Both the position numbers and the translations under genes were made by a program. The notes beneath the pieces were generated by a model. It searched no databases. It saw only the letters and a program-made list of their open reading frames with translations, and was not told the origin of the DNA. Of a DNA stretch of 64,000 nt, positions 1 through 64,000 are shown piece by piece. The DNA is from Cliona cf. orientalis. Its lineage: Eukaryota > Porifera > Demospongiae > Clionaida > Clionaidae. The stretch spans positions 18,995,775-19,059,774 of the forward strand of contig OZ005689.1 in the NCBI GenBank assembly GCA_963930775.1, written 5' to 3'. Position 1 is the first letter of the stretch. Each line of letters begins with the position of its first letter.

Positions 1-93
1 GCAATTGAGGAGGGAGATTTGGACGTTGGTGTTTGTACTGATGCCATTGATACGGGAGAATCCTACATGTACAAAGGGCAAACTCACAATTAA
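1..93 (+). CDS. Possible 3' end of a coding exon, cut by the window edge
   Basis: An open frame runs from the first base to a TAA at 91-93 (30 codons, ending YKGQTHN) with no start inside the window. It could be the last exon of a gene to the left or chance. Acidic residues cluster at its start. No family is recognised and there is no splice evidence because the upstream side is missing. Confidence 0.2.
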   Translation, partial: AIEEGDLDVGVCTDAIDTGESYMYKGQTHN

Positions 94-731
94 TTTTTAG
101 AAAGAGTACTATAAGACATACATATTGTGATGGTTTATTTGCACTCTCTGCTGGCTTTTACTTCACTAAACGCATAATTTTCTTGGCCAATCTGATAGTT
201 TGATAGCATAATAATAAGTCAGGCTTACCAGCATATTGAGAGATGTCCTAAAGTACTTCTCTTGCTTAAATTCCGTTTCAAGCCCATTGAAAGGTGTTTG
301 AAGTTCTGTAAACACATCTTCCAGCCCACATACACTGCTTGCATCAATGCCATTTTCAGCCAACTTTGCTCCATGCCAGCCTCAGCGCCTCTTGTAGTAT
401 GTCTTCAACACCCGTTTCATCTATCGTGACCTGTGTGATCCATCTCTGTTCCTCGAGTTTAAGTAGGAAGAGAGCACTCCTTCGTCACTGCTGCTCACGA
501 CTTCCCATGAGGTAGTCAAGATCAGCTCGTGTTTCATCTATATCAAGTAAACCTTACATTACTAGTTATCGGAGTAAATAACATATCCCAGGGACATTTG
601 TTACAGGTTTCCTTTTTCCAGGTGTGCATTTGCACGTCAGTACAAGCTATATGACATGTACAATAGTAGTATAGATTTTATAGACTATAGTATGATAGAT
701 AATGTTGTAGAGATTCATTACTACGTATTGA
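94..731. other. No recognisable feature
   Basis: AT-rich unique-looking sequence. Only short reverse-strand open stretches without family resemblance are present, and I see nothing I can support here. Confidence 0.5.
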
Positions 732-1455
732 ACTATGTTTGAACGTTATTGAATTTCATCGTAGTATACTTTCAATGAACTTTCAATAAACATTGGAAAC
801 GTTTTGGTCCGTGGACCTTCATCAGCCGAAACTGAACTTATACTGTGCACAACTATGCTTAAATAATGGTGATGATGTAATGATGATATGATGTCACAAT
901 GCTGATAAATAGATAGGTAACATTAGAAAGCAAGGGAATGCATGCTTGGTATTGCCGTACAAGCTTGGACCAAAGAGCACCAAGTGAACTGGGATGCAGC
1001 CAAGGTCAGAGTACGTGAACAACTGACTAGGATGGTTATTGAGTCACTGCTCATTCAATAGCATGCACACTCCAGCAACCTAGACAAGGGCATGAATCTC
1101 AGCCAGATCTGGAAACCGCTGCTGACTTAACCCCATCACACCCCCCCTCCTATCACCATTTTTAACACTTGTCACCTTTTTTCACACCTTTATTTGTACA
1201 TTCCTTCCCCATTTTCAGCCTACCTCCCCCTCCTTAGCACTGTCAGCCTTCCCTTGGTTTCTAATATTACCTATCTATTTATCAGCATTGTGACATCATA
1301 ATATCATTACATCATCACCGTTATTTAAGCATAGTTGTGCACATTATAAGTTCAGTTTCGACTGATGAAGGTCCACGGACCGAAACGTTTCGAATGTTTA
1401 TTGAAAGTTCATTGAAAGTATACTACAATTAAGTTCATTAACGTTCAAACATAGT
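732..1455. mobile_element. Foldback MITE with roughly 200-bp inverted arms
   Basis: The ends ACTATGTTTGAACGTT (732-747) and AACGTTCAAACATAGT (1440-1455) are exact reverse complements. Pairing continues, imperfectly, for roughly 200 bp inward (to about 930 on the left and from about 1258 on the right) around a 330-bp unrelated centre. No coding region is visible. Each arm contains a CTGATGA...GAAAC-like motif with a small hairpin (1362-1386 on plus, 801-825 on minus), discussed under findings. No clear target duplication was found. Superfamily unknown. Confidence 0.75.
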
Positions 1456-1460
1456 ATGAT

Positions 1461-1525
1461 AGATGTTGGTTTTGCATATTCTACGAAGCAGCGAAGCCGC
1501 GAGTAGAATTGCAAAACCAACATCT
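1461..1525. repeat. Imperfect hairpin
   Basis: 1461-1484 pairs with 1503-1525 with one bulge (GATGTTGGTTTTGCA against TGCAAAACCAACATC), leaving an 18-nt loop. It sits 6 bp beyond the foldback element. It may be a small MITE remnant. Confidence 0.6.
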
Positions 1526-1535
1526 GACTACTTTG

Positions 1536-1775
1536 GTCACTACTGACCCGTTAACATACTAATGACCCTCTATCACCTCTAACCACTCCGCAATTTGGGG
1601 TTGAAGATTATGTTGCTATGGTACCTGCTACCAAACGCATGTAGTCTATAATATCTATTAATAGTTTGGTAGCAGTCACTACTGACGCGTTAACTTACTG
1701 ATGATCACCTCACAAATTGGGGTTGAAAATTATATATGGTAACTGAATACTACCATTATGATGTCAGCTAGTAGC
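1536..1775 (+). repeat. Diverged tandem duplication, unit about 139 bp
   Basis: The motif GTCACTACTGAC recurs at 1536 and 1675, each followed by a GTTAAC block and an AATTTGGGGTTGAA block in the same order. The copies differ by many substitutions and small indels, so this is an old local duplication. Confidence 0.55.
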
Positions 1776-1894
1776 AGTTTATCAATATGTATACAACTGT
1801 TATACAATCTTAGTGCTTGCCATGAGCTAATAGGTGGCTATTTAGTTTGTACGTGGTACTAACTTCTTTGTGGCAACCCATGCTTTCATTTCAG

Positions 1895-2405
1895 CTGCAA
1901 CAGATCAAGGACATGCAGAAAAAAAAAGAAACTGGAACTATGGACGTCAAGAGTTTACCTGTAGCTGAAATTTTGTCTTATGTTCAGGAAAGTGGCATCC
2001 CTGCTACATATTGCAAAGCTTTGGAAGGTTTGGTGTAGTTACTGCGTTTAAATATTTAATGAATAGCTGCCGGTAGTATTAAACTTCCCATGGGACTGGG
2101 TCCAGATATATTTAGCATCTAGTGTTCATCAGAGTGGGCGCCGTACTAATTATAGAGGTATGGTATGGTGTAGCAAAATAAGGGTAGAGTTTCTGTTAGT
2201 GTGCAGAATGCTGAAATAGCTAGCAAGTTCGAGCTTCCTGTTAAGTTTTTCCTCTCAAGAGTTTTTGTACTGGTACTGAAACAGAAATACTTGCCACATT
2301 ATTATCTAATTTTTCTTATTAGATCATATCAATGGTCCTGCCTTCATTGAACTGGATGAAGCGGAGATTCGTGAAATTGTGCCTCCTATTGGGCTGGTGA
2401 AATAA
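1895..2405 (+). pseudogene. SAM-like domain exons, probable N-terminus of the DxMHD gene
   Basis: Two exons fit together. Exon 1895-2027 follows the acceptor TTTCATTTCAG and ends at GGAAG|GTTTGG in phase 1. Exon 2323-2405 follows TTTTTCTTATTAG and resumes in the matching phase. The joined reading has a SAM (sterile alpha motif) pattern: an SLPVAEILSYVQ helix, a GIPATYCKALE segment, and INGPAFIELDEAEIREI followed by VPPIGLVK, with a TAA right after the last lysine where SAM domains of this kind continue. From family memory, SAM domains of this type precede the transposase-like domain found about 1 kb downstream in related animal proteins, so I read this as the same gene, now broken. It could instead be an unrelated SAM fragment. 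Confidence 0.65.
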
Positions 2406-2618
2406 ATTAAGTCTCTCATTCCACAGCTTAGCAGCACAGCAGCTGGTTCTTGTAGGTTTATTGCGCATGCACAAGACAATCATGCTGTCACAATGTGTGG
2501 ATTTCCTTTGCATCTCGAGTTCGGATAACTGTATAGGTTTATATACTATGGGTCACAATATCATGCAGGAGGTTGATAATGCTTAGCTTGCAAATTAGTA
2601 GCATATAATATAGACTAT

Positions 2619-2871
2619 AGCCCCGTTTACACGTACCAAACCAGTTTAAACTGAACCGGATTAAATCGCGTTTACACGCACGCGCTTGACCCGAGTTAAG
2701 ATATTCATAGCCCAATGCTATGCACGTAACCCACTTCTAATCCACATCAGGATGTGGGTTACAACCCGGGTCAACTAATTCGGTTTACAAGTGGATTAGC
2801 GCGTTTACACGTAAGCGAGTTAGTTTAACGCAGATCCTGACCCGAGTTAAGCCCTACGTGTAAATGGGGCT
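2619..2871. mobile_element. MITE with AGCCCCGTTTACACG ends
   Basis: AGCCCCGTTTACACG at 2619 matches, with one mismatch, the reverse complement of CGTGTAAATGGGGCT ending at 2871. Both sides are flanked by TAT, a possible 3-bp target duplication. The interior repeats ACCCGAGTTAA and AATCCAC motifs in both orientations and has no coding potential. Terminal repeats of this kind with 3-bp duplications suggest a PIF/Harbinger derivative, which is a tentative classification. It lies in the intron-like gap between the SAM exons and the transposase-like exons. Confidence 0.65.
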
Positions 2872-3387
2872 TATAGCTGCATCAAGGGTTATAGTGCTTC
2901 ATTAGGTTTGTGGTTATCATGATTACCCCATTGTCCTCTTGACCTTGACAAAATTAATTTAAGCAACTGGCTACAGGATGTGGAAATTCCCAATATATGT
3001 GATGTGAATCTAAAAGGTCTGTGGTAGATTTGGGTGAATATTTGAGTGAGAAACTACGGATTTTTGTGAAAATTTGGAGGGTAAGCATTCCTCTCTAACT
3101 GCAGGTTTTTTGTCATGTTTTAGACAATTTTATTGATGGTAAAGCACACTGAGTTTTCTTGGAATGAGATACGAGAAATGGTACACCCTACGTGAGCCTT
3201 CAAATTACGTAGATATTTCTATGATGTGGGAAAGTCTAGCTTTGATAAAGTCATAGGTCATGGTCTGCCAAGCCATCATGCATTAAATTTAATTGATGGA
3301 TAATTGTTTAGGAACCACACGAAATTTAAATTGGCGTGGAAAAACGTACCGAGATTCTCAGGAGACAAACGGGAGATGGTAACAAAG

Positions 3388-3734
3388 TATGACACATTTC
3401 AGTATGTCTCCTTGTAATCGCTTGAGATCCTGCTGCAAGATACAAGTGTGCAAGAAGTAATCGATACTTTCCCACGATGCATGCGCAAGGATTCAAGATT
3501 ACGTGACTTTTGTGATGGTGAGCTATTTAGGGCACACCCTCTATTCTCTACTAACGTCAGCGCCTTGCAGATTATCGCCTATTTCGATGAATTTGAGGTA
3601 TGCAACCCTCTGGGAACACACATTAAACATCACAAGCTGGGAATAGTATTCTTTACATTGGGTAATATTCGTCCACGGTACCGCTCTTCTCTTAAATCTA
3701 GTAACAGTCGCTACTACTCCTGTGATTGAGAAAT
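3388..3734 (+). pseudogene. DxMHD transposase-like gene, N-terminal part (before the inserted MITE)
   Basis: The frame reads YDTFQYVSL, then a TAA near 3418, then EILLQDTSVQEVIDTF, then ALQIIAYFDEFEVCNPLG and HKLGIVFFTLGNIRPRYRSSLK. This is the conserved front part of a widespread animal repeat-encoded family whose core carries a D-x-M-H-D motif. A small deletion near 3700 shifts the frame, and a different frame (TPVIEK) leads into the AAAT at 3731-3734 where the MITE inserted. The family is usually annotated as an uncharacterised transposase-derived protein. Its catalytic chemistry is not established here; an RNase-H-like DDE fold is inference. Confidence 0.75.
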
Positions 3735-4387
3735 GTCACCTAATTTGGGAAAACCCTCCGTAAAGGATGCACGCACAATTCGCGCAATGCGCGTTTTTAG
3801 TAACTCAGGTAGAAATTTGTCAAAGTCCAGATTTTGTCATATACATGGAACAACCCTTCTAACTATTGTCGTCTTCTACGGAGGCTAGTCGTGCTATACG
3901 AAGGCAAAATAAGCCTTCATTTTGACCCACCTAGTCGGCACAGCCGCCGTACATGGAGCCCGTTGCTAAGGGAGCTAATTAGAATTCTCTAACTAGATAT
4001 AGCTAGATTCATCGAACTACTGTATGTTCGCTCACCTTTTTAGCTTCTTGGGCATCTAAGAACCTAAGAACAATCGGCTGTCGTTGACAACAACGAAATT
4101 CAAGTCTTGCTTGATCTTGGCGTTCATTTCAAACAGCTCCGCCCAGGTCCATTTAATTGATTTCCGGGTCGCTCGTAGTATGCGAAAATGCCATACGCAT
4201 GCATAGCAACGACTTTAGACCGTAATTTCTCGATTATTGGGGGTGTGACGAGATCGCAAAGTGCTGTATCTCCACAACGAAGCGCGCGATGCCTAAAACT
4301 TGAATTTGGGTTAGCTCTATGGTAGAGCTTATCAACCATACATCAAACGGAAAAAATTCGTTAGAGGGTTTTCCCGAATCCAGTCAC
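3735..4387 (-). mobile_element. AWWT-family MITE, copy A (interrupts the DxMHD gene)
   Basis: 653 bp, bounded by AAAT at 3731-3734 and AAAT at 4388-4391. The left end GTCACCTAATTTGGGAAAAC is a mutated form of the family end GTGACCGGATTTGGGAAAAC, and the right end is its inverted partner. Removing the element plus one AAAT joins VIEK to KYGLHKILEP in one frame, so this is a true insertion with a 4-bp duplication. On the minus strand the copy retains the conserved IKWTWAE...LNFVV stretch and the AAAAAGGTGAGC splice-donor-like sequence seen in every other copy. Confidence 0.9.
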
Positions 4388-5765
4388 AAATATGGTCTTC
4401 ATAAAATTTTAGAACCATTTATGAAGGATTTAAATATTTTAGCTACTACTGGAGTTCAAGTACGAGTTGATGGCATTGAAAGGACGTATAAGGGGCTCTC
4501 TTAACGTTTCTTGCGGACAATCTCGGAAGCAATGCCCTAGGAAGATTCAAAGAGTCCTTTTCTTTCTCCTTTAGGTACTGTCGGACATGCCTAGGCACTA
4601 GTGACGAGGTGAAATCTAGTTTCAACTCGAATGACTTTGAGCTATGAACCAGTGATATCCATGACGAGCATGCATTGTAAGCACCTTGAAAGTGAAGCTA
4701 GATCACATTTTTCCACAACATATGGGATTAACACTCATTCTTGTTTAATGGATGTGAATTATTCAATGTTTGATGGTGGATTACCTCATGATTGTATGCA
4801 CGATGTCCTAGAAGGTGTTGCTGCACATGAAGTTAAGCTCTTACTCTCTTACTATTTTTCTGTAAAGTATTTATCATTGGATGATTACAATAAGCGGTTA
4901 TTTAACTTTAATTTTGGCTATACTGAAACTGATAAGCCTGTTCCACTTGTCATATCCAGATTCACAAAACAAATTATAAAATCATCGGCTTCTCAAATGC
5001 TCACTCTGATGAGAAACTTACCTTTCCTGATTGGCAAGAGTGTTCCTGAAGGTGATGAGCACTGGAAGTGTTACTTGATTTTGCTGAAAATTCTAAATAT
5101 TAATATATTATACTGTGCCTTATGCTTCCTTTGAGTGTGTGTGCCACATTGAAACTGCTTATCATCCAGTACCACACTATGTACATTTTCATTTATGGTT
5201 CTGAGAATTTCATCCCGAAAATGCTCTTCCTAATTCATTATCCGAAACATATTTGTAGAGTGGGACCAATGACAAGGACATGGACAATGAGACGTGATGC
5301 AAAACTGAATTTCTTTAAGCAAGCTTCCCAAATGGCTAACCTTAAGAATATCGTGCAGGCATCAACGTTGGATGTGTTACGAGTTATCTATAGGATGCTT
5401 GTTTAATTCTTCCCTTGAGTGTGGACCAGGTCCTAGTCCATCCCCTTTACACCAGGAGAGTAGCTCCTTCAAGGGTGGTATAGCTACTGTGGTCCCCTTT
5501 TATAAGTATGGATTCGATGGTCTTTCATCCAGCGTGGGTACAGTATCAAGGTATCAAATATTTAGCGAACAATTGTTTTCTAATTAAAGGCTCAGATGGT
5601 ATTGACCAACTTTTCGTTCAACTGTGTAAAATTCTTGTAATTGGTGGTAATATTGTTACCTTTGTAGTATTAGATTGCAGGGTTCTCTATTTTGATGACC
5701 ATTTCCACTCATACGTTATTGAGATCACACCAAATAAACTAATCATTACAATGGATAATTTATGA
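4388..5765 (+). pseudogene. DxMHD transposase-like gene, core and C-terminal part
   Basis: Family-ordered blocks are spread over several frames: KYGLHKILEPFMKDL and VDGIERTYKG, then FLADNLGSNALG and FSFSFRYCRTCLG, then SHFSTTYGINTHSC and FDGGLPHDCMHDVLEG (4770-4815, the signature motif), then FNFGYTETDKPVPL and LPFLIGKSVPEGDEHW, then FIPKMLFLIHYP, RTWTMRRDAKLNFFKQAS, SSLECGPGPSPSPLHQESS and a final stretch ending ITMDNL at 5765. Frameshifts near 4500, 4670, 5110 and 5400, and a TGA after FEL near 4610, disable it. Together with the SAM exons this covers nearly a full-length member. Plant CACTA transposases share a D.MH-type motif, so a distant CACTA-type origin is possible but unproven. Confidence 0.8.
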
Positions 5766-6958
5766 TACTGTCTATCATGCACGCACACAATACTGGTGGT
5801 TCCTTTTATGTGAGTTTAAAATATTATTTTATGTAATCATAATAATTTATTTCCATGATAAATATTCATCATTCGTAATAGTATGTCGTGTTATTAATCC
5901 TGAATAAATATTACATTGTGTCTTTAATTAGCATTTATTATGTCTCCACTTCTTGAAACTGGTATTATAGTCGGTCCTTGTGTTGCTTATTGTACATAGG
6001 TCCTCAACTCAGGTTTCCTGAAACATTACATAAACTATCTACACACATGTACACACTATAGTATTAGATAGGTGTACTTTAAGTACAAGAGGCTAACTTT
6101 GTGATTTGCTATAACTATAATTATTATACCCTTCACATTAATTTTCGCAAGCATGTACTATGCACACACATCAATATAGTACACGACGTACACACACACA
6201 CACACAATGTACCGACTACAAGATGAGCCATCTCAATAGAAGCTGCCATGAGACGAGCCATCTCAGCAGCAAACTGTACCACAATGTTCTTCGCACACCA
6301 TGGATCAAACTGCATCCACATACATACACATACACACCATACACACCCGAAGCTACAACACAATACTTGCTATAGTAATAATCACCAGCCCTCCTATGCA
6401 AGAGAAAGGGGTTGGTTAAAGGGTTACAATACTAAACGATCCCCTGCTAACAAGTAAAACGTACTTTGTCCCACAGGTGTACACATATTTGCAAATCTTT
6501 TTAATAACACTAATACTCACCGCTAAATTGTTGGGAGTTCAGCCACTGCACATTTCTGGAGCCTCCAAGTCCAACCCAGGCTCACCATATCTACAGAGGT
6601 TTAATTAGTTTTTATAGTATCACAGCTAGAAGTTAAAAATACCTTAGTGTAAGCAAGAGCTTAGCATGTCTTGCTACTTCAGCTAGCCAGCAATCACATT
6701 ATTGTTATGGCGCCTTTTTGCACGTGTCTGGTCATGCTAGGGTTTATTAAATCATGTGGTTGCGCCAACTACAGCTGGCTAAGTATGTCTACTCTCAATC
6801 TCCAATCTTGCGAAACTGCGTGTGAATCTTCGTTCGAGGATTCCTCTATTTAATAGTGATGAAAGTCGATCCACAACACCTACGAACTCGAGAAGATATA
6901 TCCCAGCTAGAAAAGAGACTAATACTACCAAAGATGTTGGTCCAGAGGCACTAAAAAG
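5766..6958. other. No supported gene; CA/TG microsatellite
   Basis: Between the transposase-like gene and the kinase pseudogene there is AT-rich DNA, ACAC-rich simple sequence around 6160-6210 and 6320-6350, and a weak ankyrin-like reading on the minus strand near 6515-6600 (DLEAPEMCSG followed by a stop) that I do not consider supported. Confidence 0.4.
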
Positions 6959-7924
6959 TCACGGCTAAGTCGTGAGAACACCAGAGGGGAGAAAAAGGCC
7001 ATGAAGAAAGCGAGAAGGCGAAAGTGTAAGCGGCAGATGAAATAATTAAAAGGTGAAGTTGAGAATGAGTGCAAAGTAAGGGAGAGAGCTGCACGTTTAT
7101 GTGTGAAGTATCGCTGTATGTCGAGAACGTATTGGGAACGTTGGTGATGGGAACTTCAGCAAAGACGAGAAGCGATGGTTAGAGAACGGATGGCAACAAA
7201 AGAACATACCATAGATCTGGAAATTTTCGTGTACAGAAACTTTCGTATGATAAATTTTCGTGTAAAAATATTTTCGTAAGAACGACTCCTTACCGCATTA
7301 GTGTTAATAGTGCATACTAATTTTCGTAAGATTAATTTTCGTAGCCACCACCGACTACGAAAATATTTTTACAACAAAAATTTCCAGATTTACGGTAGTA
7401 TCAAATTTGTCCTACCTAATATAGATCCATCAATGCTTGAAGATCCAGTAGTAGATGGACGAGTTGAAGAGAGCTACATTGGGAGGGGATCATTTGGAAT
7501 TGTTCGTCTCCAAGTGTATCGTGGTATCCACGTTGATGTAAAAGAATTTTTACCCTGTTCATTGGTACATGATGTGACAAACGAAGCAAATCTTGCCTTT
7601 CTGTCATCCCTACCTTCCTTGTCTGTTTGGTGTTTGTATGAAAGAAAAGCCATTTAGACTTGTCATGCAATTTCATGCAGTTGATGGTATAAAGGCAACG
7701 ATATTCTCACAAGAAGTAACAAAGATGCTGGTGTTTTACACGATATTACAAGTATTTACCCACAATGATGGCTATCATATTCTCATTGATTTCCGCAAAG
7801 CAACCACACTATCTCAAGCAAGGTTTTACCGTTTAAGTACACATGAGAAACGCGAGTACACAATCAAGTATTCTCATTTGGCACCGGAAGTAATTGATGG
7901 AATACATACACAGTCCACCGGGTG
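6959..7924 (+). pseudogene. Protein kinase pseudogene with N-terminal coiled coil, split by a MITE
   Basis: 6959-7208 reads a basic, charged coiled-coil-like segment (RGEKKAMKKARRRKCKRQMK, then CMSRTYWERW and RREAMVRERMATKEH) with two in-frame stops. After the MITE at 7209-7395 the same frame resumes as SIKFVLPNIDPSMLEDP and reaches the kinase glycine loop IGRGSFGIVRLQ (about 7481-7516) and VKEFLP, where the usual AVK lysine context is DVK. A frameshift near 7600 leads to YLPCLFGVCMKEKPFRLVMQF. The catalytic-loop region (HRD/HND) is deleted, and YHILIDFRKATTL follows where DFG is expected (DFR here). Then come KYSHLAPEVIDG (APE motif) and a stop at 7923. It cannot be an active kinase. Related repeat-associated kinases occur in sponges (from memory). 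Confidence 0.8.
7209..7395. mobile_element. 187-bp TA-target MITE inside the kinase pseudogene
   Basis: The element is flanked by TA (7207-7208 and 7396-7397). Its ends CCATAGATCTGGAAATTTTC and AAATTTCCAGATTTACGG are inverted repeats, and the interior repeats TTTTCGTA and TACGAAAA motifs. Deleting the element plus one TA restores the frame ATKEH-SIKFV, so the insertion point is exact. TA duplication and size suggest a Tc1/mariner-type derivative. A second copy of the same length lies at 22143-22329 in the opposite orientation. Confidence 0.9.
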
Positions 7925-8095
7925 ACAGACCGCTGCCACCTAGATCCATTGAATTTTGCAGAAGACTCAAGAGTAGTGAAGCACTGACTGAAATTTTTTG
8001 AAATCTTAACAAGTGATCTGGACTAAACTAAATTACTGCCACCAGCTTGGTCCTATAATATTATTATAGATAATAATATTATTATCATAGAGTCG

Positions 8096-8872
8096 GTAGA
8101 CTCTATAAGTAGGGATGGCCCGGACTTGCCATATATATAATACATTACAAATACCCAAATATCTCAAAATAGGTAATTTTATGAAATTTCTAAGTGTGAA
8201 AATCAGAATCTCCAGCAAATTATCTAAGAAGACCAAGATCATTCATCAAATCAATTGTATATGCCAGAACCAGATGTTCAAAAAAATGGCCATTTCTCAA
8301 TCTTTCTTTCTTTCTTTCTCATTTCCAGGGCTAACTCAAGACTGTTATCTGGACCTCTCACCTCAGTTTCCACATAAATCCACTTATTTTGTAGCACGCA
8401 GTGCAGTGGCACGCTAGTTTGGCATTATCTCAACAGTTATGTAATAGTGGGTGTGTACGGCGCATTAATGATTGATAATGATAATGCGCCGTACACACCC
8501 ACTATTACGTAACTGTCGAGATAACGCCAAACTAGCATGCCACTGCACTGCGCGCTACAAAATAGAGTGGATTTATATGAGAATTAAGGTGGGAGGTCCA
8601 GACAGTCTTGAGTTAGCCCTGGAAATGAGAAAGAAAGAAAGAAGAAAGATTGACAAATGGCCCATTTTTTGAACATCTGGTTCTGACGTATACAATTGTT
8701 TTGATGAATGATCTTGGTCTTATTAGATGCATAATTTGCTGGAGATTCTGATTGTCACACTTAGAAGTTTCACAAAATTACCTATTTTGAGATATTTGGG
8801 TATTTGTAATGTAATACACATATGGCATATCCGGGCCATCCCTACTTACTTATAGAGTCTACCGACTCTATG
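8096..8872. mobile_element. 777-bp foldback element with roughly 370-bp arms
   Basis: CATAGAGTCGGTAGACTCTA at 8096 is matched by inverted sequence ending CCGACTCTATG at 8872, and the arms pair for nearly the whole length around a short TAATGATTGATAATG centre flanked by GCGCCGTACACACCC. The arms carry TCTTTCTTTCTTTCT tracts. ATTAT is present on both outer sides (a possible 5-bp duplication, though the region is AT-rich). Single diverged arms recur at 37928-38300 and 53323-53680, and an end fragment at 28936-28964. No coding capacity. Such near-perfect palindromes form strong hairpins. Confidence 0.85.
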
Positions 8873-9127
8873 ATTATGTGTACATGCATTAATTTTATAG
8901 TTACTAGCTACTGTTTGACATTAATATTTGCCTATAAACTTTATTCTATAGTAATTCTGTACAATACATAATATATATATTATACATACTGAGGACATGA
9001 GAGCAGCCGTTGGATGATATCGATAATGACCATCAGTTCTATCACAGCGTTAGTTTCGTATCAGCTATAGCATATTCACAATAATTATTGATCATTTCCT
9101 GCTGCGTAAAAACCCCGAAATCTTAGT
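8873..9127. other. No recognisable feature
   Basis: Short AT-rich stretch between the foldback element and the minisatellite; nothing supported. Confidence 0.4.
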
Positions 9128-9227
9128 TGAAATCCCAAAATCTCCAATGAAATCTCGAAATCCTGTGTGAAATCTTGAAATCTTACCTGAAACCCTGAAA
9201 TCCGGTATGAGATTTGGAAATCTCGTA
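9128..9227 (+). repeat. 20-bp minisatellite, about 5 units
   Basis: The unit TGAAATCYYGAAATCYYNNN repeats head to tail with divergence between copies, for example TGAAATCTCGAAATCCTGTG followed by TGAAATCTTGAAATCTTACC. Not open in one frame, so probably non-coding. Confidence 0.75.
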
Positions 9228-9567
9228 CGCTTTTTGGGGGCAAGGGAAGGTTTTGTTGTTTAAGCGGTAGTGCTGAGGGTATACATCATTTCATGATGTC
9301 CAAAAAAGATCTTTTCTAGCGACTGCTGATATTATCAGGGTCTAGGGTCATATTCAGATCAAGATTGAAGATCATCAGGGATGCCGAGTCAATGTCTGCC
9401 TGGGCATAATGCATGCCAAACTTGCCTATGAGCATTTTTTCTTATGCTTTTTGAAACACCCGTGAGTCTCTTAAGGACTGCTGATTTATGAGTAGCGATA
9501 GGAATCTGAAAACATACCATTATAGATACTATGGATGATAATACTTTAGATTCTACTTGTAACAAAT

Positions 9568-10163
9568 GTGACCAGATTTGGGAAAACCCTCCGTAAGGGA
9601 TCTGCGTGCGATTCGCGCAATGCGCGTTTTAGTAGCTCAGGTTGAAATTTATCAAAGTCCATATTATATATATGTCAAACAACCCTTCTTCTAACTGTTG
9701 GCGTTGTTTACGGAGGCTAGTCGTGCTATACAAAGGCCAAATAAGCCTTCATTTTGACCCACCTAGTCGGCACAGCCGCCGTACACGGAGCCCGTTGCTA
9801 TGGGCGCTAATTAGAATTCTCTACCTAGATACAGCTAGATTCATCAAACTACTGTACGTTCGCTCACCTTTTTAGCTTCATGGGCATATAAGAACAATCA
9901 GCTGTCGTTGTCAACAACGAAATTCAAGACTTGCTCTATCTTGACGTTCATTTCAAACAGCTCCGCCCAGGTCCATTTAATTGATTTCCGGGTCACGCGT
10001 AGTATGCGGAAATGCCATACACGCGCATAGCAATGCCTTTAGACAGTAATTTCTCGATTGTTGGGGGTGTGGCACGATCGCAAACAAAGTGCTGTGTCTC
10101 TACAATGAAGCGCGCGATCGGCCTGAAACATGAATTACGGAGGGTTTTCCCGAATCCGGTCAC
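9568..10163 (-). mobile_element. AWWT-family MITE, copy B (left part of the composite)
   Basis: 596 bp with both family terminal repeats, ending GGTCAC at 10163 before the internal AAAT (10164-10167). The minus strand again shows IKWTWAE, a LNFVV stretch and the donor-like AAAAAGGTGAGC (rc near 9860-9875). A TGA interrupts the short frame. Confidence 0.85.
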
Positions 10164-10838
10164 AAATATGGTCTTCATAAAATTTTAGAACCATTTGTGA
10201 AGGATTTAAGTATTTTAGCTACTACTGGAGTTCAAGTACAAGTTGATGGCATTGAAAGGACATACAAGGGGGTCTCTTAACGTTTCTTGTGGACAATCTC
10301 AGAAGCAATGCCCTAGGAGGATTCAAAGTGTCCTTTTCTTTCTCCTTTAGGTACTATCGGACATGCCTAGGCACTAGTGACGAGGAAAAATCTAGTTTCA
10401 ACTCGAATGACAAACCAGTGATACCCATGACAAGCATGCATTGTAAGCACCTTGAAAGCGAAGCTAGATCACATTTTCCCACAACATATGGGATTAACAC
10501 TCGTTCTTGTGTAATGGATGTGAATTATTATTCAATGTTTGATGGTGAATTACCTCATGATTGTATGCACGATATCCTAGATGGTGTTGCTGCATACGAA
10601 GTTAAGCTCTTACTAACTTACGGTTTTTCGGTAAAGTATTTATCAGTGGATGATTACAATAAGCGGCTATTTAACTTTAATTTTGGCTATACTGAAACTG
10701 ATAAGCCTGCTCCACTTGTCATGTCCAGATTCACAAAACAAAAATTTATAAAATCATCGGCTTCTCTAATGCTCACTCTGATGAGAAACTTACCTTTCCT
10801 GATTGGCAAGAGTGTTCCTGAAGGTGATGAGCACTGGA
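10164..10838 (+). pseudogene. Captured fragment of the DxMHD transposase-like gene
   Basis: This is a second copy of the region 4388-5068. It reads from KYGLHKI (after AAAT) through FLVDNLRSNALGGFK and FSFSFRYYRTCLG to TYGINTRSCVMDVN, then FDGELPHDCMHDILDG and FGYTETDKPAPL, and ends at VPEGDEHWK, where MITE terminal sequence begins. Its frames are less broken than those of 4388-5765; 10289-10838 is open throughout. The break in the middle of a conserved block shows it was never a complete gene at this site. Confidence 0.85.
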
Positions 10839-10883
10839 AGAATAAATCCCATACGGAGGGTTTTCCCAAATCCGGTCACAAAT

Positions 10884-11862
10884 ACTGTGATCTGATTGGT
10901 TAAACTGAAGTATCTATCCTTCATAGAAAATTATGTAAGCTCTGTAGTGTAGAAAATCATGCAACTTTTCTTGCCTATGGCAAGGGTGTAGATGGGGGGG
11001 GGGGGGGGGGGTGGGGGCTTTAGCTCCCCCCTCTGTTTGAGCAATAATGCATATACTATGTATGGGATTGTTAAAGTTGGATGAAATTCTAGTTGTATTC
11101 ACTGTAACCATACTTGGATAGCCAAAAATGTGCAACATATAATTGCTGGAAATAGCTGATTTTAATGCATTTTTAAGGTTCTGGAAACAATAGGATCAAA
11201 ATTTTCTACGCGCTTTGCGTGCGTGCGTGCAGCTGTCACAAAGCCCCCCCCCCCCCCCCCCCCCCACTTTGAAAATATATATTGTGACCGGATCTGAGAA
11301 AACCCGACATATTTGTCAAACGAGCATATGGCGCAATGCACGTTTTTAGTGTATAAAAGCTGTCAGTTTATACTGTGACGGTGACAGGTGCTATTCCATA
11401 AATTTTCCTAGATAACTGAACCTGCAAAGCATACACAAGGAATGTGTGTAGAGTACATGTACCTGTGTGCTATGAACAGTACGTCAGTGGTCGTTTTAAT
11501 GATGGTAGGTTCCTAGCTTCCCTTTTACTTGGTGAATATCTTTCATGATGGTTTCTGATTATCTCTAGTTGGTTGTAGAGCACTTTACATGGTTCACACA
11601 AGTTGAACAGAGGCCCACCATACTGCTGCTGCCTATTCTTAGGGATATGCTCTACTTAACATCTATCACTTTGATGACGGTCATAGGGAGTAGTAATGTG
11701 TACATAGTGTTTCAATTGGAAGTAAACTTCGGCACGATACTCCCTCAAGCCAGGACACCCAGAGTACGATAGAAGAGAAGCGAGTTAAGCGTTGACCGTT
11801 GACCTTTATCCAACTGAACAGCCCCTTTTCTATAGACTGTACATCTGTCTGGAAATCATACG
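10884..11862. other. Gene-free stretch with G and C homopolymers and a MITE-end fragment
   Basis: A run of G at 10994-11011 and a run of C at 11242-11265 lie about 230 bp apart in mirror orientation, possibly the ends of a degenerate element. At 11284 GTGACCGGATCTGAGAAAAC matches AWWT-family termini, but no matching right end was found. No coding sequence supported. Confidence 0.5.
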
Positions 11863-12196
11863 CATAGTTGCCAAGTGTCCCGGTTTGGCCGGGACAGTCC
11901 CGGTTTTTGGCCCTATGTCCCGGTTGTGTCCCGGTTTACCTGATTTTGCAGCATTGTCCCGGAATCCAGCTCGATTGCACAAATGGAGGTGTGGCACAAG
12001 CATCAACTCAGTATACTATCGAATTTCAGTCCGTATATCTCGATGTTTAGTGGGTGTGGCACTACGTAATCGGCCGAAAGTGGGTGTGGTCATCCGAAAG
12101 TGGGCGTGATCAATAAAATTTCGCACGCACTTCGCGCGCATTAATTCTATATTGTTTGTTGTCCCGGTCTCTCCTCTCATAAACTTGGCAACTATG
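11863..12196. mobile_element. MITE with CATAGTTGCCAAGT ends
   Basis: CATAGTTGCCAAGT at 11863 is the inverted partner of ACTTGGCAACTATG, allowing one mismatch, ending at 12196. CATACG is present on both outer sides. The interior is rich in TCCCGG repeats (TGTCCCGGTTT four times). A diverged copy starts at 49354. CATACG also precedes the left end of that copy, so it may be part of the element rather than a target duplication. Confidence 0.65.
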
Positions 12197-12918
12197 CATA
12201 CGTCACACTTCCGTCCTCCGTCGTTAGTACCAAAAAGGGGTCATATGTTGGAGGGCGCAGTGCTCTTTCCAGGGACATAATTAAGTTCATCTGTGGATAC
12301 AACACTCTGATTGTTACAATATCTTCCAATACACCTGGAAAGTGATACTTCACTTGATTACAAATTCTCACTACCTGTTTTAGAGTTAATAGTAGTTATG
12401 TCAGCAAGTTCTGTTGCAGATAGACTTGACATGGTTCCCCTAGTTTGTTCCATACTGTTAGAATCACCTGAACATTATTAAATTTACTTTAGGTGGTAGT
12501 TGGGGGGGATAATTTGTTGATAAAAGTCGCTGAGTCATACTAACCATTCCAGTGCTAGACAGGCCAGATGAAACGTTTGTGTGGCTACTTGATCCATTGA
12601 TTGTACTAGCGTTTTTCCGACAGTCTGTTAATAGTTGTTACGACTATGGGTAGGCGTTTGGGCTTCAGCTTGAAGTTCACGTTCTTCAGCATGCAAGAGC
12701 GCAATGGAGAGCTCTTTATAGAATGCAATTGAACCATTCTTGGAGACCACACGGTTGCAAGGCTTTGTCTTTTCTTTTGCTTTACAGAGGATTGCAGGTT
12801 GCTTGACAATAGTAATTATTTCTATTTTGCGCATGCCCAGAGGGCCATTGACGAGTTAGGCATGTAATTCAAAATTTGCGCGCATAAATTGAAATTCGTA
12901 TGTGCTGCAGAGAAAATT
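12197..12918. other. No supported gene
   Basis: AT-rich DNA with short open stretches on the minus strand only. It holds one copy of the TTGCAGGTTGCTTGACAAT motif (12792-12810), which recurs downstream at 14484 and 18245, and lies just upstream of the IS630-like transposase. Confidence 0.4.
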
Positions 12919-13879
12919 ATGCCAAGGTCGTATACAACAGATCTCCGCTGGCGAGCTGTGTGGCTGCACATAGCACACAGTCTTGATGTGACTGAAATTT
13001 CTCAACTGCTAGCCATATCCCCGAGTTCTGTATATAGGTATATCACACTATTTGAACAAACCGGTGACGTGAAGCCAAGGAGCTACCACCATGGGCCTCC
13101 AAAACTTTTGGGAGATATGGAACAATTGTTTATATTGAGAGTGATCACGTCTCATCCTGGGATTTATCTTAGTGAGATTCGCGCAAAACTTACCACCAAA
13201 TTTGGCGTGACCATGGACGTGTCGACTATCTGCAGGACTTTGAAATACATGGGCTGTACCCAGCAAGTGATACAGCGGATTTCACTACAGCGTAGTGATG
13301 AGGATCGAGCGAAGTTCATGGCGCAGGTTTCAATGTACGACCCATCCATGCTACTCTGGCTAGACGAAAATGGTTGTGATGGGCGTAACTGCAAGCGCAA
13401 GCGTGGTTACAACGTACGAGGCATGACACCGCAGGATCGACTACTTGTGCGAGGAACTCGATATTCGGCAATACCAATCATGTCCACCGAAGGCATTCAT
13501 GATATATTCCTACCGGAAGGAAACGTGAATGGTGATACCTTCGCAACATTTGTAAGGAGTTGCCTCTTACCAGTTTTGCAGCCCTTCAATTGGACAAACC
13601 CCCATTCTGTCGTCATTTTAGACAATGCATCCATACATACATCATGTTGATGTTATTTCAGAAATCACTGAGGATCAAGCAGGTGCTAAGCTGTTGTTTC
13701 TCCCCCTGTATTCACCCGACCTTAATCCTGTAGAGGAAGTATTTAGTAAAGTGAAAGGTATTATGAAGAATGACGCACTTTTTCAAGTGACCAACGTTCC
13801 AAGAGCATTGCTCACACTTTCATTTGCAATGGTGACAAAAGAAGATTGTCTTTCATACATCACTCATTCAGGTTATTAA
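12919..13879 (+). pseudogene. IS630/Tc1-like DDE transposase, broken by one 4-bp slip
   Basis: ATG at 12919 gives MPRSYTTDLRWRAVWLH, an N-terminal helix-turn-helix (ISQLLAISPSSVYRYI), a linker and a second DNA-binding region (VTMDVSTICRTLKYMG). The DDE domain follows: WLDENGCD (first Asp, codon 13363), VVILDNASIH (second Asp, 13621), and, after a frameshift, LPLYSPDLNPVEEVF (Glu, about 35-36 residues after the second Asp). The frame is lost where ACAT occurs twice (13635-13642); one fewer unit would restore it. The protein would be about 318 residues, near full length for the superfamily, and no other lesion is visible. It is therefore a young copy or a sequencing/assembly slip. Terminal inverted repeats were not identified with confidence. 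Confidence 0.85.
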
Positions 13880-15204
13880 CTCAATGCTACAGTACTGAAA
13901 TCGAAGACTGTAATTTACTATAATATGTAGCTATGTCCATTTCTATCACTGTATCTTCCATTGCTCGACTTGAAGTAGACGGTTTCCAGAAGTACTAAGT
14001 TCTTGAGGTTCTTGGTTGGGTAAATAGATACAAATCCGCATAGCAAGTACGCTAGAGGCCACCGTGAGATCCACCTACCGGGCAGCCATACTCCCAGAAC
14101 TCTGACTCTGATGATGTTGTGGCATCTACCATCATGGCTACCGCAGACGCGGACAAGCCACACCCACAACTGAACTGTATATAATATTATAGCTAGTGTT
14201 GTATATTGCTTGTATCATTATTGCCCTGAAGAAGACTGCAGTATAGCAGTCGAAACTGTAGGCAAGAATATTATTATTCAATTCTGCCAGTGTTGGTGTA
14301 ACAAGAATGAGCGTACTTGCTATGTGGATTTGTAAAAGAATAGAGTGCGCTATATTGATCCGGAATGATAGCATCATGAACCCATGTGCACGTTTATGAC
14401 GCACACTTGTGTAAAAGTGGGCGCAGCCGACCAACATGAGATTGAAAATCAAGAGTGAAATATGGAAGGTGCTATACTGAAGAATGCAGGTTGGTTGACA
14501 ATTTCAACAATCCCCATGTTTGATGCATGCGCAAAAGTCAAGCACACGTGCATGTGGCGCGCGCACGCACACCAAAATTTCCATGATATGCATGTACGTG
14601 TAGTACTCTGTCAGATCGAGTCCAAGTCGTCGAAAATGGCGGAGAGTAATGGTTGCAATGTTTCTGTGACTGAACAATGGGTCCGTGTCTTCCAACAGGC
14701 AAGTCAGGACTGGAAGACAGCTGGTCACGATCACCCCTCTTCCTCCAGGCTATCATCCCCCGCGCGTTACCCATGTTCAGCCAGGTTCTCAGTCGAAAGG
14801 AGCTAGTGCGGCGTTGAACTTTAGACCCACCTCCGATCCAGTCGTTTCCAACTCCAAGTCTCACAGTGTAGTCACACAACGACAAGGACAGAACAAGCGT
14901 ACTTGCTATGCGCATTTGTATCTATTTGGGCGGCTCATAACCTCCTGGTACTATTCATGCATTAATTTGTATTTCTTTGTTGTCAATAATTATGTGTAGT
15001 TTCTTGGTAATATTTATTCCTATAATTTCAATTCAATCACACCATTCAGTTTGTACCATTCAGCTATTCCTTTATTGGTCTAGTCAGTCAGCGTTTTACA
15101 TTTTTGTATCAAAACCAAGCCACTTCTGCCTTGTGTCACCCTGCTTATTGCTATAAAGCTTGCATAATAAGATCTACATTACCATATTATTATAGTTGCA
15201 ATAA
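13880..15204. other. No supported gene; repeat fragments
   Basis: Contains a hairpin with CTGAAGAAGACTGC...GCAGTCGAAAC (14226-14257), of the kind found near ends of some retroelements, a second ATGCAGGTTGGTTGACAAT motif (14484), and an unconvincing ATG-led frame at 14636 (MAESNGCNVSVTEQW) with a GC-type donor-like CAG|GCAAGT. None is strong enough for a gene call. Confidence 0.4.
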
Positions 15205-15314
15205 ATGATCTGATTGGTCACTCAGAAGTCTGAGGCTGTAGCATCCCAAGCAAAGTGAAGTAAAACAGTGGACCTACAACTGACCTACAATACTTTACAA
15301 TACCTGCATTTACC
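15205..15314 (+). repeat. Dispersed repeat, copy 1 (partner at 17993)
   Basis: TGATCTGATTGGTCACTCAG and following GTAGCATCCCAAGCAAAGTG blocks recur in the same order and orientation at 17993-18110 with about 15-20 percent visible differences. The two copies bracket the MITE and the large inverted repeat between them. Confidence 0.65.
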
Positions 15315-15318
15315 ATAT

Positions 15319-15978
15319 GTGACAGGATTTGGGAAAACCCTCCATAAGGGATGTGCACCCGATTCGCGCAATGCACATTTTTAGTAGCTCAGGTCGAAAT
15401 TTGTCAAAGTCCAGATTTTGTCATATACATGTCGAACAACCCTTCTTCAAACTGTTGCCGTCATCTATGGAAGTTAGTTGTGCTATACAAAGGCAAAATA
15501 AGCCTTCGTTTTGACCCACCTAGTCAGCACAGCTGCCGTACCCGGAGCCCGTTGCTATGGGCGCTAATTAGAATTCCCTATATAGATTCATCAAAGTACT
15601 GTAAGGTCGCTCACCTTTTAAGCTTCTTAGGCATCAAAGAACAATTGGCTATCATATTGGACGACGAAATTTGACTCTTGCTCAATCTTTACGTTCATTT
15701 GGAACGGCCCCGCCCAGGGCCATCTAATTGATTTCCGGGTCATGCGTAGTATGCAGAAACGCCATACGCGTGCATGGCAACGCCTTTAGAAAGTAATTTC
15801 TCGATTATTGGGGGTGTGGCGCGATCACAAACAAAGCGCTCTATCTCCACAATGAAGCGCGCAATCGGCCTAAGACTTTGAATGCGGGTTAGCTCTATGG
15901 TAGAGCTTATCAACCACACATCAAACTCAGTTTTCAGAAAAAAATCCCATACGGAGGGTTTTCCCCAAATCCGGTCAC
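15319..15978 (-). mobile_element. AWWT-family MITE, copy C
   Basis: 660 bp with ends GTGACAGGATTTGGGAAAAC and the inverted GGTTTTCCCCAAATCCGGTC(AC), flanked by ATAT at 15315-15318 and 15979-15982. The minus-strand short frame is preserved with substitutions (RWPWAGPFQMNVKIEQESNF), and the donor-like AAAAGGTGAGC is present although two in-frame TAA codons precede it. Confidence 0.9.
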
Positions 15979-15995
15979 ATATACTGTACCCTCGT

Positions 15996-17607
15996 GCAGC
16001 CGTTAAGCCAGCGGTCCAATTGTTGCAGATCCAGGAAGTGCATCCGGTGGCACATTCCAGTGCATGCAATTTTTGCCGTTTTTTTATCTATTTTTCTTAC
16101 TTGCTCTATCTAGGCCATCTTTCACTTCTAGGACTCCAAACAAAGACCAGAAGACAGAGGAACTCTTCTACTTTCTGCACGTTCAACCCGGAGACATTCA
16201 TGAGCTCCGCGGCAAGCGCTTTTGTGCATGCTATTCGCAAACGCTCACAAAAAGTGCCTCGCGTAAAAAGTGGTACGTTTTGGTTCCCCTGGATGGATTC
16301 CCATGATTCAAGCACCATTTGATAGCTCTTCTGTTGCTCTACAATATAAGACTGGAACGAAGTTTTTCCATCGAGCGGTTCCAGAGTTACACGGCATCAA
16401 AAATCAGAAAATTTCAGTACAACCGCGTGGTATTTTCCATATCTTCTCGAAGGTTTATAGAGTCTGCCCAAGAATAAATCGTAAATGACAAGAAAAAGAG
16501 TATTCCTTGTGTACTGCCAAGCTTCTAGGGAGGAGGCATCATCCAGATGGAAGGATTTCTTTCTCTATAGTCAAGTAAGCATATCTGAATGTTGGCCACA
16601 GAGAATAACATTATCATGACAAAGCGTGTGTGAGGCGAGTGTATCAGCAGAAGTCCAGGGATGGGGGTGAGCCTTACCAGTGTACATCAGAGGATGAGCC
16701 TGTGTTAAAGCAGCTCACATCAAAAGCTGAAACTAGTCCTAGTCTCGCGTGCCAGGCTGGGGACAAGACTAGCTGAAAACCCCGAGCGTATACTTGCAAC
16801 CGTGGGAGATAGCTAGTACTTAACTAGTGTTTTTATCTGCGTCTCTCCCTCCCTCCTTCTCTCCCACTGTCTCTGTCTCTTTCCCTCTCCCCCTCTCTCG
16901 CTCTCTCTCACCCTGACCCCATGTAGGTACACAATAGGTGATGTTCCCGGCTGTGATCAGATTACCAAGTATATGAAGAGAGTGCTTTCTGTCAACAATA
17001 GCTGTGATGATGGAATAGGAGACTGATTGTGAAAGCTCCAACAACTTTCAGCAAAACTTCAAGATGGCCTTTGATAGCTAGCAGCAACATAGCTAGAGCT
17101 TGTGCTATATTTAATGTCATTGATTTGTATGTCATTGGTTTGTATGTAAACGTACACAGTAAAATAAAAATTTTTGTACTATTTTTAACAGCGTGTAACT
17201 TTGGAACCGCTCAATGGAAAAACTTCATTCCAGTCTTATATAGTAGAGCAACAGAAGAGCTATTGAATGGTGCTTGAATCATGGGAATCCATCCAGGGGA
17301 ACCAAAACGTACCACTTTTTGCGCGAGGCACTTTTTGTGAGCGCTTGCTAGTAGCATGCACAAAAGCGCTTGCCGCGGAGCTCATAAATGTCTCCGGGTT
17401 ATGGGACTTGAACGAGCAGAAAGTAGAAGAGTTCCTCTGTCTTCTGGTCTTTGTATGGAGTCCTAGAAGTGAAAGATGGCGTAGATAGAACAAGTAAGAA
17501 AATAGATAAAAAACGGCAAAAATTGCATGCACTGAAATGTGCCACCGGATGCACTTCCTGGATCTGCAACGCTTGTACGTGTTTTGGACAGCTGGCTTAA
17601 CGACTGC
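15996..17607. mobile_element. Large foldback: 400-bp inverted arms around an 800-bp spacer
   Basis: The left arm (15996-16393) and right arm (17192-17607) are inverted copies, sharing for example TTAAGCCAGC, GTGCCACCGGATGCACTTCC, TTGCCGCGGAGCTCA and CAACAGAAGAGCTAT. The right arm carries a few extra bases. The spacer holds a long CT-rich tract (16847-16912) followed by CCATGTAG and a 33-codon open stretch to TGA at 17024 (VPGCDQITKYMKRVLSVNN), which resembles a terminal exon but has no supported partner exon. It begins 18 bp after MITE copy C. TACTGTACCCTCG at 15983 and CGAGGGTACGGTA near 17970 suggest a wider enclosing element. Confidence 0.75.
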
Positions 17608-17992
17608 GTGAAAGAGGGCCCATGGGCGGTGCTCCTTACATTGGGCCAAGATTGGGGATGGGCCGATATTCGAGTATCAGTATTTATACGCGAAAGAGCG
17701 CCCATGATAGGGTTACCCTCGCTGGCTTCATAATTTGAATAGTAACAGCGGCTATTATTGATTTCAGCCTTTTTCAAGCACGGTTACCAATCCAGAGCAA
17801 GGGCGGCTGCAATACTTCACCGTAGGTCTTAGAGTGCAGCCTTATTACGTGGGCGTGGCTATGATCGCTAGCTATGTACATTCGTATATTTCTGCTGAAA
17901 CGTGGCATAAAGCTAGTGAGCCCAAAGTGGGGGGTGGGCCGACATTCCGTAGTGGGCCCTCTTTCGCGAGGGTACGGTAGTTGTACAAATAC

Positions 17993-18110
17993 TGTGATTT
18001 GATTGGTCACTCAGAGGCCCGACTGTAGCATCCTGAGTAAAGTAAAGTGAAATAGTGGATCTCCAAGTGACTGATCAGATTTCTGACCTACCTTACCCTA
18101 AAATACCTTA
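17993..18110 (+). repeat. Dispersed repeat, copy 2 (partner at 15205)
   Basis: Diverged direct copy of 15205-15314, beginning near TGTGATTTGATTGGTCACTC. Confidence 0.65.
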
Positions 18111-18604
18111 GAAAATTGTCACTCTGAAAAATGTTTCAAGTATGTTTGATGTCACAATCATGGAATAATGGCTAATACGCATGAGTTGTTCACAGTAATA
18201 AAGCTCACAGAAAATCTCATCTCCCTAGCTGTACGTACAGAGATTTGCAGGTTGGTTGAGAATTCAAGTATAGTGCATGCGTGCAAGCCTTGAACCTTGA
18301 ACCTATAAAGGAGTCAAAGACCTAAATCCAGTGGATGCAACATGTCTGTCACCGTAAATGATGCATGAATGTGGGGCGTGTTGGATGTGGCAGACAGGTA
18401 GTTACAATTACTCCCCTTCCTCCCGTTGCTGCATTTAAAGACCACCCTTCAATCCGATACTATGTGCTCATCTGGTGTCACCGTTCAGCCACTGTGCATT
18501 AGCTTATACCTGCTAATGTTCTCCAGCATTCTGGAATACCATGGCAAGTTGCTAGTAAACTAGGCAAGGAGGCAACGTACAAGGGAAAGAAAGCAGTCAA
18601 ATAG

Positions 18605-19048
18605 TTTACCCTTCGTAATGTTGATCCTACATTGATCATGTCATGTAGTGACCTCAAGACCACCTTTCACGACGATATTAAGTCCGGAGACTCTGATGTT
18701 GGCTATATGGTGAGAGCTGAGGTCATCAGAGTCCGGACAGAAGAAGATTTAAAAGAAATGGGGGGTGAGATAAGAAATAATCGGTGTACAACCCTCTAGT
18801 GTGATGGCCTGGTTGATGATGTGAGGGGCAAGTCCAATAAATCAAGTAAACCTGGACACAAAAGAAAGAACGCAGCATCTGATGAGGAATCAGATGATGA
18901 GGCAACTTCATGTCAGTCAACAAAGACACAGGAAAAGATGGATAATGAAATTAACCCTTTAAATGCGCACCCGGAAATGAAGGAATGCAGGTGGTGTCAC
19001 GTACACACGTGCGTTCTCACGAGATCGAGAGGGATGGGCAATTATTGA
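18605..19048 (+). pseudogene. Unrecognised coding remnant with charged tail
   Basis: One frame reads FTLRNVDPTLIMSCSDLKTT, then GDSDVGYMVRAEVIRVRTEE and LKEMGGEIRNNRCTTL, then a TAG at 18797, CDGLVDDVRGKSNKSSKPGH, and a Ser/Asp/Glu-rich, Lys-rich tail (ASDEESDDEATSC). The order of strand-like and helix-like segments ending in L-W-CDGL recalls N-terminal domains seen in repeat-encoded proteins of sponges and cnidarians, but I cannot name the family. The in-frame stop falls where a tryptophan would be expected. The reading is clearer to about 18975; the rest to the TGA/TAA near 19048 may be spurious. Confidence 0.45.
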
Positions 19049-19280
19049 CCTTTAGTGCAAGAAGCAAGCTCTCTGGGCAAGTTCATAAGCCAAGGTCTTC
19101 ATGTATGTGGTGTGCATGCTACCCGGCTGTCGCACAGTACTATGGGAGGCCTGATAGTTGACGGATCAATGTGCAGTACTGAAGTAACAAAGATCGCTAC
19201 CGTCTTGGTGGACGATGTTACAGAGGTAAGTGTAAGCACTTGTAGTCAGCCTGAAACTTACTACTGTGGCGTGTGGTTCA

Positions 19281-19911
19281 TCAGAGGTAGCATTCTGGAT
19301 TTGTTTTTGTGCGGTACAGCTCGAAGCATGGCACCACACACATGGGGAGGTCAGATTGCTTGCATTTGTAGGTAGCAGACGTCCGTCCATTGCCATTCTT
19401 CCTCCTGCAGACAACACAGTCGGGCTGTGATGGCCGTCCCAAAGGAGTGAGACCCACCTTTGCTGGAAAATGGCGTCCAGTGGGGCGAAACGATGGAGGA
19501 TTAGGGTTTGAATGTGGTCCACAGCAGTGCGGTTCTGAATCAACTGCATCCATCAACAGCTCCTTTGCTAGTTGGATCCTGAACTCCTTGAGTCTGCTGT
19601 CATCCTTCACATGGTATTGTCAGATACATAAGATGTAAGCGTTCTTTAATTATGGCCACTTCAATAAGATGGAAGAAAGCCCTCCTCCACCACTTTAGGG
19701 TACAGTGTGGAAATCCATAATAGGATAGGAGCTGATCTCCAGTGTCTACGCCTCCCTTGAACTCATTGTAGCATCCCACCACAACAGGCTTTCATACTTG
19801 CTCCACACCACCCTGTACTGCTTTGGTTTGTCGTTTGATGACAACAGAATTGTAGACTGTGGTAAGCATAGCCACTGAGCGCTTATCCATCCACTTTAGA
19901 GCCATCACATC
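19281..19911 (-). pseudogene. piggyBac-type transposase remnant, C-terminal half
   Basis: Reading leftward on the minus strand from about 19911: VMALKWMDKRSVAMLTTVYN, a TGA, then VVVGCYNEFKGGVDTGDQLL (the GGVD.xDQLL signature, with the last catalytic Asp region), SYYGFPHCTLKWWRRAFFHL and IEVAIIKER. A frameshift near 19605 leads to LKEFRIQLAKELL and finally a cysteine-rich domain DCVVCRRKNGNGRTSATYKC followed by PMCVVPCFELY, the zinc-binding C-terminus typical of piggyBac transposases. The N-terminal half, with the first catalytic Asp residues, is absent. The nearby plus-strand remnant 18605-19048 is probably unrelated. Confidence 0.85.
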
Positions 19912-20246
19912 AGGGGCGGATCCAGAACATCAAGTTGGGGGTCATATACTGAATAATCGCGCGCTTTGAAAATTTTGGCCATACCTATTTTCATGAAAAC
20001 CACGCCCACATCGTTACCGCGAACGAGACAAACAGCTCGAGATATCAATGGAACCCGACTTTCTCACCATACAAACAGGTTTTTAGCCATATTTTGTGTC
20101 AGATCAAGGTTCATTAGTTGAAAAAAGGGTGGTAAAGCTGGCTGCTTAGCCAAGCACTACTGCTATAGATATCAATTCTTTATATTATTACTATCCAGAA
20201 TGTAAACTGCCAGAGAGCATCCACAAGTGAACAATTTGTCCAAGAT
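19911..20246. other. hAT-type terminal motif, otherwise featureless
   Basis: CAGGGGCGGATCCAGAACAT at 19911 resembles the 5' end of common hAT-derived repeats in animals. No partner end was identified and the rest shows nothing supported. Confidence 0.35.
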
Positions 20247-21040
20247 ATGCGCAGACCCGACAGACGTACCCCGAGACGAGTGTTGGTGGATAAGACTTTT
20301 GCATTTATTGGGACTATCTGGAGTAAATACCAGTCGATGAATGAAAAAGATACGACGTAAGTATCACTGCACCATAATTACAAGTGTATATATATAATAG
20401 TTATCTGACAGTAATTGGGGTGCATAAGATGCATGCATGGTTGAATGCACCCCAATTACTGTCAGATAACTGTTTTGTTGGTAGTTGACCTCCATTCATC
20501 ATAGGCCTACTTTATGATGACCCACCCCCTTCCCATAGCCGGCAAATTGCCTATAAAAACTTTGGTTGCTAGGCAACTACCAACAAATATATAATTGTTG
20601 TGTGTACATGTACTTGTATGTCCAAAAGAATATTATTGTGTTGTATTATCTGTCCATAATTGTATATGCATCCACATGTACATGTACATGTACATGCCTA
20701 ATTTTGTATATTATATCGTATATATAGCCAATGCATTTTTCGTTCACTGCTCTCATTCTCAAAAATTTCTGTAATGCAAGGGTAGGCGTTTACCCAGCGA
20801 AAGTTTTTGGCTATACAGTACAGTACATTGTATGTATGTATGTATGTATATATGTATGTACATGTACGTACATGTATATAAATGTACAATGTCGTACATG
20901 TATGTATCTATCATGTGACAAAAGGCATATCCCACCCACATTCTTATACAGTAACAACATCATTGGCAATGGTCAATCATTACAGATCAGTTGTGGATGA
21001 GCAAAGTGCAGCAGATGAAGGGGATGTTGCTGAGTGGTAG
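20247..21040 (+). CDS. Possible small two-exon gene with a hairpin-bearing intron
   Basis: Exon 1 (20247-20356) starts at an ATG and reads MRRPDRRTPRRVLVDK and FAFIGTIWSKYQSMNEKDT, ending in phase 2 at a strong donor ACGAC|GTAAGTATC. Exon 2 (20986-21040) follows the acceptor CAATCATTACAG, resumes in the matching phase and reads SVVDEQSAADEGDVAEW before a TAG. The product would be 54 residues with a basic start and acidic end. Phase agreement and the good donor support splicing. No family is recognised, and the short length means chance cannot be excluded. The exon may also belong to a longer transcript. Confidence 0.3.
20399..20471. repeat. Perfect 27-bp hairpin with 19-nt loop
   Basis: 20399-20425 is exactly complementary to 20445-20471 (AGTTATCTGACAGTAATTGG... 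against its reverse complement). The loop contains GATGCATGCATG. It lies 43 bp after the candidate splice donor at 20357, so within the putative intron. Either a tiny MITE or an intronic small-RNA-type hairpin. Confidence 0.85.
20657..20910 (+). repeat. ACATGT / TGTA microsatellites
   Basis: Runs of ACATGTACATGTACATGTAC (near 20673-20695) and TGTATGTATGTATGTA (20827-20885) make this stretch low complexity. Apparent open frames here are simple-sequence artefacts. Confidence 0.8.
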
Positions 21041-21490
21041 TGACTCTAAAGATGACTTGGACACAGAATAATGCACATAGATCCAGTACTATATTACGGT
21101 CAATATTTCATGTCGCATCAAATGTAGACTCGTAATCCTTGTATGGGACGCCCACTGGATTTGGATACCTTCGTCTTATTTCCTTCATGTAATGGGATAA
21201 AAATTATAATAATTACAGCAATCATATTACAACTTACACTTACATTTATTATACAGGTGGGAATTATCTCCCGTACGTCAGCACGGTGTGTCCTGGCGGA
21301 TTTTCAGACAAGATATGGCTCATAGTTCCACAACGCAATATCCTTCAGTAGCCCCCATAAATTTCTGTAGAGAGGAAACTGCTTGGTAGCATTCCTCTGC
21401 TGAGCTTCCAACTAAAAAGCTGGGTGGATTGGTAACTATACAAGGTGAACAAAAGCATTGAGGGCATGGACCAGGACCACCTAGGACAAG
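21041..21490. other. No recognisable feature
   Basis: AT-rich; no conserved frame or repeat recognised. Confidence 0.4.
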
Positions 21491-21770
21491 GTGATCAGAT
21501 GTAGTGTATCCACGAGGAGTACTACTAGTGCCAACACTGCTACGCCCCCACCCCTAGAGCCTCGAGTGGAGCCACTACCAGTGCCTCCAGTAGATCCACC
21601 ACCAGAGCCTCGAGTGGATCCACCACCAGAGCCTCGAATGGAGTCATCCCTAGAGCCTCGAGTGGAGCCACCACCAGAGCCTTGAATGGAGTCACCGCTA
21701 GAGCCTCGAGTGGAGCCACCCCCTATTCCTCGAGAGCCACTCCTAGAACCACCACCGAAGCTATCCCTTC
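21491..21770 (+). repeat. 24-bp minisatellite encoding an 8-residue PEPRVDPP-type repeat
   Basis: The unit CCAGAGCCTCGAGTGGATCCACCA, here split as CCAGAGCCTCGAGTGGAT plus CCACCA, repeats about 8 times with GGA/GGAG variation. One frame from 21491 reads repeated PEPRVDPP / LEPRVEPP units to a TGA at 21683. Beyond this the repeat continues out of frame. It may be a degenerate proline-rich coding exon or a non-coding satellite. Confidence 0.75.
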
Positions 21771-22140
21771 AAAATCAGTCATTTCAAATGTTACCTGTTG
21801 TACAGGGCCTCTTTGAATGTGGTACGTCAATTGCATCATGAGAATGGTCCCTCTCAACTTGAATATGCAAGGTCATATTGGGCTCTTCATTGACCAGGTG
21901 CTGAAGCTTATCCAAGAACCTGCTGGATGGCTTATAAGGCCTAAACTTGACCAGCATCTATTTATATTGTTTTTCATGTATTATGAATGTAAACCATTGT
22001 ATTATGTTTAATTTGATTACCTGTACTACAGCTGGTGTTTCACTGTCTGTACTTGTAGTCAGTTGGCATACCAGAAAACCAAGCATGCTCTAACTAGAAC
22101 AAACAGCTGCACGTGCTTATCAAAATAGTATAGTACTATG
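21771..22140. other. No supported gene
   Basis: An ATG-led 64-codon frame at 21817 (MWYVNCIMRMVPLNLNMQGH) shows no domain. No repeats recognised. Confidence 0.35.
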
Positions 22141-22142
22141 TA

Positions 22143-22329
22143 CTGTAAATCTGGAAATTTTCGTTGTAAAAATATTTTCGTAGTCGGTGGCGGCTACGAA
22201 AATTGATCTTACGAAAATTAGTATGTACTATTAACGCTAATGCGGTAAGGGGTCGTTCCTACGAAAATATTTTTACACGAAAATTTATCATACGAAAGTT
22301 TCTGTACACGGAAATTTCCAGATCTACGG
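22143..22329. mobile_element. 187-bp TA-target MITE, second copy
   Basis: Same element as 7209-7395 in opposite orientation, flanked by TA at 22141-22142 and 22330-22331. Equal length and nearly identical interior (TTTTCGTAGTCGG and CGCTAATGCGGTAAGG blocks) indicate a relatively young family. Confidence 0.9.
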
Positions 22330-22785
22330 TATAGTATACAGTACAGTACATGTATAGTGAGTATGGACAGCTACTTCATTGAAATTTGAATCTCGGTGGT
22401 GGGGTCAAAGGTTGTGACCGAGGAAAACCTTTTATACTTGCGAATGACGCACTGACAGAAAAGACTGCGCACGTTTGTAAGTGTATTATAAACTCAACAT
22501 TGTCGTTTAAGATTTAGATTCATCTAATTGTGAAAAAATACAAGTATGTTGTCACAATCATGGGATAATATGGTAAGTATGCATGATCATCTATTAACAG
22601 TACAATGTCATGCTCACAAAACGTACATGTAGTTGATGCCAAACAGTAAAGAACAGACCTCGCCTCTCGCTTCGCTCGAGGCTCTGTGACTAGCTCCAGG
22701 TCCTGCTTAGCAGGCATCTCGAAACTCGTGGCGCTTTCCAAAATTCACGCCGATCGTTAAACAAGGCATCTCTAGCTGTACTGTA

Positions 22786-25478
22786 CAGGGTTCTATTTAC
22801 TGGGAGGGGGGGGGGCAGGGGGGAAGCTTCCCCCCCCCCCCCCCCAAAAGCTCCAGCTTCTCCCCCAAAACCTTTCTATTACTAGTACTGCACATAATTC
22901 ATGAAATGAGGTGTAATGTACATTGAGTATGCTTAGGTACTAGGTGAGTGTTAAATAGAGTTCAAATTGCCAATGATGTAATAGGCCAGGGTGAGTATTA
23001 AATAGAGTTGTGTGGTGGTGCAATAGCCCTGATATGTGCTAGAAAGCTAGTCTAATTTTGCTGACTATATGGATAAATACGTGACCAGGCTCCCTTCTAT
23101 GGCAACCAAAAGAACAAGTGCAGATATTCACAATGAGTCTTCCGAATCATCCTCTGATGTGAACCCCCTGAGAAGACAATTGCTCTTTCTGATTCTCTTA
23201 CTCAGAGTTCGAGCCGTGGTTCTGGAAGCTCTTCTAGTTCAAGCAAAATGAGGTCTTATAAGGACAACCTATCATACGATCCCAAGTGGAAAATGAAGTA
23301 TCCTTGGATGGACTACAATTTTGCTTCAAAAGGTATGGTTGGCACAGTCTGTACAGTGTACGGGAACCCACCCAGTCAAGCTAAAGGTGCATGGGTAACA
23401 CGACCTGTGAGCAACTGGGTGAAGGCTACAACCATGCTGGCAAAGCATGATAAGTCTGACTGGCATAAAGCAGCTATTGAGAAACGATCCTTGTCTCTGT
23501 TAACTCAGAAGCATATGGTAGTGTTGTGGAGCAAATATTGTCAGTCAGTGAGGAAGAAAGGAGACAAAACCGGGAATTGATTAAAAAGCATATCCGTTCT
23601 CTATACTTTCTAGTCAAGCACCATATTCCTCACACCACCACGTTCGAGGGCCTTATTACCTTACAGATTGAAAATGGTGATATCAAGCTAAAAAATCATC
23701 GGGAAAAGTGTCCACGTAATGCCACATATGAATCCTATGCCACAGTTGTAGATCTACTTACAAGCATTAGTAAGGTACTTGAGAGCAATCTTCTGTCCAG
23801 TTTCGAGGCTAGTATGTATTTTTCACTGATGGCAGACGAAAGCACTGACATCTCTTCCAAAGAAGAGCTCTCAATAATATTATGTGCACGATAGTTGGAT
23901 AATAAAAAGCCAGTGGAGCACTTTCTGGGAATTATGCCTGCAAAAGAAACCACTGCTGAAGCTATTGCCAATTATTTGTTCACTTTCTTGGAGTCCAAGA
24001 ATATGGACATCACAAAAATGCGTGGACTAGGCTTTGATGGGGCTAATACAATGTCAGGCAAATGGAGTGGTGTTCAATTGAGGCTACGACTGCATTCACC
24101 CAGTGCCATATATGTGCACTGTCGATGCCATCAACTTCAATTGGCTGCGGTGAATGCTGCTAATGAGCACATGGAAGTGAAACGAGTGTTGGGCACTCTG
24201 CTAACTATCTGGAAAGCATTTCACTACTCTCCAAAAAAAGCAGAGAAGTTGGCTGAGATACAAGCTGAGCTAAATACTCCTGAGCTCAAAATGCAGAAGC
24301 CTAGTGACACTCGCTGGCTAGCACGAGAGAGGGCTGTGCGTGCTATTCGACGAAGTCTACCATCATTGGTAGGTACATTTGAAGAGATATATGAAGAAAC
24401 GGGAGATGCAGAAGCTCATGGAATTGCTTCACTTTTGACCAAGTACAACACTGTGGCTTGCATTTATATGCTGCCTGATGTACTGCACACTGTAGCTAAG
24501 CTACAAGGAAGCTTACAGGGTAAGGAGGTAGATCTAGCCAGTGTGCCTTTGATGGTTGAAAGCACAACCCAACAGTTGAAGGAGCTCAAAGAGAACATAG
24601 ACAGTAGTACATGGTTTAAGGACCACTATGCTGTGTTTACTGATCCTTCACAACTTGGAGCAAAAGATATTGATGTCACAGAGTCAATGAAAACACAATT
24701 TCTTCAAAATGTGTACCGTCCATACATACAAAGCGTGATAGACCATATCGGTGGAAGATTGGAGTCAACAGATATCATCTCTTCAATGTCTGTGTTTGAC
24801 CCCCGTCACCTTCCCGATGATGAAGAAAAACTAAGTGACTATGGCATAGAGAAGGTTAAGACTCTGAGTGACTTCTACGGTTGTGTGCAGGAAGTACACT
24901 TTGATGGAAATAAAGGTGTCTCAAAGCCAGATATTGATCCAGAAGATACAGAGTCTGAATGGAAGCTTTTTCGTCGACTTATATATGTACAGCACAAAGA
25001 CAGCTCTTTACAGCAAGTTCTGTCAACATTACTGAGTAGTGCAGATATTGCAGCAGCATTTCCTAATCTGGCCAAATTAGCAGCTGTTTTGATTGTGCTC
25101 CCTGTCACTACTGCTACCGTTGAGCGAACATTCAGCAGCATGAAGCTAATAAAGACAAGGCTTCGTAGCAGAATGGGTGAGAGTACACTGGAGCATGCTA
25201 TGCGCATTTGTATCGAAGGCCCATATCAATTGTCCAACGAAACTCTTGAGGCAGTGATAGATCACTACAAACATGCAAAAAAGCGAAGATTGACACTTTG
25301 AAACTCAGTAACTCAAACTATTTCTATTTTTTGAGTGTATATATACTTGCTTTGTAATCAATATTATTGTGATAATGTGCAATGGTACAGTACTAGTACT
25401 AATTTTGTATTCAGTCCGGTGGGGAATTATTATTTCACCAGCTTCCCCCCCAAAGAAAAAATCCTAGATAGAACCCTG
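22786..25478 (+). mobile_element. hAT transposon, 2.7 kb, both ends present
   Basis: CAGGGTTCTATTTA at 22786 and the inverted TAGATAGAACCCTG ending at 25478 are short hAT-style terminal inverted repeats. G-rich and C-rich subterminal tracts follow on each side. It encloses the transposase pseudogene 23069-25301. I could not establish an 8-bp target duplication; the flanking bases (GTACTGTA and CTGTAGCT) share CTGTA at shifted positions. Confidence 0.8.
23069..25301 (+). pseudogene. hAT-family transposase (ZNF862/DUF4371-type), two frameshifts and one stop
   Basis: N-terminus MDKYVTRLPSMATKRTSADI, then a Ser-rich segment. A frameshift near 23200 leads to the zinc-finger-like region KMKYPWMDYNFASKGMVGTV and GAWVTRPVSNWVKAT. 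A second shift near 23520 gives EQILSVSEEERRQNRELI and FSLMADESTDISSKEELS, the DUF4371/RNase-H-like region with its ADEST motif. A TAG at 23892 replaces a probable tryptophan. 23895-25301 is then open for 468 codons: HFLGIMPAKETT, GFDGANTMSGKWSGVQ, HCRCHQLQLAAVNAA, SDTRWLARERAVRAI, and a C-terminal hAT dimerisation region with TTATVERTFSSMKLIKTRLR. About 740 residues in total, usual for the family. Only three lesions, so a fairly recent loss. Confidence 0.9.
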
Positions 25479-26984
25479 CTGTAGCTATGGCCTGAGGCAC
25501 TCTACTTTCTGCACCCGGCCCTACAGTTCTGATCAGTCCTAGATACTGTGCTTGTAGTGTGGACTTTCTCTCTGCACCGGCGGTGTGTGTTCATAGCAAC
25601 CGGGCGCACCCAAGATGAGTATTGATGCCCTCGTGTAATGACATGGACTATAATATAAGAAACTTGCCACTCTGAAAAATATTTTTCGTTGTATATGCAT
25701 AGTATAATGAATACGTAAAGTAGCTAATACAATATTAACATTGTCCAGAAACTATCTAAAGTTCTTTAAAAAAAGTAAGAAAAAATCTCAGTGCATATTA
25801 TGATAATCATTCAAAAACTGATGGCTTGGTCTGGTCCATAAATCATAGTATGAAAAATCTTAGCCACTTAGCCACCATTGAAAAATAGCTTTTAGACTCC
25901 AATGAAACAATCTTTACAACTGTTTATAGTGGTGCTGTGCGTCTGTTAACTGCAACTGCCTCTGTCTGGAAATATCCCATGTAATACTATACGACTTCAT
26001 GGGAAAATCATGTCAGATGGGAGCACTGATGAATTATCCTAGACAAACAAAAAAGTATAAAACAATGTAATTGAAGGATGAAGTAGGAATGGCAGGATAA
26101 AAAAATAAACAAGATTTGTAGGGATAATTACATCCACTATACATCCCTACGCTTGCTTTTCGAGTAGGTGCAAGATTTATCTAATCAGGCAGTAATGAGA
26201 CGATCAAAGCTAATTATCCCCACCAGCTATGGGTATATAGTAGATAAGAATGACCCACATACATAAAAGATAGCCATATGCATGCATAGCAATGCCTTTA
26301 AGGTCCGATCTTGATTGAGTAAAAAAATGGGTGGGTGGATATTCACCAAATTCAACGGAAAATATACCTTTTAGATCGTCTCAACTAGCTTGTTAACAAC
26401 ACCGCACTCCCATCTTCTGTAATTCCAGTAGAAGAGATTTTCGGAGGTTAGGGTCGTCAATTTTAAAAGTACTATAGCCGCACTGCGCGCGTGGCTCCTT
26501 CGTGCACGTGCGCAGACGTGACGCTTTAACTATTGATAACTAGTTGGGTGGGGTTATAGGATCAGGTTTGCGCATGCGCAATTGCGTAAATCGATGCATG
26601 GCCTGGGTCAAAGTACTCAACAGGCTGGTGGCAGTAATATAGGCAGTTGTTAGGTAAGTTACCTACCTTAGTACTGTAATTTCAGAACATGACTATGTGC
26701 CGAAGTACCAAGATGATAGTCTAGCGGGACAGCCCATCGCACGGGATGGGCTATTGATGGGCTGCCCCGCTATGCCTTTTGGCAGCCGGATCAGAGTACT
26801 AGAACGTAAATTTATGTCGAAAACTACATGTATTCGCTTGGGTGAGAGGGGGGCATGTTACACCACAGGAGAAGGCAGGTAGTGGGGGATTAGTGGCTCA
26901 CTCCTTGGTGCTGAACTATACAATATACACCAAGCCTGAGATATGTTTACCCCGCACCAAGGGGGGTCCACTCCCATAGGCGCC
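25479..26984. other. Gene-free; foldback arm fragment and a palindrome
   Basis: 26050-26160 is a diverged single arm of the foldback family at 46241-46770 (shared AACAAGATTTGTAGGGATAA and CATCCCTACGCTTGCTTTT). 26731-26752 is a 22-bp imperfect palindrome built on AGCCCATC / GATGGGCT, repeated at 52504-52525. Nothing coding supported. Confidence 0.5.
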
Positions 26985-27230
26985 GTGTCCAGAGCTGCAA
27001 CCGGGGTCAAAATGCAGTTAAACAGTCAAGGCACTTTTTGGGGATCGGTCAAACGGTCAAGTGGTGTTCTGGGCCCTATTTCCAGCATAGCCAAGAGGCG
27101 TGGCCGAGATTTTGCGCATGCGCAGTTAGTCGATTGTCAACGGGTCAAGGGGAAAAATTCGACGTGGTCAAGTGGTCAAGGCCATTTTTAGACGGTCAAA
27201 AAGCTTGACCCCGTTCGCAGCTCTGGACAC
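26985..27230. mobile_element. 246-bp MITE with GTGTCCAGAGCTGC ends
   Basis: GTGTCCAGAGCTGCAACCGG at 26985 and the inverted GCAGCTCTGGACAC ending at 27230 are terminal repeats, extended inward by GGGGTCAA / TTGACCCC. Interior motifs of GGTCAA repeat many times. No clear target duplication. Confidence 0.75.
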
Positions 27231-27275
27231 AACGCTGAAGACCACCTTTACCTAGGATGATTGTACATGAGCAGA

Positions 27276-27535
27276 TAGCCTCGTTCCCAGGCCCTTCAAG
27301 AGGAGGAGAAAGGGCCTGGTACACATTGCACGCGCATGCGCCGGGGGACCCCAGAAAAATGTGGGGTAATCAGATACTACCGTATACTCTCCGTTTATCA
27401 CCCGTAGAACTGTACGTCATGCAGAACCCGCGAGCGATTACTATGGTAATGCGATCGGTCGCTATGGAGACCCCGGCGCATGCGCGCACAATGTGTACCA
27501 GGCCCTTTCTCCTCCAGGGCCTGGGCACGAGGCTA
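27276..27535. mobile_element. 260-bp MITE with TAGCCTCGTTCCCAGGC ends
   Basis: TAGCCTCGTTCCCAGGCCCT at 27276 pairs with AGGGCCTGGGCACGAGGCTA ending at 27535, followed inward by GAGGAGAAAGGGCCTGGTAC and its inverse. This end sequence is familiar from MITEs in many invertebrate genomes (memory). The outer TA may be the target duplication. Confidence 0.75.
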
Positions 27536-28007
27536 ATGAGCAGAAAGAACATGCATAAATGCATGCATGCGCTGCTCCTGGGCACGGTCAGTGAGCATGG
27601 CTACAATGGCCAACCAAAATGCACTATTTGTGACTTGTAGGTCTTGCCACTCAATTCCAGATTTTTCAAATTTGACAGATTTATTTTTACAGCTCGCACA
27701 GGTGCCGTGATATCTTGTTGACAAGGACACGACTGATTACTTTACCTCTTGTGCATGCACGCGGGGTATCAAGCACTTGATTGCTTCCTTATCCGCCCCT
27801 CTCTGTGGCCTCTTTCTTCTCTTCTCTCTTTCCTCAAGTGAGCTAATGAAATTTATAAAGTTTAGTAATAAAGCTTGCAGTTTTACTTGTTCGTGGCCAG
27901 TAGCTCTTGATAACACTTTCACTGTCATGTTATTTTTTCTAGTCAAAGATAGAACCTTGCATAGCCTCCACATTAGGTCAGATGGGGCTTCAGTGCTTGA
28001 GTTTTAG

Positions 28008-28178
28008 AAGTAGGGATGGCAGGACCAAATAGTACACAAACAAGACTAGTAGGGATAATGCACAGACAAGATGCATCGATCCCTACACGGTTCAAGCAAC
28101 AAAAGTTTCTTTGAAAACGTGTGTAGGGATGCATCTTATGTGTGCATTGTCCCTAGTCTTGTTTCTGGCCATTCCTAT
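28008..28178. mobile_element. Small foldback related to the 46241 family
   Basis: The arm AGTAGGGATGGCAGGACCAA... (28013 on) is inverted at about 28125-28176 (GTGTAGGGATGCATCTTATG, CCCTAGTCTTGTTTCTGGCC). Shares the TAGGGAT and CATCCCTAC modules with 46241-46770. Confidence 0.6.
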
Positions 28179-28180
28179 TT

Positions 28181-28598
28181 GTGAGCGGATTTGAGAAAAG
28201 GGCCCACTTCGCGCAAAACGCGAATTTTTGGCACTTTTCAAGCTGTCACCACACAAAAATTATAAGAGCCTTAGGCTTCTGGCTTGGTTTGTAAGCAGAT
28301 CAAGCCTTCTACTAAATATATCCAACGTTAGAGAGTCTGGCTAAGCTCCTGTCCAAAGCACTGAACGCTTGAAGTGAGGCATAAAACGGCCGATTTCGAA
28401 CGCGATCGATACGCGCGGGCGCCACGCCCACGCCGGATGTGGGCGGGGTGCGAAATTTACAGCGAGTGTTGACTAATGACTGAAGAATATTTGCTCCAAG
28501 TCTGAAGCTCATAGCTACTACAGTTCAGAAGTTATGCGCGATTTAAAACGAAATTTCGGAAAATGCGCGAAGTGGGCCCTTTTCTCAAATCCGCTCAC
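28181..28598. mobile_element. Second AWWT-type MITE family, 418 bp
   Basis: GTGAGCGGATTTGAGAAAAG at 28181 and inverted CTTTTCTCAAATCCGCTCAC ending at 28598 are exact terminal repeats that extend inward (GGGCCCACTTCGCGC / GCGCGAAGTGGGCCC). ATTT flanks both sides (28177-28180 and 28599-28602). The end resembles GTGACCGGATTTGGGAAAAC of the main family and the duplication has the same AWWT form, so the two probably used related transposases. The interior differs and is GC-rich (CGCGGGCGCCACGCCC). No frame supported. Confidence 0.9.
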
Positions 28599-28935
28599 AT
28601 TTACTAGTTGCTAGTTGCACCCCCTGACGGAAGAGATCACGCTGAATTCTGTGGAGGATAGCAAAAAAGTCCCTCTCCCAAGTGATGTCCATAAGTAGTG
28701 ACGACAAAAATTTTCTCCTAGTGAAGTTTTCCATTGTATGGTAACCAGGGTGGCTGTGTCAAGTTGGCCATTCTGATCCATTTGGAGGTTGACAACTTGA
28801 CCATTTAGTCGAACCCGTTTACTTATACAGTATACTTGCATTATACACCAGGGCTTCTAGGTAGAAAATCAGGCTGTAATCAAGGTTAACCATATTTCAG
28901 TTGAATTTTAGGACCTTGGTATGATACTGCATGTG

Positions 28936-28964
28936 TATATCCGGGCCATCTCTACTTGTATAGA
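28936..28964 (-). repeat. End fragment of the 8096-type foldback
   Basis: TATATCCGGGCCATCTCTAC followed by TATAGAGTC matches the outer end of the foldback at 8096-8872. Confidence 0.6.
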
Positions 28965-29142
28965 GTCCACTGAATAAAATTATGTGTTTGTGTCGTCAAA
29001 CGAAATGTGATAGTATACAAGTATGTTTGATGTCACAATAATGGGATAGTGTGGCTAATATGCACGAGCTATTGACAGTACGTGCTCGGAAGAGAAAATC
29101 TAAATGGTATTGTCTCCCTGCATGTCAACAGTAGATACCTTA

Positions 29143-29644
29143 AACACACTTTTATTTGCGGGTTTTTAATTTAGCGATTTTAGCGAATTGCCCAATTTTC
29201 GCTAAAAATTGCACTCGCTAAAAATAGACCCTTTACCAAATATTCGATTAAATAGAGAGTACTATTGGATAATCGTAATAAAACAGTTAATATTCAATAC
29301 AGCTCAAGGACATCGAAGTTGATTTTCGGCTCACTGTGCTTAAGCCTCTTCACGCCCAGTGGATGGTGAACATGTTTAATTTCTTTACAACTGACAAAGG
29401 AAAAGAAGTCATAGCAAAGGGGTGGAAGAGATCAGGAATAACCAGTGTTTTGGATGGCACTCTGTTTTTGCCAATTGAAGATCCCTTTGAAGAATATTTT
29501 GCGTGACTTTTAAATAGCTAAGTATTGTGTGCATAATTGTTATTGTATTATTGTTATTGATGACAAAGAATCGCCAAAATTAAAATCCTCCAAATATTTT
29601 TTTTCGAAATCGCTAAAATTAGTCTACGCAAATAATAGTGGACC
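29143..29644 (+). mobile_element. pogo/Tigger-like deletion derivative
   Basis: TA occurs on both sides (29141-29142 and 29645-29646). The ends share TTATTTGCG / CGCAAATAA and subterminal TTTAGCGATTTTAGCGA / TCGCTAAAATTAG repeats. It encloses a short transposase C-terminal coding remnant (29303-29506). An internally deleted element is the simplest reading. Confidence 0.65.
29303..29506 (+). pseudogene. C-terminal exon of a pogo-like (DDE_1/CENP-B-like) transposase
   Basis: After an acceptor-like TATTCAATACAG, the frame reads LKDIEVDFRLTVLKPLHAQW, then MVNMFNFFTTDKGKEVIAKG, WKRSGITSVLDG and LPIEDPFEEYFA to a TGA. The KP-H-A-QW and I-GW...AGI spacing matches the end of pogo/Tigger-type DDE domains. 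No disabling change is visible within it, but the rest of the transposase, including the catalytic Asp residues, is missing. Confidence 0.6.
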
Positions 29645-29649
29645 TAAGG

Positions 29650-31076
29650 TAGTCTATTAGTACAGTGCGCATGCATAGATGAAAGTAAATGAACTTTGAA
29701 CCTATTATCGCATAGGCCACACCTCTCAGGCCAACAGTAGCTGTATGCGCGAATCACCACTAAGAAGCGTGCAAGGGAGACATTCGAGCAGACCGAGAAT
29801 GTCAAATCTACTGGACTATTGACAGGTATGACAAAGAACAGTCTATCTCGCCTCTCGCTTCGCTCGAGGCTCGGTGGCCTGCTCAGTAGGCCTCTCAAAA
29901 CGCGTGGTGCTTCACTGGTGCTTTGTGCACTCGTTCAAGAATGCATCTATGTCCACCCTTATTTGTGCACATGGCCCTACAGTTCTGACCAGTCATAGGT
30001 TATCACCCATTACTACTTCTTGTAATTGTTGCTAATCCCTAATCCAAGAATCTTTCTTATATAATGGGAAATGACCTTGCACCATACAGCTTGCACCATA
30101 GAGCTACGTAGCTAGGTCTTGCACCATGCTGTTTATCGTGCAAGGTCCATGGTGCAAGATCTAGCTAGCTCTATGGTGCAAGCTCAAGCGCTAGCTCTAT
30201 GGTGCAAGCACAAGGTCAAGGTGTACATACATGTAGAATGTGGCTTACAGGGTTACACAACCACAATAGCAAATTAAGTTGATGCAAGAATACAGCATCT
30301 AGAGGTAATGCAAAACGTGTCTGTAGCGTTTACTTTTCACAACCTTTCACGTGAGCTGTACTGTGCATATGCATACTCAGATGGTGTGAGCCACATAGGA
30401 AGTGCTTGCGGGTGATTAACATTTAAACTTGCCGCCCACAAGCATTGCAATCCAGGTACAGCATATACGGTCAGAACACTACTAACCTACAGCACGGAGG
30501 AGAGTCAATCTTTCACCCGGATGTACTTTACACCGGGAAATCATAATTTTTGCAAAGCTTTTGTGGCCTGCCCTATCTTTGAACTGAGCATTATAACATA
30601 CACACCCAGCAGGTAGAGGGGGCATCTAGGGATTTCCCCCTTAAAAATTGCCAAGTATTATACCAATACATATTGCAGAGTGTGATCTTTGCACCCTCGG
30701 ATGAGTGCAGTACAGTCGATTTCGGCTGCGTTTGAACATGTGTGCATTAGTGCGTGGGAGCATGTGGGAGGCCACCAACTTCACGCACTTTATGCCTCCT
30801 AGTGGATCATTCTGACAAATTTATGAATTTAGGGACTTGCATGAATGGCCAGCTTCTTCACACATTGGTACGCAGCGTGTCAATGCACACACGCACATTC
30901 AAATGCATTCGAAATCGACTGTGTAAATGCCATACATCCCTCGCGTCTGTGATATAACTATTCTTATATCCCGTGGGCACACCTGTAACCACGCCTTCAA
31001 TTTTCTGGTTCGTTCCATGGATTAGTGTATTGGTCCGGTCCGTTCCATTCCGTGTTATAGTATAGCCCATACATGT
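29650..31076. other. No gene; local inverted and tandem CTTGCACCAT repeats
   Basis: Between about 30077 and 30210 TTGCACCATAGAGCTA and its inverse TAGCTCTATGGTGCAA occur repeatedly, forming nested hairpins. The rest is AT-rich without recognised features. Confidence 0.5.
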
Positions 31077-31080
31077 ATAT

Positions 31081-31678
31081 GTGACCAGATTTGGGAAAAT
31101 CCTCCGTATGGGATCCGCGCGCGATTCACCCAATGCGCGTTTTTAGTAGCTCAGGTCGAAATTTGTCGAAGTCCAGATTTTGTCCTGCTATACGAAGGTG
31201 AAATAAGCCTTCATTTTGATCCACCTGGTCGGCATAGCTGCCGTACACGGAGCCCGTTGCTATGGGCGGTAATTAGAATTCTCAACCTAGATACAGCTAG
31301 ATTCATCGATCTACTGTACGTTCGCTCACCTTTTTAGCTTCTTGGGCATCTAAGAACAATCGGCTGTCGTCAACAACGAAATTCAACTCTTGCTCAATCT
31401 TTACGTTCATTTCGAACGGCTCCGCCCAGGTCCATTTAAATGATTTCCGGGTCACGGTAGTATGCTGAAACGCCATACGCGTGCATAGCAACGCCTTTAG
31501 ACCTTAATTTCTCGATTATTGGGGGTGTGGCGCGATCACAAACAAAGCGCTGTATCTCCACAACCAAGCACACAATCGGCCTAAGACTTGAACGCGGGTT
31601 AGCTCTATGGTAGAGCTTATCAACCATGCATCAAACTCAATTTTCTCCCATATGGAAGGTTTTCCCAAATCCGGTCAC
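31081..31678 (-). mobile_element. AWWT-family MITE, copy D
   Basis: 598 bp with ends GTGACCAGATTTGGGAAAAT and inverted GGTTTTCCCAAATCCGGTCA(C), flanked by ATAT at 31077-31080 and 31679-31682. The minus-strand exon-like frame is the cleanest here: from an ATG near 31475 it reads MAFQHTTVTRKSFKWTWAEP, then FEMNVKIEQELNFVVDDSRL and FLDAQEAKK, ending at a perfect donor AAAAAG|GTGAGC. Confidence 0.9.
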
Positions 31679-31682
31679 ATAT

Positions 31683-34600
31683 TTAGATGGGATTAATTCA
31701 AGAGAGATAAACTGTTTATGCAGTGTGCAATTAACCCATTAATGTTATTCCATGCAGACATTGACAGTTTTGGAAGTGTCTATAGATCCATTCATAGTGG
31801 ACAGCCAAGGAGAAGCTCATACAAGACTAGTCGTTTGCAATAAGTGAAACGTAGCTGCAATTACAGTTCCCGGAATCTCCAGGACTAAATAGGTTTATGG
31901 TTTATGGTTTATGGTTTATGGTTTATGTATAGTCATGTAGCATTGTTACTGTAGTGTAGCAATCACAATGATCTCAATATTTTACATTAGCGCATTCTGT
32001 TGTACATGTACATTTCAATATCCTTTGCATGAAACTGTACAACTGTTTGTCTATCCCTAAAATTAGTAGTGTGGTATTCAAAAATTAGCAAATTAGCCAC
32101 TGCATAATTAATACTAGTGGTGATGAAAATCATCTGTGCGGGGCGAGCCTTCGCTAAAGTCACAAGATTTCATTGAAAGCACACAGGCATGCACATGGGA
32201 TTGGTACCCCAATAGCTAGGCCTGAGAAGCTACCACAATAGTGAAAGTATCATAGACTGCTATGTTAATCACCTATACTATATTTAGTAGTCTACATTCT
32301 GCCATGACCATCACGAGTCCAAGTAGTTAAAGCTACCTGTAGCCAGGCCCAGAGGGGATAAGCCTCCATGCAGTCACCTTCATGCTCAGGGAAGTGGAGT
32401 GTGCCAGTGACTGTTAATCATGGACCTGAGCCTTGCCAGAGTGGTAGAGCACTCACCTTTTCAGTTTTATACCTTTGCCTACAACTGTACAGGCCCGAGT
32501 TATCTCTCAGATCGCGTGCATGCACATGGTCAAAGATCTATGACATGGCCTATGGTACAGTGCGGATGTATGCGCATGACGACCATTACCTTACGCGTCC
32601 AAAATTTAACTCTCTCCTCACTGAAATGATCACCCCACAAACATACAAACATACATACATATATATATATATATATTTGTACCATGGTTGTAACATTCTG
32701 ACCAATCAGATTGATTTATAGGTGTCTAAATAAAATAGACACCTCCTAGGTGTCTATCTAGATAGACACCTATCTCTGAGGCTATGAAATTTTACATGAT
32801 CATGCCCGCTAGGGTAGTTACAGCATCTTTTGGTAGTGAAAGAGATGAAGTACAGAGTTCTAGTGCTATGCAGAGTACTGTATGCTGCATTGCAGATGAT
32901 TAGTGGGCAGGTCTTACTGCGTTAATTGAATGAGTGGAGCGAATGATTTGCCAAGTCAGCAGTAGTAAAAACTGAGCTGCACTCTGACTACCTCGAGTTG
33001 AAATCAAGACAGCGATGACATGACCGGCCTTTTATACGCAGCGACGATAGTATTGTGGTTCTGAATGTCAAGAAAGAAGCTCGAGTTGGACAGAAAACGG
33101 CGTCGGCTCACTATGCATCGATGTCCAGTGTCGACTCGATCGACGACGATGTTTTGAACTGTTGCTAGGTACGCGCTCGAGCCTTTTATGGCCGGCGCTG
33201 TAGTTGCTAGGCCGTAGATACGTTTTCAGGACCACGTAGCCCATGGTACAAGTCGGTTACATCACTCGGTTCGGTCTCTACGCGATTTACACAGCCTCGG
33301 GCCTCCGGCCCTCGGTGTGTAAATCCCGTAGAGACCTCCACCTCGTGATGTAACCTATACATATACATATAAAACCGCTTCCTGTCTCGTGTATTCGGGG
33401 CTCGCTCAGGCTCGCCCCGAATAATGCCATTACATATTTTTATGTGTATATAAGGTATTGCAAGGAAGTGATACAATAATGTTACAGATTGCATGCATGA
33501 GCAATATTGGCTATGTACTGCAATACTTGCAGTATTGGACCCCTGTTGACTAAACCTGCTGTGTTGGCTGGACCATTACTTTTGCTTGTGTAGTTAGTAA
33601 GTTTACCTCTCCGTGATGGAGTTACGTTCTCAGGCTGAAGTGCCAACTATTTGTTATTTGTTTAGCACATTGATTTCAAGTCCTCCTTTCACACTGTGTC
33701 GTCAAAATTTAATAATTTTCATGCTAGAATCTGCATGCATGCTGCACAGAGGAGGGTCAAAGGTTACCAATCAATTGCTACCTAATTAACATTCCAATCT
33801 GAATTTTGTTACTAATAGGCCACCTTTTGATTGTGTCCTACCTCCTCTGCATGTTGCATATGCATCTAGAGATAAGAGCTGCAGCAGCAAGTGTGCACCT
33901 GTTGTGATGATTTCTACATGTAATATTATTATAGAGGGATTCCGCAAATCGATTATCCCGTGGCGCTAATTAGCTAAGCGGCAGAAATCGACGTACCACG
34001 CCTACTGCCACACCCTTTGTGGGCAAAAAGGCCAACTGCTGCATGTTGTATTGAAACGTGTCAAGTTTTTTTCGAAAACGAGCGACTATTTCGAAGATCT
34101 GTGGCCAATTGTCCCACCCAGCAGAGTATGGAATATTATAGGCCCTGAGCTACCGAAAAATCGTGTGAATGGATAGGGTGATCGTGAGAGCGTGAGAGAT
34201 AGCTTGAAATCGTGTATCACACGACGAAATCGTGAGAGTTGAGAGGTCTGCAAGAGGTAGTGACTGTTATACTCCCACCTATAGTGGTGATCGAGGATTT
34301 TGATTGGCAAAGTAAGTACTTGCAATTGCTACCTTGAGGCATTCTGTAGTATACCTCGAAAAGATCAGGGAAGCTGGGGATGATGCCAGCATTTCTAGTA
34401 CAGTGGGTGTGTTGCTTTCTTATAGTAAACCAACTAATATCTGGACATAATGATCTGTCACGTTCCTTCCGTTGCCTTAGGCATTCCACATCGCTTGGGC
34501 TATACATGAGTCCTTTCGGTCTTCTAAATAATCCTAGTAACTACGGTCCAACTATTTATAGAACATGTTTTGAATATTGTACTGAAATAGAAATAGACCA

Positions 34601-34800
34601 CTAGGTAGCTACATGTATGCCTCATCTATTAAGGGGTGATTAACACTTGATACCATGTAGGACATTAGTAGAGTTGTAAAACTAATCTCTGCGTGACTCG
34701 TGTGAGTCTGCTAGTCTACAGAGCTGTTCATTCTATGACAGTACATTGAATACATGTAATATTATTTTTATCTTATAATTCAATCATAAATATACAGGAA
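31683..34800. other. Gene-free stretch with small repeats
   Basis: Contains five copies of GGTTTAT (31892-31926), a cluster of alternating GGTGTCTA/TAGACACC palindromes (32721-32772), a hairpin pairing 33250-33293 with 33315-33355 (TTACATCAC...GTGATGTAA) and AT microsatellites. A tRNA-like A-box sequence (GCCAGAGTGGTAGAGCAC, about 32434) lacks a B box. No gene supported. Confidence 0.5.
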
Positions 34801-35978
34801 CTAAAACTTTTTTGTCGTGCATGTTGACCTTGATTGCGGCCTCATTAAGAATCCAGCTTGGTGCCTGCTATTCGTGGATTCTAGTGAAACCACATCTGAT
34901 TAACATTAATTTTTGTGGATGTGTACAATTGCTTTGTGTATGTATGTACATGTATTACTGCATTCCTCAAATTATCGACAAGAGATGTTTTCCTTCATGT
35001 TCTGTTAGTCTGTCAAGCCAGCTTTACCTACTCTATCAACAATCAAGGTCGTTTGGCTAAAATTCCTGTTTTGATATTAGAAGGCTACAGTACATAATAT
35101 TATTACTATAATATGGTACCCTTATACCTCCTGTGAGAATCCACATACCAGTAAGTAGCAAATCATGTTGGCATCCAAGTGCAACGCTGTGGTTAATCAT
35201 GTTTCCAGAGTGTACCTATATAGCTTCCCACTGAATTGCGTAAGTTGTGTGTAAACTGGAAGATTTCCAATTAGATTGCATTGCACAATAAATGTACACT
35301 TGCATGCAACCCTACCATCCGTTGACAGTTGCCATAAAAGGTGACACTGGAAGCGTCGTTTGCAGCTGTCCTCGATCATCCTATGTGCTCTCTATTGGTA
35401 TCCTTCCTCGATCTGATCCTGTGTGCTCTTTATGATTGGTATCCTTCCTCGATCTCGTTCTCCGCTTCCGATCCTGTGCCTCTGCTGTACGCTTGTATTT
35501 GTTCTAGCAATGATGTCGCGAGCCAATAGTTACGTGATTGACACGAACATCTCAAACCACATACTCGATGGCGAACTATGGGCTAGGGAACCCGCTTCCC
35601 TTATGAGAGCTAGACCTGAGCTGATGGTTGCGTACAAGCAGGGGGGGAACAGTTTGAGGCCACGGACAAGTTTTACGTATCGCTTCGCTTGTCGAAGCTA
35701 GCACACTGCTGGTGTGTAAGTCAGCGGCCGCGGCTGTTTGTCTCCCCCACCGTGCACACCGAGATGATGCAAGCACCTCAAGTGAGTGTATTAGTATAAA
35801 GCTTGAATATTGGTACACCTCTATTGATCTAATCCAGGATACAGGAGGGAGATTTATGTAATTTTTATTTTAGGTGTGTAGGAATTGTTACTTGGGTTTT
35901 GAAGGTTGAATGGCGATCTTTATTACCAATAATCAAATAAGGTTTGTTGTGAAGGGCACAAAATATTTCTTTCTGTAG
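34801..35978. other. No supported gene
   Basis: Open frames at 34812 and 35341 show no domain. 35513 onwards reads MMSRANSYVIDTNISNHIL and could be an exon of the gene at 35979, but the splice phase could not be matched. Confidence 0.35.
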
Positions 35979-36586
35979 TTTTGTGATGGGCTATGGCTGG
36001 ACTGCCCAGGTGAGCAGTGGAGCGGGTTGGGGCTAGTTGAGGCCATAGACCAGAAGTACATTATCAACGGGCCCACCATGGACAGTTTTATGTCCCGATT
36101 GCCTATGGCAATCCAGGGGCTCGAGGTTGCTGCTCTCAAACGGAAGAGAGAGGACTATCTGGTGGCACTCAATGCCTGCCTTAGCGATGCACTCACTCGG
36201 TTCACGGCTGACCTCAGGATCTATCTTGAGGCCTGCAAGATCGCACACCACTCTGCTGGGACTGTCACATTCCTGATTACCCAGGACTGTAAGTTCTTCA
36301 AGACCTTCATTAGATCCGTAGATGTTGAAGAATGTCTTGGGAGGCTGGCCAAGGAGACCCTCTCCATCCCTTGTGCTGTCACCGTGCAACTCGCTGGAGA
36401 AGTCATCAGACTAGTTAGTGAAAAGTATACTGTACAGTGTATGCTACTAATGAAGAAGCATAAACTTATGTCAAATTTGTATAGATATCTGAGATGAAAT
36501 ATTTTTTGTTTAATTTTGTTTCATGTAGCCCACTGCCGCCAATGGCCATCAGAGTTGGCCGCAAGTTCAACAAAGAAGAAGAGTGA
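35979..36586 (+). CDS. Candidate host gene, last two exons
   Basis: Exon 35979-36424 follows the acceptor TTTCTTTCTGTAG and is open throughout. It reads FCDGLWLDCPGEQW, then VEAIDQKYIINGPTMDSFMS, EVAALKRKREDYLVALNACL, FTADLRIYLEACKIAH and CLGRLAKETLSIPCAV. Its GC content is higher than its surroundings. A donor at AA|GTATAC (phase 2) would join exon 36529-36586, which follows TTTTGTTTCATGTAG and reads PLPPMAIRVGRKFNKEEE before TGA. An alternative donor (CTA|GTTAGT) would give a different tail. No family recognised; helical, charged, no membrane segment. It could be a sponge-specific gene. Confidence 0.45.
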
Positions 36587-37619
36587 CTATTTTGCCATAG
36601 TCATTATTCTATTTCTCTTGCTGGCCTTTCCTCCTCAGGATAGGTCTGTAGGTCAGCTTGGTGTGTCCTAGGTCAATAATCGAGCCTTTTCTCTCTTGTG
36701 CATGCTCAGAACTAGAAAATGTAATTAAACGTGACCTCTGATCTCAAAACGAACAATCCAAAAAGAGGGCAGGTCAGCTGAGAAACAGTATTAAATTGAA
36801 GTGGCCTTAATTTAGAGATGCCTGCTGTGTACCCTTATCTAGCCTTGTATTTCTATTTCGTTAAAAATCAGTTTTATCCCAGCAAGTGGGTCAACACAAG
36901 CAATTAGTTGGGATTGGATCACCCATCTGCAAAATAGTCACTCTTGCGTGCGCGTGTGTAGCAATAAGTCTCACTTGCAGACCCATGCTGTATGTGTACA
37001 TGTGCACCAATAAGATCACTATCTAGTGTTTTGTAGTCAGTATGACTTCTGTAAGGGCATGAATGTACCAACTAGTAGGTATACTACCTCTACATATCCT
37101 AATACATAGGAGTCACTAATATCATGTCCACTGTTGATATCACTCTCGATTTGAAAAGAGATCATTAAGAATTTTTATTACAAATTTCCATATGAAGAGT
37201 TTTTTATTGCACATAATTTTACATTATAATGAAATTACCACATCCCTTTATAGTAGCTCCATTGTATACAGTACAGGGTCACTATGTATGTAAGTAGCAT
37301 CCTTAAGTTATGCAATGTTATGTAATCATCAAATGCCATAACTTGGAATTGAAAACAGATGACAAACTAAAAATTTAATATTTCTTTCCATATTTTATAC
37401 AGAATAATGATAACAAAATTATGTGGACAGTCCGACATAAAATTGCCCAACATACTGCATGGACTACATTATTATAATATAACAAGTAGGCATGGACTGA
37501 AAAAGTTTCTGCATTGTACACGTATACTGTAAAGAAGTACACTTGTCAAGTTTACTAATGCAGATCTATACATGTAATATGACAATGTGACTCCTTTTCC
37601 CTTTTGATTTTTTTTTCAG
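36587..37619. other. No recognisable feature
   Basis: AT-rich, intron-like sequence ending in the polypyrimidine tract before the next candidate exon. Confidence 0.4.
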
Positions 37620-37812
37620 ATTGAACACACTGGAGAGAGCTAGCATTTACGAGCAGACGTTCTCCGAGAGCTGGTTGGATGAGCTGGATGGCGAGTGCGA
37701 CGACCCTCTTGATGACATGGACCCCTCCCTCGGGGGATCTGACGAGCCACCCACTGGGAAGGGATCGAGGAGGATCACCGAGAGAAAGGAAATGACAGAG
37801 TCAGAGATCAGA
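37620..37812 (+). CDS. Candidate internal exon, acidic
   Basis: Bounded by a strong acceptor (CTTTTGATTTTTTTTTCAG) and a donor ATCAGA|GTGAGT. The frame reads LNTLERASIYEQTFSESWLD, then ELDGECDDPLDDMDPSLGGS and RRITERKEMTESEIR, an acidic then mixed-charge stretch typical of a disordered linker. GC-rich compared with its neighbours. It may belong with the coiled-coil exons near 51 kb, but intron distances and phases cannot prove it. Confidence 0.45.
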
Positions 37813-37927
37813 GTGAGTGATGAAGGGAGGGATAGAGCACAATAATAATAATATTATTATTAGGATTAATTCTTACTTTTTGGCATGACATGTGATAAGC
37901 AAAAAGCATAGTGCCCTTTATTATAAT

Positions 37928-38300
37928 ATAATTATTATCGTAGAGTCGGTAGACTATAAGTAGGGATGACCCAGACACTCCCATATACGTAATATATTAC
38001 AAATACCCAAATATCTCAATACAGGTAACTTTATGAAATTTCTAAGTGTGAAATTCAGAATCTCCAGCAAATTATCTCTCTATCAATACCAAGAACATTC
38101 GTCCAAACTATTGTATATAGCAGAACCAGATGTCCAAAAAATAGCCATTTGTCAATCTTTCTTTTTAGTTTCTTGGGCTAGCACAAGACTGCCTCCACCT
38201 CTCATCTTGGTTTGAGTATAAATCCATTCCATTTTGGAGCGTGCATTGCAGTGACACGCTAATTCGAGTTACCTTCACAGTTACTTAATAGTGGGTGTGT
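37928..38300 (+). mobile_element. Single arm of the 8096-type foldback
   Basis: Begins GTAGAGTCGGTAGACTATAA and follows the 8096 arm through CTCCAGCAAATTATCT and TAATAGTGGGTGTGTAC, with scattered differences. The second arm is missing. Confidence 0.75.
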
Positions 38301-38311
38301 ACAGCATGATG

Positions 38312-38390
38312 GGTGTGTCTAATACGCCATTTTGTGATATAATGCGCATGCCCATAGTGTGTTGCCATGGTGAAGTCATGTGACAGAAGT
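38312..38390 (+). repeat. Dispersed repeat shared with 54343-54420
   Basis: AATACGCCATTTTGTGATAT and GTTGCCATGGTGAAGTCATG blocks recur at 54343 in the same orientation. It may be the outer part of a larger mobile unit, perhaps the 5' region of the Helitron that follows. Confidence 0.6.
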
Positions 38391-38741
38391 CACCACGCGC
38401 ACGCCCCGCCCATAATTACAGGGGTTGCCAATTGCCAAGTAACGGTTGCTATGTTCTAGCTACGTCGTCGTCTCTGTTTGTAACCAAACTCAACTCTTCG
38501 AAATCGCTTTCGCCCAGTCATTCCGCCGGCTATTATCGTTCTTGAACAACATCAAAATAATTTCCGAACACTTTGCTAACAAACCTTCAACCTCTATCAT
38601 TTTACCGCTGAACCATACTATTACCTACTAAAGCACATCGAAAACTATCATTACAAACCTGGCAACAGCAAGTAGCCAAGACATTAGCCGTTTAACTCGT
38701 TCACATCAAACCACTATTTTTACTATCAAGAATCTACCAAG

Positions 38742-38962
38742 GTATGTTATGTACATGCTATTCATATAATATGATACTTTCATCATAATAAATTTATTGT
38801 GATAGCACTTCTATCAATTCTATCAGTTTAATACTACCTGGCTATTACAGTGGAACATCTATAAAGATAAGTTATTCAGTTACAGTATCCACTGGTAGTA
38901 TTATAGGGACTACTGTAACAGACCAACAGATATAGCTACTGAAATAGCTATGCCTCAGCCAG
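38742..38962 (+). other. Putative intron at the Helitron 5' end
   Basis: CCAAG|GTATGTT at 38742 is a good donor and GCCTCAGCCAG|GATTTTAAG ending at 38962 a plausible acceptor. The open frame becomes continuous downstream. No coding exon with an ATG was found upstream, so the first exon would be untranslated or in another frame. Confidence 0.35.
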
Positions 38963-39602
38963 GATTTTAAGGGCCAAAAAAAAAGATTATTACGTACATA
39001 ATGCTACTGAAATCAAAAGCAAACATAAGGAGTACTATAAGCAAACAGGAAAAGACAAGGCCAGTCTTAACTACAAAAAAAAATTAAAACAAAAAAGAGC
39101 AGCCTCACGTGCCAACTCAAAGGCTAGTTATGACCGTGAGCCAGAGAAAAAGAAGGCAGCCTCATGTGCCTACTCAAAGGCTAGCTATAGCAGTCAACCT
39201 GATAAAAAGAAGACATCCTCACGTGCGTATTCAAAGGTACGCTATAGCATTGAACCACAGAAAAAAAACTCTTCCACACATGCATATTACTCTTCTAAAA
39301 AAGAGAGCCTGTGTACATTTGGAAGGGATAAATATGCACTGTCTGAACCCAAGTCTGTTGCAAAGGATGCCTATAGCAAGGACTTGGAAAACAGCCTGCT
39401 AAGGAATACTAAAGTAAAGTCAAAATTGATCAAGTCCTTTAAGAAGCAACAGACTGTAGCGAAAAGAGTGACTGGCAAAGCTGTTTGTAGTGTAGCAGCT
39501 AAAAGGCTGGTAACTAAAGTTTTACAAGTACGTAAAGAGCATGCAGGGGTCACTACTCAAAATTGTCAGAACAGTTCAAAGCATGCAAATCAAAGGAGCT
39601 GA
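38943..39602 (+). pseudogene. Helitron N-terminal basic repeat region
   Basis: One frame is open for 220 codons. After KKKDYYVHNATEIKSKHKEY it contains about three tandem units of roughly 20 residues of the form KKAASRAYSKASYSxxPEKK, then RRNTKVKSKLIKS-type and AKRVTGKAVCSVAAKRLVTK segments. It is strongly basic. Similar lysine-rich repeats precede Rep in Helitrons of sponges and cnidarians (memory); a DNA-binding or nuclear-targeting role is inference. A frameshift at about 39600 separates it from the next block. Confidence 0.65.
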
Positions 39603-40910
39603 AGATTTTGGGGAGGGTTGTCACACAGCTTCGACTGAACCCTACTTTTATGATTCAGCTTACAAGCCTGTAAAGAGAGACTATGCCTTGCCAATAGACA
39701 AATGTGGAAAGTGTGTGTTGGCCAGTGAAATCACTGATGATGATGATAAGACTACCAAACGCAGTAGCAAACCCAAGCCCATGAAGTGGGCATGCACTAT
39801 TGAATGCAAAAAAAATCAATGGTGATGAAGTGCATGCCATTATTGAATTGAAAGAGTCATTTGACCAGCCCGTACAGGAGGTGCGGCAAGCCTTAGACAT
39901 TTGTGATAGTGACTGTCCCAATCTGCACTTCACAAAGCGTGTACATAAGGTGGTTGTTGACCATGAAAGTGATCCCTCGGTTAGCTCTGACGATGGGGAG
40001 TGTCACAATGTATACGAGAAAGAGATCGGTGTTGATCGTCTAGGTCATCCTCTGGTTTGTTCCAATGATGGGGGGTGTCGCAGTAAAATACGTATACTCA
40101 GAGACGCTGCAACGCATTACCCATTGTTGACTAAACTACTGCGTCTTGTGTATAGTGCTGTGAATAGTCACAAGTGTGTGCAAAACATTGATAATGCTCT
40201 GTCTGCTGGTGATTACCATACCCTTATGGATATCACCGACTTGAATGATTTTGAAGCTATGTTTAGCAATGAGGTTGAATCCACGTACGAGCAGTGCGCA
40301 GATTCTGCTGACTCTGAGCTGGTAAAGCCTGGTATAGAAATGAAGCTGCTGACTAAGCATGCTCAGTTAATAGCTGACTTAGAGAAAGAAAGTGAAGATG
40401 ACCCTGAGCATGTGTGCTGTAGCTGTGAGTGCCTCTATCAGAGAAAAAGTGTGACACGAGTCACTCTCTGATAATCTTAGCGAGGACATATGGCCTACAC
40501 TAAAGCAGTACATACTAGAGATAAACCCTGCTGCTGATGACCAGACACTGTACATGTGCAGCTATTGCAAGTCTATCATCAAGAAAAATAAATTGCCTCC
40601 ACGTTGTGTCCTCAATGGGTTAGAAACAGTCCCCATTCCATCTGAACTGTCGAAGCTAGACGCTTTGAGTAGCCAGCTAACTCAGCGTGCTAAATGCTAC
40701 CATACTGTGATCAGACTCGGTACGTACACTGCTAAGGTACCAGTCTACAATTCACTCAAAGCGTGCAAGGGAACAATGTTCTTTCTTCCATTGCCATTGA
40801 ATAAGACGCTTGAAACTCTGGATCAGGTTGAGAGCCACAGCAATGGGGCATCGTCTTTGCCTGATCCAGAGTTATACATTATAGTGAATGGAAAACCAAA
40901 CCACCTCTAA
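39570..40910 (+). pseudogene. Helitron region upstream of Rep, cysteine-rich and DUF6570-like
   Basis: Blocks in three frames: SMQIKGAEDFGEGCHTASTE to CGKCVLASEIT; then DEVHAIIELKESFDQPVQEV and YPLLTKLLRLVYSAVNSHKC to HVCCSCECLYQRKSV; then MCSYCKSIIKKNKLPPRCVL, NGLETVPIPSELSKL and GTMFFLPLPLNKTLETLDQV. Paired cysteines (CCSCECLY, CSYCKSI) suggest a zinc-binding module, and the last block is the DUF6570-like region that commonly precedes the Helitron Rep domain. Frameshifts lie near 39820, 40460 and 40890. Confidence 0.7.
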
Positions 40911-42942
40911 GGTTGTGTGGCGTAGCCTGGTCAATGTAGACAACGTTAAGACAGCCGTACAGAAGCTTAGGGAGATCAACTGGCTGTATAGTGAAGTGAA
41001 AGATGATTCTGTTGATGATGTTTCAAAGAAAGTCATAGAGATTGCCGACAATGCCTCTAGTACTATGCTAGACAAAGCGGATGAGCATGATATATCTGGC
41101 TTTCAGGCTTTCACAATCAGAAATCTTGACAAGCTGTCGACTGAATCTGACATTGAACAGTACAAACTGTTGAGTGTCAGAGAAGATCCCATTGACAATC
41201 GACAGCAGCACCTCGATGTAATGTGCTTTCCCAAGTTGTATCCCACAGGAAAATTTGGTAAATACCATCCACGTGATGTGAAAATCTCCCATAGTGAGTT
41301 TGACAAGTCGAGGTTGCTCAATAAAGATTCCCGTTTCAGAAAAGACCCACAGTATGTGTTTTATTTGCTGTGGCAAAAAGAAATGCGAGAGCTTTCTGCC
41401 GGTGTGTACAATATGTTGAAACAGTCTAGAAGAAGCCAGCCTATGACTGTTGGCACACTCTTGAGCAACGTACAGGCCAACAATGAGCAACTCGAAGCGA
41501 ATCTGTGTACAATGCTTCAGTCTGTACGCGGCACAAAACAGTACTGGTTTGTGAGAAAGAGTGAACTGAGGTGTATGATACGCGAGTGGGGTTCACCCAC
41601 ACTGTTTCTCACATTTAGCTGTGCCGAGTACGAGTCCCCTGACATTGAAAACTACCTCAGAAAGGTAAACGATGTTCCTCCTAGCTACAACGTAGGGAAG
41701 CTTTGCACAGAGGACCCAATATCAGCGTCACGAAAGTTTAGTAAAAAATTCCACTCTTTCTTTCAAAGGGTAGTGAAGAAAGGAGAGGTGCTTGGTACGG
41801 TAGACCACTTTTACTGAAAAAGGAATACCAAGCACGTGGTACCCCCACACTATCATGTCCTTCTGTGGATCAAAGATGCACCAGTGATAGGTCGAGATGA
41901 CCCCGACGAGGTGCTAGGGTGGATTCAGGAGAGGATAACCTGTCACATTCCTAATAAGGAATCCGATCCTGAATTGTACAACCTAGTCACCAGGTATCAG
42001 ATGCACAAGTGTAGTGGCTATTGCAAGCGCAAAAGAAAGTGTGGTAATGTGTTTATCACCAGATGTAAATTCGGTTTTCCACGGATACCTTGTGAGAGCG
42101 CCAAGTTGAATCCTGTTACCGACAGTCTCAAGTCGCGTAGCAAAATATACCAGTTGGCACGTGCGGAGTCGGAGACTAGAGTCAATGACTATAACCCACT
42201 CTTGCTATTGCTATGGAAGGCCAACATTGACATTTAATTTGTAGCAGAGTCATCGCTAGCTTTAGCTCACTATGTTAGTGGTTATGTCACTAAGGCTGAG
42301 AAAAGTAGCATGCAAGAGATTTGGCAGGAGGTGAGTGACAACAAGAGCATTTACAGCCGGCTCTGGAGCTTTGGTGTACGGAGTTTGCGCTCTAGAGAGT
42401 GCGGCCTCTATGAGGCCAGGGATTTGTTACTTGGCGATCACCTCACTGAAAAATCCGCTACTGTCAAGTGGATAGACGACGTGTCCAAGCCACAGAAAAG
42501 GAGCCGTAGGCTGAAGGACCACAGAGAGTTGGAACAGCTGGCCCAGCATGATCCTAACAACAAGGATATATACGAAGAGAGTCTATTGGACACACACTAT
42601 CCCAAGAGACCGGATAGTCTGGAAGACGTCTGTCTCTACGACTTGGTGGCCAACTACTTGTGGCAAAGTACTGACGATAACGGGAAAAGGCAGTATACCA
42701 AGCTCAAAAAGCCATGTCTTCCAAACCACAAGTTGTTTGATCCTCAAAAGGAGAATCAACGAGAGGACTACTTCTACTCTCTCATACTTCTCTTTGTTCC
42801 ATTCAGGGATGAAAGTAGTCTGCTTCTCAAGAATGAAACGGCAGAGGAGGCCTTTCACAGGCTGATGAACGAGGACGGCTCTGCCTACCATGACAAGTTG
42901 CAAAAGATCTTGGATGCACAGTCTAAGATGACAGATCAATGA
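40888..42942 (+). pseudogene. Helitron Rep (HUH nuclease) domain
   Basis: One dominant frame. The Helitron-like N domain includes LDVMCFPKLYPTGKFGKYHP, FYLLWQKEMRELSAGVYNML and WGSPTLFLTFSCAEYESPDI. The HUH motif is PHYHVLLW (about 41841-41864). The region SGYCKRKRKCGNVFITRCKFGFP follows, and later HYVSGYVTKAEKSS holds the typical YVxxYxxK tyrosine segment (two tyrosines). Lesions: a local out-of-frame patch with a stop at 41815-41817 just before HUH, a TAA at 42235 replacing a probable glutamine, and loss of frame near 42930. HUH nucleases nick single-stranded DNA and link to it through tyrosine; this copy cannot make a full protein. Confidence 0.85.
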
Positions 42943-43069
42943 GGCCAGAAAGGCTGATGGTGAGGAAAAGAGGGTCGACAAGGACGACGACCCTCAGTTG
43001 ATGGGTGAAGCCAAAACTGCCATGCATGACATGGCAGATATGCTTGTAAATCATTCCACATCCATCTGA

Positions 43070-44480
43070 CCAGCTGAGCTTTGAGGATAGGATAGCCATG
43101 TTAAATACCGACCAGAGGCGTATATTTGATAGCGTGGATAGTCACCTTCAACACCAAAAGCAGCATGAAACCGGTGAGTGTCAGTGTGACTTCAAGCCAC
43201 TTTGAATGTTTGTCAGTGGCGTAGGTGGTACGGGTAAATCTTTCCTAATTGAAGCCATTAAGCTCTTGGTAGGAAAGATTTGGCCGTCAAAAGAAGTGAT
43301 GGTGGCTGTCGCTGCACCCACTGGTTTAGCTGCTTTTAACGTTGGAGGTCTGACCATTCATAGGCTCTTTCAGCTGCCCATAGAGCACGAGGGTAAGTCG
43401 GCTGAATATTGGTCGCTATCTGAAGTCTCGCAGAAAGTCATGAAGACTAAATTGCGCAGTGTGAAATTGATAGTTGTGGATGAAATATCCATGGTGTCCA
43501 GTCTCACATTGACGTACGTGCATTTGAGATTGGAAGAGCTATTCGGTGGCGATGAGTGGTTTGGTTGTAGGAACATGATGTTTGTTGGAGATCTACTTCA
43601 ACTACAACCAGTAAATGGAAATCCGGTATTTCAAAACATCACACAAAAAGCACTTCTGCACAAACTGGGGTGCGCTGCGTCCGTTAATATTTGGCGAGAC
43701 TCGGTTGCTTATGATGAGGTCACCATTAACGAGCGCCAAAAGAGTGACGCAGAATTCGCCACAATGCTGGACTGCGTGAGGCGCGATTGTCCAACCAACG
43801 AAACTATTTTAACACTTCAGCAAAGAGTCATTCAGGTAGCTGAGGCTGAAAAATTCGATGAGCTGCAGCAGTTGGGTCAGGCACTGGTGTGTCTGTTCCC
43901 GACGAGAGAAATGTGCAAACAGTTTAACAGTGAAATGCTCCATCACTTGAGCAGTGAGGTGCACGAAATAGTGTGTACAGACGAAGTCGACCAAACTTCG
44001 TCGACGAAAAAATGGAACAAGAAGACCATTGAGCAGCTGGAAAAGCTCAACAATGACTGTAGCAGGACAGCTGGTTTGGAAGCTAAGCTATTGCTAGCAG
44101 TCGGTGCACGAGTCATGCTACGTCGTAACATTGACACCAAAATTGGACTGGTAAATGGTGCCCTCGGCACGGTACTTTCCATCTCAAGCAAACGTGTAAC
44201 CGTCCAGTTCGATCACGTGAGCGAGCCTTACGACGTAGACAAAGTACAGACTAAATTTATGGTCATGAAAAATTTTATGTCTACAGAGAGCAGTTTCCGC
44301 TTATTCTGGCATATGCGGTGACCATACACAAATGTCAAGGCCTGTCCTTAGACTGTGCTATTGTCGATCTGTCCGACAAAGTCTTTAGTGCGGGCATGAC
44401 ATATGTGGCATTGTCGAGGGTGAGATCACTTGCTGGGTTGCATCTGTCGGCATTTGATCCAGTCCATCATAGTAAGTCCT
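43070..44480 (+). pseudogene. Helitron PIF1-like helicase domain
   Basis: DQLSFEDRIAMLNTDQRRIF leads, after a TGA at 43203, into Walker A GVGGTGKS (about 43215-43238), AAPTGLAAFNVGGLTIHRLF, Walker B VVDEISMVSS, MMFVGDLLQLQPVNG, then LLLAVGARVMLRRNIDTKIG and LVNGALGTV. A frameshift near 44265 moves to [13 protein letters not shown] and [16 protein letters not shown], the final helicase motifs. The 5'-to-3' PIF1-type helicase unwinds DNA during rolling-circle transposition. All motifs are readable and only the frame is broken. Confidence 0.88.
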
Positions 44481-45335
44481 AGCTGCCTCCAGGAGGCTAA
44501 TAGGTTGAGAGAAGCATACAGGAAAGATCTCCCTTTGTATCGAATGCCGTCCAAGGTACAACCCAGCAGTTTGGGTGTGAAATGTAAGCTCACTGGTAAT
44601 AATGAGGTTAATCCTGCCAAAAGGGTGAAGCTTGCGGTAGCCAAAGCGAAAAAAACGCTAAATAAGCCATTGCCTAAGCAAGTACAAACTTCGTCTACCA
44701 AGACGAGGAAAAGGTCCCTGCCACTGAGCAGTGATTGTAATAGACCCAACAATGTGCCATGTGCTAGTGACCATGTACAGGGAGGAAGTGGAACCTGTCC
44801 ATTCAGATTCCATCCCATAGACGAAGCCTGGCAGCGTGCTGCATGCCGCCGTGTTGGTGTTAATTTTGTGACAAAGTGTGACCTAGGTGAAGGCGGTCCC
44901 AATGTCCCTCTCACTCAACCACGTAGGTGCAGACTCATTGAAGGAGATGGCAACTGTTTGTTCCGATCCTTTTCATATCTCATAACTGGAACTGAACGAC
45001 AGCACGCGCAAGTGCGTCGGGCAATTCTAAACCACTTACGCGTTATTGAGCGTTGGATGTTGCCCCATTTCAGTGATCGGGGTCTCAGTGCCACTGGGTA
45101 TATTGAAGGCACTCACATGGACAGAAATGGAACGTGGGGTTCGGATGTTGAAATTTTGACTTTAGCCCATAATATGTTAAACACTTGTGTGTATGTATAC
45201 GACCCAGAATATCGCAGTTGGGATCGGTATGGACCCCACAATGTTGATCGGACACTTAGTTCTGATATAACAGACATGTCTATGTTCATTTGACACCCAC
45301 CAGATCATTTTGATGTTGTGTGTACAATTACATAG
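44480..45335 (+). pseudogene. OTU-type cysteine protease domain at the Helitron C-terminus
   Basis: After a Lys/Arg-rich linker (KRVKLAVAKAKKTLNK, TKTRKRSLPLSS) the frame reads IDEAWQRAACRRVGV, then RLIEGDGNCLFRSFSYLITG (about 44935-44996) with the catalytic Asp and Cys in DGNC, HAQVRRAILNHLRVIERWML, TWGSDVEILTLAHNMLNTCV and YVYDPEYRSWDRYGP. A TGA at 45291 cuts it after SMFI; the next codons, HPPDHFDVVC, hold the expected catalytic His. OTU proteases usually cleave ubiquitin chains; their role in Helentrons is unknown. Confidence 0.88.
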
Positions 45336-46140
45336 CTAACTTGCTACTTACACATGTTGATTGATGACCTCTGTGAACTTTGCTGGACACTGCAGTTTAA
45401 TACTCTGTCTCTCTATATCTATGCAGTGTACTATCTTGAGGATGATCAATGTTGTGCAGACTTACATATGTCTACATGTAAAGAGTACTTTTCTCAAAGG
45501 TAAGTGACAACTTTGTGTATTATGTCACTGTACATTGCTGTATGCTATGTACCATCCACACTGCTCTAAAGAGAGCAGCACCACTTGCTGAGCTAGCAAT
45601 CATCATGATGTGCTCTCACGTTAATTGACCTGGACTGAATCAAATGTGGTGGTACCACTTGTGTATGTCCGTCAAAGTGAGTATAAAAAAACATGCACAT
45701 AATATGCCAGCCTGGTGCTCAGACATGTAGAGTCAGCACACTAGTGTGTGTTGATCACATAATATTTTTGTGTTACCATGCACTCCGGGGTCCTCGTCCC
45801 GTAACCTGGAATCAAAGGTTGATCAGTGTGAGTACAATAAGCAGAGAAAAAAAAGAACTAGATGTTGGTTAACCTTTGTTGCTGACGGGAGTGTGTCATG
45901 AATATACCAATTGTGTACCATTAAATTTCTTATGTTGATACTGATGTACAATACATGCACACACTTTTCTCCAGCAACCATTAAAGCAAGTCATTGTATC
46001 GCAAGTTAACCATTCAACTATCGTACCAACAATACTTGAATAATCATATTGATACTATTATTATTATACTTTCCGATCTTCACTCTGAAATGAAAAGAAA
46101 TTCTTGGTAATGTCATGATAATATCATGGTATGTTGACTC
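45336..46140. other. No recognised gene; possibly the Helitron 3' flank
   Basis: AT-rich with no open frame of note. A Helentron terminus may lie here, but no characteristic end could be recognised. Confidence 0.35.
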
Positions 46141-46141
46141 G

Positions 46142-46395
46142 CTATCAGGTGTGTGGTACTATAAGTAATGTACATGCCCCTCTTCATATCATACGAGAAC
46201 TGGATAGTATGCAATATCATTGATAAAAAAAGAAGGGCAACAAGTATAAAAAACAATTAAAATTGAAGGGTGAAGTAGGGATGACAGTGCTAAAAAGTAC
46301 ACAAACAAGATTTGTAGGGATAATGTATCACATCCACTATACATCCCTACGCTTGCTTTTGGAGTAGCAAAGGGGACAGCATAAAATTAATTTCT
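46142..46395 (+). repeat. Repeat shared with 55447-55695
   Basis: GCTATCAGGTGTGTGGTACT, CATGCCCCTCTTCATATCAT and CTTTTGGAGTAGCAAAGG blocks occur in the same order at 55447-55695, so the duplicated unit extends beyond the foldback arm it contains. Confidence 0.7.
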
Positions 46396-46770
46396 CCCAC
46401 ATGCATAGAGATAATAATTAATTGAGGATCCCCCTCACAAGTCATAAACATTCAATGACGTGTATATAGGCTCCCCAAGTGGTATGGGGATGAGCTAGGT
46501 TAGGGGACAACGTGAAATTCTCCAACAAGCAAGAATGCTTCAAAGAGTATTTATTCCAGCACTAACAGGTTGATGCACATCAATATTATAGGTACCAAGT
46601 TTGAAGGTAATTGCTATCAATGTGGGTATTCTTTGATCATGATAAACGAGAAAAGCAAGCGTAGGGATGTATAGTGGATGTGATACATTATCCCTACAAA
46701 TCTTGTTTGTGTACTTTTTAGCACTGTCATCCCTACTTTACCCTTCAATTTTAATTGTTTTTTATACTTG
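46241..46770. mobile_element. Foldback with 120-bp arms
   Basis: 46241-46360 and 46651-46770 are close inverted copies (CAAGTATAAAAAACAATTAA... against TTAATTGTTTTTTATACTTG) around a 290-bp spacer. Fragments of the arm recur at 26050, 28008, 55389 and 55551. No coding sequence. Confidence 0.85.
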
Positions 46771-47010
46771 TAGTACAATACAGTAATATCACAATCCCTG
46801 CATAGTAAATAATAATAATATTACTATACAATATTATTATAGTGCTATCATAATTTTCAAATGCTTACATGCACATACCTATTATGCTCAAAATCATGTC
46901 GGCATAATATACCTACCCCTATAGTGAGCGCAGCTAGTCTCATTCAAAGGAATGCATGCATGAATATAGTCACAGACAATAGCAACACATCTCTCAAATA
47001 AATTGGGAAT

Positions 47011-47449
47011 TACCGTATTACCTCTAATTTAACGGACACCAGAAAAATAATTATTTTGGCCAATGTCCGCTATAATTAGAGCACATGAAAATAGCCGGCG
47101 TTCGAAGTGTCCGATGAATTAGAACACGCTTTCACGCATGCGCATTCGGTCAAATGGACGTGCGATCGAGCAGCTGCAGAGATTGAGAAAATGAGACGGT
47201 ACCTGGAGCTCCCTGTTCATGGTGGGAAAGAGAACAACTCGCCTCCTTCAGTACCACCAAAGAAGCAGCTGTCCATTGCAAATTTTGCTCGATCAGTACC
47301 ACGCTAGCGCGAGCTGTCCAACGACGTCCGAATAATTAGAACAAAAACTCACACTTCATTGACTGTCCGGTGTAATTAGAGGTAAAAAAATAATTCGAAA
47401 TGGTGTCCGGATAATTAGAGATGTCCGTTAAATTAGAGACAATACGGTA
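47011..47449. mobile_element. 439-bp pogo/Tigger-like MITE with a short frame
   Basis: TACCGTATTACCTCTAATTT at 47011 pairs with AAATTAGAGACAATACGGTA ending at 47449, and subterminal TAATTAGAG and GTCCG motifs repeat in both arms. 47107-47307 is open (ELEHAFTHAHSVKWTCDRAA, then ENNSPPSVPPKKQLSIANFA), resembling the basic tail of a pogo-type transposase, but without catalytic motifs. TA ends agree with a Tc1/mariner/pogo origin. Confidence 0.7.
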
Positions 47450-48462
47450 TGAGCGATTTTTCCATGTTGGCTGCATATGTATACAATCATAGAAATTTTG
47501 CCAGGAGGAAAATTTCACCACCTGGCTGCTCTATAAATATTGTTTTATCACTATAATATGCGCATAGAGGGTAGGACCTTTACCGTAAACCTTTTCCACA
47601 AACTTCTGCGAACTTCATATCCAGTGAAAAATTTGGTTTTCATCCCAGGTGAATTTATACATTGCAATACAATTCCACCTAGGCTCTGTGGAAACTATTA
47701 CTGATGTGTATATTATTATTTCATGCATTGTGTGCTATGAGTGTGTGTATTTGTGTTGGTTACATTTACTGTTCCTCACTGTTGTTGCCCCTATTGGTGA
47801 GGGGAAAACCAACATAAAAGGGGCACGGGCAAACAGAGATTTATAAGTGTTTTGTATCATGGAAGCCATACATATCAAAGGCATCGCTTGTAGTTTATCT
47901 AACGTAGACCACAGGTAGTGGTAGTTAGAACATGATTGGAAGTTAGAGCATGGTAGTTAGAACATGTCTGGCAGTTAGAACATGATACAAGCCACATAAA
48001 GCATATAGGTATACCTTCTCCAATAACATAGGCTCCAACTTCCTGAACAGCTCCAGGGACATAGACCACACGCACTAGATCCACCCATCATTAATTAAAA
48101 CTTCACCCACACTACACCCAATATTATGATTGAATTTGATGACCACAATGCCCAGAATAATATGCTTTCTAGAGCATGAATTTGCAAGCCTAGTAAACCT
48201 CTTATAGTGTTGCTACTGCAAAAACCCAAGTTTATAAACACAAGCAGCTTGTTCATTTTACCACCAATAAGTGATTGGTTGCGCTACTACCACAGTGTTT
48301 ATGCTAGTGTCTGGACCTCTTCCGGGACCAATAATACAATTATAGTAGAGCCTTCCGGGATGCGGGACGGTTGCTAAAAATCCGGGACTGTCCCGGAGAT
48401 TCAGGGACCGTTGGAGCCTATGCAACAAGCTCTAACTGCAGTTAGAGCAGGTGAAAATCATC
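47450..48462. other. No supported gene
   Basis: Contains repeated GTTAGAACATG motifs at 47920-47985 and TCCGGGA repeats at 48310-48405 similar to those in the 11863 MITE. Nothing coding recognised. Confidence 0.4.
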
Positions 48463-48773
48463 TAAGGTACTTGGTATTGTTGCTATGGTATACCAGTGCT
48501 CCACCATGCAGGCAATGTACACTGATTAAATTTTTGTGGGCTAGGATAACTCTGTTTAGTTAGTTTTTGAACATGACTTAGACTTGGTATATGTTACTAT
48601 GGTAACAACATCTAATGTCACTAAGACCATTCTCCAATAGAGCATCCCTACTTGTTCAAAAACTAACAAAACAGAGCTACCCTAGTCCACAATAATTTAA
48701 TCAGTGTACAGTGCCTGTATGGTGGAGCACTGGTATACCATAGTAACAATACCAAGTACCTTAGAGATTTCCA
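48463..48773. mobile_element. 311-bp foldback MITE
   Basis: TAAGGTACTTGGTATTGTTG at 48463 pairs with CAATACCAAGTACCTTA ending at 48773. The arms are about 110-120 bp around a centre that itself contains TTACTATGGTAACAACATC. No coding sequence. Confidence 0.8.
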
Positions 48774-49353
48774 CCCCCTCTAAATCATCTAAGATACACA
48801 TAGTAGTGGCTTACCACTGAAATACACACTGTCTTAGTTATTAGGCAAGCCACTTGTTTTGAAGGCTCATTTTTCGAACCACCTTGAGCAGGCAACTCGC
48901 TAGAGCAAAATCAAAGAGCGGTGCTGTGGTTAAACATCAAAGGGTGTTTGTGGTTATAAGAAACCACATCAATTGCAAAACGGCTTTAAGAACAGTGCTA
49001 TGCCACTCTACCGCTCTTTAGTGACTCCCGTGACCTCGAGTGGTTCTGTTCCAAATCCACTGCCTTATGCATGGACAATATATGCATCAAGGATGCTTAG
49101 TATTTCGATGAGTGTTACATAGTTTGCTCCCGATTCAAGTTCTATTCAGCCGAGATTGAGAAATGGGTGAGTGAGTTGAACTACCATGAACAATGTACTC
49201 AAGACTAAGTAAGAGTTTGTAGCCAGAGTCTAGCCAGTTTCTTTGGTTGACATGATACATGTACATGTACTTCCTACTTATGGATCAAGTGCCCTAGTGC
49301 TGTTTTAATTATTACTGATTTGCCCCAAATTCAATGATGCCATCAGTCATACG
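48774..49353. other. No recognisable feature
   Basis: No conserved frame or repeat recognised. Confidence 0.35.
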
Positions 49354-49580
49354 CATAGTTGCCAACAGTCCCAGAATGTCCAGGACACTCCTGGATTTCT
49401 TACCATTGTCCAAGAGCCCAGACTGACTGATTTTGCAATAATGTCCAGGAATCCAGCTCATTTGTACAAATGAGGGTGTGAAACAAGCATAAACTCAGTA
49501 TGCTATCACACTTTGGACCAATATTTAGTGGGAGCAGTAGTGCACGATCGCCCAAAAGTGGGCATAGTCAGGGAATTTTT
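49354..49580. repeat. Diverged copy of the CATAGTTGCCAA MITE
   Basis: Follows 11863-12100 in order (CATAGTTGCCAACAGTCCC, CTGATTTTGCAATAATGTCC, ATCCAGCTCATTTGTAC, AAACTCAGTATGCTATC). The right end is lost or unrecognisable. Confidence 0.6.
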
Positions 49581-50776
49581 GAGTGCAATATAATATTCTT
49601 ACTTTGTCCCAGACTCACAGGCACTCTATACTCCGACTTTGAGCAAGTAAGGTAAAGGTAGTCAAGAATAATATTATGTGTGTGCATGGTCCCACCCATC
49701 ACATAGCACATGGGCAGAAAACATGGCAAATGCATGGCTTCCCCATGCAAACATATGAGAGACCTTCAATAAGCCATAACTTAAATTCTAAGACGTGAAT
49801 CGAGTTTTGTACCATTCATCACACATTACGCTACTAAACCTCAAACTATCTGTGGACAATGATGACAGATGGACAAATGGCTCTCGCGCATGCATGCAGG
49901 GTAACAAACGAGAGTTCACTAGAGTACATACCCCACATGCTGCATATCAGTAGTGTATATAGTAGGATCAGTCTCATTCCTATACCCCACTGTTACATGT
50001 CATAGTGTAGGTGTGTCCAATAAAACACGCTACTTGTGAGGGTCGTGGGTTATACCAAGCCAAGACAGTGTTTTGGCAATTTTAATGGGTTCATCATACA
50101 TTGTAATACAAATTGCTCAGATATGGGGCCTACAGTAGATATCAAGGTCAGGCGATTTACAAACCAATCACTTTATCCCTTGTGCACATACACAAGCTTA
50201 GGGATAAACAAGTACAAGGTAGGTGGTGGGGGTATAACTACTGTAGTAGGATTCCAGTGACTCAAAAACTTGAAAAAGTGAGAGGGCAGAGTTGTACTGA
50301 AATACATGCAATGGTACAACTACCAAGAGTATGACCTCAAATCAGAGACTGTCGACAAGTATCATCATTATTAAATTTTTCTTTCATACACACACACACA
50401 AATTTATAAATTTATAATACTATTATATACATGTACTGTGCACCTTGCTGTCTTCATTCAATGTCTTCTGATATTTCCACCCAGTCCGAGTGGCCCACCT
50501 TGATTGTCTTCCATCACAGGGGACTAGTGAATCTAGCATCCGATGGTATTTCATCATGTACATGCCTGCATGCATGATATAGAGTATTGCAAAAAGGGCT
50601 GTAAAAGGGCACACCTTATAGTTATGAAGAGGTCATAGCAGAGCGTTGCTTGTATGTAAACAGTATGCCGTGAAAAACAAATGCTACTGGTTTGATTTGG
50701 TGACTTATTGTATAATTCTCAAATTCTTAGAGAAAGAAGCTACAGAGTTTTGGGGGGGGGGGGGGGGCTTCCCCCT

Positions 50777-50811
<35 letters not shown>

Positions 50812-51157
50812 AATCCTTGACTGCAGTCTTGGCCATATCTTGTTTGTAGGGTACTATTACAACACCCTGGTGAAAGCACAGAGGTGTAATTCCCTCTTCC
50901 ACAATTATGCAAGTTTAGGATGTAGGATACAGAAATATTGCACATGAATCTTAGTCAGAAATGAGATAGAATGGTGCAATATTAGAAACCAGTGACTGAT
51001 GCAACCAGATAAATCCTTTAGGTAAGTGAAGTACACTGATAGTACATAAATATACTCGGTCCTGGAGAATCAGTGAGTGATGATCAAAAACTAGTGGAAT
51101 GTGAGAATCCTTGAGTAGTAAGTTAACTACCTTGCAGTCATCCTGCTGTCATACCAG
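49581..51157. other. No supported gene; G/C homopolymer block
   Basis: 50749-50808 is a run of G, CTTCCCCCTGT, then a run of C, giving a mirror structure like those at 10994-11265 and 22801-22850. No coding sequence supported. Confidence 0.45.
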
Positions 51158-51663
51158 GCTCCATTGCATCCTGACATAGGATTTGTCTTTTACGAGTTCC
51201 AGCGGGAGCTACAGCAGATGGAGAGGGAAAGGGCTCTACTGGAGCTGGAGAGGAGATGGAAGATGGGGGTGAACAATAAAAACTGCATGGCTCTTTTCTA
51301 AAGTACACTCACTCACCTGATTGCATAACAGACTAACCTAAGAGAGGCCACAAAAGGAGGAGGAGGAGAAAGAGGAGGAGACCAGAGAGAGCAGGAGGCA
51401 CTTCAGATGCTGGTTCCTCTGCCCCATCCTCCCACTTGTCAGCCAATGGAAGTGCTCCTACACCTCCACCTTCCCCACCGACTGGTGCTTCTGGGCCAAC
51501 CACTGAGAAAGGAAATGCAGATGTTCCCCTGATTGATTTGCACTCTGCACCATTATTGCCTGGGGAGAACATCAGTCAGATGATGATGGCCATAATGAAC
51601 TTACATTGTAACTTAACAATAATTATTAGTGATCTCATTTTTACGTACACATGTACATCTTAA
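51158..51663 (+). CDS. Candidate host exons: coiled coil then proline/serine-rich tail
   Basis: Exon 51158-51268 follows CTGTCATACCAG and reads APLHPDIGFVFYEFQREL, then QQMERERALLELERRWKMG, ending in phase 0 at GGG|GTGAAC. Exon 51343-51663 resumes in phase 0 with a basic stretch (RGHKRRRRRKRRRPERAGG) and a Ser/Pro-rich disordered stretch (APTPPPSPPTGASGPTTEKG) to LIDLHSAPLLPGENISQMMM, and runs on to a TAA at 51663. Matching phases support the junction, though CTAAC lies unusually close to the acceptor. No family recognised; possibly part of one gene with 37620-37812. Confidence 0.4.
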
Positions 51664-51827
51664 AAGAGTTTAATTATACTACTGATCAGTTATAAAGGTT
51701 TGCATGGTGCTGTAAGGACTGTACTGTAGTGTCCTGGGCAAGCACTCACTCCCAGATATTGAGCACCCATGTACATGGACCACATTTCAAGGGGTCAATG
51801 TAACAGCCGCCATACAAACACATGGAA

Positions 51828-52131
51828 ACCAACGAAACTGCAGTCTCAAGTCACATGACCGCCTACATGTAGCTGTGCACATGCACTAATTACGGTAGTA
51901 GTAAGTTTCGCAAATAGCATATACAAGGACACAGCCACTCGTAACTCAGATAGGGAGAAAGGGTCAGGTCAACAGAGTTACACAAACGTACTTCCATTTG
52001 TCTCCAGATAGTATCTGGGTAGAGCATATGATCTACCAACGAAACTGCAGTCTCAAGTCACATGACCGCCTACATGTAGCTGTGCATATGCACTAATTAC
52101 GGTGGTAGTAAGTTTCGCAAACAGCACATAG
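51828..52131 (+). repeat. Direct duplication, about 97 bp, 207 bp apart
   Basis: ACCAACGAAACTGCAGTCTC through AAGTTTCGCAAA is found at 51828-51923 and again at 52035-52130 with only a few differences, so the duplication is recent. The intervening 110 bp is not duplicated. Confidence 0.85.
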
Positions 52132-53322
52132 AAGCTTATCAACACCGAAAGCGAAGCAAAAACCTCTCGCTTTCACCATTTCTACCACCTGGTATTGTGA
52201 TCGAGTACAACAGGGTTGCATACAGAGGTGGGATCCCCCCCAAGCTTGAGTCCCTCTTGCGAAGACAAGAGGGAGGAAGGGGCTTGGGGGAGGGGGAGGG
52301 GGAGGGGGGAGGCAGGCTATGCCAGTTGTCCATAATTTCAAATCTCAGGCAATTTGTATAACTCAGCAACAAGGAGTAAGCATATTGTATAATCTATGGA
52401 GTGGGCCACTAAAGCCCCCACTAGTTGCCTACCCTTGTGGTGTAATCCAACCTGGCTGCCAAAGGGTTTTTAGTAGTCATCTTATCAGATGATCTAGCGG
52501 CTCAGCCCATCCCGTGCGATGGGCTGGCCCACTGCACTATCATCTTAGTACGTGGGCACATAGTCTCACGTTTCGAAAATTAATTATCTTACTACGGTAA
52601 CTTACTGCCAGATCTGGCTCCTGTCCTGAGCAGCTTCGTTGAACGTACAATAATATTATTATTATACTTTGACCCAGGGCCATGCGCATGCTTGTAACAG
52701 TTATAATATCCAAAAGAGAAGTGAAATTTAAATAAGAGTCACTTAGGGAATAATCATAATAACCAGAACTAACAGCATATGAGCAATCCCAGAAAGTCCA
52801 AAATGCAAAACTTTTCTGGGGGGAGCATGCCCCCAGACCCCCTAGAGAATGTGTGCTTATTCACATGGACAACAGTCTTGCCCCTTTGATCTCATACAAG
52901 CTTGCTGTGCCACCCCCCCTGGGAAAGTTTCTAACTGAAGGCCTGGATGGCAGTCTCAGGGGGTGGCTTAGCGTCTACAGAGATTAGCACACATATGTAT
53001 GTACACATGGCTTCATAGTCGTACATGTATGTAGTAAGTAGTACCATGCAGAACTAGATGATTAAAATTAATGATAAAGCTTACCCTCTGCTCAATAATG
53101 CTGAGCCGGTGCACGTCTGTCATGGTGTAATCGTCCAGTTGTGAACAGTACCACTATCCAGAGACACACAGAAAGATCAAGTAAACACCGAGCTAAAGTA
53201 TAAAAATTCATTTTTAAAAATATTTAATTATCATGAAAGTCATACAGTATCGAATATTTATCAGCAAAAGGGAGTAGATCTATACACCATACACCATCAT
53301 AATTATTATTATGCACATAATA
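52132..53322. other. No gene; AGCCCATC palindrome and purine tract
   Basis: A GGGGGA-rich tract at 52280-52312 and the 22-bp palindrome at 52504-52525 (inverted partner of 26731-26752, with shared flanks GATGAT and GTGCC/GGCAC). No supported coding sequence. Confidence 0.45.
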
Positions 53323-53670
53323 TTATTAGGGATGGCCCGGATATGCCATATATGTAATACATTACAAATATCCAAATATCTCAAAATTGGTAATTTTTTG
53401 AAATTTCTAAGTTGTGAAAGTCAGAATCTCCAGCAAATTATCTATCTAACAAGACTCACCAAATCAATTGTATATGCCAGAACCAGATATTCAAAAAAGT
53501 GGCCATTTCTCAATCTTTCTTTCTTTCTTTCTCATTTCCAGGGCTAGCTCAAGACTCTCTGGACCACTCACCTTAGTTTTCATATAAATCCACTCTATCT
53601 TGTAGCGCGCAGTGTAGTGACACGTTAGTTTGGCATTATCTCGACAACCGTACGTAATAGTGGGTGTGTA
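53323..53670 (+). mobile_element. Single arm of the 8096-type foldback
   Basis: Starts TTAGGGATGGCCCGGATATG and follows the 8096 arm to TAATAGTGGGTGTGTA. The second arm is absent and a different hairpin adjoins its inner end. Confidence 0.75.
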
Positions 53671-53673
53671 TGT

Positions 53674-53799
53674 AATAGTTATATCACGGGCGCGAGGGAT
53701 GTATGGCATTTATTGCACCGAAGCACAAGGGCACGAAGCGGCCCGAGGGCTGAGTGCAATAAATGCCATACATCCCGAGTGCACGTGATATAACTATTT
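53674..53799. repeat. Hairpin with about 45-bp arms
   Basis: AATAGTTATATCACGGGCGC / GGGATGTATGGCATTTATTG on the left pairs with CAATAAATGCCATACATCCC / GTGATATAACTATTT on the right, with a 35-nt GC-rich loop. Related sequence (GATATAACTATTCTTATATC) occurs at about 30950. It probably belongs to a MITE whose inverse end is near 54311 (ACGGGATATAA). Confidence 0.65.
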
Positions 53800-54342
53800 T
53801 ATATCCCGTGGGCATTAGCTACCATGGATACTGAAAAGAAGAAAGAACTCATCTTGGTTGTATCAGACTACTAAACCGCTCCCTGAGTCAGCTCTCGAAC
53901 GTCGATCATTCTTTAGAGCGCCCCGTGGCTGAGGGGTGTGGTCAAATCGATACTAAACTCGATCGTGTGATAAGCATCATCGAATCAGAATCTGATATTC
54001 GTCGCTCAAGCTGTTGCCTAGCGCAGAAGCAAGGATACCTATTGCCATGCCAAAGCTTCTACGCGGTAAGCTTACCTTGGTATGTATGTAGCTCTCAGTC
54101 TGTGTAGACTCGCGACCGATTGACGGTAAGACTCCGCCGATCACTTCGAACCGCTTTCCTGCCATTCTTCCCGCTACACGCTCCATTAATACAGCTTTAC
54201 AGAGCCCCACAGAATCGCTGAAGAAGCGGCTGTTCTTTGATCCTCGGCAATACTTTTGCCTGGCGCATTTGACAGTGCAATATGGCATATATTTTACTTA
54301 GCAACAACATAGTAACGGGATATAAGGCGCATTATCGAATGG

Positions 54343-54420
54343 GTATGAATACGCCATTTTGTGATATAATGTGCATGCTCGGAATATGTTGCCATGGTGA
54401 AGTCATGTGACAGCGCCTGG
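54343..54420 (+). repeat. Dispersed repeat shared with 38312-38390
   Basis: Same block order as the 38312 copy: AATACGCCATTTTGTGATAT then GTTGCCATGGTGAAGTCATG. Confidence 0.6.
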
Positions 54421-54565
54421 CCCTAGGCGAGCTAGCTATTAATTTTACTCATACATCGCTAGGAGTGGTATATCAAACGTACAGCCATGATCATAAAAAT
54501 TATGCTGGGTAGCTATATGTAGCTGCTGCCAACAGTAAAATGTAGAACTTGGTTTTCTCCCTAAG

Positions 54566-55033
54566 GGGGCTTGTCCAAAGTCCTTATGGAAAAATTAACA
54601 TCATTATGACATTAACTTTTTACCCCCCCCCTCCCCCCCTCTCTTAACGTCACAGCATTTCTGCATAGATTCAACACTGAAACTCTGATTCTGCTCCATT
54701 TACCCTACACATTCAGTATTCACTTCTATTCTATAGTGCTAGCTATGTCTTCATTGATTCATTGCATACCTGTGCTTCTTCGACAGTTTCTTGCTTGCCT
54801 GTAGCTACCGGTACACTTTTAGCTACATAGTGCTGAATCAGCGTTCACTAAAATGCAAATTTTGACACTGCTGGATGCATGTCTAGGCTTGTTCAACCAC
54901 AAGAATGCATAATCACAACTAAAGCTAAATCTGCTGACAATGTAGCTAGTTGTAAAACATCATGGGCCAAGACTCCCTCCCCCCTAACGTCATTATGACG
55001 TTAATTTTTCCACAAGGACTTTGGACAAGCCCC
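54566..55033. mobile_element. 468-bp MITE with GGGGCTTGTCCAAAGTCC ends
   Basis: GGGGCTTGTCCAAAGTCCTT at 54566 pairs with AAGGACTTTGGACAAGCCCC ending at 55033. Pairing continues through AAAAATTAACATCATTATGA and its inverse. TAAG is near both outer sides. No coding sequence. Confidence 0.85.
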
Positions 55034-55388
55034 ATAAGCGGAAAAGTCTCATCACTACTTGGGCCGCCTAAAGCAGCCTTCTTTGTCATCATCATCATAT
55101 AAATTATTACCACCCGGGTCACTATTTCTGGCTAGGATATCTTGAAACTAGTTTGTTATGTGTGTGTAAAATTAATATTCTAGGGTATGGGGAGTCTATG
55201 TGTGTGGTGTGTCTATTGATCAGGTGGGCTATCTGGGTGTAGCTTGGTACTAGGTTTGGTGAAATTATCTCGATCTGTGCATGTTCACCACTGTACACAT
55301 TGAGCTAGAGCCACACGTCAAACATTCTGTTATGCAGTGCATACAATATACTTGAGAGTTATACAGGGGATATAAACACTACATAGTA

Positions 55389-55695
55389 TACAAAAGCAAG
55401 CGTAGGGATGTAAAGTGGATGTGATACGTTATCCCTACAAATCTCGCTATCAGGTGTATAGGTGTATGGTACTATAATTAATGTACATGCCCCTCTTCAT
55501 ATCATACGAGAACTGGACAGTACGCAATAGCATTGATAAAAAAAGGACAACAAGTATAAAATACAATTGAATAAAATTGAAGGGTGAAGTAGGGATGGCA
55601 GTGCCAAAAAATACACAAACAAGATTTGTAGGGATAACATATCACATCCACTATACATCCCTATGCTTGCTTTTGGAGTAGCTAAGGAGACAGCA
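55389..55695. repeat. Rearranged copy of the 46241 foldback and its flank
   Basis: 55389-55445 is the right-arm end (AAAGCAAGCGTAGGGATGTA). 55447-55695 repeats 46142-46395 in direct orientation. The order differs from that at 46 kb, so the copy was truncated or rearranged. Confidence 0.7.
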
Positions 55696-55797
55696 TAAAA
55701 TTATTTGGGGGGCCAGGACGAAAAAAGCAGAAGTGCCAGGAACGGAAATGCACAAAACCCACCATCAAGGTACCATCCTTAATAACATAACAACATA

Positions 55798-55969
55798 TGT
55801 AGCGCTCCCGGAGGTGAACAGGAACTGAATAACTAATCAAGTTGCTAACTATTATTATTATGTTATGATGATGTCATTGTAAAGTATAAATAGTGTATGC
55901 ATTGCTGTAAAAATCAGTCTGAATGAAAACTTGTGCCGAGCTCTTGCTGGCGAGAGACGTGGTGCTACA
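55798..55969 (+). repeat. 5' LTR, 172 bp
   Basis: Starts TGTAGCGCTCCCGGAGG and ends GGTGCTACA, the terminal 6 bp being inverted copies. Very short for a Ty3/gypsy LTR. The sequence immediately after (TTTTGGGGCCGTGGAATC) is where a tRNA primer site would lie; TGGGGCCG is a possible start, tRNA unassigned. Confidence 0.93.
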
Positions 55970-56099
55970 TTTTGGGGCCGTGGAATCTGTGGCTGGGCTG
56001 CTGCATGACAGAGAACTGCTTCTGGTTTTGGAGTGAGTTTCGAGGCGAGAGTGGTCTCGGTTAGAGGGGCTATGAGTGAATACTCCTTGTAAGGAGGAA

Positions 56100-57858
56100 A
56101 TGTCCCGACCGAGATACACCGCTCTCGCGAGACTTCGCAGATACCGAAGAATGGTCGCCGCAAAAATGGACGATTTACGGAAGCAGATAAGAGCAACTGA
56201 AGCAGGACAGAGATGCCCTAAAGGCAGCAAATGAAACGATGAAGAGCGAAGCCGCTGCCCACGTGGAGAAAGAAAGGCAGCTGAAGCAGCAGATGGCCAC
56301 GATGCGGAGCGAACTGCTCGATCAGCACGCGGAGGAGAAAGCCGCGATCGAAGAGAAGCTGAGCGAGGCCAACGACGAGTGTAGTCGTTTTCGAAGCGAA
56401 ATGGAAGGCCGAGAAGCCGCCCAAGAGCTACAGTACTATCGCACTATGGAGAAAGAGCGCCGCCGGTGGGAGGAGCGTGAAGAGCGCCTCTTGTCTCGCT
56501 TGGAGGCCACACCTGCACCTGAGTCTGACCGCAAATTAGGCCTGTCAATACGTGAAAAGGAAGCCCTGACAAAAGAGATATTAGAGGTGAAAGATCAGCT
56601 GGAGAACGTGTTGCTTGCTAAAGAGAGTCTGAGTCAGCGTTGCTGAGCAAGGCAAGGTGGAGGCAGAGGAGCAGATAGAAGAGCAGCAGTTAAGGATTGA
56701 AGAGTTGCAGGCAGAACTGCAGCTAGCCGAAGTGAGAGCTAACAGGGTAGAGCGTGATACTCTCACCAAGTCTGGAGGAGAGTCAACCGCAGATAGGGTT
56801 GGAGCGGACAAGAGTTCACCTGCCTCACCCATCGGTGGGGCCTCTGTGGATGGAACCACAGATAAAACCCCTCCTATTGAAGAGAAGCTTCCGGAACCTC
56901 CTGGAGATAAGACTGCTGCTACAGTGGAGATGACTGCATCACCTATGAAACTGCCTCCAGCAGACACTGGTACCCCTGTGAAGGAGGGTCAAAAATCGGA
57001 TGAAGGGAAGGGTGATGAGCCACCCAGCAAAGCAGCAATTGAGACTACCTCGACTAAAACTTGCACCGAATCAGAGGCAATGCCTATTCCTGTTGGAATG
57101 GGACCAGCCTATGGGTTCCCACAGCAGCAGAAGTTTTCCGGCGAAGATCTCGATTGTGATACATTCGAGGACTGGATTGAACAGTTTGAGTTGGTTGCCA
57201 AGCTGTATAAGTGGAGTGATGCTGCTAAGCTAGTCAACCTGATCACCAGGCTGCGTGGACCAGCGTATTCATTTTATCGTGCTTGTCTACCCGAGCAGAA
57301 GGAGAGCTACACCGCCCTCAAGCAGGAACTAACGAAGAGGTTTACCCCTGTACAGATACAGGCAATTCAGAGCGAGCTGTTCCATGACAGAAAGCAAAAG
57401 GATGGGGAATCTGTTGATGAGTATGCTCAAGATCTCCGTTGGTTGTTTCGCAAAGCGTATGGGAAAGCCCAACAAGGAAGCCAAGAAGCCGAAAAAATGG
57501 GACGCTCAGTACTTGCTTATCAATTTGTTTCTGGACTGTGTCAGAAGCTGAAAGCAAAGGTGGCCGGTAGCGAAGAAAATTTTGAACAATTATTGACCCG
57601 AGCTCGATTTGAGGAGGCTAAGTTCCGAGAGTTAGCCCCCCGTAAGCCCTCTAGTACTAATGAGAGACAAACGAAGAAAAAAGTGAGAAACAGCCTGCTG
57701 CAACCACCCCTGCAAGGAGTAACCCTTACAAGGATGTTGAGTGCCATGAGTGTGGATGGATGGGGCACATTGCCCGATTTTGCCGATACGCCAATCGTGG
57801 ACGTAATAAGGAAGCTCATGGGAAGCGAAGAGACAACAGATCAGATCCACATGTGTCT
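56100..57858 (+). pseudogene. gag: gag: coiled coil, capsid-like domain, zinc knuckle
   Basis: The probable start at 56100 reads MSRPRYTALARLRRYRRM, then shifts near 56200 into a long Glu/Arg-rich coiled coil (EKERQLKQQMATMRSEL to RRRWEEREERLLSRLEA), shifts again near 56645, and continues through an acidic Pro-rich linker to the Retrotrans_gag-like capsid region (DTFEDWIEQFELVAKLYKW, YTALKQELTKRF, DGESVDEYAQDLRWLFRKA). The CCHC zinc knuckle CHECGWMGHIARFC (about 57740-57781) is in the next frame after a shift near 57670, beside an A-rich run. The long N-terminal coiled coil is notable for Gag. Confidence 0.85.
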
Positions 57859-59165
57859 GCAGTGACTAAAGTAGATGCTCCTAAGACTGTTAATGTATCC
57901 CCTGGTGTTGAAGCGGCATTGACAGAGAAGATGGCCAGTATGAACAGTGTTACGACTGATGGTTATGAGCACACTCTCGGTCCAGTACCAATGTATGAGA
58001 TACTAGTGAATGGGGTTCCACTGAAAGCTCTAGTTGATACGGGGTCCCCTGCTACTGTGATTTCACTTGACCGTGTTGTAGATATCCTAGCTCAGGACAG
58101 ACCACATTATGACAGCGTTGAGCAGTGGAAACTTGCGATGCAGAAGCAGCTTGAGCCACCCACTATGCTACTGAAGAGTTACTGTGGAAGTAAGTTAAAT
58201 CTGGTGGCACAGGTCAAGCTCCAGATCGCAACAGTGAGTGGACAGAAGATCGAAGCGATGGTCCAAGTACAAGAAGATGCTCCTGTGGACTTGCTACTGG
58301 GAACAGACCTCCAACCCCTTCTCGGATTTTCTCTTAATGTGAGTGTGCCTGGTGAAAACTCGTGTGATCTGCTATGAGGCTCAGAACGGGACGAGACTCC
58401 AGCTGATACCATTCCGAGCAGTGAAGAGGAGAAAGCTCATGACAACAAGATCCCACCTACCCGATCAACCCTTCGCAAGGAGTCTCCACCCTTCGTTCCT
58501 GAGAATGCTACCTCACCTACTCCACCACCAAGTCTGACTGTTAAGTTACTACAAGCCAGTTGCATCCCGGCTCGGCATCAGAAAGTGATCAAAGTGGAGA
58601 TTGAGGAAGGTGAGGGTGATTCTTTGTTCATGTTTGCACCTAACCCTAACCAAGTTGAGTTGCAACAGCATGGGTTGGTAATGGTGGATTCCATTATGGA
58701 TGTGGAAGGGGATCATTGTGTAAAGTTACTAATCGAGAACCACTCCTATGAGCCTCGCCATTTGAAAGAGGGTATGGAGTTAGGGGAAGCACAGCCTGTC
58801 CAGTTGTTGTTAAAGGAGACCGAGACTGGAGTTATGCTTGAGCCCACTTTACCCCCTACTAGTGATGACCCTTACATTGCTGCTCTAAAGAATATGCCTG
58901 CCCAATTAAGACAGAAGAAGCTACTAGAATTGTTAAATCTGAAAGATATTCAGCTTGAACCCGATCATATGGCCCAACTTGAGTCTTTCCTAGCAGAATG
59001 GGCGGATGTTTTCGCTCTAGACCACACAGAGCTTGGTTCCACTGATGTTACTCATCACCATATCGAGACGGGAGAGCATTCCCCTATACGACAGCCCATG
59101 CGTAGGACACCCTTTGCTCTTGGAGATAAAATTGATGCAATGGTAAAGGAGATGGCAGAGCAAGG
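57740..59165 (+). pseudogene. pol: Retropepsin region and linker to RT
   Basis: Frame 1 from the zinc knuckle through the protease: PVPMYEILVNGVPLKALVDT then GSPATVISL (active-site DTGS) and DLLLGTDLQPLLGF. A TGA at 58375, probably from an arginine CGA, is followed by a long open linker in the same frame (SIMDVEGDHCVKLLIENHSY, AEWADVFALDHTELG) up to a 1-bp loss near 59165, where the RT frame begins. Aspartic protease releases Gag and Pol proteins in the particle. Confidence 0.85.
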
Positions 59166-59815
59166 GTGATACGTCCATCCAGGAGTCCTTGGTCGAGTCC
59201 TGTAGTGCTCGTCCGAAAGAAAGACCACACTATGCGATTTTGTGTAGACTATCGCAAATTGAACTCCATCACGAAGATGGATAGTTTTCCACTCCCTCGA
59301 ATCGACGACATGCTAGATATGCTGTCCCAGTCGAAGTTCTTTACCACTCTAGATTTAGCGTCAGGGTACTGGCAGGTGGAGATGGAGCCTGCATCAAGCG
59401 CTTTTACTACCTATTCTGGTCACTATGAGTTCACAAAGATGCCTTTTGGCCTCTGTAACGCGCCGGCCACGTTCCAGCGCTTGATGGAGACAATATTGGC
59501 GGGACTGGTGCGCACTTGTTGTGTTGTGTATTTAGACGATATCCTGGTGGTTGGTAGGACAGTAGAAGAGCACCTTGATAATTTGAAGAAAGTTTTTGAG
59601 AGACTGCGAGAAGCTGGTCTCAGGCTTAAGCCTAAGAAGTGCTACTTTCTGAGGGAGGAAGTGGAATATCTCGGCCACGTGGTGTCAGCCGATGGCGTTA
59701 GACCTGATCCACAGAGGTTGACTGCAGTACGTAACTACGCACAACCTACTGATTTGAAATCACTTCGAGCGTTTCTAGGGTTAGCATCCTATTACAGGAA
59801 GTTTATTCCTCATTT
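59166..59815 (+). pseudogene. pol: Reverse transcriptase domain, interrupted by a MITE
   Basis: Open for 217 codons: SRSPWSSPVVLVRKKD, FCVDYRKLNSITKMDSFPLP, the LDLASGYWQVEM motif (first catalytic Asp), MPFGLCNAPATFQRLM, the YLDDILVVG catalytic box (YxDD, about 59527-59553), EYLGHVVSADGV and LRAFLGLASYYRKFIPH, where the MITE begins at 59816. The frame is undamaged up to the insertion. Confidence 0.93.
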
Positions 59816-60423
59816 GTGACGGGATTTGGGAAAACCCTCCGTATGGGATTTTTTCAGAAAATTGAGTTTGATGCATGGTTGATAAGCTCTAGCATAGAGC
59901 TAACCCGTGTTCAAGTCTTAGGCCGATCGCGCCACACCCCCAATAATCGAGAAATTACGGTCCAAAGGCGTTGCTATGCACGCATATGCCGTTTCCGCAT
60001 ACTACTCGTGACCCGGAAATCAATTAAATGGACCTGGGCGGAGCCGTTCGAAATGAACGTAAAGATCGAGCAAGAGTTGAATTTCGTTGTTGATAACGAC
60101 AGACGATTGTTCTTAGATGCCCAAGAAGCCTAAAAAGGTGAGCGAACATACAGTAGATCGATGAATCTAGCTGTATCTAGGTAGAGCATTCTAATTACCG
60201 CCCATAGCAACGGGCTCCGTGTACTGTGGCTGTGCCGACTAGGTGGGTCAAAATGAAGGCTTATTTCACCTTCGTATAGCACGACTAGCCTCCGTAGAAG
60301 ACGGCAACAGTTAGAAGAAGGGTTGTTCGACATGTATATGACAAAATCTGGACTTTGACAAATTTGGACCTTAGCTACTAAAAACGCGCATTGCGCGAAT
60401 CGCGCGCGGATCCCATACGTCAC
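59816..60423 (+). mobile_element. AWWT-family MITE, copy E (inside gypsy pol)
   Basis: 608 bp flanked by ATTT (59812-59815 and 60424-60427). Orientation is opposite to copies A-D, so its exon-like frame is on the plus strand: RKSIKWTWAEPFEMNVKIEQ, then ELNFVVDNDRRLFLDAQEA and the donor AAAAAG|GTGAGC near 60138. The right terminal repeat has lost about 20 bp (GATCCCATAC directly joined to GTCAC). Element plus duplication is 612 bp, a multiple of three, but stops inside it end the RT frame. Confidence 0.93.
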
Positions 60424-61105
60424 ATTTCTCTCGTGTGGCTAGCCCACTGCACGCTCTTACCTACAAAGATGTCCCATTTGACTGGTCTGCTGAGTGCCAG
60501 CAGGCATTTTAGACCCTGAAGCGATTGTTGACAGAAGCTCCAATATTGGCCTATCCGGATTTCACACGTGATTTTCTACTGGAGACAGATGCTTCTGGTG
60601 CTGGGCTTGGTGCCGTCCTCGCCCAAAGATGAGATGATGAACAGATTCGGCCAGTGGCTTACGCCAGTTGTACACTCCAGCCCCAGGAGAAGAATTATGG
60701 GATTTCGGAGATGGAAGCCCCAGCTGTGGTCTGGGCCATGAAGCACTTCTGCTCATACATCTATGGTCACCACTGTGATGTTTATACAGACCAATCTGCT
60801 CTGAAGGCACTTCTTAACACCCCACATCCATCCGGCAAACTTGCCTGTTGGAGTATGGTATGGCTATCCAGGAGCTTGATTTGACGATCTACCACCGCGC
60901 CGGGAAACACAATTCCAATGCTGATGCTCTCTGTCGGGCTCCAGTGCCAACCGACTCTAGCAGTAGTGCTGATACGGAAGACACGTTTGGTATCATTGGT
61001 GCCATAAATGCAGAAGACTGTGTACCTCAAGTGGACTTATCCAATCTACCTACAATTACAGGACCCAGACTTAGTGGGGATAATCACTTACCTCAAGATA
61101 GGTGA
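60424..61105 (+). pseudogene. pol: RT connection and RNase H domain
   Basis: Downstream of the MITE the same frame resumes at SRVASPLHALTYKDVPFDW. In-frame stops follow at 60510 (TAG after CQQAF) and 60630 (TGA after LAQR). RNase H motifs: [52 protein letters not shown] shift near 60845 leads to AIQELDLTIYHRAGKHNSNA and DALCRAP. The RNase H digests the RNA of RNA-DNA hybrids during reverse transcription. Confidence 0.88.
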
Positions 61106-62533
61106 ATTACCGGAGGACAGCCGAAGAGCCAGAGAACTGGCATTATCAAAGTCACAGTACATCATCCTTCGAGATAATGTTCTATACTATGTTAGATCCG
61201 ACAAGAGTCTTCGAGTTATTCCCCCGAAGAACTACCGTGAGAAGCTGTTCAAGGAAGCTCACGCTGGAGCGTTTGGTGCACATCTCGGAGAGACGAAAGT
61301 CCACAGTCAGTTGAGTCGCCATTATTGGTGGAATGGGATGCGCGCTGATATCTCCAAATGGTGCAAAGCCTGCCTAATCTGTGCTACTCGTCCTAGCCGA
61401 CCCATACGAGTGCCGCTCACCCCGATTCCAGTAGCCGGACCATTTGATAGAGTAGGAGTGGACATCATTCAGTTCCCACACTCACATGATGGCAATAAGT
61501 ATGCAGTACTCTTTGTGGATTACTTAACTAAATGGCCGGAAGTATTTCCTACTGCCGACCAGAGTGCTGCTACAGTAGCCGATCTTCTGGTAAGAGAAGT
61601 TGTGAGTTGTCACGGAGTTCCAGGCGAGTTATTATCTGATTGGGGGAAGACATTTTTATCCGGGCTTATGTCTGAAATTTGTAAGTTGTTGGGCATTCAC
61701 AAGCTCAACACTACCGCTTACCATCCCCAGACAGATGATCTGGTGGAGCGGTTTAACCGCACCCTCACAGCGATGTTATCTAAGACAGTGGAGAAGAATG
61801 GAAAAAACTGGGATCGCCAGTTACCGTGCGTGCTGTTTGCTTATCAAACAAGCCGACAGGAAGCTACTAAGGATTCACCCTTTTTCTTGATGCATGGGAG
61901 AGACCCACGGCTACCGACGGAGGCTGCCCTAGACTATCCAGTGGAGCGAGAGCATAATGATCTTGGAGAGGATGGTGCCGAGTTAGCTGAGAACCTGACT
62001 GAAGCCTGGGAGTCTGCACGAAGTTGTATCAAGCAGGCCCAAAGTAAGCAAAAGAAGAACTACGATAGTCGTGCATCTACTTCGTCTGCCCCTTTTCGAG
62101 TTGGCCAGAGAGTGTTTGTCTACAAGCCATCTGCTAAATCCGGCCCCGCCTACAAGTTTGCACGACCTTTTCACAGGCCGTACCGCGTGGTGGAATTGAC
62201 CGCGAACAATGCAAGTCCGTCCAGTCGACAGACCAGAGGAGGAGCCGATATTCGTGCCTTAGATCGCCTCAGAAGGTGTTCAGACGAGATACCCCATTTG
62301 TTTTGGCCAAGAAAGGTGGAACAGCGAGAACATATCCTCCCACAACAGATGAAACCGCGGATGCTGTAATCGATGCACCCTCCAAGCATTCTGTGTCTAA
62401 GAGATCCCCTAAAAGAGCTGCTACTGGAGCCACGCCCACACCCCGAGAACTCCCAAAGAATAATCTTTGGCATGGTAGGCTGCAAGGAAGGAAACATGCG
62501 GGGACGCCTGTTGGTGAGGAGGGGGATATGTAG
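61008..62533 (+). pseudogene. pol: Integrase and C-terminal tail
   Basis: Zinc-binding HHCC region: HAGAFGAHLGETKVH ... KWCKACLIC. The core has GVDIIQFP (first Asp), LLSDWGKTFLSGL (second Asp, with Trp where Arg is usual) and YHPQTDDLVERFNRTL (Glu, with Asp replacing the usual Gly), then the GPY/F-like C-terminus FRVGQRVFVYKPSA and FHRPYRVVEL. A shift near 62310 leads to a Lys/Pro-rich tail ending GEEGDM, whose stop codon TAG is formed by the first bases of the 3' LTR (62529-62533 TGTAG). The substitutions near the catalytic site suggest loss of function. Confidence 0.88.
62512..62528 (+). promoter_or_regulatory. Polypurine tract
   Basis: GGTGAGGAGGGGGATA immediately precedes the 3' LTR, the usual position of the purine-rich primer for plus-strand DNA synthesis. 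Confidence 0.75.
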
Positions 62534-62689
62534 CGCTCCCGGAGGTGAACAGGAACTAAATAACTAATCAAGTTGCTAACTATTATTATTATGTTATGAT
62601 GATGTCATTGTAAAGTATAAAGAGTATGCATTGCTGTAAAAATCAGTCTGAATGAAAACTTGTGCTGGCGAGAGAGACGTGGCGCTACA
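62529..62689 (+). repeat. 3' LTR, 161 bp
   Basis: Starts TGTAGCGCTCCCGGAGG and ends GGCGCTACA. Differs from the 5' LTR by a few substitutions, a missing CCGAGCTCTTG block, a GA insertion and a shorter AAAGAGTATG segment. Confidence 0.93.
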
Positions 62690-62716
62690 CATACATCATT
62701 ATTACTCTTACATCAG

Positions 62717-63658
62717 GCAACACTGCCAGGTGTTACGGAGGAGAGAGACGATCCCAAGGCTCAAAAGGAGAGCAAAACATCCACTGGTCACAGCAACAAG
62801 TCCTCAACAAATCTCTCCACGATAGAACAGCTCCTTGCATCCCAGAACAGAAAGCTAGTCTACATCAGAGGAGACGGCAACTGCCTTTTCCGGGGGTGCA
62901 TGTGGGTTCATTTGCACCCAATCCATGCACCTGTGCACCCATCCTATGCATGACATTGTGTAGTTTTGTTGTTTACCTACTATAGCCTGTCATAGTATGC
63001 ATACTTCACTACACTGTCACAGCCAGTAATGTAACATGTCATGTACTATCACTACATGTACATAGACTGTCTACAAGGAATAGTACCTAGCTAGGTTAGT
63101 ACATGCACAACTATTAATATTAATAGTACTACACTTCCGGACCAGCTTTATGTATCCACCTGTGCAGTTACTTCGATAACTTGCACCCAGTTAAACAACT
63201 AGCTAGAGACGCCACTGGGTGTATGGATCAGAAATGTACCACCAAAAAATCAGAGAATTGCTGGTCAACTTTGTCCGCACCAATGCTGACAAATTCAGAG
63301 GCTATGTTAACAGAGATACTACACTTGAGGACCACTTACTACACATGCAGTACAGCAGAACGTGGGCCACGCAGGTAGAGTTGTATGCTGCAGCTTCTCT
63401 CTTTGGAAGAGAGCTATATGTGTACACGCCCACTGTCAGGGTTCACGAAGAGTACATTTGGACTAAAATTTCACCACTTCCACCCCAATGTTGTTTTGGC
63501 TTTTCCACCCAAAAATGAGCAATAGCCAAAACGACTAGATGAAATTGATCATATAGAGCTATGCCACACATCAGGAATTCATTTTGATGTGATAGCTGAC
63601 TTGGAGGGGAAGCAGTGTTCTATGCCACCCAATCTACGCCCAATTTCTTTATCTTAGA
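62717..63658 (+). pseudogene. Second OTU-domain remnant, next to the retrotransposon
   Basis: Exon 62717-62895 follows the acceptor TATTACTCTTACATCAG and reads TLPGVTEERDDPKAQKESK and LLASQNRKLVYIRGDGNCLF, with catalytic Asp/Cys in DGNC. About 300 bp of unrelated DNA follows (candidate donor CGGGG|GTGCAT at 62896). 63213-63518 then reads YGSEMYHQKIRELLVNFVRT, YSRTWATQVELYAAASLFGR and ELYVYTP, ending at TGA, and a shift leads to DEIDHIELCHTSGIHFDVIA with the catalytic His. All OTU parts are present in order but not in one frame. It differs clearly from the Helitron OTU, so it is a different family member. It may be part of another Helentron or a host-like gene. Confidence 0.75.
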
Positions 63659-63689
63659 TGTTATTTATTGATTTTTTTTGTTGTAATAT

Positions 63690-64000
63690 GTGACCGGATT
63701 TGGGAAAACCCTCCGTATGGGATTTTTTCAGAAAATTGAGTTTGATGCATGGTTGATAAACTCTACCATAGAGCTAACCCACGTTCAAGTCTTAGGCCAA
63801 TCGCGCATTTCGTTGTGGAGATACAGCGCTTTGTTCGCGATCGCGCCACACCCCCAATAATCGAGAAATTACGGTCTAAAGGCGTTGCTATGCACGTGTA
63901 TGGCGTTTCCGCATTCTACGCGTGACCCGGAAATCAATTAAATGGACCTGGGCAGAGCCGTTCGAAATGAACGTAAAGATCGAGCAAGAGTTGAATTTTA
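63690..64000 (+). mobile_element. AWWT-family MITE, copy F, truncated by the window edge
   Basis: GTGACCGGATTTGGGAAAAC at 63690 preceded by ATAT (63686-63689). It follows copy E's orientation through the CACACCCCCAATAATCGAG block and the plus-strand RKSIKWTWAEPFEMNVKIEQ frame to the end of the window. Confidence 0.93.

What the first reader, a model, noticed from the sequence alone, without database searches (positions are those of the whole stretch)
9564..10883. Composite element: MITE ends have mobilised a 671-bp gene fragment
The 1,312-bp unit is bounded by family ends and by AAAT on both outer sides, and contains a full MITE, the exact MITE/gene junction seen at 4387/4388, gene sequence, and only the last 38 bp of a second MITE. 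Outer duplications show that the whole unit moved, not just the MITE. This is a bacterial-style compound transposon arrangement and a route for exon shuffling in an animal.
Basis: seen in the sequence. Interest (0 to 1): 0.75.

Follow-up and report, generated by a model that had tools for sequence, protein, structure and literature searches.

The report
Small transposon patched with neighbouring transposase fragment
A short non-autonomous DNA transposon has a 671-base piece of a nearby, broken transposase gene inside it, most likely copied in during DNA repair rather than carried there by a jump of the whole unit, so it is an ordinary example of a kind of event already described in animals.

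Summary
The anatomy is real. Unit 9568-10879 = a 597-bp MITE, AAAT, 671 bp also present from 4392, and the last 40 bp (not 38) of a MITE, between AAAT copies. The family has a 29-bp inverted repeat and a variable 4-bp target duplication, identical pairs in 40 of 42 copies. The outer AAAT is a genuine duplication: joined with one AAAT, the flanks form an intact stretch of another repeat (1,512 genome hits to a 32-base junction pattern, up to 3 mismatches). One insertion therefore supplied both outer ends.

That the whole unit moved is not shown. No second copy was found. The unit's left ~170 bp and right 40 bp score as MITE subfamily 2; the left end of the MITE at 3735 does not. Further right, the inner MITE is sister to the 3735 MITE (99/96). 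Best reading: a resident MITE was repaired from the MITE-bearing locus 5 kb away, copying past that MITE's end into neighbouring sequence. The mosaic is suggestive, not proven (AU tests do not reject the alternative). The captured 'gene' is a tnp2-like transposase remnant, so exon shuffling is not shown. Closest known: single-copy Pack-TIRs made by gap filling. Low interest.

The parts
9545..9567 (+). Left flank: last ~22 bp of another abundant repeat's border, ending in the left target-site duplication AAAT (9564-9567)
   Evidence: 22-23 bp leftward match in 8 of 8 loci (loci picked as exact matches to the junction pattern)
9568..9740 (+). Left part of the resident MITE (subfamily 2 type); right border uncertain, about 9732-9778
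   Evidence: log10 odds +9.67 for subfamily 2; site list
9773..10164 (+). Donor-type right part of the MITE, sister to the MITE at 3735-4387; lacks about 65 bp of the consensus near the right end
   Evidence: (99/96 support, 51 rows)
10165..10168 (+). Inner AAAT, same junction as at 4388-4391
10169..10839 (+). 671-bp fragment of a tnp2-like transposase ORF, also present at 4392-5067
10840..10879 (+). Right 40 bp of the resident MITE (subfamily 2 marker CCATACGG)
10880..10883 (+). Right target-site duplication AAAT
10884..10947 (+). Right flank: continuation of the same host repeat
   Evidence: ungapped extension 64 bp in 6 of 8 loci, 23 and 27 bp in the other two
3735..4387 (+). Copy A MITE (653 bp) with its own AAAT duplication (3731-3734 and 4388-4391), inserted in a tnp2-like ORF: proposed donor
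4392..5067 (+). Parental sequence of the captured fragment; the reading frame continues past 5067 as in homologues, with no MITE end there

Best explanation
A subfamily-2 MITE inserted at 9568 into a copy of another repeat, duplicating AAAT (shown, through paralogous empty sites). Separately, another MITE had inserted at an AAAT in a tnp2-like transposase ORF at 3731 (shown: homologues read through the site). Later a break or stalled fork inside the resident MITE was repaired with the MITE of the 3731 locus, about 5 kb away in the same orientation, as template (inferred). Synthesis ran through that MITE's right half, across its end into 671 bp of transposase sequence, then rejoined the last 40 bp of the resident MITE at a junction with one shared base (inferred from the mosaic). 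The product has both outer ends and could in principle transpose as one unit, but I found no sign that it has.
For: Outer AAAT is one insertion's duplication. Two MITE copies contributed: the inner right end shares with copy A a G at 10152 seen in 0 of 50 other copies, while the outer right 40 bp carries the subfamily-2 marker. Log10 odds for subfamily 2 over 1: unit left segment +9.67, unit right 40 bp +5.05, copy A left -1.63, copy A right -4.68; copy A, also an old copy, is a control that age alone does not give a positive score; 47 of 48 other copies agree in sign between left and middle segments. At sites where the subfamilies differ in frequency by at least 0.15, unit and copy A agree at 3 of 9 left of 9760 and 15 of 16 to the right (Fisher p 0.003; other cut-offs are weaker, see against). 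Right-part tree: unit + copy A sister, 99/96, 51 rows; left-part trees put them apart. No second copy found and donor close by, as in the published single-copy, cis-biased pattern of gap-filled elements (passages of PMC8277862).
Against: Forcing unit and copy A together in the left segment lowers the log-likelihood by 12.3 or 7.1 but is not rejected (AU p 0.133 and 0.30), and the left tree has no well-supported branch around the unit. The site contrast depends on the cut-off: frequency difference 0.3 gives 2 of 4 against 6 of 7 (p 0.49), 0.5 gives 2 of 4 against 5 of 5 (p 0.17); by log-odds, 0.35 gives 2 of 16 against 8 of 27 (p 0.28), 0.8 gives 1 of 6 against 6 of 6 (p 0.015). Unit middle-segment log-odds are +3.68 although its right-part tree places it in a 23-row, mainly subfamily-1 set. 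Raw identity of unit and copy A in the middle is unremarkable (0.907, rank 37 of 41). MITE parts differ more (24 of 204 left, 33 of 353 right) than the gene part (35 of 665). Later conversion of copy A's left end by another MITE would give the same mosaic.
Confidence: 0.62

Rival explanations
1. Composite transposition: the MITE at an allele of the 3731 locus plus a second, mostly deleted MITE downstream were cut out at the two outer ends and inserted together at 9568. If copy A's left end was later converted by another MITE, the mosaic is explained too.
For: The outer ends share one true AAAT duplication; the unit has the same MITE/gene junction as 3731; AU tests do not reject a common origin of the two left segments.
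Against: No second copy found. The outer left end scores as subfamily 2, copy A's does not. Copy A's reading frame continues past 5067 as in homologues, with no MITE end. Needs a second insertion, a deletion and a transposition.
Confidence: 0.22
2. Unequal crossover between the resident MITE and the MITE at 3735 duplicated the ~5.8 kb between them; a deletion then removed all but 671 bp of it up to the resident's last 40 bp. Also independent of transposition.
For: Same orientation, 5.8 kb apart; gives the same mosaic and the same outer duplication.
Against: Two events rather than one. No direct test made; no remnant of the duplication would be left to find.
Confidence: 0.1
3. Two independent MITE insertions happen to sit 671 bp apart, and the matching AAAT is coincidence from target preference.
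For: AAAT is common: 8 of 42 copies, 6 of 40 without the unit and copy A.
Against: The outer flanks are contiguous, with a single AAAT, in paralogous sites including three met without selecting for the junction and 1,512 pattern hits.
Confidence: 0.02

Closest known systems
Single-copy Pack-TIRs made by gap filling in animals (Tan et al. 2021, PMC8277862; seen: outline with abstract, Introduction, passages)
   Same: TIR-element ends around captured sequence, one target duplication, no second copy, parent nearby on the same chromosome, little microhomology at the junction, internal breakpoint.
   Different: [quoted passage not shown] here the captured sequence is from a transposase ORF. The parent here carries the same MITE at the junction; the paper excluded parents with TEs in the flanking 100 bp.
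End-bypass transduction by P elements (as described in the same paper's Introduction)
   Same: Element plus flanking sequence.
   Different: Here the far end is a genuine 40-bp element end, not a chance downstream sequence.
Pack-TYPE elements of plants (PMC8903248; search listing only)
   Same: Non-autonomous TIR elements carrying captured coding sequence.
   Different: Here no second copy and no sign of movement after capture.
Bacterial compound transposon (recalled)
   Same: Related ends flank a segment.
   Different: The right partner is 40 bp, and no second copy of the unit was found.

Membership tests
MITE | Terminal inverted repeats, high copy number | tested here: met
   29-bp TIR pattern with up to 3 mismatches: 648 forward + 633 reverse genome hits, 0 in the control
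MITE | Fixed-length target-site duplication | tested here: met
   4 bp; identical in 40 of 42 copies with both ends resolved; 3 further rows dropped
MITE | Mobilised by a related autonomous element | not tested
   Autonomous partner not sought; superfamily not determined
Pack-TIR | Non-TE sequence captured | tested here: not met
   ORF family matches Pfam Transposase_21 in homologue L078 (29.7 bits, cut-off 28.6); L070 (22.7) and L069 (17.1) are below the cut-off; the fragment itself has no Pfam match
Pack-TIR | Ends of one TIR element around the capture, with one target duplication | tested here: met
   One duplication; both ends of one subfamily:
Pack-TIR | Parent identifiable and free of TE within 100 bp | tested here: not met
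   Parent identified, but a MITE abuts it at 4387
Compound transposon | Two full element copies flank the segment | tested here: not met
   Right copy is 40 bp
Compound transposon | Evidence of movement as a unit | tested here: inconclusive
   True outer duplication, but no second copy found

The most novel reading that the evidence does not exclude
A MITE sitting in a gene acts as a homologous landing pad: any other copy of the family under repair can invade it, run off its end into the neighbouring sequence and bring that sequence back inside an element with intact ends. In a genome with over a thousand TIR hits this would be a systematic, homology-primed capture route that surveys excluding TE-linked parents would miss.
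Probability: 0.25. Interest if true: 0.5.

Novelty: new member of a known kind. Interest (0 to 1): 0.25.

Why it matters
It shows how a target-site duplication around a composite can mislead: the duplication marks the arrival of the host element, not necessarily of its cargo. It also gives one well-marked case in which the probable template of a gap-filling event can be named, because the donor MITE left its own junction in the product. If such homology-primed captures proved frequent, surveys that exclude TE-linked parents would undercount capture. On its own, one captured transposase remnant is ordinary.

Tried and rejected
Flank searches for an allelic empty site: left (9000-9567) and right (10880-11450) flanks matched other places only in pieces, and the two fetched left-flank relatives (L065, L066) do not carry the unit-proximal right flank. 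Empty sites came from the joined flanks and junction patterns. The 8 loci were picked as exact matches to the junction pattern, so their contiguity over 32 bases is by selection; what they add is the extension beyond it.

A chance AAAT match was considered and rejected after the empty sites. Nearest-relative searches and identity ranks were uninformative, unit and copy A both being diverged. Shared-rare-variant counts were weak: 0 of 22 variable sites left against 8 of 41 right (Fisher p 0.042); 0 left and 7 right (p 0.04-0.10 by cut). In one search the unit shared as many or nearly as many rare states with L105 (9), L103 and L102 (6 each), whose right parts are not MITE, and 5 each with WIN_15319 and L036. 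AU tests did not reject unit + copy A on the left. Copies were chosen by similarity to the unit, so the sample leans to unit-like and young copies.

The gene fragment itself had no Pfam match; only homologues did. Whether other composites of this kind exist did not complete: one search lists 100 of 1,281 TIR places. MITE superfamily and organism were not determined.

Papers: PMC8277862, outline with abstract, section 4 and passages; all others only in search listings. 'Pack-TIR' occurs in 1 paper of the library.

Full report
Setting. The organism was not identified, so 'animal' is untested.

What is there. Between AAAT at 9564-9567 and AAAT at 10880-10883 lie 1,312 bp: a MITE of 597 bp, AAAT, 671 bp of other sequence and a 40-bp MITE right end. 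The MITE and the 671 bp, with the same junction, also occur at 3735-5067 (copy A; gene part 630 identical and 35 mismatched positions with 3 gap blocks). No second match to the whole unit was found (40 of 1447 candidates scored), and the 671 bp has two DNA-level copies.

The family. Most of the fetched copies are 660-670 bp long, with TIR GTGACCGGATTTGGGAAAACCCTCCGTAA (1,281 genome hits with up to 3 mismatches, 0 in the control). Target duplications are 4 bp: of 42 copies with both ends found, 40 have identical pairs: ATAT 23, AAAT 8, AATT 6, ATTT 3. The count includes copy A and the unit's inner MITE with its inner AAAT; three rows lacking an end were dropped. Because AAAT is common, matching AAAT alone proves little.

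Empty sites. Joined with one AAAT, the unit's flanks read as an unbroken part of a different repeat: 2,287 hits to a 24-base pattern and 1,512 to a 32-base pattern, each with up to 3 mismatches. BLAST of the joined flanks against loci fetched for other reasons met three such sites: L024 (62 bp, 89%), one C6 site seen in both L015 and L016 (44 bp, 86%), and window 17978-18007 (31 bp, 90%). Eight loci picked as exact pattern matches extend the match 22-23 bp to the left and, in 6 of 8, 64 bp ungapped to the right (23 and 27 bp in the other two). The outer AAAT is thus the duplication of one insertion. At copy A the MITE interrupts an ORF; the joined frame (LVTVATTPVIEKYGLHKILEPF) aligns without a gap to homologues such as L069-L072, so AAAT is a true duplication there as well.

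What moved? The single insertion could have been the whole unit, or a plain MITE that was patched afterwards. These differ in the origin of the left end. Two subfamilies can be told apart by a right-end marker. With 48 copies, log10 odds for subfamily 2 over 1 are +9.67 for the unit's left segment and +5.05 for its right 40 bp; copy A gives -1.63 (left) and -4.68 (right); left and middle segments disagree in sign in 1 of 48 other copies. At sites where the subfamilies differ in frequency by at least 0.15, unit and copy A agree at 3 of 9 left of 9760 and at 15 of 16 to the right (p 0.003), but stricter or other cut-offs give p from 0.015 to 0.49. The right-part tree joins unit and copy A with 99/96 support (51 rows, four truncated copies left out; 95/91 with them in). 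The left-part trees put them apart, the unit near L059, L098, L041_908 and other copies and copy A with the subfamily-1 copies, mostly with weak support. Against this, AU tests on the left part do not reject them as sisters (p 0.133; p 0.30), and the unit's middle segment scores +3.68. The case for a mosaic is suggestive, not closed.

Mechanism. The simplest reading is that a resident subfamily-2 MITE at 9568 was repaired from copy A, about 5 kb away: invasion through MITE homology at about 9732-9778, copying through the donor MITE's end into the transposase sequence, and return at a junction with one shared base to the resident's last 40 bp. Shown: two MITE contributors at the two right ends, one target duplication, the shared junction with copy A. 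Inferred: the repair event, its direction and that the left end is the resident's. Unequal crossover followed by deletion would look the same. Composite transposition, with later conversion of copy A's left end, remains possible.

Cargo. Homologues of the captured ORF match Pfam Transposase_21 (tnp2): L078 at 29.7 bits against a cut-off of 28.6, L070 (22.7) and L069 (17.1) below it. Some homologues are nearly identical to each other over the fetched ~3.6 kb (L078/L079 99.97%, L070/L071 97.6%), as expected of a transposon. A 215-codon open frame runs from the cargo through the MITE end (10256-10903), but an open frame is not evidence of a gene.

Comparison. Tan et al. 2021 (PMC8277862) report 370 animal Pack-TIRs, nearly all single copy and attributed to gap filling, with a bias to nearby parents and short microhomology. 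This unit works like one of those. It fails two of their criteria (non-TE cargo; parent without a nearby TE), so I do not file it as a Pack-TIR in their strict sense. It is a known kind of event with an unusually traceable candidate template.

Noticed in passing
G000 C1:17.7-36.3 Mb: Of 90 exact TIR matches (all exact ones are listed, by my count), 63 lie on contig C1, every one beyond 17.7 Mb, a stretch of under a tenth of the genome: the young copies of this family are concentrated in one chromosome region.
   Followed up: no
window 59812-60419: A further copy of the MITE family, minus strand, lies between the reverse transcriptase ORF (59136-59819) and the integrase ORF (61008-62369) of a Gypsy-like retroelement (Gypsy label recalled).
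   Followed up: no
window 39785-45293: Series of ORFs including a PIF1-like helicase (43206-44321), resembling a Helitron-type element; the label Helitron is recalled, not tested.
   Followed up: no
window 12868-13650 and 23895-25301: DDE_3-type and hAT-type transposase ORFs; the window is rich in transposon remnants.
   Followed up: partly
window 9545-9567 and 10884-10947: The repeat into which the unit inserted (TAGATCCTACTTGTAACAAATACTGTGATCTGATTGGTT...) is itself very abundant, over 2,000 junction-pattern hits.
   Followed up: partly
L061 (G000 C1:19938422-19939496): The only other MITE copy of 48 whose left (subfamily 2 type, +2.67) and middle (subfamily 1 type, -4.07) segments disagree: a possible second recombinant.
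   Followed up: no
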